Positions 1 to 24,971 of a DNA stretch of 24,971 nt are shown here, one piece after another. Source of the DNA: a virus; IMG/VR virus record IMGVR_UViG_3300025652_000503, positions 1 through 24,971 of that record, one strand, 5' to 3'. How positions within the stretch are numbered: the stretch's first letter is position 1; the number at the start of each line of letters is the position of its first letter. Under the pieces are notes generated by a model. It saw only the letters and a program-made list of their open reading frames with translations. It was not told the DNA's origin and made no database searches. Position numbers and translations under genes: made by a program.

Positions 1-1143
1 AAGCTGTTCGACTTGAACATTCAGATTCCAGAAGGAATCGATTTGACTATCAATCAAGGTGGCACTTCGTCTGGAAAGACTTATTGCATCATGCAGGCTC
101 TTTTTATAGTCGGCTACATGAATCCTGGTTCTGTTATCACTGTCATAGGTCAAGACATACCAAACTTAAAAGCTGGAGCAATTAGAGATGCTCAATCGAT
201 ATTTGAGTCGAGTGAGTTCTGCCATCAGATCATATCTCACTACAATAAGAGCGATAGGATTTATCATTTCTTAAATGGATCAATCATTGAGTTCAAGTCC
301 TACGAGAATGAGCAGGACGCAAAATCTGGGAAGCGTGATTTTAGTTTCTTTAATGAGGTGAATGGTATTGATTACGAGGTTTTTGAAGCAATCTATTCAC
401 GTACCAAAGTTCATACTTGGGTTGACTTCAATCCTTCGTCTACTTTCTGGCTCACGGATAGAAGGTTTGAATCTCGTGTGGGCGTTAGAACAATCAAGTC
501 AACGTATGAACACAATCCGTTTCTTGATGAATCGCTTGTCAAAAAGATTCGAGCTTACGAGCCTACTCCGGAGAATATAGAAGCTGGAACTGCAAACGAA
601 TATCGCTGGAAGGTTTACGGTCTTGGTGAATACGCTCCACTAGAAGGTGCTATCTTTAACAGATGGAAGAGAGGAACTTTTGATGAGTCTCTGCCTTATG
701 GCTTTGGATTGGACTGGGGTACACGAGACCCTTTTGCATTGATGAAAGTAGCAATCGACTCAAAGAAGCGAATCATTTACGTCAAACAGATATGCTATCA
801 AGAAGGACTTGCAATGTCTAATATCAAAAAGATAATGGCTCGAAATGTCACTGATGAGTTGGTTGTAGCTGATTCAGCAGATCTTAGAGGACGTATTGAT
901 TTAATGGAAGACGGCTACAATATTTTTCCAGCTCACAAGCAAGGAATTGGTGGCATTGTTTCTCGGATTCGTGCAATCATGGACTACCTCATCATCATTG
1001 AAGACTCCCCTGATTTAGAGCGTGAGTTGATCAATTACGTTTGGATTGATAAGCGTGGAGAAATACCGATTGACAAGTTCAATCATGCTCTCGATGCGAT
1101 TGCTTATTATTTTACACATATTCGTTTACAAGGAAATACTTAA
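1..1143 (+). CDS. terL: Phage terminase large subunit (5' end outside window)
   Basis: This is the ATP-driven DNA-packaging motor and nuclease that fills the prohead through the portal. The reading frame is open from base 1; the first usable codon inside the window is a TTG at 13, giving 376 residues. Counted from that TTG, a Walker A loop GGTSSGKT lies at residues 16-23, a Walker B-like FFNE at 112-115 and a VDFNPSS motif at 137-143. The C-terminal RNase H-like nuclease shows FGLDWG (D234), a VVADSAD strand (D287) and FNHALDA (D361), which fit the three metal-binding acidic positions. Walker A is unusually close to that TTG, so the true start is probably a little upstream of base 1. The portal gene follows after 9 bases, the usual order in head modules. 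The small terminase is not in view. The call is secure; only the start is uncertain. Confidence 0.95.
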   Translation, partial: KLFDLNIQIPEGIDLTINQGGTSSGKTYCIMQALFIVGYMNPGSVITVIGQDIPNLKAGAIRDAQSIFESSEFCHQIISHYNKSDRIYHFLNGSIIEFKSYENEQDAKSGKRDFSFFNEVNGIDYEVFEAIYSRTKVHTWVDFNPSSTFWLTDRRFESRVGVRTIKSTYEHNPFLDESLVKKIRAYEPTPENIEAGTANEYRWKVYGLGEYAPLEGAIFNRWKRGTFDESLPYGFGLDWGTRDPFALMKVAIDSKKRIIYVKQICYQEGLAMSNIKKIMARNVTDELVVADSADLRGRIDLMEDGYNIFPAHKQGIGGIVSRIRAIMDYLIIIEDSPDLERELINYVWIDKRGEIPIDKFNHALDAIAYYFTHIRLQGNT

Positions 1144-1148
1144 TTTTG
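1141..1148 (+). promoter_or_regulatory. Bacteroidetes -7 box TAATTTTG before portal gene
   Basis: This is an exact match to the TAnnTTTG -7 element used by the Bacteroidetes primary sigma factor. It overlaps the terminase stop codon. Four bases (CAAC) separate it from the portal ATG at 1153, so transcription would start on or beside the start codon. No clear TTG -33 element is seen. The identical arrangement recurs before three other genes in the window. Confidence 0.55.
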
Positions 1149-1152
1149 CAAC

Positions 1153-2394
1153 ATGGCCTCATCATTTAGAAGCTTCCTTCGAGGACTTCGACACCCGTCT
1201 AAGCAGTTTCAATCATTTTTCTACGAGATCGGGAAGCCGTTTGAATTCAATCGAGTCTCGAACAGCGAAGCAATCAATCAAGGCTTTCTTTCAAATTCAG
1301 AATTTTTCTCGATAGTCGATAAGATTGCAAAAGATTGTTCTGCTGTTCCTATTCAAGTTCTGCGAAACGATGAAGAAATTGAAGAAGGTGAATTGTATCA
1401 AGCTATTAACTTTCCAAACTCTGAGCAGAGCAGACAACAACTTTGGTATGAGATTTTTGTCTACTTGCTTTCGACTGGAGATTCTTTTATCTGGAGAGAA
1501 AAAGAATCGCTTGGATTTGTTTCCACTTCGATGAAGACTCTTCCTTGCCAGAATGTGGAAGTTGTTAAAAGCAAAGAGGACTCAATCCTTGCTACAGTAG
1601 AGAAATACAAATTTGAATACGGACAAGAAAGAGTCGACATTCTTCCAGAGGAGATGATTCACTTGAGATACTTTGATCCAAGTTCAATAGGAAGAGCATT
1701 GAATGACGGCTTGTCTCCTATGCAAGCTGGAGCTGCTGTCTTGCTTGCTTCGAATAATCTTCAGATTGCAGAAGCTTCAATCTTCGAGAATCGAGGTACA
1801 AGCGCAATCATCTCAGCTGGAAAAGCTGAGATTCCTATGATGCCAAAAGACCAGAAGAATCTTGACAAAGGTTTGAATAATCGAATGGGAGGGGCGCACA
1901 GGACAAACAGTGTTATCACAACCAGCGGTGATATTAAAGTCCATCAGCTTGGAATGTCTTCTTCTGATATGAAGCTCCTTGAAAGCAAGATGGAACACCT
2001 TCGTCAGATTTGTAGATTGTTTGGAACTCCATCAATTCTTTACGGAGATCCTAAAGCAAGCACCTACAACAACATGAAAGAAGCTATGAAAGCTCACTAC
2101 TCTGGAGCTGTTCTCCCCAATGTTGAGCTTCTTTTGAGTACACTCAACAGAACTCTTGTTCGAGAAATCAATGAAAGAAGCACAGCAACTTTCAGCTTGA
2201 AGATTAACAAGAAAGAAATCGAAGCTTTGAATCCATCTCAAGAAGAGATGCACGAACAAATCCGTCAAGACGTACAAAAGAGAATCTTGACTCCGAATGA
2301 AGCTCGTGAAATGATTTACAATCTTGAAGAAATTGAAGGAGGAGATCAGTTGAATCCAGTCAAAATATCAAATTCGAATACCGATGGAAATTAA
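1153..2394 (+). CDS. HK97-type portal protein
   Basis: This is the dodecameric ring at the capsid vertex through which DNA enters and leaves and onto which connectors dock. The 413 residues are the usual size for the HK97 portal family. Recognisable stretches are the N-terminal region with an SNSEFFSIVDKIAKD helix and a SAVPIQVLR strand, the GLSPMQAGAA helix, the IFENRGTSAI segment, and the late RLFGTPSILYGDP and STYNNMKEA motifs typical of this family. The start is ATG at 1153, just after a TAATTTTG box. It overlaps the protease start by 11 bases. Its place between terminase and protease is the classic order. Family assignment is by motif reading and gene order. Confidence 0.93.
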   Translation: MASSFRSFLRGLRHPSKQFQSFFYEIGKPFEFNRVSNSEAINQGFLSNSEFFSIVDKIAKDCSAVPIQVLRNDEEIEEGELYQAINFPNSEQSRQQLWYEIFVYLLSTGDSFIWREKESLGFVSTSMKTLPCQNVEVVKSKEDSILATVEKYKFEYGQERVDILPEEMIHLRYFDPSSIGRALNDGLSPMQAGAAVLLASNNLQIAEASIFENRGTSAIISAGKAEIPMMPKDQKNLDKGLNNRMGGAHRTNSVITTSGDIKVHQLGMSSSDMKLLESKMEHLRQICRLFGTPSILYGDPKASTYNNMKEAMKAHYSGAVLPNVELLLSTLNRTLVREINERSTATFSLKINKKEIEALNPSQEEMHEQIRQDVQKRILTPNEAREMIYNLEEIEGGDQLNPVKISNSNTDGN

Positions 2395-3184
2395 GAAAAC
2401 AGAAAACCAATACAAAGAGAAGACTCTTTCAGCTGCTCTAGGTATGGAGTTGAAAGCTGAAGGCGATAGCCGTTCGGTGAAAGGATATTTCTCTGCCTTC
2501 AACGTGATCGATTCAGATGGAGACATGATCATGCCTGGAGCTTTTTCCAAATCTATCAATGATCGTGGCCCGCTAAGTTCTGGAAATCGAAAGATTGCTC
2601 ATCTTGCTTTTCACGATACCCGCAGACCAGTTGGAACGATTACAGAGCTGAAAGAAGATGAGAAAGGCTTGTACTTCGAATCAACTATCGGAACTCACAC
2701 AGAAGGCGAAAACGCTTGGAAAATGTATAAAGAAGGCGTAATTCGAGAGCACTCGATTGGATTTCGCTACTTGTGGGACAAAGCGGAGTTCGTTTCAGTA
2801 GAAGAAGAAAAGATCGACGCTCTTCTTGCTGCTTATCCTGGCAGTGATGTTGAAGCAGTCAAAACTCATGGAGGCTACTACAAACTGAATGAGGTGAAAC
2901 TCTATGAAGGTTCTTTTGTAACCTTCGGAGCGAATCCAGAGACTCCAAACGAAACAAAATCTGAAGAGGAAATCAAGCAACTTTTAGAAGAGCTTGAAGA
3001 GAAATCAAACCTCTTTTTATCAGATTTGAAAAAAATAACTAGCGCAGATCCTGTGAAAGAACAAGAATTTTTGCAACTTTTGCACAGTTATAAGTCACTT
3101 GCACTTCAAAAGCCGTCTGTAAAAGACACTCGAAAAGAGGAAGCCGACGAACCGAAATCAACATTTTTATCATTCATTAAATAA
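2384..3184 (+). CDS. HK97-type prohead protease (S78 family)
   Basis: This serine protease is packaged in the prohead; it cleaves the scaffold-like N-terminus of the capsid protein and then itself. It has 266 residues. The N-terminal fold is visible as VKGYFSAFNVIDSDGD with MIMPGAF. The likely catalytic triad is H77 in AFHDTRRPVG, S124 in REHSIGF and E175 in KLYEGSFVTFGANP; the last segment, with its acidic residue followed by GANP, is a strong S78 hallmark. A charged C-terminal tail (about 190-266) is probably the self-processed scaffold-interaction part. It overlaps the portal by 11 bases and ends 11 bases before the capsid gene. Confidence 0.93.
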   Translation: MEIKKTENQYKEKTLSAALGMELKAEGDSRSVKGYFSAFNVIDSDGDMIMPGAFSKSINDRGPLSSGNRKIAHLAFHDTRRPVGTITELKEDEKGLYFESTIGTHTEGENAWKMYKEGVIREHSIGFRYLWDKAEFVSVEEEKIDALLAAYPGSDVEAVKTHGGYYKLNEVKLYEGSFVTFGANPETPNETKSEEEIKQLLEELEEKSNLFLSDLKKITSADPVKEQEFLQLLHSYKSLALQKPSVKDTRKEEADEPKSTFLSFIK

Positions 3185-3195
3185 TTTTTTCAATC

Positions 3196-4446
3196 GTGAA
3201 AAAGAAATTCGAAACTTTCCTAACGGAAAAAGGAATCACTTCTGAGGAGTTCGGTAAAAAGTCGGCTGACGAACAGTCTGAACTTTGGGCTGACTTCATC
3301 GAAGTGCAAATCAAAGCTCAAACCGAGCTTGTAGAAAAAAAAGCCTCAAAAGAGGAGATTGCAGAACTCATCCGTGAAAAAGATGAAGCTCGTGCTGAAG
3401 AGATGAAAGCCATCAAATCAGCAATGAAGGAGCAAGGTGAAGCAATGAGGTCAATGAGCTTGAAGCTAGTTTCTTCAGAAGGTTCATCAAAAAGCCCAAT
3501 CGAAGTTGCTATCAATGAGAAAGCAGAATCTTTCAAGAAAGAGATTGGCGAGAAGCGTGGAAGCGTTGAGTTCAACATCAAAGCAAATGTTACTGCTGCG
3601 AGTGTTGTAAGCAGCACAGATGCTCTTCGACTCAACTCAATCGGTCAGCTTGGTCATGTGAAGCTTTCAGTCAAAGACGTATTTGGAACTGTTCCAGTAG
3701 GCTCAGAGTCTAATGGCGTTGTTCGATACTCTGACTGGACTGAAGGCTCTATCGTTCGAGCGGCTGCTGCCGTTGCTGAAGGAGCTGCATTTCCAGAATC
3801 AACTGCTGTCTGGACTGAGTATTCTTTGAGTCTTGCTAAGATTGGAGATACTATTCCAATCACTGAAGAAACTCTTTACGATCGAGGCCGTTTTGCTCGC
3901 GAGTTGAGCAACTTCTTGACTACCAACATCGCACTTGTAGAGAATACCACCTATGTAACAGCCTTGAAAGCTGCTGCTCCTGCTTTCACTCCACCTTCTG
4001 CTGGTATCAGCAATCCATCGAACTACGATCTTTTAGTTAAAATGCGTGAGATCATCATGCAGAGCTACGGATCGAAGTACAATCCGGATTTCGCTATCAT
4101 GCACATTTCAGACATCACTGACATGGGCTTGACTAAAGATGCCAATGATAATTACGTTATGCCTCCATTCGTTGATGGAAACGGTAATGTTGTTATGGGT
4201 ATGCGAGTCATTGAAGATGGTGATATGGCTGCCAATACTTGTGTGATTGGAGACTCTCGATATGGTAAGATTTACGAAATCGAAGGAACTACAATCGTCA
4301 CTGGCTATGTTGGTGATGACTTCAAAGAGGACTTGATCACGTTGAAAGGAAAGCGAAGAGGTTCTTTGCTTATCCGTGAAGCTGACAAGACTGGTTTCTT
4401 GGAGTGCACTTCAATCTCTGCTGCTCTTGTAACTTTAGCAACATAA
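3196..4446 (+). CDS. HK97-fold major capsid protein with N-terminal scaffold (delta) domain
   Basis: This is the shell-forming protein of the head, 416 residues, starting at a GTG. Residues 1 to about 115 are highly charged and helical (coiled coil rich in E, K and A), matching the delta domain that acts as an internal scaffold and is removed by the protease encoded just upstream. The rest reads as the HK97 fold: a loop with SESNGVVRYSDWTEG and AAAVAEGAAFPEST, then KIGDTIPITEETLYD (spine-helix entry), a P-domain with NPDFAIMHISDITDM, and the late VIGDSRYGKIYEI and GFLECT strands. The cleavage point probably lies near residues 115-125 but cannot be fixed from sequence. A TAATTTTT stretch upstream is an imperfect promoter box with the wrong spacing. 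Confidence 0.95.
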   Translation: MKKKFETFLTEKGITSEEFGKKSADEQSELWADFIEVQIKAQTELVEKKASKEEIAELIREKDEARAEEMKAIKSAMKEQGEAMRSMSLKLVSSEGSSKSPIEVAINEKAESFKKEIGEKRGSVEFNIKANVTAASVVSSTDALRLNSIGQLGHVKLSVKDVFGTVPVGSESNGVVRYSDWTEGSIVRAAAAVAEGAAFPESTAVWTEYSLSLAKIGDTIPITEETLYDRGRFARELSNFLTTNIALVENTTYVTALKAAAPAFTPPSAGISNPSNYDLLVKMREIIMQSYGSKYNPDFAIMHISDITDMGLTKDANDNYVMPPFVDGNGNVVMGMRVIEDGDMAANTCVIGDSRYGKIYEIEGTTIVTGYVGDDFKEDLITLKGKRRGSLLIREADKTGFLECTSISAALVTLAT

Positions 4447-4447
4447 G

Positions 4448-4642
4448 ATGGCGAAGCGAAATAAGCGAGTGATTCAATTCACCACGGATTTCGCAACACG
4501 AAAGAAGGATGAGAAATTGGAAGTGAGTTCATCGCTCGCTTCCAAACTTATCCATCGAGACAAAGTTGCGAAGTATGCTGATGAAGCTTCAAAAGAAGCT
4601 CCAAAAGCGAAAGCAAAATCTAAAGCGAAAGCTGAAGATTAG
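4448..4642 (+). CDS. Small basic protein following capsid gene, function unknown
   Basis: The gene encodes 64 residues, starts one base after the capsid stop, and is the last gene before a strong terminator, so it is co-transcribed with the head genes. The first 45 residues are mixed and could fold (KRVIQFTTDFATRKKDEKLEV). The last 20 or so are a low-complexity Lys/Ala tail (KAPKAKAKSKAKAED-like) with no structure expected. A minor head protein, decoration protein or nucleic-acid-contacting connector would fit the position, but nothing identifies a family. Coding is credible because the frame, spacing and GCT/AAA codon style match its neighbours. Confidence 0.75.
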   Translation: MAKRNKRVIQFTTDFATRKKDEKLEVSSSLASKLIHRDKVAKYADEASKEAPKAKAKSKAKAED

Positions 4643-4672
4643 TATTTTCAGATTCAGGTTTAGTTCGAAAAG

Positions 4673-4700
4673 GCTCAAGATAATCTCTTGAGCTTTTTTT
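4673..4700 (+). terminator. Rho-independent terminator closing the head module
   Basis: A perfect 8-bp stem, GCTCAAGA (4673-4680) with TCTTGAGC (4686-4693), closes a 5-base loop and is followed by seven T residues (4694-4700). It lies 30 bases after the stop of the small basic gene and only four bases before the next promoter box, so it separates the head transcript from the connector/tail transcript. Confidence 0.85.
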
Positions 4701-4703
4701 GTT

Positions 4704-4711
4704 TAATTTTG
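4704..4711 (+). promoter_or_regulatory. Bacteroidetes -7 box TAATTTTG before connector gene
   Basis: This is an exact TAnnTTTG match directly after the terminator T-run, followed by TTCC and then the ATG at 4716. The placement after a terminator supports real promoter function: without it the downstream module would be cut off. A TTG at 4688-4690 inside the terminator stem is closer than usual for a -33 element. Confidence 0.65.
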
Positions 4712-4715
4712 TTCC

Positions 4716-5228
4716 ATGGCGCAAATACTATCAACGACAGACTTCTTGAATGGAGATCTAAAATTAGCACAAGATCAAAACACGAAAGCTGCCATCGCTT
4801 CAATACTTTCTGCAGAGAAAGAGATTCACTATTTGAAGCAAATATTCGGCTCAACACTTGGACAAGCTTTGATTGATGATCTTGCTGGAGATCCGCTCGT
4901 ACCTGTTTCAGCTAAGTGGCTTGATATTTTCACTCCTTTCGACTTCGATAAGAATAGCCAGAATTGGTACTGCGAAGGAATTAAGAGAGCTTTGATGTAT
5001 CTCTTTTATCTTGAAGTCACAACTGGACAATCTGTTCGTAATTTCTCTTCAGGTAATCATGGAGTCAATCAATCAGCAGTCTCAGCTCAAGGTATCAACA
5101 AGCTTGAAATCGTTTTATACAATCGAGGAGTTGAAGCGATTAGCTTGCTTCAGGCTTTTGTTTTGTCTGACGCTGCTACTTATCCAGATTTTAAAGGAAT
5201 AGAGTTCGAATATCAAAGTCCAATTTAA
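4716..5228 (+). CDS. Putative head-tail connector (adaptor) protein
   Basis: The protein has 170 residues and no recognisable catalytic motif. It is predominantly helical in pattern, with an early EKEIHYLKQIFGSTLGQALIDDL segment, a central W-rich stretch (AKWLDIF and NWYCEGIKRALMYLFYLEV) and a C-terminal helix RGVEAISLLQAFVL. A small helical protein of this size directly after the capsid block is the expected place and shape for the ring that binds the portal (gp6/gp15-type adaptor). The gene starts with its own leaderless-type promoter and ends one base before the long neck/fibre gene. Function is inferred from position and fold style, not from a family match. Confidence 0.6.
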   Translation: MAQILSTTDFLNGDLKLAQDQNTKAAIASILSAEKEIHYLKQIFGSTLGQALIDDLAGDPLVPVSAKWLDIFTPFDFDKNSQNWYCEGIKRALMYLFYLEVTTGQSVRNFSSGNHGVNQSAVSAQGINKLEIVLYNRGVEAISLLQAFVLSDAATYPDFKGIEFEYQSPI

Positions 5229-5229
5229 T

Positions 5230-7773
5230 ATGCTACAAGTATCAACATTGCTTCGAGAAGTTATTGCTTCAATGTCAGTGACTTTGAAAATTGATTCAGT
5301 TGAAGCTTCTGGCTCAAACTGGAAAGTATATTGTTCCAACACTCAATATTTAAACACGCTCTCTGAGCTTGAAATTGGTAGCGTTCAATATGTTGTTGAA
5401 AGCTTTGTTCAAGATGAATATTTGATTCTTGAAGGAGCAGTCGAACCGACTCCAGGTATTTTCGCTCTACGGAATCCGACTTTCAAGCATGGCAAGTATC
5501 AAGCTGTTCTGACAGAGCTTTCAGATCCGCAAGACTTGGACATCATGCCTTTGATTTGGATGCTTGAAAATCAGCAGCGCACACGGCCTTCAGAGCTTGA
5601 TAGCAAAATCGAAAGCGAAGGTCAAGTCAGACTTTTCTTTGCAAATACAGATGACTGGTCGAGAGACACAGAACAGATGTATGAAGAAATCTTGAATCCG
5701 GTTCTGACTCTTGTCAATTTGTTTCTTGTAGAGCTTGAAGCGAATAAAAGAACTGGTGATTTTGGTGTGATCGAAACTACAAATCATGCGAAGTTGACTA
5801 TCGGAGGCGGAGACTTAGGAAGTACTGAAGCTCAAGGAATCTTTCAGAGAACGCTTTCAGGAATAGAGGTGACTATCAATCTTCCTATCATGGTTGACTT
5901 TGATTGCTCTGATACTGCTTCAACTCGCGTATGTCCTCAAGTATCTATCTTAGACGCTAATGGTAATATAATTACAATGGTTGACGCAGGCTCTTCTTAC
6001 ACTGTTAGCGGTGGAGGCGGTAGTGGCTTTGTTGAGAACTCAGATTCAAGCTATACTAATACAGTGGCAAGTGGTGCTACTTTAGTGCTGCCTGATATTA
6101 CAGTTACAGATTCAGATGGTTCAACTTCTTCTGTGCCTAGTGTCCAAAACGTACTTTGTACGCCTTCAGCAGACGCTACAGTAGAAAATAGTGACAGTAG
6201 TTACACGAACACTGTAGCAAGTGGAGCTACTTTAGTCTTGCCTGATATTACAGTTACAGATTCAGATGGTTCAACTTCTTCTGTACCTAGTGTCCAAAAC
6301 GTACTTTGTACGCCTTCAGCAGACGCTACAGTAGAAAATAGTGACAGTAGTTACACGAATACTGTTGCAAGTGGTGGAACGCTTACGCTTCCTGACATCA
6401 CAGTTACAGACAGCGATGGGAGCACGTTCACTCAGGCTTCTGTTGTGAATGTAGTTTGTAGTTTAGCGGCAGATGGTACGGTGAATGTAAATAGTGTATT
6501 TTTTGACAATGTAACTTCAGGCGGAACCTTAAACATCGAGGTAAGACAATCGAGTGGAAGCACATTAATAGGTTCAAAACAAGGTGCACATTTTAGGATA
6601 CCTGACAGCGTCATTACTTTAGACAATACGGACGGGTCTACATTATCTACCACAAACGTCTTAGCAACTGATGCGTCGACTATTACTGCTCCGGATGCTA
6701 CTGCTGTAATTAAAAACACTTTAAATGCAGTTCTTAGGTCAGAGTTAGTTCCTAGCAATGTGAGCGAGGATATTATCATTGGCGATGCAACCATTAACAT
6801 TAACCAGAGCGATGGAACTTTAATTGCAAGCGCAACTGTAACAGCAGAGGGTTCAGGAGTTTATAATGTCGCTGATTCAACTGTCAATGTGGTTAATACT
6901 CTTGGCACAGTTTTATCAAGTAACTCAGTAAAAGCCACAGTTACTGACACAGTTCTAGCACCTGATGCAAATGTCGAAAACTCAGACAACAGTTACACTA
7001 ACACAGTTGAAAGTGCTGGCACGCTTACGCTTTCTGATATTACGGTGACATATCCAAGTGGGGCAACCGAGGCATTCCCCGCAGCGATAAACATCACAGC
7101 AAGTGCCGATGTAAGCGATGAGATATTTTTAGAAGCGGATTCGGTTGTAGAAAGTGGGGGTGCGGTAAGTGTAATGACTGACCAAGGCGGAAAGAATAAC
7201 AACGCGAACCAACATGTAGGCTCAACACAGCCAAGCCTTGTCGCTTCGGATGCGTCATACAATAATCAACCTGTGGTCGTTTTTGCGGCTGACCAAATGT
7301 ATTTTGATAGACCATTCGCAGCACACCTGAAAGATGGGTTTTCGTTTTTCTTTGTTGGGCGGGTTGATACAGTGGCGAGATTCGATTGGCTTGGCAGTAA
7401 ATACGGGAACACCGTTTGCTCGCTTGGTGGCTTTGAGGACTTAGGATACACGAGGATTCGAACAAAAGAACTAAGCGCATCGACTAACACCACTCAGAAC
7501 ACAGCGACAAATTTAGATACAGACGGTATTTGGACTCTAATAGGTACGGGCGCGTCTACGAACTTATACTTAAATGGAGTTTTGGTAATTAGCGCAAGCC
7601 AACACCAAGAAAATGGTTCTTTCGGTTGGTTGGGGGCGTTGTCAACTCAATTAAGAAGTAGGGGGCGATTTGGTACAATGACTTTTAGAAACGGCTACGA
7701 CCTGACACAGATAAACGCAAGAGGGTCAGCCTTCGGGACAAAGTACGGATTCACTTGGACAACAATAGTATGA
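5230..7773 (+). CDS. Neck/connector-like protein with tandem fibre repeats and lectin-like C-terminus
   Basis: This 847-residue mosaic protein has three parts. Residues 1 to about 262 look like a conserved neck or head-tail joining domain (LWKVYCSN-like strands, then MPLIWMLENQQRTRPSELDS and VEVTINLPIMVDFDC-like motifs) and end in a glycine linker GGGGSG. Residues 268-417 are three tandem 50-residue repeats of the form NSDSSYTNTVxSG..LPDITVTDSDGST. Diverged copies follow, and one clear late copy starts near 582, giving a beta-rich stalk. Residues from about 632 to 847 resemble a LamG/concanavalin-like sandwich (an FLEADSVV opening, D/G/N-rich turns, VVFAADQMYF, SFFFVGRV, LYLNGVLV). The likely role is a virion appendage near the neck or tail that may bind surface glycans. 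Codon use shifts from CTT-rich to TTA-rich part-way through, suggesting the distal part was acquired. It is in-frame and intact. Confidence 0.7.
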   Translation: MLQVSTLLREVIASMSVTLKIDSVEASGSNWKVYCSNTQYLNTLSELEIGSVQYVVESFVQDEYLILEGAVEPTPGIFALRNPTFKHGKYQAVLTELSDPQDLDIMPLIWMLENQQRTRPSELDSKIESEGQVRLFFANTDDWSRDTEQMYEEILNPVLTLVNLFLVELEANKRTGDFGVIETTNHAKLTIGGGDLGSTEAQGIFQRTLSGIEVTINLPIMVDFDCSDTASTRVCPQVSILDANGNIITMVDAGSSYTVSGGGGSGFVENSDSSYTNTVASGATLVLPDITVTDSDGSTSSVPSVQNVLCTPSADATVENSDSSYTNTVASGATLVLPDITVTDSDGSTSSVPSVQNVLCTPSADATVENSDSSYTNTVASGGTLTLPDITVTDSDGSTFTQASVVNVVCSLAADGTVNVNSVFFDNVTSGGTLNIEVRQSSGSTLIGSKQGAHFRIPDSVITLDNTDGSTLSTTNVLATDASTITAPDATAVIKNTLNAVLRSELVPSNVSEDIIIGDATININQSDGTLIASATVTAEGSGVYNVADSTVNVVNTLGTVLSSNSVKATVTDTVLAPDANVENSDNSYTNTVESAGTLTLSDITVTYPSGATEAFPAAINITASADVSDEIFLEADSVVESGGAVSVMTDQGGKNNNANQHVGSTQPSLVASDASYNNQPVVVFAADQMYFDRPFAAHLKDGFSFFFVGRVDTVARFDWLGSKYGNTVCSLGGFEDLGYTRIRTKELSASTNTTQNTATNLDTDGIWTLIGTGASTNLYLNGVLVISASQHQENGSFGWLGALSTQLRSRGRFGTMTFRNGYDLTQINARGSAFGTKYGFTWTTIV
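6031..6480 (+). repeat. Three tandem 150-bp coding repeats (fibre stalk)
   Basis: Units run at 6031-6180, 6181-6330 and 6331-6480, each encoding 50 residues. Units 1 and 2 are nearly identical over their last two thirds and into the start of the next unit, indicating recent duplication or conversion. Unit 3 keeps the protein pattern but differs more in DNA. A further diverged copy begins near 6973. Confidence 0.92.
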
Positions 7774-8000
7774 TAGTATTCGAGACATTAGACTTTCAGG
7801 CAGACATCGACAAAATAGACCAATTTCTGTTTGGTCGGATTAACCAAGACACTTGGCAGACAGAGCCGATAGAATTTGAGGGCAAAAGCTACATAAAGCA
7901 CAAGCCTATTCTGGACGAATGGAAAGCAGTCAACACAACTGAAATAGAATTGCCACCAATAGAAATAGAAGATCTCACAGATGATGAAGAAAATGCTTAA
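7770..8000 (+). CDS. Small acidic protein coupled to the fibre gene, unknown
   Basis: The gene encodes 76 residues if it starts at ATG 7770, which overlaps the TGA of the fibre gene as ATGA. A TTG at 7755 is possible but less likely. The protein is acidic, particularly at its end (IELPPIEIEDLTDDEENA), with an aromatic central part (DQFLFGRINQDTWQTEPIEFEGKSY split over two turns). Its tight coupling to the lectin-like fibre gene suggests a partner such as a fibre chaperone, cap or accessory tail protein. No family is recognised. The end of the gene contains the promoter box for the major tail gene. Confidence 0.65.
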   Translation: MIVFETLDFQADIDKIDQFLFGRINQDTWQTEPIEFEGKSYIKHKPILDEWKAVNTTEIELPPIEIEDLTDDEENA

Positions 8001-8005
8001 ATTTG
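7998..8005 (+). promoter_or_regulatory. Bacteroidetes -7 box TAAATTTG before major tail gene
   Basis: This is an exact TAnnTTTG match overlapping the preceding stop codon. The ATG lies at 8028, so the transcript would have a short A-rich leader of roughly 18-20 bases, unlike the four leaderless-type sites. A dedicated promoter makes sense for an abundant tail-tube protein. Confidence 0.55.
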
Positions 8006-8027
8006 TAAAAATCTAAAATCAATCTCA

Positions 8028-8957
8028 ATGAAAACTTGTCTTTGCGATTTGACCTTCTTGAACACAGGACGGCCATCTTGTATGCCGATGCAAGATGCGG
8101 CTCGAAAATTAATCCTTGTTCCATTAGCTCAAGCGGATGGCACATTGAATAGAATCACTTTAGCTGATACGTTTGACAAAGCTTATGTCGACGCAGCTAT
8201 CAACAATGCAGATCCTTATCAGCGTTGGTATCCAATAGGAAATCTTTTGAATGTCGAGGACGTTCGTGGAGATGATGTCGTTGAGACATTTGAAGACGGA
8301 ACTTCTGCAAAGGTTCAAGATGCTCCTGGTACTTTCACTGCGATCATCATCAACCAGACACCGGACTACCTTCGCAAGATCATCTCTTGGGGTTGTACTA
8401 CTTTCGGAGCTTACGTTGTTGATAAGCAAGGAAACTTGATTGGTGATACTGTCACAGATCCTCTTTACATGGCTCCTCTTCCAATCAATTCAGCAACTTG
8501 GAGCCCTAAGTACATCAAAACAACCGACACGACTGTTCCAAAAGTTCAATTGAACTTCGAGTGGAGACAGGACTTCACGGATGATCAACTAGGAATGGTT
8601 CTTGCTTCTGAGTTCTCTGGAATTGATTTGCTCGACATCGCTGGTTTGGTTGACTTGTACGGAGCTGCTTCAAACGAAGCGACTACAGGATTCACAATGA
8701 CAATCACAACCGACTACGGATCTGCAAAGACTCGCGCAAAGGTGAGCGGATTGGTTGCTGCTGACTTTGATTTGAATGAGCTTACGCCTACTCCAGGCGC
8801 AGAGCCTTTCACAGTTGTAGAGTCTTCTGATGGAGTTTACGACTTCACAATCACAACTCCAGCTTCTTCAACAGAGACATTTGCTCTAGGAATTGATGCT
8901 GCCACTTTAGGATATGATGACACATATCTTGTTAGCGAGACAATTACAATTCCTTAA
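8028..8957 (+). CDS. Probable major tail (tube) protein
   Basis: The protein has 309 residues. Its place after the neck genes and before the tape-measure block, plus its own promoter, argues for the tail-tube subunit. The N-terminal about 210 residues contain beta-rich stretches (FTAIIINQTPDYLRKIISWG, VVDKQGNLIG, VQLNFEWRQDF) consistent with a tube fold. Residues from about 213 onward (TGFTMTITTDYG to the end) read as an Ig-like or similar beta sandwich appended at the C-terminus, common on tail-tube proteins and facing outward. It shows the same CTT/GCT-rich codon style as other core genes. The gene is three bases upstream of a 51-residue gene and both are closed by the terminator near 9150. 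The family was not matched directly. Confidence 0.7.
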   Translation: MKTCLCDLTFLNTGRPSCMPMQDAARKLILVPLAQADGTLNRITLADTFDKAYVDAAINNADPYQRWYPIGNLLNVEDVRGDDVVETFEDGTSAKVQDAPGTFTAIIINQTPDYLRKIISWGCTTFGAYVVDKQGNLIGDTVTDPLYMAPLPINSATWSPKYIKTTDTTVPKVQLNFEWRQDFTDDQLGMVLASEFSGIDLLDIAGLVDLYGAASNEATTGFTMTITTDYGSAKTRAKVSGLVAADFDLNELTPTPGAEPFTVVESSDGVYDFTITTPASSTETFALGIDAATLGYDDTYLVSETITIP

Positions 8958-8959
8958 TT

Positions 8960-9115
8960 ATGACTAAAGCTTCACACTACCAAGTTGGTCGAATCCACAT
9001 TTCTTTGAAAGCTTACACTGTAAAGCAGAAAAAGAAATTCGTCAAATTCTTAGCTCAGAATGGAGTTAAGAGAGGATTCGATGATCACTGGGAGGCTTAT
9101 AAGAAGCTGAAGTAA
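8960..9115 (+). CDS. 51-residue basic protein after major tail gene
   Basis: This short gene runs from ATG 8960 to TAA 9113-9115, starting three bases after the major tail stop. The product is 51 residues and basic (KAYTVKQKKKFVKFLAQNG, then KRGFDDHWEAYKKLK). Codon use matches the core genes, the spacing is operon-like, and the terminator follows 17 bases later, so I regard it as real. The function is unknown; small genes in this place are often tail assembly or decoration factors. Confidence 0.6.
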   Translation: MTKASHYQVGRIHISLKAYTVKQKKKFVKFLAQNGVKRGFDDHWEAYKKLK

Positions 9116-9130
9116 GTTCTAAAAAAAGAA

Positions 9131-9160
9131 AGACTCGGAAGAAATTTCGAGTTTTTTTTT
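9131..9160. terminator. Terminator between converging units, likely bidirectional
   Basis: The stem ACTCG (9133-9137) with CGAGT (9148-9152) extends outward through G-T and A-T pairs and is followed by a run of T to 9160. On the other strand the same hairpin is followed by a T-rich tract (from the A-run at 9121-9127). It therefore can stop the forward tail-tube transcript and the reverse phosphoesterase transcript that ends at 9191. Confidence 0.75.
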
Positions 9161-9190
9161 GCTTTTAACAGTAGAAAAAACTGGATAAGG

Positions 9191-9394
9191 CTACTCTGGT
9201 GATTTTAGAAAGTTTGGCGATAGGTTGTTGATTTCAGCCTCTAGACTTCCGATTCTTTTATTCGCCTCCTTCTTCTCCTTTTCCGTAGAGTCTGTTCCTA
9301 GATTTGCGGAAATTACAGACATCTTGTGAAGCCTCCTGTCAATGAGCTTCCTGACTTTCGCGTCCGTGTAATACAATGCAACTCCTTCAATCAT
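9191..9394 (-). CDS. 67-residue helical protein, reverse strand, unknown
   Basis: This is the downstream gene of a two-gene reverse unit; its ATG overlaps the phosphoesterase stop as ATGA, so translation is coupled. The protein is charged and probably a helical hairpin or coiled coil (KLIDRRLHKMSVISANLG, then TEKEKKEANKRIGSLEAEINNL). There is no signal peptide or membrane segment. It has the look of a small accessory or regulatory protein, but no family is recognised. The coupling to a nuclease or phosphatase-like enzyme makes a partner or modulator role plausible. Confidence 0.6.
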   Translation of the reverse strand: MIEGVALYYTDAKVRKLIDRRLHKMSVISANLGTDSTEKEKKEANKRIGSLEAEINNLSPNFLKSPE

Positions 9395-10101
9395 AAGTCC
9401 ATAAGTAAGTTAATAGGCGTTCGGCCCTCATTAAGAACAACAACGCAGCCAATAGCGGGTTTTTTCCCTCTCTTAGCGTATGCCATAGCGTAGGAATTGT
9501 GATCTATTCCACAACCTACCTGAGTGCCGAAGACCTTAAACTTCTGGCCGACAACCCATTCAGTATAAGCCTGAGTGTGTAGGTGTCCTTGAACCGTGGA
9601 CATCATATCTGCCTTGCACTTGGTTCTAGCTGTTCCTGCTTCACCATGAATGTATTGCACATCGTCAATCACGAGCCTGTCTACAAAATCCCATTGATCA
9701 ACCTCCAATACATCTTTATATTCTCTAATCCATTTTGTAGGAACTGCGGAGGTCTGAGCTTTGCGCATTATGATCCGGTCATGGTTTCCGATAATAACGG
9801 TAGCAACCGGAAAGTCATCGCGCCACCTTGCTATCTTTTTTATTGCAAATTCTAGTTCGTCCGAGCCTCCGAGTCCGTTTGCGTCTGTTTCGTGATATGA
9901 GCTAAAGTGATTGTCGATCACATCGCCAATAAATACGATTCTATTGCAGTTGAACTTCTCCTTTTGCTCTATGCAGAAGTCTAAATATCCATCCAGGCAG
10001 AAAGGTTCGTGCAGGTCTCCTATTACTAGGACTCTGTTGGACTCATCTTTTAGGCTTCCCACAAGCCAGTTGAGTCCTTTGCTTAATCTCGGTCTACTCA
10101 T
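9391..10101 (-). CDS. Calcineurin-like metallophosphoesterase
   Basis: This 236-residue member of the metallophosphatase superfamily hydrolyses phosphoesters using two metal ions. All signature blocks are present in order: GDLH (28-31), GD with VIDNH (59-64), GNHD (105-108), HGE (152-154) and GHLH (172-175). It is therefore probably active; the substrate (nucleic acid, nucleotide or phosphoprotein) cannot be told. It has no signal peptide, so it acts in the cytoplasm. It sits on the strand opposite to all structural genes, in the middle of the tail region, and faces away from the forward promoter near 10230. That makes it an independent accessory unit, probably expressed at a different time from the late genes. 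Confidence 0.9.
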   Translation of the reverse strand: MSRPRLSKGLNWLVGSLKDESNRVLVIGDLHEPFCLDGYLDFCIEQKEKFNCNRIVFIGDVIDNHFSSYHETDANGLGGSDELEFAIKKIARWRDDFPVATVIIGNHDRIIMRKAQTSAVPTKWIREYKDVLEVDQWDFVDRLVIDDVQYIHGEAGTARTKCKADMMSTVQGHLHTQAYTEWVVGQKFKVFGTQVGCGIDHNSYAMAYAKRGKKPAIGCVVVLNEGRTPINLLMDL

Positions 10102-10200
10102 CCTCTCAATTTTTGTTTTCTCATCGCGTCAATGGCTTGCTTGATGTTCAAACCCTGATTTACATAAAGATAATTTAAAAATCTAAAAAAATAAATTGCT

Positions 10201-10237
10201 TTTTTTGTTGTAGTATAAAATATTATACTTACTTTTA
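10201..10237 (+). promoter_or_regulatory. Candidate promoter for the forward accessory genes
   Basis: A T-rich element ending in TTG (10201-10210) lies 19 bases before TACTTTTA (10230-10237), a one-mismatch version of TAnnTTTG. That spacing suits Bacteroidetes -33/-7 promoters. A leader rich in AAC and AAAC leads to the ATG at 10266. The 10102-10265 gap is the divergent space between reverse and forward units. On the reverse strand a weaker TATCTTTA (10172 to 10165) could drive the phosphoesterase. Confidence 0.45.
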
Positions 10238-10265
10238 CATTATCAAACAAACAAACAACGAAAAG

Positions 10266-10598
10266 ATGACAACTCAAGAAAAAATAGGACTACTAGAAAT
10301 TCAGAAAGAACAAATCGAATCTCAAATCGAAGTTGCGAAAGCAGAACTTTTTTTAGTTGAGTTATTCGAAACGGCAACTTTCACGTCTTCTGTAATGATC
10401 GCAGGGGGATTCCACGAAGGAGCGCAAAGGGTTTTTTCTTCGTTTTCTTGGTTATTTAGCGAAGGTGCATTTGAAGAAAAAGTTCGTCTTGGTGCAAAGC
10501 ATTTTAAAGCAATGGACGATTCAGCCGCGTGGCCCTCGTGGAAGTCGCAAGCAATCAAAGCGGCTAAAATCTTAGACGCTAAAGCGAAAAAAGCATGA
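10266..10598 (+). CDS. 110-residue accessory protein, unknown
   Basis: This is the first gene after the candidate promoter near 10230. The N-terminal 35 residues form an amphipathic, likely coiled-coil helix (KIGLLEIQKEQIESQIEVAKAEL). A central stretch with FTSSVMIAGGFHEGAQRVFSS is more hydrophobic but too broken for a confident membrane segment. The end is Lys/Ala-rich. The stop overlaps the next start as ATGA. No family is recognised. In position it leads a run of small genes in an accessory island, so a host-takeover or defence-related role is possible but unsupported. Confidence 0.65.
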   Translation: MTTQEKIGLLEIQKEQIESQIEVAKAELFLVELFETATFTSSVMIAGGFHEGAQRVFSSFSWLFSEGAFEEKVRLGAKHFKAMDDSAAWPSWKSQAIKAAKILDAKAKKA

Positions 10599-10777
10599 GC
10601 CCAGAAAAGAATACACGCCCTTGGTTTTGGGAGAGCGATAGTTTCTCAACCCGCCAAAAGCACATTATGCAAGTAGTTCACGAATGGAACGAAGGTTGGC
10701 TAGATGAAAACGACCTTGAAAAGCGATTAGAAAAATTATTCACTGACAAGAGGCATAATCCAAAAAAGAAATCATGA
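10595..10777 (+). CDS. 60-residue accessory protein, unknown
   Basis: The gene overlaps both neighbours by ATGA (upstream at 10595, downstream at 10774), so three small genes are coupled in one operon. The product is charged, with a W/F-rich N-terminal half (PWFWESDSF) and a helical second half (NDLEKRLEKLF) ending in a basic tail. No family is recognised. Its last 59 bases, from 10719, lie inside a direct repeat whose second copy at 12670 carries only the 3' end of this gene. Confidence 0.6.
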   Translation: MSPEKNTRPWFWESDSFSTRQKHIMQVVHEWNEGWLDENDLEKRLEKLFTDKRHNPKKKS

Positions 10778-11034
10778 TCGGACACAAACTATTGAATTGG
10801 CTGCTGAGAGGAAAACTTCAATCTGGAGATTCTTCTTCAGCCTTTGACCCGAATTACCCACTTCGAGAAATGGTTTGGTTGCTTGAAGATAATCGAGTGA
10901 CTCAGATCGCTGGCAAAGACAAGGATTTTCTGATTAAGTGCGCTCACGATGAAGGCTTGAGAGGATTTCTACATGAGCGGCTCGAATATCGCCATGTGAT
11001 AAAGAGCTGGAAAGAAGGCGAGCTTTGGAGAGAG
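10719..11034 (+). repeat. Long direct repeat, copy 1 (about 316 bp)
   Basis: This pairs with 12670-12985 at a constant offset of 1951 bases. The first 55 bases before the repeated ATG are identical; across the whole unit I count about 19 differences (about 94% identity), most of them in the last third. It covers the 3' end of the 60-residue gene and nearly all of the 92-residue gene. Confidence 0.95.
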
Positions 11035-11052
11035 CGAAAGATTAAAGGATGA
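10774..11052 (+). CDS. 92-residue small protein, duplicated (copy 1), unknown
   Basis: The protein opens MIGHKLLNWLLRGKLQ and continues with a DPNYPLREMVWLLEDNR segment, IAGKDKDFLIKCAHDEGL and a basic RHVIKSWKEGELWRERK end. It is helical in pattern, without a membrane segment or known motif. A second copy of the gene, 90 residues long, lies at 12725; the proteins agree closely up to about residue 62 and diverge at the C-terminus. Codon use is like the core phage genes (CTT, CGA), unlike the TTA-rich methyltransferase and PLP genes between the two copies. The start overlaps the previous stop as ATGA. The function is unknown. Confidence 0.7.
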   Translation: MIGHKLLNWLLRGKLQSGDSSSAFDPNYPLREMVWLLEDNRVTQIAGKDKDFLIKCAHDEGLRGFLHERLEYRHVIKSWKEGELWRERKIKG

Positions 11053-11074
11053 GAAAAATATTCATAAATTAAAA

Positions 11075-11995
11075 ATGAAAAACATGTCAGTTGATTTATT
11101 TGGAAACGAGATTATTACAAATCCATTATTAAGGGATAAATTCATTGAGCCACCATTTAGCGTTTTGGATACTAAAAGCGGAAACTGGCAGAGGCGAAAG
11201 AGGTTATGGAAAGGCATCGGAATGCGCAGCGAGGTGGGGCGTGATGCTAAAGTTCACACTATGCCCACAGGTAAGTACGATAAAAACGACATGGCAAACA
11301 CGTATCATTCCGACGAGGCTCAAAAATTAAATGTTTCAATTTTCGATCCTGCGCTTTGCGAGGTTTTGTATCATTGGTATGTTCCAGAAAACGGAACAAT
11401 ACTTGATCCTTTTGCTGGAGGTTCGGTTCGTGGAATAGTGTCAAATTATTTAGGTTACAAATACACGGGGGTTGACATAAGACAAGAACAAGTCGATAGT
11501 AACAGAGAGCAGGCCTTGGATATTTTAGAAGTAAACAACCAGCCCAACTGGTTTGTAGGCGATAGTAATGAAGTGTTGAACGGATTTAAAAATGAATTTG
11601 ATTTTGTTTTTAGTTGCCCTCCTTACGCTGATTTGGAAGTGTACAGCGATTTGGAAGGCGATATTTCAAACATGGATTACATTAATTTTATGAAAGCTTA
11701 TGAAGAAATAATTGCAAAGAGTTGTAACCTATTAAAAAGTGGTGGGTATGCTTGCTTTGTAGTTGGCGAGGTAAGGGATAAAAAAGGCAACTATATTGGG
11801 TTTGTTCCTGATACTATCAAAGCCTTTGAGAAAGCTGGGCTGAAGTATTACAATGAGGGGATTTTATTGAATGCCATAGCTAGTGCCTCCATGAGAGCTG
11901 ACAAACAGTTTTCTGCAGGCAAAAAACTTGTAAAAGTTCATCAAAACATTTTAATATTTAAAAAGCCTGAATATGATAACTTTAGAAAAACATAA
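11075..11995 (+). CDS. Phage DNA methyltransferase (SCPPY type)
   Basis: This is a 306-residue amino-methyltransferase of the N6-adenine/N4-cytosine class, which transfers a methyl group from S-adenosylmethionine to DNA. Visible blocks are an N-terminal PPFSVLD (26-32) followed by a W/R-rich segment, SAM-binding ILDPFAGGS (109-117) with GVDI (132-135) and VGDS (161-164), catalytic SCPPY (180-184) and the late KVHQNILIF strand (about 297-305). The PPFSVLD opening and compact layout are typical of stand-alone phage modification enzymes rather than restriction-system partners. No restriction endonuclease is nearby. It overlaps the downstream PLP-enzyme gene by 23 bases. AT-rich, TTA-leucine codon use differs from the tail genes on both sides, which points to transfer. 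Target base and sequence cannot be predicted. Confidence 0.88.
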   Translation: MKNMSVDLFGNEIITNPLLRDKFIEPPFSVLDTKSGNWQRRKRLWKGIGMRSEVGRDAKVHTMPTGKYDKNDMANTYHSDEAQKLNVSIFDPALCEVLYHWYVPENGTILDPFAGGSVRGIVSNYLGYKYTGVDIRQEQVDSNREQALDILEVNNQPNWFVGDSNEVLNGFKNEFDFVFSCPPYADLEVYSDLEGDISNMDYINFMKAYEEIIAKSCNLLKSGGYACFVVGEVRDKKGNYIGFVPDTIKAFEKAGLKYYNEGILLNAIASASMRADKQFSAGKKLVKVHQNILIFKKPEYDNFRKT

Positions 11996-12665
11996 CGGAA
12001 TAACAGTTTTAAGAGATGACCTACTAATTGGCGGAACTAAAAGTATTTTAATGCCATCAATAATTGGCGATGCAAAAGAGTATGTTTATGCTTCTCCTGT
12101 TTACGGTGGCTTTCAAATTGCACTATCTGCTTACTGCCAAAAGGTAGGTAAAAAAGCAACTATATTTTGTGCTAAAAGAAAAGTAAAACACGCTAATACT
12201 TTAGAGTGTATAAAATACGGTGCAACTGTAAAAGAGATACCTTACGGATATTTAACAGTAGTTGAGAAACACGCAAAAGACTACTGCAAAGAAACTGGTG
12301 CTGAAAAACTTGTGTTTGGTGCAAATAGTATGGAAAACAAAATATTAATAGGAAACCGAATGCGACAAATAATAAAACAACTTGGAAGAGAGCCAAAAGA
12401 AATATGGTGTGCAATAGGTAGCGGAACACTTGTAGATAGTATTTTAATGGCGACAGAGAGCGCAAAAGTTTACGGTGTACAAGTTGGCGTAGAATATAAA
12501 AAAGAACACGATAGATTAACTGTATTAAAGTATCATAAAGGATTTGACAAAGTAAGTAAACACAAAGCAAATTTTAAAAGTGTGCCTAATTACGATTTAA
12601 AGGCTTTTGAGTATTGCGAAAAACACAAAGTATCTGATGATGTTTTGTTTTGGAACGTATTATAA
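11973..12665 (+). CDS. PLP-dependent fold-type II enzyme, short phage form
   Basis: The protein has 230 residues and resembles the tryptophan-synthase-beta/ACC-deaminase/cysteine-desulfhydrase superfamily. The probable cofactor lysine is K23 in GGTKS, matching the GGNK position of ACC-deaminase-like enzymes. The second strand-turn (YASPVYGGFQIALSAYC, 39-55) takes the place of the usual SNH substrate loop, and AIGSGTLVDS (147-156) is the glycine loop for the cofactor phosphate. It is shorter than free-living relatives (about 300-340 residues) and the usual Ser-Asn-His substrate loop is replaced, so the substrate may be unusual. The start overlaps the methyltransferase gene by 23 bases, a strong sign of a shared job. 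It could act on an amino acid, on a modified base, or be a metabolic helper. Fold call fair; function open. Confidence 0.72.
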   Translation: MITLEKHNGITVLRDDLLIGGTKSILMPSIIGDAKEYVYASPVYGGFQIALSAYCQKVGKKATIFCAKRKVKHANTLECIKYGATVKEIPYGYLTVVEKHAKDYCKETGAEKLVFGANSMENKILIGNRMRQIIKQLGREPKEIWCAIGSGTLVDSILMATESAKVYGVQVGVEYKKEHDRLTVLKYHKGFDKVSKHKANFKSVPNYDLKAFEYCEKHKVSDDVLFWNVL

Positions 12666-12669
12666 GAAA

Positions 12670-12985
12670 AAAAGCGATTAGAAAAATTATTCACTGACAA
12701 GAGGCATAATCCAAAAAAGAAATCATGATCGGACACAAACTATTGAATTGGCTGCTGAGAGGAAAACTTCAAACTGGAGATTCTTCTTCAGCCTTCGACC
12801 CGAATTACCCACTTCGAGAAATGGTTTGGGTGCTTGAAGATAATCGAGTGACTCAGATCGCTGGCAAAGACAAGGACTTTCTGATTAAGTGCGCTCACGA
12901 GGAAGCTTTTAGAGGCTATTTGCATGAGCGGCTAGAATATCGCCATGTGATCAAGAGCTGGAAAAAGGGTAAGATTTGGAGAGAG
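12670..12985 (+). repeat. Long direct repeat, copy 2 (about 316 bp)
   Basis: This is the second copy of 10719-11034. It begins four bases after the PLP-enzyme stop, so the methyltransferase/PLP pair fits neatly between the two copies. Recombination between them would remove about 1.95 kb and leave one intact copy. Confidence 0.95.
12672..12728 (+). pseudogene. 3' remnant of the 60-residue accessory gene
   Basis: These bases are the same as the end of the 60-residue gene (last 18 codons and stop), including the ATGA overlap with the next start, but no start codon or 5' part exists: the frame opens just after the PLP gene stop. It is a passenger of the duplication, not a working gene. Confidence 0.7.
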
Positions 12986-12997
12986 TATAGCTGCTAA
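12725..12997 (+). CDS. 90-residue small protein, duplicated (copy 2), unknown
   Basis: This is a paralogue of the gene at 10774. The first 60 or so residues are almost the same (S to T at residue 17, L to V at 36), then changes cluster (EEAFRGYLHERLEYRHVIKSW) and the final residues are different (YSC in place of KIKG). The frame is open and the changes are mostly amino-acid tolerant, so it is probably functional. It keeps the upstream ATGA context even though the partner gene there is only a remnant. The 255 bases after it hold no gene, but two attC-like hairpins and a tandem repeat. Confidence 0.68.
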   Translation: MIGHKLLNWLLRGKLQTGDSSSAFDPNYPLREMVWVLEDNRVTQIAGKDKDFLIKCAHEEAFRGYLHERLEYRHVIKSWKKGKIWREYSC

Positions 12998-13010
12998 TAG
13001 GCTATGCAAT

Positions 13011-13067
13011 GCTAACGGTTTGTGTAAGATTTCTTTTTAATGAATTTTACACTTTGTTATTGTTAGT
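13011..13067 (+). repeat. attC-like imperfect hairpin 1
   Basis: The outer arms GCTAAC (13011-13016) and GTTAGT (13062-13067) pair, with one G-T at the end. An internal loop follows (5 against 9 bases), then a 10-bp inner stem GTGTAAGATT (13022-13031) with AATTTTACAC (13043-13052) containing one G-T pair. This two-box stem with an unpaired spacer is the geometry of integron attC sites. The 5' arm shares GCTAACGnnTTGTrTAwGATT with hairpin 2. Confidence 0.6.
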
Positions 13068-13081
13068 GTTTGTTATATGTG

Positions 13082-13160
13082 AAAACATATAAAATGATGG
13101 GAAAAGCCAACATTATACGCAAAAACATATAGTAATGATGGCAAAAACAAACATTAATGC
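13082..13160 (+). repeat. Tandem imperfect repeat, two units of about 39 bp
   Basis: Units at 13082-13120 and 13122-13160 both start AAAACATATA and share ATGATGG, an A-run and AACATTA, with a few substitutions and indels. Each contains a double ATG opening a very short frame (13094-13132, 12 codons; 13135-13188, 17 codons). The second unit runs into the GCTAAC of hairpin 2. Confidence 0.7.
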
Positions 13161-13224
13161 TAACGAATTGTATATGATTAAGCGATAGCGACCCTTTTTA
13201 GGGTTAATTATATACGGTGTTAGC
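13159..13224 (+). repeat. attC-like imperfect hairpin 2
   Basis: The outer arms GCTAAC (13159-13164) and GTTAGC (13219-13224) are perfectly complementary. A 5/3 internal loop follows, then a 12-bp inner stem GTATATGATTAA (13170-13181) with TTAATTATATAC (13204-13215) containing one G-T pair, and CCC/GGG around a TTTTTA tip. It ends 28 bases before the second methyltransferase gene. Confidence 0.65.
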
Positions 13225-13985
13225 TGCTGTACGGATTAATTAAAAACGAAATATGAAAAGAAACGAAATATATTTAGGTGATTGCTTGGAGCTAATGCCT
13301 AAACACGTAGAAGATAAAAGTATTGATATGATTTTTTGTGATTTACCTTATGGTACTACGCAAAATAAGTGGGATTCTGTTATTGATTTAGATAAACTTT
13401 GGAGTGAATACAAAAGGATAATTAAAGATAGAGGTGCTATTGTTTTGTTTGCTCAAACACCGTTTGACAAAGTGCTTGGAAGTAGTAATTTGAAGATGTT
13501 AAAGTATGAGTGGATATGGGAGAAGTTTAGAGCAACTGGAAACCTAAACGCTAAGAAAATGCCAATGAAGAAACACGAGAATATTTTAGTATTCTATAAA
13601 AAAGCACCAATATACAATCCTCAAGGATTAACTAAACTAGATGCCCCAAGAACCGAAAAGTTAAGAAACTCAAATAGCTCTAATTATGGATTAAGAAATA
13701 GAGATTGGGTGCAAGAATACACAAATTACCCTAAAAGTATTTTATCTGTAAAAGAGGAGCATAACGTAGGTAGGCTGCACCCTACAATGAAACCATTGGC
13801 TTTAATTGAGTATATGATTAAGACTTACACAAATGAAGGGGATTTGATACTTGACAATACTTGTGGAAGTGGTACAACTGGATTAGGAGCAAAAAATCTT
13901 AAACGAGACTATATTATGATGGAGCAAGACACTGAATATTACGAGATTGCTTGTAAAAGAGTACTAACTTAGTATTGCAGCTAAC
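13219..13985. repeat. 9-bp inverted repeats bracketing the second methyltransferase
   Basis: GTTAGCTGC (13219-13227), the outer right arm of hairpin 2, is the exact reverse complement of GCAGCTAAC (13977-13985), which lies just after the methyltransferase stop. The GCTAAC core at 13980 is thus placed like the 5' arm of a third attC-like site, but no matching inner stem follows it, so that site looks truncated. Confidence 0.6.
13253..13972 (+). CDS. Beta-class DNA methyltransferase (DLPYG type)
   Basis: This 239-residue SAM-dependent amino-methyltransferase is most likely an adenine-N6 enzyme. The order is beta-class: catalytic DLPYG (30-34) comes first, then a short variable region with target-recognition potential (about 95-160), then LHPTMKP (175-181) and SAM-binding ILDNTCGSGTTG (199-210) near the C-terminus. 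An N-terminal YLGDCLELM is also typical. No endonuclease accompanies it, so it is solitary and may shield phage DNA from host restriction. The base composition is the most AT-rich of the window, with TTA/AGA codons. The gene lies between an attC-like hairpin and an inverted GCAGCTAAC copy, and has the look of a self-contained cassette. No TAnnTTTG box precedes its ATG. Confidence 0.9.
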   Translation: MKRNEIYLGDCLELMPKHVEDKSIDMIFCDLPYGTTQNKWDSVIDLDKLWSEYKRIIKDRGAIVLFAQTPFDKVLGSSNLKMLKYEWIWEKFRATGNLNAKKMPMKKHENILVFYKKAPIYNPQGLTKLDAPRTEKLRNSNSSNYGLRNRDWVQEYTNYPKSILSVKEEHNVGRLHPTMKPLALIEYMIKTYTNEGDLILDNTCGSGTTGLGAKNLKRDYIMMEQDTEYYEIACKRVLT

Positions 13986-14049
13986 TCCTTATTAGGAAAG
14001 GAAAAGTGTCGAATAACAGAATCACAAGCGGGATAAAAGCTAAAGTCGT

Positions 14050-14057
14050 TAATTTTG
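14050..14057 (+). promoter_or_regulatory. Bacteroidetes -7 box TAATTTTG restarting the tail operon
   Basis: This is an exact TAnnTTTG match with the four-base spacer CAGC to the ATG at 14062, the same arrangement as at 1141, 4704 and 22408. It lies directly downstream of the accessory island, so the tail genes can be transcribed independently of whatever is inserted there. Confidence 0.65.
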
Positions 14058-14061
14058 CAGC

Positions 14062-14496
14062 ATGAAAAGAGGAATCGAAGTAGCTAGGAACATTCAAAAG
14101 ACAACAGATCGAAGAGTCTTCTTCCTAACCTTTACGAGAGGTGATGCTCAGAATCAAGTGATTGAGCTCAACACAGAAGGCCAGTTGCGTCTTGGTATCA
14201 CTTCTGATGGTTCTGCTCTTCCGGTTTATTCGAGAGCGACAGAGGTCATCTCTGGAGGTGCTAAGATTGCTGGAACTCCTTTCACTCTTTACGACACTGG
14301 AGCTTTTTATGACTCGTTCAAGATGAGCAACGTCGATGGAGACTCAGTCACGATTTCAGCAGATACAGTGAAGCCGAACAAAGACCTTCTTGAGTATGGT
14401 GATTTGATAGGACTTACTGACGGCAATATCACGAAGCTTGTGAGCTACATCATTCCAATCATTCGAGACATCGTGAAGCAAGAAGCACTGAAATGA
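14062..14496 (+). CDS. Putative tail-completion or minor tail protein (gp10-like style)
   Basis: The protein has 144 residues. The segment LYDTGAFYDSFKMSN (about 76-90), a TG-x-x-x-x-S turn followed by a beta strand, resembles the TG...S motif of HK97 gp10-like neck and tail proteins. The C-terminus is helical (LVSYIIPIIRDIVKQEAL). It is the first gene after the accessory island, with its own leaderless-type promoter, and overlaps the next gene by ATGA. Codon use returns to the core style. I rate the gp10-like link as weak; a tail terminator or a tail assembly factor is also possible. Confidence 0.5.
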   Translation: MKRGIEVARNIQKTTDRRVFFLTFTRGDAQNQVIELNTEGQLRLGITSDGSALPVYSRATEVISGGAKIAGTPFTLYDTGAFYDSFKMSNVDGDSVTISADTVKPNKDLLEYGDLIGLTDGNITKLVSYIIPIIRDIVKQEALK

Positions 14497-14936
14497 AATA
14501 CTGGAAAAGTATTGACACTCTTCCGATTTACTTCTATTGGCAAGTGATGTCAAGCGGAGATCTCTCTCACATCGTTTATGAAGGAGAAATCAATGAGAAG
14601 AACAAAGCTGAGATCGAAAAAGCTTGGAACGAAATCGAAGAAGAGTTTTATGATATGCTCGCTGAAGATCCTACTTACATCACAGACTTGAAAGAAGAAG
14701 GAAGATACTATGCCAAGATGATTCGATCCGAGATAGGAACTCCGCTTGATAGGATTCACTTTAAAGCAGAGAAAGCCCTGCACGATAAAAAGGAAGAAAC
14801 TCCTTTCAACTATCATGACTCAATCTCACTTCTTGAAGAAAAGCTTAAATTTGCAATAGATGACAGAACCTGGTCAGTTCGTCGATACTATTCACAATTA
14901 AAGCGTCTCAAGAATAATGGCACAAAAAAGAGTTGA
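14493..14936 (+). CDS. Pre-tape-measure protein, possible tail assembly chaperone
   Basis: This 147-residue, helix-rich and acidic protein (INEKNKAEIEKAWNEIEEEF, then DSISLLEEKLKFAI) ends 20 bases inside the tape measure gene. Genes in exactly this place in long-tailed phages encode the chaperones that coat the tape measure protein, usually with a programmed frameshift. An A-AAA-AAG slippery heptamer occurs in the right phase just before the stop (14924-14930), but a -1 shift would add only about 15 residues. The role is inferred from context; no family is recognised. Confidence 0.5.
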   Translation: MKYWKSIDTLPIYFYWQVMSSGDLSHIVYEGEINEKNKAEIEKAWNEIEEEFYDMLAEDPTYITDLKEEGRYYAKMIRSEIGTPLDRIHFKAEKALHDKKEETPFNYHDSISLLEEKLKFAIDDRTWSVRRYYSQLKRLKNNGTKKS

Positions 14937-17900
14937 AAGATCGGATATTTGGGCTCCGGACGCGCTTACTACCATAACCAAAGAAGCTAAGAATTTAGAA
15001 ACTCAACTCACGAAAGTTCTCGGAGTCAATGAGAAGATTCTGAAATCGACTCAAGTCAAGGGCGGTAAAGGAATCAAGCAGTACCAGGAGACTATCCAAG
15101 CGACTAAAGCTTCAACGAGTGCTCTGAACACTGTCACGAAAGAAAGACTTCGACTTGAATCAAGGTTGAAGATTGCGAATAGTACTAAGATAGATCAGAA
15201 CACAAGGCTTAAAGTACAGGTTATTGAGCAGAACAAAGTCAACAAGCAACTCGCTCGAGAGCAGCTTGGCTTGGTTGGTTCTTATGAAAAGCTTGCAAAA
15301 GAGCTTGCTGCTGTCACTCGCCAATTCAAGAACGCTGCTTCTGTTTACGGGGTCAATTCCAAAGAGGCTAAGAAGCTGAAAGTCCAAATGGATCGGCTTC
15401 GCGGCTCTGTTACTAAAGTTGATCAAGCTGCTGGCCAATTCGGTAGGAATGTAGGAAACTATACTTCTGCGATGGGTAAACTCGGAGGAGCTTTTAGGAA
15501 TGTTGCTCAAGCTGCTGGACTTACTCTCGGAATATTTGGAGCCGTTCAAGTGGTTCGAAACGCGATCAACGTAGTCAAAGACTACGAGAAAGCAAATGCT
15601 ACTCTTTCAGGTGTTCTCGGATTGCAGTTAGAGCAAATGAACGCTTTGATTGAAGACTCTCAAAGACTTGGGGCAGTTACAGAATACACAGCTTCTCAAG
15701 TTGTTTCTCTTCAAGAAGCTTATGCCCGTTTAGGATTCACGCAAAGCGAGATCTTAAACACAACAGAAGCAACTCTTCGAGGAGCTACTGCTTTACAGAG
15801 CGAACTTGGAGCTACTGCTGAACTTGTTGGTTCTACGATGCGGCAATTTGGGCTCGATAGTTCTGAAGCTGGAGAAGTGATTGATATTCTAGGGAAATCA
15901 ACCCAGATTTCTGCTTTGAACTTCGAGCGTTTGAGTGTTGCTCTTCCTATTCTTGGAAAGACTTCTCAGCTTGCAGGAAATAGCTTGAAGCAAACAGCAG
16001 CCGTTCTCGGAGTTCTTACTTCGAATGGTATTGATGCGAGTACTTCAGCAACAGCTTACAGAAATATTCTTCTTGACTTGAGCGATAAAGGATTGACGTT
16101 CGAGGAGGCGATGAATAAGATCAACACAGCAACGGACAAGAACGCTGTGGCTTTCGAATTGTTTGGTAAAAGAGGAGCAACTGTATCAGCGACACTTGCA
16201 ACAAATTCAGAAGCTCTTGATGATCTCAACAAGAAGATGATCGATGTCAATGGTACAACTAAAGAGATGGCCGAGAAGCAGCTCAACACTCTCGACGGAT
16301 CTTTGAAGTTGTTAAACTCGGCTTGGCAAGGTTTCATATTGAAAATGAACGATGCTTCTGGAGCTGGAAATTCACTCACAAAAGGACTTCGATTCTTAGC
16401 CGAGAACCTTGAACAGATTCTTAAATCTATTCGGAATGCCGTCATAGTTTTCGGAGCTTACAAAGTTTTGACTCTTGCAGTCACGGCAGCTATTCAAGTT
16501 CAAAGAATTGCCACTGTTGCGGCTACTTCAGCTCAAAGAGGGTTGAATGTAGCAATGAAAGCAAATCCAATTGGGCTTGTTATTACTGGATTGACTTTGC
16601 TTATATCATTGATTCCGGTTTTTGCTTCTGAAGCGAAAGATGCTCGAAAAGATTTGAAAGATTTCAACGACGAACTTGAGAGAACTAAGGAGATACAGAA
16701 AAAAGTAAACGGCTTAAATGCTCGTATTGATTCGATTGGAGGTTTGTCTCCTCAAGGGTTGAGAGAGCTTAGATATGAGCTTGAATCTGAAGTTGCTATT
16801 CTTACTAGTAAGCTTGATGAAACAGTTCTTGATGAGGGGCGAAGACAGAAAGAGATTCAGAACCTTCAAGCAGCGACAGCAAGAATAAGAAATGACATTA
16901 GGAAATCTGAAGAAGCTGGACTTGATACACTTGCTGAAACGCAAAGAAACGCTTTAGCCCAAAACCTTAGAGACATTGAAAGCGCAAAAACTAGGTCAAT
17001 TGAGCAAGATCAGGAAACGCTAGACAGAAGGAAGAAGCTAGTTTCTGCTATGGCTAGAATTGATGCTAGGCTTTCTCAGGTTGGTGGCGCTCAAAGTATC
17101 AGCTTCGATGCTGAGTTCAGAGTTGGTTCGAGTAGTGGAGATGTTGACTTTGATAAGCTACAAAAGGACGCTAAGAAGAGAGCAGATGCAGAAAAAGAAG
17201 CTCTTTTTGGTAGGTATCAAACAATGTCCGACACAACTAAGAAGCTGATAAAAGATGCTGACGATGGACTCAAGAAGCTAGAAGCCGACAGACTTGCAGC
17301 GCAAGAAAAGCTTCGTCAAGATGTTGTAAGAACCACTGAGCTGATTACTCAAGCTATGGATCAAAGAGATGAAAGAGAAAAGCGTTCTCTCGATAATCAA
17401 CTTGAGTACAGAAAAGAAAACATTGCTCGTCAAGAGAGACTTGCAGAGCAAGGACTTGGAAACACTTTAGCCTTTGAGCAAGCTAAAGCCGCAAAGCTTG
17501 AAGCTGAGAGGGAGCGAATTGCGAAAAAGCAAGAGAAGCGGCAGAAGACTCTTGCTTACTTGACAGCTTTCACAGAGTACCTGAAAGAGAATCCAAATAC
17601 AGCAGCAGGAAAAGCACTAGCTCAAGTAGCAATAGCTGAAACTGTTTCAGGCTTATTCTACGAAGGAACTGAATCAATCGGAGACGATAACGCAACTAAG
17701 TGGAGAAACACCGGCAGAGATGATTATTTGATTGGTGTGCATAAAGGTGAGCGAGTGATCAAAACCTCTGACAACAAAAGAATTGGAAACATGAGCAATG
17801 AAGATCTTGTTGCTATGGCAGAAGCTCATCGAAAAGGAGAATACCAAGTCAACGCTTTGAATGATACGAATATCGTGAACGAGCTTCGTTCGGTTCGAAA

Positions 17901-18021
17901 AGCAGTCAGCTCTTCCGGACAAGTGATCGATGTTGACAAGCTCGGACAGATGATCGATAAGAGAATTGAAGATGGTATTAAGAAGACAATAGTGCATAAA
18001 AGGAAGCCGAGAAGAATATGA
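14917..18021 (+). CDS. Tape measure protein (TP901 family)
   Basis: This 1034-residue protein sets tail length and is threaded through the tube, where it may assist DNA entry. It begins with a coiled-coil region of about 190 residues. The conserved TP901-type core follows (about 213-430): KDYEKANATLSGVLG, EYTASQVVSLQEAYARLGF, TMRQFGL, AVLGVLTSNGID and the AFELFGKRG block. Two hydrophobic stretches (about 505-525 and 552-572) could cross a membrane during ejection. A long charged coiled coil runs from about 580 to 890. The C-terminal part includes TAFTEYLKENPNTAAGKALAQVAI and GVHKGERVI. The start ATG at 14917 overlaps the upstream gene by 20 bases and the end overlaps the next gene by ATGA. 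The largest gene in the window, as expected. Confidence 0.95.
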   Translation: MAQKRVERSDIWAPDALTTITKEAKNLETQLTKVLGVNEKILKSTQVKGGKGIKQYQETIQATKASTSALNTVTKERLRLESRLKIANSTKIDQNTRLKVQVIEQNKVNKQLAREQLGLVGSYEKLAKELAAVTRQFKNAASVYGVNSKEAKKLKVQMDRLRGSVTKVDQAAGQFGRNVGNYTSAMGKLGGAFRNVAQAAGLTLGIFGAVQVVRNAINVVKDYEKANATLSGVLGLQLEQMNALIEDSQRLGAVTEYTASQVVSLQEAYARLGFTQSEILNTTEATLRGATALQSELGATAELVGSTMRQFGLDSSEAGEVIDILGKSTQISALNFERLSVALPILGKTSQLAGNSLKQTAAVLGVLTSNGIDASTSATAYRNILLDLSDKGLTFEEAMNKINTATDKNAVAFELFGKRGATVSATLATNSEALDDLNKKMIDVNGTTKEMAEKQLNTLDGSLKLLNSAWQGFILKMNDASGAGNSLTKGLRFLAENLEQILKSIRNAVIVFGAYKVLTLAVTAAIQVQRIATVAATSAQRGLNVAMKANPIGLVITGLTLLISLIPVFASEAKDARKDLKDFNDELERTKEIQKKVNGLNARIDSIGGLSPQGLRELRYELESEVAILTSKLDETVLDEGRRQKEIQNLQAATARIRNDIRKSEEAGLDTLAETQRNALAQNLRDIESAKTRSIEQDQETLDRRKKLVSAMARIDARLSQVGGAQSISFDAEFRVGSSSGDVDFDKLQKDAKKRADAEKEALFGRYQTMSDTTKKLIKDADDGLKKLEADRLAAQEKLRQDVVRTTELITQAMDQRDEREKRSLDNQLEYRKENIARQERLAEQGLGNTLAFEQAKAAKLEAERERIAKKQEKRQKTLAYLTAFTEYLKENPNTAAGKALAQVAIAETVSGLFYEGTESIGDDNATKWRNTGRDDYLIGVHKGERVIKTSDNKRIGNMSNEDLVAMAEAHRKGEYQVNALNDTNIVNELRSVRKAVSSSGQVIDVDKLGQMIDKRIEDGIKKTIVHKRKPRRI
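14924..14930 (+). other. Slippery heptamer A-AAA-AAG in phase
   Basis: The heptamer is read as ..A AAA AAG in the frame of the 14493 gene, two codons before its TGA and inside the overlap with the tape measure gene. This is the classic strong -1 slippery sequence. A slip would add about 15 residues before a stop and would not fuse with the tape measure frame. Confidence 0.4.
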
Positions 18022-19874
18022 AGCAACTGCATAAGATAAACGGCAAGTCTGTTCAAGTTCCTAAGAATCATCAAGAGCTTTCAATTGAGATAAACTTCGA
18101 CAATGACAGCACAGATAGGCAAGTCAACATAGCGGCCTTTGAGTGGGTAGATAAAGAAGCTCAAGATTTGCTTGACTACTTTAATCTTGGCATGAGTGGA
18201 GGAGCTGGAGTCTTTGAAGGAGTTCCGCACAAGATCACACTTCAAGAAAATGGAAGCTCGCTTGATTTGTTTGATGGTTACATTGACTTATCAACCGCAA
18301 ATTGGGGGAGAAATCAAGTCGTTGCTGATAGCACACCAGTCGCAAAAATTGATTGGCTTAATGATATAGCTGATAGCTTCACGTTTGATTACTTGCGCGA
18401 GATTAATAAGATTAAAGATTCAGACTTCGTGTTTGTTCCTTATGTTGTGAGCAGTGTTCCAAATTACTCAGATGCAATGATCACTACTGTCACGATCGTT
18501 TTCTGCTCTAATGAAATAGTGAAAGTGCATCAGTCATTAGCACCAAAACTTGCTGAAATTGCAACAGTTGTTGAAGCCCCAGGTGGAGCAATAGGTTTGA
18601 TTTTTGAAATTATTTACGCTGTTCTGCTTCTTGTTACAGTAGTGAATTTACTTCTTGATCTTATTGCGCTTATCATTCAAAGAATAAAGTACAAGCCAGC
18701 AATGTCAGTCAATAGATTGATTGAGATTGCTTGCGACTTTAAAGGGCTCACATACACGAGCGACTTTCTTTTTGAGTCTACTTGGTCAAAGCTGCATATT
18801 ATTCCAGAGAGCTTTTCAAACCCAGAAGATGTTGAAGATAATAGAATCTTGGGCTTCTTTGCTCCAAATACAACGGAGCAAAACGGATATTTCCAAGGCA
18901 CATTTGGAGACTTACTTCGAGCAATCAAAGATACGTTCAATGCTAAGGTTGTAATCAATGGAAAGCAGCTTTCTATTGACAAGAGAAATAAGAAGTTGAC
19001 AACAGCGAGATTCAAGCTTCCTCAATACGATGTTGAGAATTGGAAGACGAACGCTGAAGAAGTTGTTTCAAGCTATTTGATTTCATTCTCATACGATTCA
19101 GTTGAGAAGCAAACGATAAACAACTGGACTGGGAATAATATGCAAGCGATTCTTGATTTGAAAGTTTCAACAGATCCTACTTTAAAGCTTCTCAAGAATC
19201 TCAACCAAGTTCAAAGTCCGTTTGCTCGAGCGATTAGAAAAGAAAAACTGACTACTCCTGAAAAGATTGCCGATGCTTTGCTTGATGTGTTAGGTGTTAA
19301 TATCAGTATTCTTATTTCACTCGCTAATGGTGTTCTTGATATAGTTAACAAAGCGATAAAGACAATCAACAAAATCAAGAAAGCTCTTGCTGTAATAGGT
19401 ATAAAAATAAAAGCAGATCTAGAGCCAGTTCCAAAGTTAATAGATCCTCAACTTGGAAATCTTATCGACAATAGAACAGGAATGATGCTTCTTGATACAG
19501 ATATGATCACTGTTCCAAAGTTGGTTCTTCTTGATGTGAACTCAAATTATAAGCTCAATAAAATATCCGCTTTGAACGATACTAAGTTGACCGCTCTTAA
19601 TCTCTTCAACGAGTTTCACATTTCGAATACTTTTGCTCCTACTGCAAACTCAGCACAGCGATATGAGTTTGAATATGATCAAGTAGAGATGAATCTTACA
19701 GACGTTAAAAACGTTATTGAAGATAGAGCCGTCAAGCTACCTTCAGGTGAAATTGTTGAAGTAGTATCTTGTAATTGGAATCCTTTTACGAGATTAGCTA
19801 CTTTTGTAGTACGCCAAAGAAAGCTTTTTACTAACAATTTAAAACAGGTGATCCTTGAGCCAATTGGAAGATGA
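18018..19874 (+). CDS. Putative distal tail / baseplate protein with hydrophobic segments
   Basis: The protein has 618 residues and directly follows the tape measure gene, where distal-tail or tail-tip proteins belong. The N-terminal half is beta-rich (SIEINFDNDSTDRQVNIAAF, DGYIDLSTANWG). Residues about 188-225 are strongly hydrophobic (LIFEIIYAVLLLVTVVNLLL) and could span a membrane. A second amphipathic or hydrophobic helix run is at about 422-465 (NISILISLANGVLDIVNKAI). The C-terminus is beta-rich again with a GEIVEVVSCNWNPFTRLATF block. Membrane-type helices in a tail-tip protein would fit a role in envelope penetration, as inference only. Known families were not matched. It overlaps the upstream gene by ATGA and the next by 20 bases. 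Confidence 0.6.
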   Translation: MKQLHKINGKSVQVPKNHQELSIEINFDNDSTDRQVNIAAFEWVDKEAQDLLDYFNLGMSGGAGVFEGVPHKITLQENGSSLDLFDGYIDLSTANWGRNQVVADSTPVAKIDWLNDIADSFTFDYLREINKIKDSDFVFVPYVVSSVPNYSDAMITTVTIVFCSNEIVKVHQSLAPKLAEIATVVEAPGGAIGLIFEIIYAVLLLVTVVNLLLDLIALIIQRIKYKPAMSVNRLIEIACDFKGLTYTSDFLFESTWSKLHIIPESFSNPEDVEDNRILGFFAPNTTEQNGYFQGTFGDLLRAIKDTFNAKVVINGKQLSIDKRNKKLTTARFKLPQYDVENWKTNAEEVVSSYLISFSYDSVEKQTINNWTGNNMQAILDLKVSTDPTLKLLKNLNQVQSPFARAIRKEKLTTPEKIADALLDVLGVNISILISLANGVLDIVNKAIKTINKIKKALAVIGIKIKADLEPVPKLIDPQLGNLIDNRTGMMLLDTDMITVPKLVLLDVNSNYKLNKISALNDTKLTALNLFNEFHISNTFAPTANSAQRYEFEYDQVEMNLTDVKNVIEDRAVKLPSGEIVEVVSCNWNPFTRLATFVVRQRKLFTNNLKQVILEPIGR

Positions 19875-20082
19875 TATAAAAAAAATAAGAGAAGGTTTGC
19901 AAGGCTCTATGGAGTTTTTAAAAGCTGCTCCAAAAGTTCTTGAGAGCTTGACAAAAGACTTGAAGCCGAAAACGGATGAAGAGCTTCAGCAGTATGCGAA
20001 AATCATGGAAGGAGAAATCGAAATCCATGAAAAAGTTAAAAAATTAAGAGATAAATATGCCAGTCTGGTTAGAGAGTCTTGA
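19855..20082 (+). CDS. 75-residue helical tail-region protein, unknown
   Basis: A TTG start at 19855 gives 75 residues and a 20-base overlap with the gene before; the next possible starts are a TTG at 19864 and an ATG at 19909. The protein is almost wholly charged helix (DDIKKIREGLQG, ESLTKDLKPKTDEELQQYA, EIEIHEKVKKLRDKY), probably a coiled coil. It overlaps the next gene by 26 bases, so it is embedded in a translationally linked tail-tip set. It could be a small chaperone or linker protein; nothing more can be said. Confidence 0.6.
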   Translation: MSQLEDDIKKIREGLQGSMEFLKAAPKVLESLTKDLKPKTDEELQQYAKIMEGEIEIHEKVKKLRDKYASLVRES

Positions 20083-22402
20083 GATAAACGAGGAGAACGT
20101 CAGTGGAAATATTGACTATCTCAAAGGTAATATGTTCCAGAAGATCGAAGTCAACATTGAAATTCGTGTTGAAACTTGGGTTGAAATGAACACTACTGAC
20201 GAAGTGTATTTCGGTGACCCTGGTATGACTACGACGGACTGGATTACTGCAACTTGGCCTTTTGCTACTGACTTTAATGTTGGAGACTCTCTTGCGGTTG
20301 TAGGCTCTAATTCAAACGATTCAAATCTTTATTTGATTACAGAAAAGCCAAGTGATTATGAGATTCGAATCACTGGATTCGGAATGACTTCAACGCTTGA
20401 GAATAGTGGAAAGATTCACTTGGTTCAAGAGTCTAAAGGAATCATTTTAGACTACGGCCTTATTGAAAACGCAGAAGCTACCAACTTCAATTCAAAAGTT
20501 GATGGCTCATTAATGCGCTACGAATATGGTGCAGACCCTATCGGTGCGACTCCTATCTTGATGAATCCGCTAGGTAAAAAAGATTGGCAGCTTGGAATCA
20601 CAGGCTTGGATGATGTTCTTGTCTCGAACACAAGTGCTGGAGATGATATCTCGAACTATCGATATAAGTTCATGCTAAGTCAGACGTTTATTATTCATCC
20701 AATGTTCTTAGCTCCTCAGATTACTGATTTGCTTAATTCGCCACGTCTTGCGCCAAAGTATTTTAGGCTGATAAACGCTTTAAAGTACGTCTTTAGGATT
20801 CGAGCTTTAAGAACTCTTCAAGATCCGAATGTTTATCAAGAAGGTGTCTTCGACCAAAAGATTGGAAACACTGGCTGGGAAGGTGAAGAGTACAACGGTG
20901 GAGATGCCGAATATGAAATCGACAATTTGGTTTATTCCAATAGTCTAGGAATTGTCAAAGACTCAGTAGTCAATGTGAGCTTTGATGTCGTGAACACTGC
21001 CGACAACACTAATGGAGACGCTGAATTTGTTTGTGTCAATTTTATCATGTTGCCAGAAGACGCTTCACAGTATCAGAACAAAGATGAGTTCATGTCAAGC
21101 AATTTCTGCTTTGACAGAGCAAACCAGCAAGAAGGAGCTGCAGCAATTAACGGAATACAAAACGGAACTGGCTTTCAAGCTATTACAAACTTGACAGTAA
21201 CTTCAGGCGCGAGCCTAGTCACAGTCCAATTTGATATGGACTTTGGAACATCTACTCAAGCTGTTATAGACGCTCTAAATGATAAGCGTTTCATGATTGC
21301 AGCTTATGCAGTAGGCAACGCTCTTTCAGCTGAATTGGCAAATTATACTTTAATGTTTGTCGATATTGATGAAATAAAGATTGATATTCCTGACACGATA
21401 ATAACCTGCACTCCAGAGCTTTTCTTTCATGATCAGAATGATTTCACGAGCCCAGTCACATCTCCAGAGTTTACGCCTGAAGATGAAATAGTTGGGTATT
21501 CCGCTATTCTTTTAGATCGCTCAAGCTTAGACGCTCAGATAGATACTATGAGAGGTGAAGTGTATCTTGAAAAAACTGGTGAAGATGATGTGATTCTTGA
21601 TCAGATTGAATTTGATTTAACTGGCGCACCTATTATTGGCGATGTACGCTTCATAAATGAAACTCCTGACACACCTTTCGCTGTTTTGTCTACTGAGATA
21701 AGGTCAAAATATAAAGCTGTTCGAGATACTTCAACGGATTCAGGCTCTTCTTATGGCTACTATTTACAGCATCCGTTCTTGATTCGTTGGGAATATTGGG
21801 AACAGTTGTTTCTCACTACACTGCCAGGAGACTTTCTTGACATCACAGAACAGTTCAACGGCTACAATCAAAACTGGTATCGGCTCTCTCAGCTCTCTGG
21901 CTGGTCATTAAAATATAGGCTATCCACTGATGTGACAGTCCAGAACACAACAAAAACAATAAACAAAGCTGTCGACATTACTTTAAACGATTATCTCTCA
22001 AACACTGATTGGATAAACGAAACGATTGAATGTTATGATGGGGCAACTCTTCTCGATGTTGGTGGAACTCCTTACATTAAGTCGAAATCAACTGGAATCG
22101 ATACGACTATCAGAGCAGAGTTCGAACATCTCTCAGCAGCTCCAGCAGTCGGAGATCTTTGGGGCTTGATTAGAGTAATACCAAAAGAAGTAGGAACATA
22201 CATCGCAAACGACTCCGCTTCGAGCGAATACAATAGAAGCTCTCTTTCTTTCTTATCAGGCACGGGTGGTAAGGTTACAATCTCAAATCCTAGCGGAAAT
22301 GTCATAAGACTTGAATGTACTGTTCAAGCTTCAGAACTACCTGACGGAGTGACTGACTTTACAATTTCAGCCAGACTTGGGCAGGCATCAAGTACGATTT
22401 AA
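20057..22402 (+). CDS. Large tail-tip or baseplate protein, unknown family
   Basis: This 781-residue beta-rich protein comes after the distal-tail candidate. The N-terminal part (MPVWLESLEINEENVSGNID, then IEVNIEIRVETWVEM) suggests a structural domain. A middle region around residues 290-450 (VVNVSFDVVNTADN, FVCVNFIML, VTVQFDMDFGT) reads as a jelly-roll or carbohydrate-binding-like sandwich. The last 100 residues form another beta domain. There is no signal peptide, transmembrane segment, or enzymatic motif that I recognise. Position and composition suggest a central tail-tip, baseplate or receptor-contact protein. The codon style is that of the core genes. Confidence 0.6.
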   Translation: MPVWLESLEINEENVSGNIDYLKGNMFQKIEVNIEIRVETWVEMNTTDEVYFGDPGMTTTDWITATWPFATDFNVGDSLAVVGSNSNDSNLYLITEKPSDYEIRITGFGMTSTLENSGKIHLVQESKGIILDYGLIENAEATNFNSKVDGSLMRYEYGADPIGATPILMNPLGKKDWQLGITGLDDVLVSNTSAGDDISNYRYKFMLSQTFIIHPMFLAPQITDLLNSPRLAPKYFRLINALKYVFRIRALRTLQDPNVYQEGVFDQKIGNTGWEGEEYNGGDAEYEIDNLVYSNSLGIVKDSVVNVSFDVVNTADNTNGDAEFVCVNFIMLPEDASQYQNKDEFMSSNFCFDRANQQEGAAAINGIQNGTGFQAITNLTVTSGASLVTVQFDMDFGTSTQAVIDALNDKRFMIAAYAVGNALSAELANYTLMFVDIDEIKIDIPDTIITCTPELFFHDQNDFTSPVTSPEFTPEDEIVGYSAILLDRSSLDAQIDTMRGEVYLEKTGEDDVILDQIEFDLTGAPIIGDVRFINETPDTPFAVLSTEIRSKYKAVRDTSTDSGSSYGYYLQHPFLIRWEYWEQLFLTTLPGDFLDITEQFNGYNQNWYRLSQLSGWSLKYRLSTDVTVQNTTKTINKAVDITLNDYLSNTDWINETIECYDGATLLDVGGTPYIKSKSTGIDTTIRAEFEHLSAAPAVGDLWGLIRVIPKEVGTYIANDSASSEYNRSSLSFLSGTGGKVTISNPSGNVIRLECTVQASELPDGVTDFTISARLGQASSTI

Positions 22403-22407
22403 TTCTA

Positions 22408-22415
22408 TATTTTTG
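22408..22415 (+). promoter_or_regulatory. Bacteroidetes -7 box TATTTTTG before the last tail/lysis unit
   Basis: This is an exact TAnnTTTG match followed by CAAC and the ATG at 22420, the same four-base spacing as three other sites. The five genes from 22420 to 24854 are linked to each other by ATGA overlaps, so this box would drive the final tail protein and the whole lysis cassette together. Confidence 0.65.
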
Positions 22416-22419
22416 CAAC

Positions 22420-23328
22420 ATGAGCAAGTGGGGAGAGATTCAAAAGAAAAATGTCTTAGTTATAGACGGAATCAGGGAAATCATTACTCTACCGCTTAAT
22501 GATAATCCTTTCGAAAGATGCTGCTACAATCTTTGCGTCTTCGCTGATCTTTCAGATGCAGACAACTACCGAAACGATTGGACTAGCTTCTTGAAAATCA
22601 TTCCTCAATCTTATAGCTCTGTGAATATGGAGCTTGAAAAGTATGTCGACGGAGTTTGGACAATTCAAGCAGCTTTAGTTGATGATACTTATGGAACTTT
22701 CTACGCTTTAGGATTTGAAACGAAAGGAAACAACAATCTCATCGGCTATCGAATTAACTGGGTTGAGGTGCTTTCAGCTTTCAGCACTGGAAAATATAGA
22801 GTCAAATTTGACTTGACGTCAACAGCGATTTATTCAGATTCTTACTGCTTGGAATCTTTTTCTCAATATGCTGTTGACAATAGTGTTCGAATTGAATGGC
22901 TTTGGGATTCTGTTATCGGAGATAGACATTCTCAAGATACTCGCGATTTTGCTGGCTTAGATTGGTGGAATCAAATTAGAATCTGCAACGGAATTTTTGG
23001 CTACAAAAAAGGAGGCTTTGAAACAGAGTCAAGAAGATACGAGAACGGTTTTGAAGATTCAGTGTCAAAAACATACTCCGAAGATTACACAATGATTTTG
23101 AGAGGATTGCCAATTGAGGTCCATGACGTTATCATCTACGACATTCTACAAGCAGACGAAATATTGATTACTGATTATAATTCTTGGAACAACTCTGGAA
23201 GCTATATCGATAAGTCTGTCGAAATCTCGGGAGCTTACGAACCAAACTATCAAGGAACAAACACGAAGCCGTCAATTCAACTTACATTCAAAGACCGGTT
23301 CTCGAATCGTCGAAAATTATACTCATGA
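22420..23328 (+). CDS. Putative minor tail or accessory structural protein, unknown
   Basis: The protein has 302 residues and no recognised family. It is rich in Trp, Tyr and Asp with many short strands (VLVIDGIREIITLPL, RINWVEVL, VRIEWLWDSVIGDR, DWWNQIRICNG). A late region with DEILITDYN and SVEISGAYEPNYQ looks beta-structured. There is no signal peptide or membrane segment. It begins with a leaderless-type promoter and ends in an ATGA overlap with the first lysis-cassette gene, so it is expressed with lysis functions although it looks structural. A tail-tip or receptor-contact protein is the simplest reading. Confidence 0.55.
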   Translation: MSKWGEIQKKNVLVIDGIREIITLPLNDNPFERCCYNLCVFADLSDADNYRNDWTSFLKIIPQSYSSVNMELEKYVDGVWTIQAALVDDTYGTFYALGFETKGNNNLIGYRINWVEVLSAFSTGKYRVKFDLTSTAIYSDSYCLESFSQYAVDNSVRIEWLWDSVIGDRHSQDTRDFAGLDWWNQIRICNGIFGYKKGGFETESRRYENGFEDSVSKTYSEDYTMILRGLPIEVHDVIIYDILQADEILITDYNSWNNSGSYIDKSVEISGAYEPNYQGTNTKPSIQLTFKDRFSNRRKLYS

Positions 23329-23678
23329 CAAAGACAGAGGAATCTGGTTCAGAAAAAAAATGGAACTATAGAATTAACATTGTTCAAATCATAGTTGGCT
23401 TAATCGCTGGCTTTGTTATGCTTGGGTCTTGGGTTGGAGCTGTTGAAGTTCGATTGCAAAGCGTGGAGGAATATCGTGAAGGCAGTGAGCCGACAAGAAT
23501 TGAAGCCATGAAGATTCTTGGGATGCAACAGCAAGCATTAACAAGGTTATCAAACGACTTCAATAAGTTTCTTGTCAGATATGAGAACGACAGGAAAGAA
23601 GATGTGATCTACAAACTTCAAGAGCAAAAGGATCTGCAGAAGTTCTATCAGATGTACGACCTAAAACCAAAAAAATGA
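23325..23678 (+). CDS. Single-pass membrane protein of lysis cassette (holin candidate)
   Basis: The protein has 117 residues: a short charged N-terminus, one transmembrane helix at about 18-40 (NIVQIIVGLIAGFVMLGSW), then a long charged, helical domain (about 42-117) ending in a basic tail. It directly precedes the peptidase gene with an ATGA overlap. One-helix proteins with a coiled-coil tail in this place act as holins or as holin/endolysin regulators. Which of the two membrane proteins around the peptidase is the true holin cannot be decided from sequence. Confidence 0.6.
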   Translation: MTKTEESGSEKKWNYRINIVQIIVGLIAGFVMLGSWVGAVEVRLQSVEEYREGSEPTRIEAMKILGMQQQALTRLSNDFNKFLVRYENDRKEDVIYKLQEQKDLQKFYQMYDLKPKK

Positions 23679-24166
23679 AAGTTGCTGAAAATTTTTGTCT
23701 TCAAGAGTTTGTTTCAAAAAACACTTGGTCGAAGTGGGGTGCTAAGTCGATGTGGTTTGTAGATCCGAAACTCTTCTCGTTGGCTCAGTTCTACAAGGAG
23801 TTCTTTACGATGCACTATCAAGCGGATGACGTGTTTATTGTGATCAACAACTGGCACGTTGGAGGAAGCTACATCGGTAGAGGTTACAGAGAGCCGCAGC
23901 AGTACAATGAAGGTCAGTTCAGTAAAAGACCAAACTCAGAGAGCCAACACAGATATGGAAGAGCTTTCGATTGTGACATCATTATCAAGAACGGGACTAG
24001 GTACGAAGCCGACTACATTGAGATTCAGAAAATCATCAATGAGAACAAAGATCTATTCATGCAGAAAGGCTTGACAACTCTAGAAGATCCTGCAATCGCG
24101 AAGACTTGGCTTCACTCAGATGTTCGAAACACTGGTCTTGATCACATTAAAATAGTAAGACCATGA
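23675..24166 (+). CDS. M15-type peptidase endolysin
   Basis: This 163-residue peptidoglycan-cleaving peptidase of the M15 (D-Ala-D-Ala carboxypeptidase / VanY-like) group cuts peptide cross-links of the cell wall. Zinc ligands are visible as H92 and D99 in SQHRYGRAFD and H147 in TWLHSDVR; an acidic residue such as E137 or D149 would serve as catalytic base. An early FCLQEFVS segment and the INNWHVGG loop are common in phage members. There is no signal peptide, so it needs a holin for release. It is linked on both sides by ATGA overlaps to membrane-protein genes. Family confidence is high; the exact bond cleaved is not known. Confidence 0.88.
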   Translation: MKVAENFCLQEFVSKNTWSKWGAKSMWFVDPKLFSLAQFYKEFFTMHYQADDVFIVINNWHVGGSYIGRGYREPQQYNEGQFSKRPNSESQHRYGRAFDCDIIIKNGTRYEADYIEIQKIINENKDLFMQKGLTTLEDPAIAKTWLHSDVRNTGLDHIKIVRP

Positions 24167-24519
24167 ACGAATTTATCGCTGCTGCTCTTCTAGGTGCTAT
24201 ACTTAGAGAGCTCTACTTTTTTAACAAGCACCAAGAGGACTATCTCGAGAAGTCTTACTGGGAGGATCGCTTCGATGACATTCTCTTTGGAGTAGGTTCT
24301 GCTTTAGTCTTCGGCTTTTGGGGTGGAGACATCTTCAAATTTCTTGCCGACTTAGGAATCTCAAAGGAATGGGAATGGCTTTTTATTCTCGGAGATTCTT
24401 GGCATCCAATCTGGGCTCTAGTGCTCGGATTAATGTCTTCAGCTCTTATTGGTTGGGTAATCGAAAGCGGCTTTGAATCCATTAGAAGCTACTTCTCGAA
24501 CAAGCTCTCAAAAAAATGA
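24163..24519 (+). CDS. Small multi-pass membrane protein (holin candidate)
   Basis: The protein has 118 residues with up to three hydrophobic spans: about 3-19 (EFIAAALLGAILRELYF), 41-63 (ILFGVGSALVFGFWGGDIF) and 80-103 (HPIWALVLGLMSSALIGWVI). It ends in a basic tail (SYFSNKLSKK). Size, spans and a charged C-terminus are holin-like, and it sits between endolysin and spanin genes. It has ATGA overlaps on both sides. The preceding single-pass protein is the rival candidate. Confidence 0.62.
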   Translation: MNEFIAAALLGAILRELYFFNKHQEDYLEKSYWEDRFDDILFGVGSALVFGFWGGDIFKFLADLGISKEWEWLFILGDSWHPIWALVLGLMSSALIGWVIESGFESIRSYFSNKLSKK

Positions 24520-24854
24520 GAGATTTTAAGCTCATCTCAGCGATTCTTTTTATCATAGTTATAGTATTACTCGGAATCATCTTTTTACCCTCTTACGGGC
24601 TGCGAGATAAGCTAGAGGAAGCAAAAATCGAGTCAGAAGTAGGTGAGCGAAAACTAAAAGACACTTTTGAGAGGATTCAAGAGCTTGAAAAGATAAAAGA
24701 TTCGCTGCTTTCAGTAGAGTTGAAAGTTGATACAGTGATCATTGAAACTAAAGTCTACTATGAAAAGAAATACAATGACATCAAAAACGCTGAAGCTGAC
24801 ACTGCTCTCGCTGCTGCTCGTAGTTTGCTCGACGGCTTTGAAATCCCAGACTGA
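24516..24854 (+). CDS. Rz-like inner-membrane spanin
   Basis: The protein has 112 residues: an N-terminal transmembrane helix at about 5-26 (KLISAILFIIVIVLLGIIFL) and then a periplasmic coiled coil (DKLEEAKIESEVGERKL to about 95). This is the layout of an i-spanin, which links the inner membrane to a lipoprotein in the outer membrane and fuses the two in the last step of lysis. The overlapping frame from 24760 encodes a signal-peptide-bearing protein that would be its partner. A Gram-negative envelope, as in Bacteroidetes, fits. Confidence 0.7.
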   Translation: MRDFKLISAILFIIVIVLLGIIFLPSYGLRDKLEEAKIESEVGERKLKDTFERIQELEKIKDSLLSVELKVDTVIIETKVYYEKKYNDIKNAEADTALAAARSLLDGFEIPD

Positions 24855-24971
24855 CGAACTCTCAAGCGAAGACGCAAAGAAGATCTGGTATCTATTTGAA
24901 AAGAACTCGGAGCTCGATTCGCTTCTCAAGCTTAGAGATGAAAAGCTTTCTACAAAAGATGGAATCATTTT
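24760..24971 (+). CDS. Embedded probable outer spanin (3' end outside window)
   Basis: An open frame starts at ATG 24760 (or ATG 24775 in the same frame), inside the inner-spanin gene and shifted by one base. It runs past that gene's stop to the window end without a stop codon. The predicted start is a signal peptide: a basic N-terminus, a hydrophobic core LTLLSLLLVV and a cysteine at residue 23 (18 from the second ATG). A polar, helical part follows (SQTDELSSEDAKKIWYLFEK). The Cys could be lipidated although LVVC is not an ideal lipobox. Overlapping inner and outer spanin genes are a known phage arrangement. At least 70 codons are present. Confidence 0.6.
   Translation, partial: MKRNTMTSKTLKLTLLSLLLVVCSTALKSQTDELSSEDAKKIWYLFEKNSELDSLLKLRDEKLSTKDGII

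Follow-up and report, generated by a model that had tools for sequence, protein, structure and literature searches.

Two attC-like hairpins that probably begin mobile cassettes in an integron-like array of a flavobacterial phage

Introduction

The prevailing view is that few Bacteroidota have integrons, and that integrons depend on an insert specific to the integrase IntI. Integron cassettes are recognisable by their ends, as the first bases of a cassette pair with its own attC box once the cassette is circular. The IntI-specific insert has been described as essential for integron function (PMC8138268). In Bacteroidetes, IntegronFinder 2.0 reported one complete integron, in Salinibacter ruber, where only In0 elements had been seen earlier (PMC9024848), and the paper presenting taxon-specific attC models does not mention this phylum. 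attC sites and CALINs in phages, including some with methyltransferase cargo, have already been reported, as has IntI1-mediated attC recombination at G|TTRRRY for the Polaribacter phage P12002L, although the site assayed there may lie outside the family described below (Qi et al., 2023; PMC9892861).

Here we analyse two hairpins in a phage genome which, with a probability of roughly 0.87 and judging from sequence comparison, are attC-type folded-strand recombination sites starting two mobile cassettes, in a small integron-like array between a gene denoted gene A and a tail gene. The locus resembles the phage CALINs of Qi et al. (2023) in its folded two-box hairpins, GTT/AAC boxes, complementary cassette ends and methyltransferase cargo, and apparently in belonging to integrase-less arrays in virulent phages; in P12002L itself, seven sites fall within the family at E < 0.002. 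It differs from them in that its R boxes rarely fit RYYYAAC/GTTRRRY, in that the ORF begins, rather than ends, beside its site, and in that the recombinases linked to this family are without the IntI insert.

Results

Two hairpins in a tailed phage genome

The whole stretch of DNA analysed, hereafter the window, comes from a flavobacterial tailed phage, and its virus record is linear and 24,971 bases long. Among its genes are those for a terminase, a portal protein, a head protease, capsid and tail proteins and a tape measure. A first-pass annotation of the sequence had pointed to two imperfect hairpins at 13011-13224, and two-part folds are indeed present at both. The GCTAAC that it described as the outer arm lies at 13011 and 13159. 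One point needs correcting: judged by the rest of the family, in which the 3' box lies three bases after the stem, this box of the first site is GTTATTGTT at 13056-13064 and not GTTAGT at 13062. The parts of the two sites are as follows.

13008-13064, + strand: attC-like site 1 (model R2 E=9.4e-10; model R1 E=1.1e-9; folds)
13008-13016, + strand: 5' box of site 1, AATGCTAAC, followed by a 5-nt spacer
13022-13031 and 13043-13052, + strand: stem of site 1, GTGTAAGATT / AATTTTACAC
13056-13064, + strand: 3' box of site 1, GTTATTGTT, preceded by a 3-nt spacer
13156-13227, + strand: attC-like site 2 (R2 E=2e-9; R1 E=3.8e-10; folds)
13156-13164, + strand: 5' box of site 2, AATGCTAAC, followed by the spacer GAATT
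within 13156-13227, + strand: stem of site 2, opening with GTATATGATTA and closing with TAATTATATAC
13219-13227, + strand: 3' box of site 2, GTTAGCTGC, preceded by the spacer GGT

On single-strand folding, AAC pairs with GTT in an outer helix at both sites, and unpaired spacers set this helix off from the inner stem. With RNA folding 0 of 200 shuffles matched either site (z -4.5 for site 1 and -4.1 for site 2); with DNA folding site 2 was significant (z -4.1) and site 1 weak (z -1.3). The check proposed in the annotation, folding of both strands, gave the two-part hairpin at both sites, and the + strand folded better than the - strand. Searches of Rfam and for tRNAs returned no match, and no intrinsic terminator (a G+C-rich stem followed by a T-run) was found in 12600-14100.

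The 5' arm shared by the two sites, GCTAACGNNTTGTRTAWGATT, is present in 20 viral stretches and in 26 bacterial genome stretches, nearly all from Flavobacteriia, compared with 0 matches across the viral collection for a reversed arm pattern of equal composition; the sharing is far from chance. Three of the copies are in MAGs assigned to Heimdallarchaeota (L123), Chlorobiota (L127) and Alcanivoracaceae (L130), and may be misbinned flavobacterial contigs. One in Poribacteria (L108) looks like a chance match to the arm pattern.

A site family conserved in structure above sequence

Across 61 sites from phages and chromosomes the hairpin has the form xxxAAC, 5 nt, GTRTAWG.., a variable loop, ..TATAC, 3 nt and GTTxxx, with AAC/GTT invariant. 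Compensatory changes occur at 6 of the 11 stem pairs, stem cells changed on both sides number 101 vs 35 in shuffles, and stem pairing is 97.5% vs at most 53% when the arms are slid. The G-T pair noticed at the seventh stem position of both hairpins extends to the whole family, being found in 55/61 sites (set A1), and in 39/45 phage and 91/95 chromosomal sites. A G.T pair on the + strand is a C.A mismatch on the other, which sets a constant difference between the strands. These loci, many of them on contigs that are fragments, were sampled partly by pattern and partly by methyltransferase homology, and the counts do not estimate prevalence.

Model R1 was trained with the window's own sites included, so to avoid circularity a second covariance model, R2, was built solely from 135 Flavobacteriaceae chromosomal sites. 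Its matches in the window are exactly the two hairpins (E 9e-10 and 2e-9). The attC-like geometry proposed for them is thus borne out by a two-box folded hairpin with unpaired spacers, whose structure is conserved above its sequence (covariation, folds and R2 matches). That the core departs from the textbook consensus was also rightly noted: only AAC/GTT is constant in the R boxes, and both boxes fit RYYYAAC/GTTRRRY in 0/86 phage sites and 1/129 chromosomal sites.

Cassettes and flanks in the window

The array and its flanks consist of the following features.

12725-12997, + strand: gene A copy 2, left flank of the array
13016-13163, + strand: cassette a, a unit also present in viral contig L101 with other flanks
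13164-13984, + strand: cassette b, comprising hairpin 2, a leader and a DNA methyltransferase gene
13253-13972, + strand: N6/N4 DNA methyltransferase ORF, 239 aa (PF01555 E=2.9e-30; phrog_67)
13977-13985, + strand: 3' end box of cassette b, GCAGCTAAC, with no family hairpin after it
14062-14496, + strand: tail protein gene (phrog_6195), right flank of the array

Cassette a is made up of hairpin 1 and ~100 bp without an ORF, including two copies of a ~34-bp repeat. Its ends, GTTATTGTTAGTGTTTG and CAAACATTAATGCTAA, are largely complementary, and it would be cut at AA^C at 13015/13016 and 13163/13164. Cassette b, whose ends GTTAGCTGC and GCAGCTAA(C) are complementary, would be cut likewise at 13163/13164 and 13984/13985. 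The homology of cassette b ends exactly at 13985, the 3' AAC, in 8/10 phages, and L012 has 13159-13985 in common with the window, hairpin included. Changes at the two ends compensate each other between phages: the pair is GTTAGCTGC/GCAGCTAAC in the window, GTTACCTGC/GCAGGTAAC in most phages and, likewise covarying, GTTGTGTGC/GCACACAAC in L010. The right edge of the array is placed at the 13977-13985 box because no family hairpin follows it. A similar leader (~GTACGGATTATTAA...AAATATG) lies after the GTT box and before different cassette genes at several phage loci (e.g. L012 5970-6000, L095 9880-9910 and L247 4030-4080), and is perhaps a shared translation or promoter region.

Both cassettes of the window are also present in a close relative, L004. 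An empty site would be expected to join the flanks at 13015|13985. In the relatives L193 and L194 gene A adjoins the tail gene with no cassette between, and the intergenic sequence is unlike the window's. The gene A/tail interval of L194 includes an apparent half site: at ~5950-6000 only the 5' half is seen (GCTAAGGTTGGTATAAGAAGCGTTGCG), which is probably a cassette remnant.

Gene A is duplicated in the window at 94% identity (10719-11034 and 12670-12985), and L004 is without 10270-11088, which includes the first copy. The copies flank a second methyltransferase and a PLP-dependent enzyme: at 11075-12665 a DNA methyltransferase gene is overlapped by a PALP-family (threonine dehydratase-like) gene, and the pair could be members of a DNA modification pathway. 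Elsewhere, a 150-bp unit is repeated at ~90% identity (6049-6260 and 6199-6410) within a long ORF at 5230-7773.

Chromosomal arrays in Flavobacteriaceae

The annotation pointed to similar elements near genes in Bacteroidetes chromosomes, and here these prove to be gene-flanking arrays, with 81 to at least 133 sites in each of four genomes. Within each array stretch examined the sites share one direction. All six variable positions of the cassette ends are complementary in 89/110 chromosomal cassettes, and the mean is 5.7/6 vs 2.2 with the ends shuffled, which is the signature of integron cassettes. Among pairs of chromosomal hairpins at least 90% identical, the flank after GTT alone is common in 50 and that before AAC alone in 5; for near-identical pairs in phages the numbers are 5 and 0. 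As flank sharing falls mostly after GTT, the moving unit appears to start at one AA^C and stop at the following one, with a predicted crossover at AA^C/G^TT. Chromosomal ORFs run against the site direction in 88 cases and along it in 2, and so the order along the gene is ORF, attC and a cut at G^TT, an arrangement known from classical integrons. An ORF-poor cassette of ~390 bp, with its own distinct hairpin, has many copies per array in G001 (L145-L148) and G002 (L149-L150).

These arrays are like the Vibrio superintegron and other sedentary chromosomal integrons in having >100 similar sites in one direction, mostly one ORF per cassette followed by its own attC, and a recombinase and attI-like junction at one end. 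They are unlike it in that the recombinase is co-directional with the cassettes, ~375 aa long, extended at the N-terminus and without the IntI insert.

A recombinase without the IntI insert

In G001, G002, G003, G005 and G014 this ~375-aa tyrosine recombinase is encoded where the array ends. It was found in 132/295 genomes of the class, and sites in 47/295 under stricter filters. Recombinase and sites occur on one contig in 14 survey genomes (G001, G073, G075, G110, G149, G156, G222, G249, G267, G269, G273, G284, G294 and G298), where every listed site is antiparallel to the gene and lies past its 3' end. In G156, G267, G284 and G298, which have both on contig C1, no more than ~3.1 kb separates the gene from the closest of the listed sites.

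Structure comparison gave XerA and IntI (IntI4) as best matches, and the linked recombinases match NF040815, a likeness shared with XerA/XerC/D enzymes. Unlike XerC and XerD, they sit at cassette arrays and in a tree group with IntI to the exclusion of host XerC/XerD (100/99 support). They are not IntI by the TIGR02249 model, scoring ~139-214 bits against a cutoff of 265, and a canonical IntI above that cutoff occurs in only one of 22 site-bearing genomes, G020, a MAG labelled Alcanivoracaceae. Because its recombinase is without the IntI insert and its boxes fall outside RYYYAAC/GTTRRRY, the system is an integron-like variant. At many loci an imperfect palindrome right after the recombinase stop codon is followed by GTT, where sequences diverge. 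In 18 loci picked by eye the palindrome arms average 8.1 nt, compared with 4.0 nt after shuffling. Such a junction looks as would be expected of an attI. In L135-L139, L176, L178, L179, L187 and L192 the recombinase gene is often ~40-200 bp from the contig end, as though assemblies were interrupted by the array or by a first cassette that varies.

Phage arrays and gene polarity

A related recombinase of ~267 aa is encoded on viral contigs in which 81 sites were found. Without exception these share the strand of the recombinase gene, almost all lie upstream of it, and phage genes flank the arrays. Neither this phage-borne enzyme nor the lack of the IntI insert was foreseen in the annotation. 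Upstream of the phage recombinase start the motif TAAC-TAYTATATRTA is conserved on its right and variable on its left (1.3 vs 0.3 bits per position over 40 loci, anchored on the motif), and it looks like a cassette entry point. Cassette ends are perfectly complementary in 36/53 cases in phages with the recombinase and 17/55 in phages without (means of 5.2 and 4.0 positions; shuffles ~2.2-2.5). Control phage contigs, chosen for a methyltransferase only, gave 2 site matches in 583 kb, and a related recombinase is encoded just downstream of one of these, in L049.

In phages 35 ORFs run along the site direction and 1 against it, and 8/32 (in a tighter count) stop at the AAC box. Chromosomes and phages have a common frame, in that the sites of both platforms point to the recombinase end and phages reverse transcription only. 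This explains the switch in polarity, and speaks against the idea that host arrays and phages simply share cassettes.

In a search run without a positive control, neither the window record nor 25 other array-bearing records, among them complete phi13:2 and near-complete P12002L, yielded a recombinase of the phage type. A tyrosine recombinase beside the methyltransferase cassette of phi13:2, gp038, was considered and rejected, its relationship to the array recombinases being very remote. With two family sites (scored with R1 and R2), phage genes around them and no phage-type recombinase found in the record, the window looks like a recombinase-less phage array and is a candidate CALIN.

Discussion

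Alternative explanations

The annotation had suggested that gene cassettes move between host arrays and phage DNA. Host arrays do bear the same site family, which is also found in Cellulophaga and Polaribacter, the genera infected by phi13:2 and P12002L. However, the polarity of ORFs relative to the site is opposite (35:1 in phages, 2:88 in chromosomes), sampled phage and host cassettes gave 0 protein matches at 1e-3, and the only relatives of the cassette b methyltransferase among 295 genomes, sampled from the class to which a host genome belongs, are distant (40-50% identity). Such shuttling is therefore unlikely, and the sample does not support this part of the annotation. The methyltransferase might instead be a transposon-like unit that has short inverted repeats at its ends (GTTAGCTGC/GCAGCTAAC) and relies on a transposase for its movement, the hairpins being incidental. 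The complementary unit ends would suit this, as would the similarity of several phages beginning near GTT and not before the hairpin, but L012 and the L005/L011/L015/L020 group have inherited hairpin and unit together, and the same hairpin family accompanies different cargo, which makes a transposon very improbable.

We regard as more improbable still that these are ordinary intergenic RNA hairpins (terminators or processing sites) spread by homologous recombination. Strong RNA folding, an intergenic position and phage genes that often stop at the AAC box could all be accounted for in this way; it would not lead one to expect that ends are complementary, that boundaries fall exactly at AAC, that long arrays keep to one strand or that a recombinase is linked to them, and there is no T-run or other terminator-like site in 12600-14100. 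The annotation had itself named plain terminators, and a failure to recur as arrays elsewhere, as grounds for dropping its attC-like reading, and arrays do exist elsewhere.

How the cassettes may move

If the hairpins are attC-type sites, a tyrosine recombinase of the XerA/IntI group would bind the + strand hairpin while the DNA is single-stranded, during replication or infection, and would read the stem, the unequal spacers and the G.T pair. It would cut at xxxAA^C (complement G^TT), and the cassette, in the order hairpin, ORF and end at the next AA^C, could then be joined to a second site of this kind or to one that is attI-like. Which enzyme acts, on which strand and by what reaction is predicted here from sequence. 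No recombinase is seen in the window, so the enzyme would have to be provided in trans, by a host integron-like platform or a co-infecting phage that carries one, or come from an unseen part of the phage's own genome.

A possible integron lineage of Bacteroidota phages

The results suggest that phages have a cassette pool in common. We think it fairly likely that Bacteroidota phages carry a distinct integron lineage. Its recombinase would be short and devoid of the IntI insert, it would have an attI of its own, and its arrays would reach a dozen or more cassettes, with genes reversed relative to the site to follow phage transcription. Recombinase-less phages would then hold satellite arrays of the same pool, allowing virus-to-virus exchange of anti-restriction and other accessory genes, and the superintegron-like arrays of the hosts would be a sister platform. 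A literature search of mainly open-access journal papers gave no account of the arrays in Flavobacteriaceae, of the recombinase linked to them or of the phage platform. The reversed gene polarity of phages (35:1 vs 2:88), and the phage recombinase of 267 residues with arrays upstream, are new.

Should these arrays recombine, standard models have overlooked a large system of gene capture that operates in flavobacteria and their phages. It would offer a natural variant in which to test the role of the IntI insert and the choice of strand in folded-site recombination, and would give lytic phages a site-specific route by which to exchange methyltransferases and other small accessory genes.
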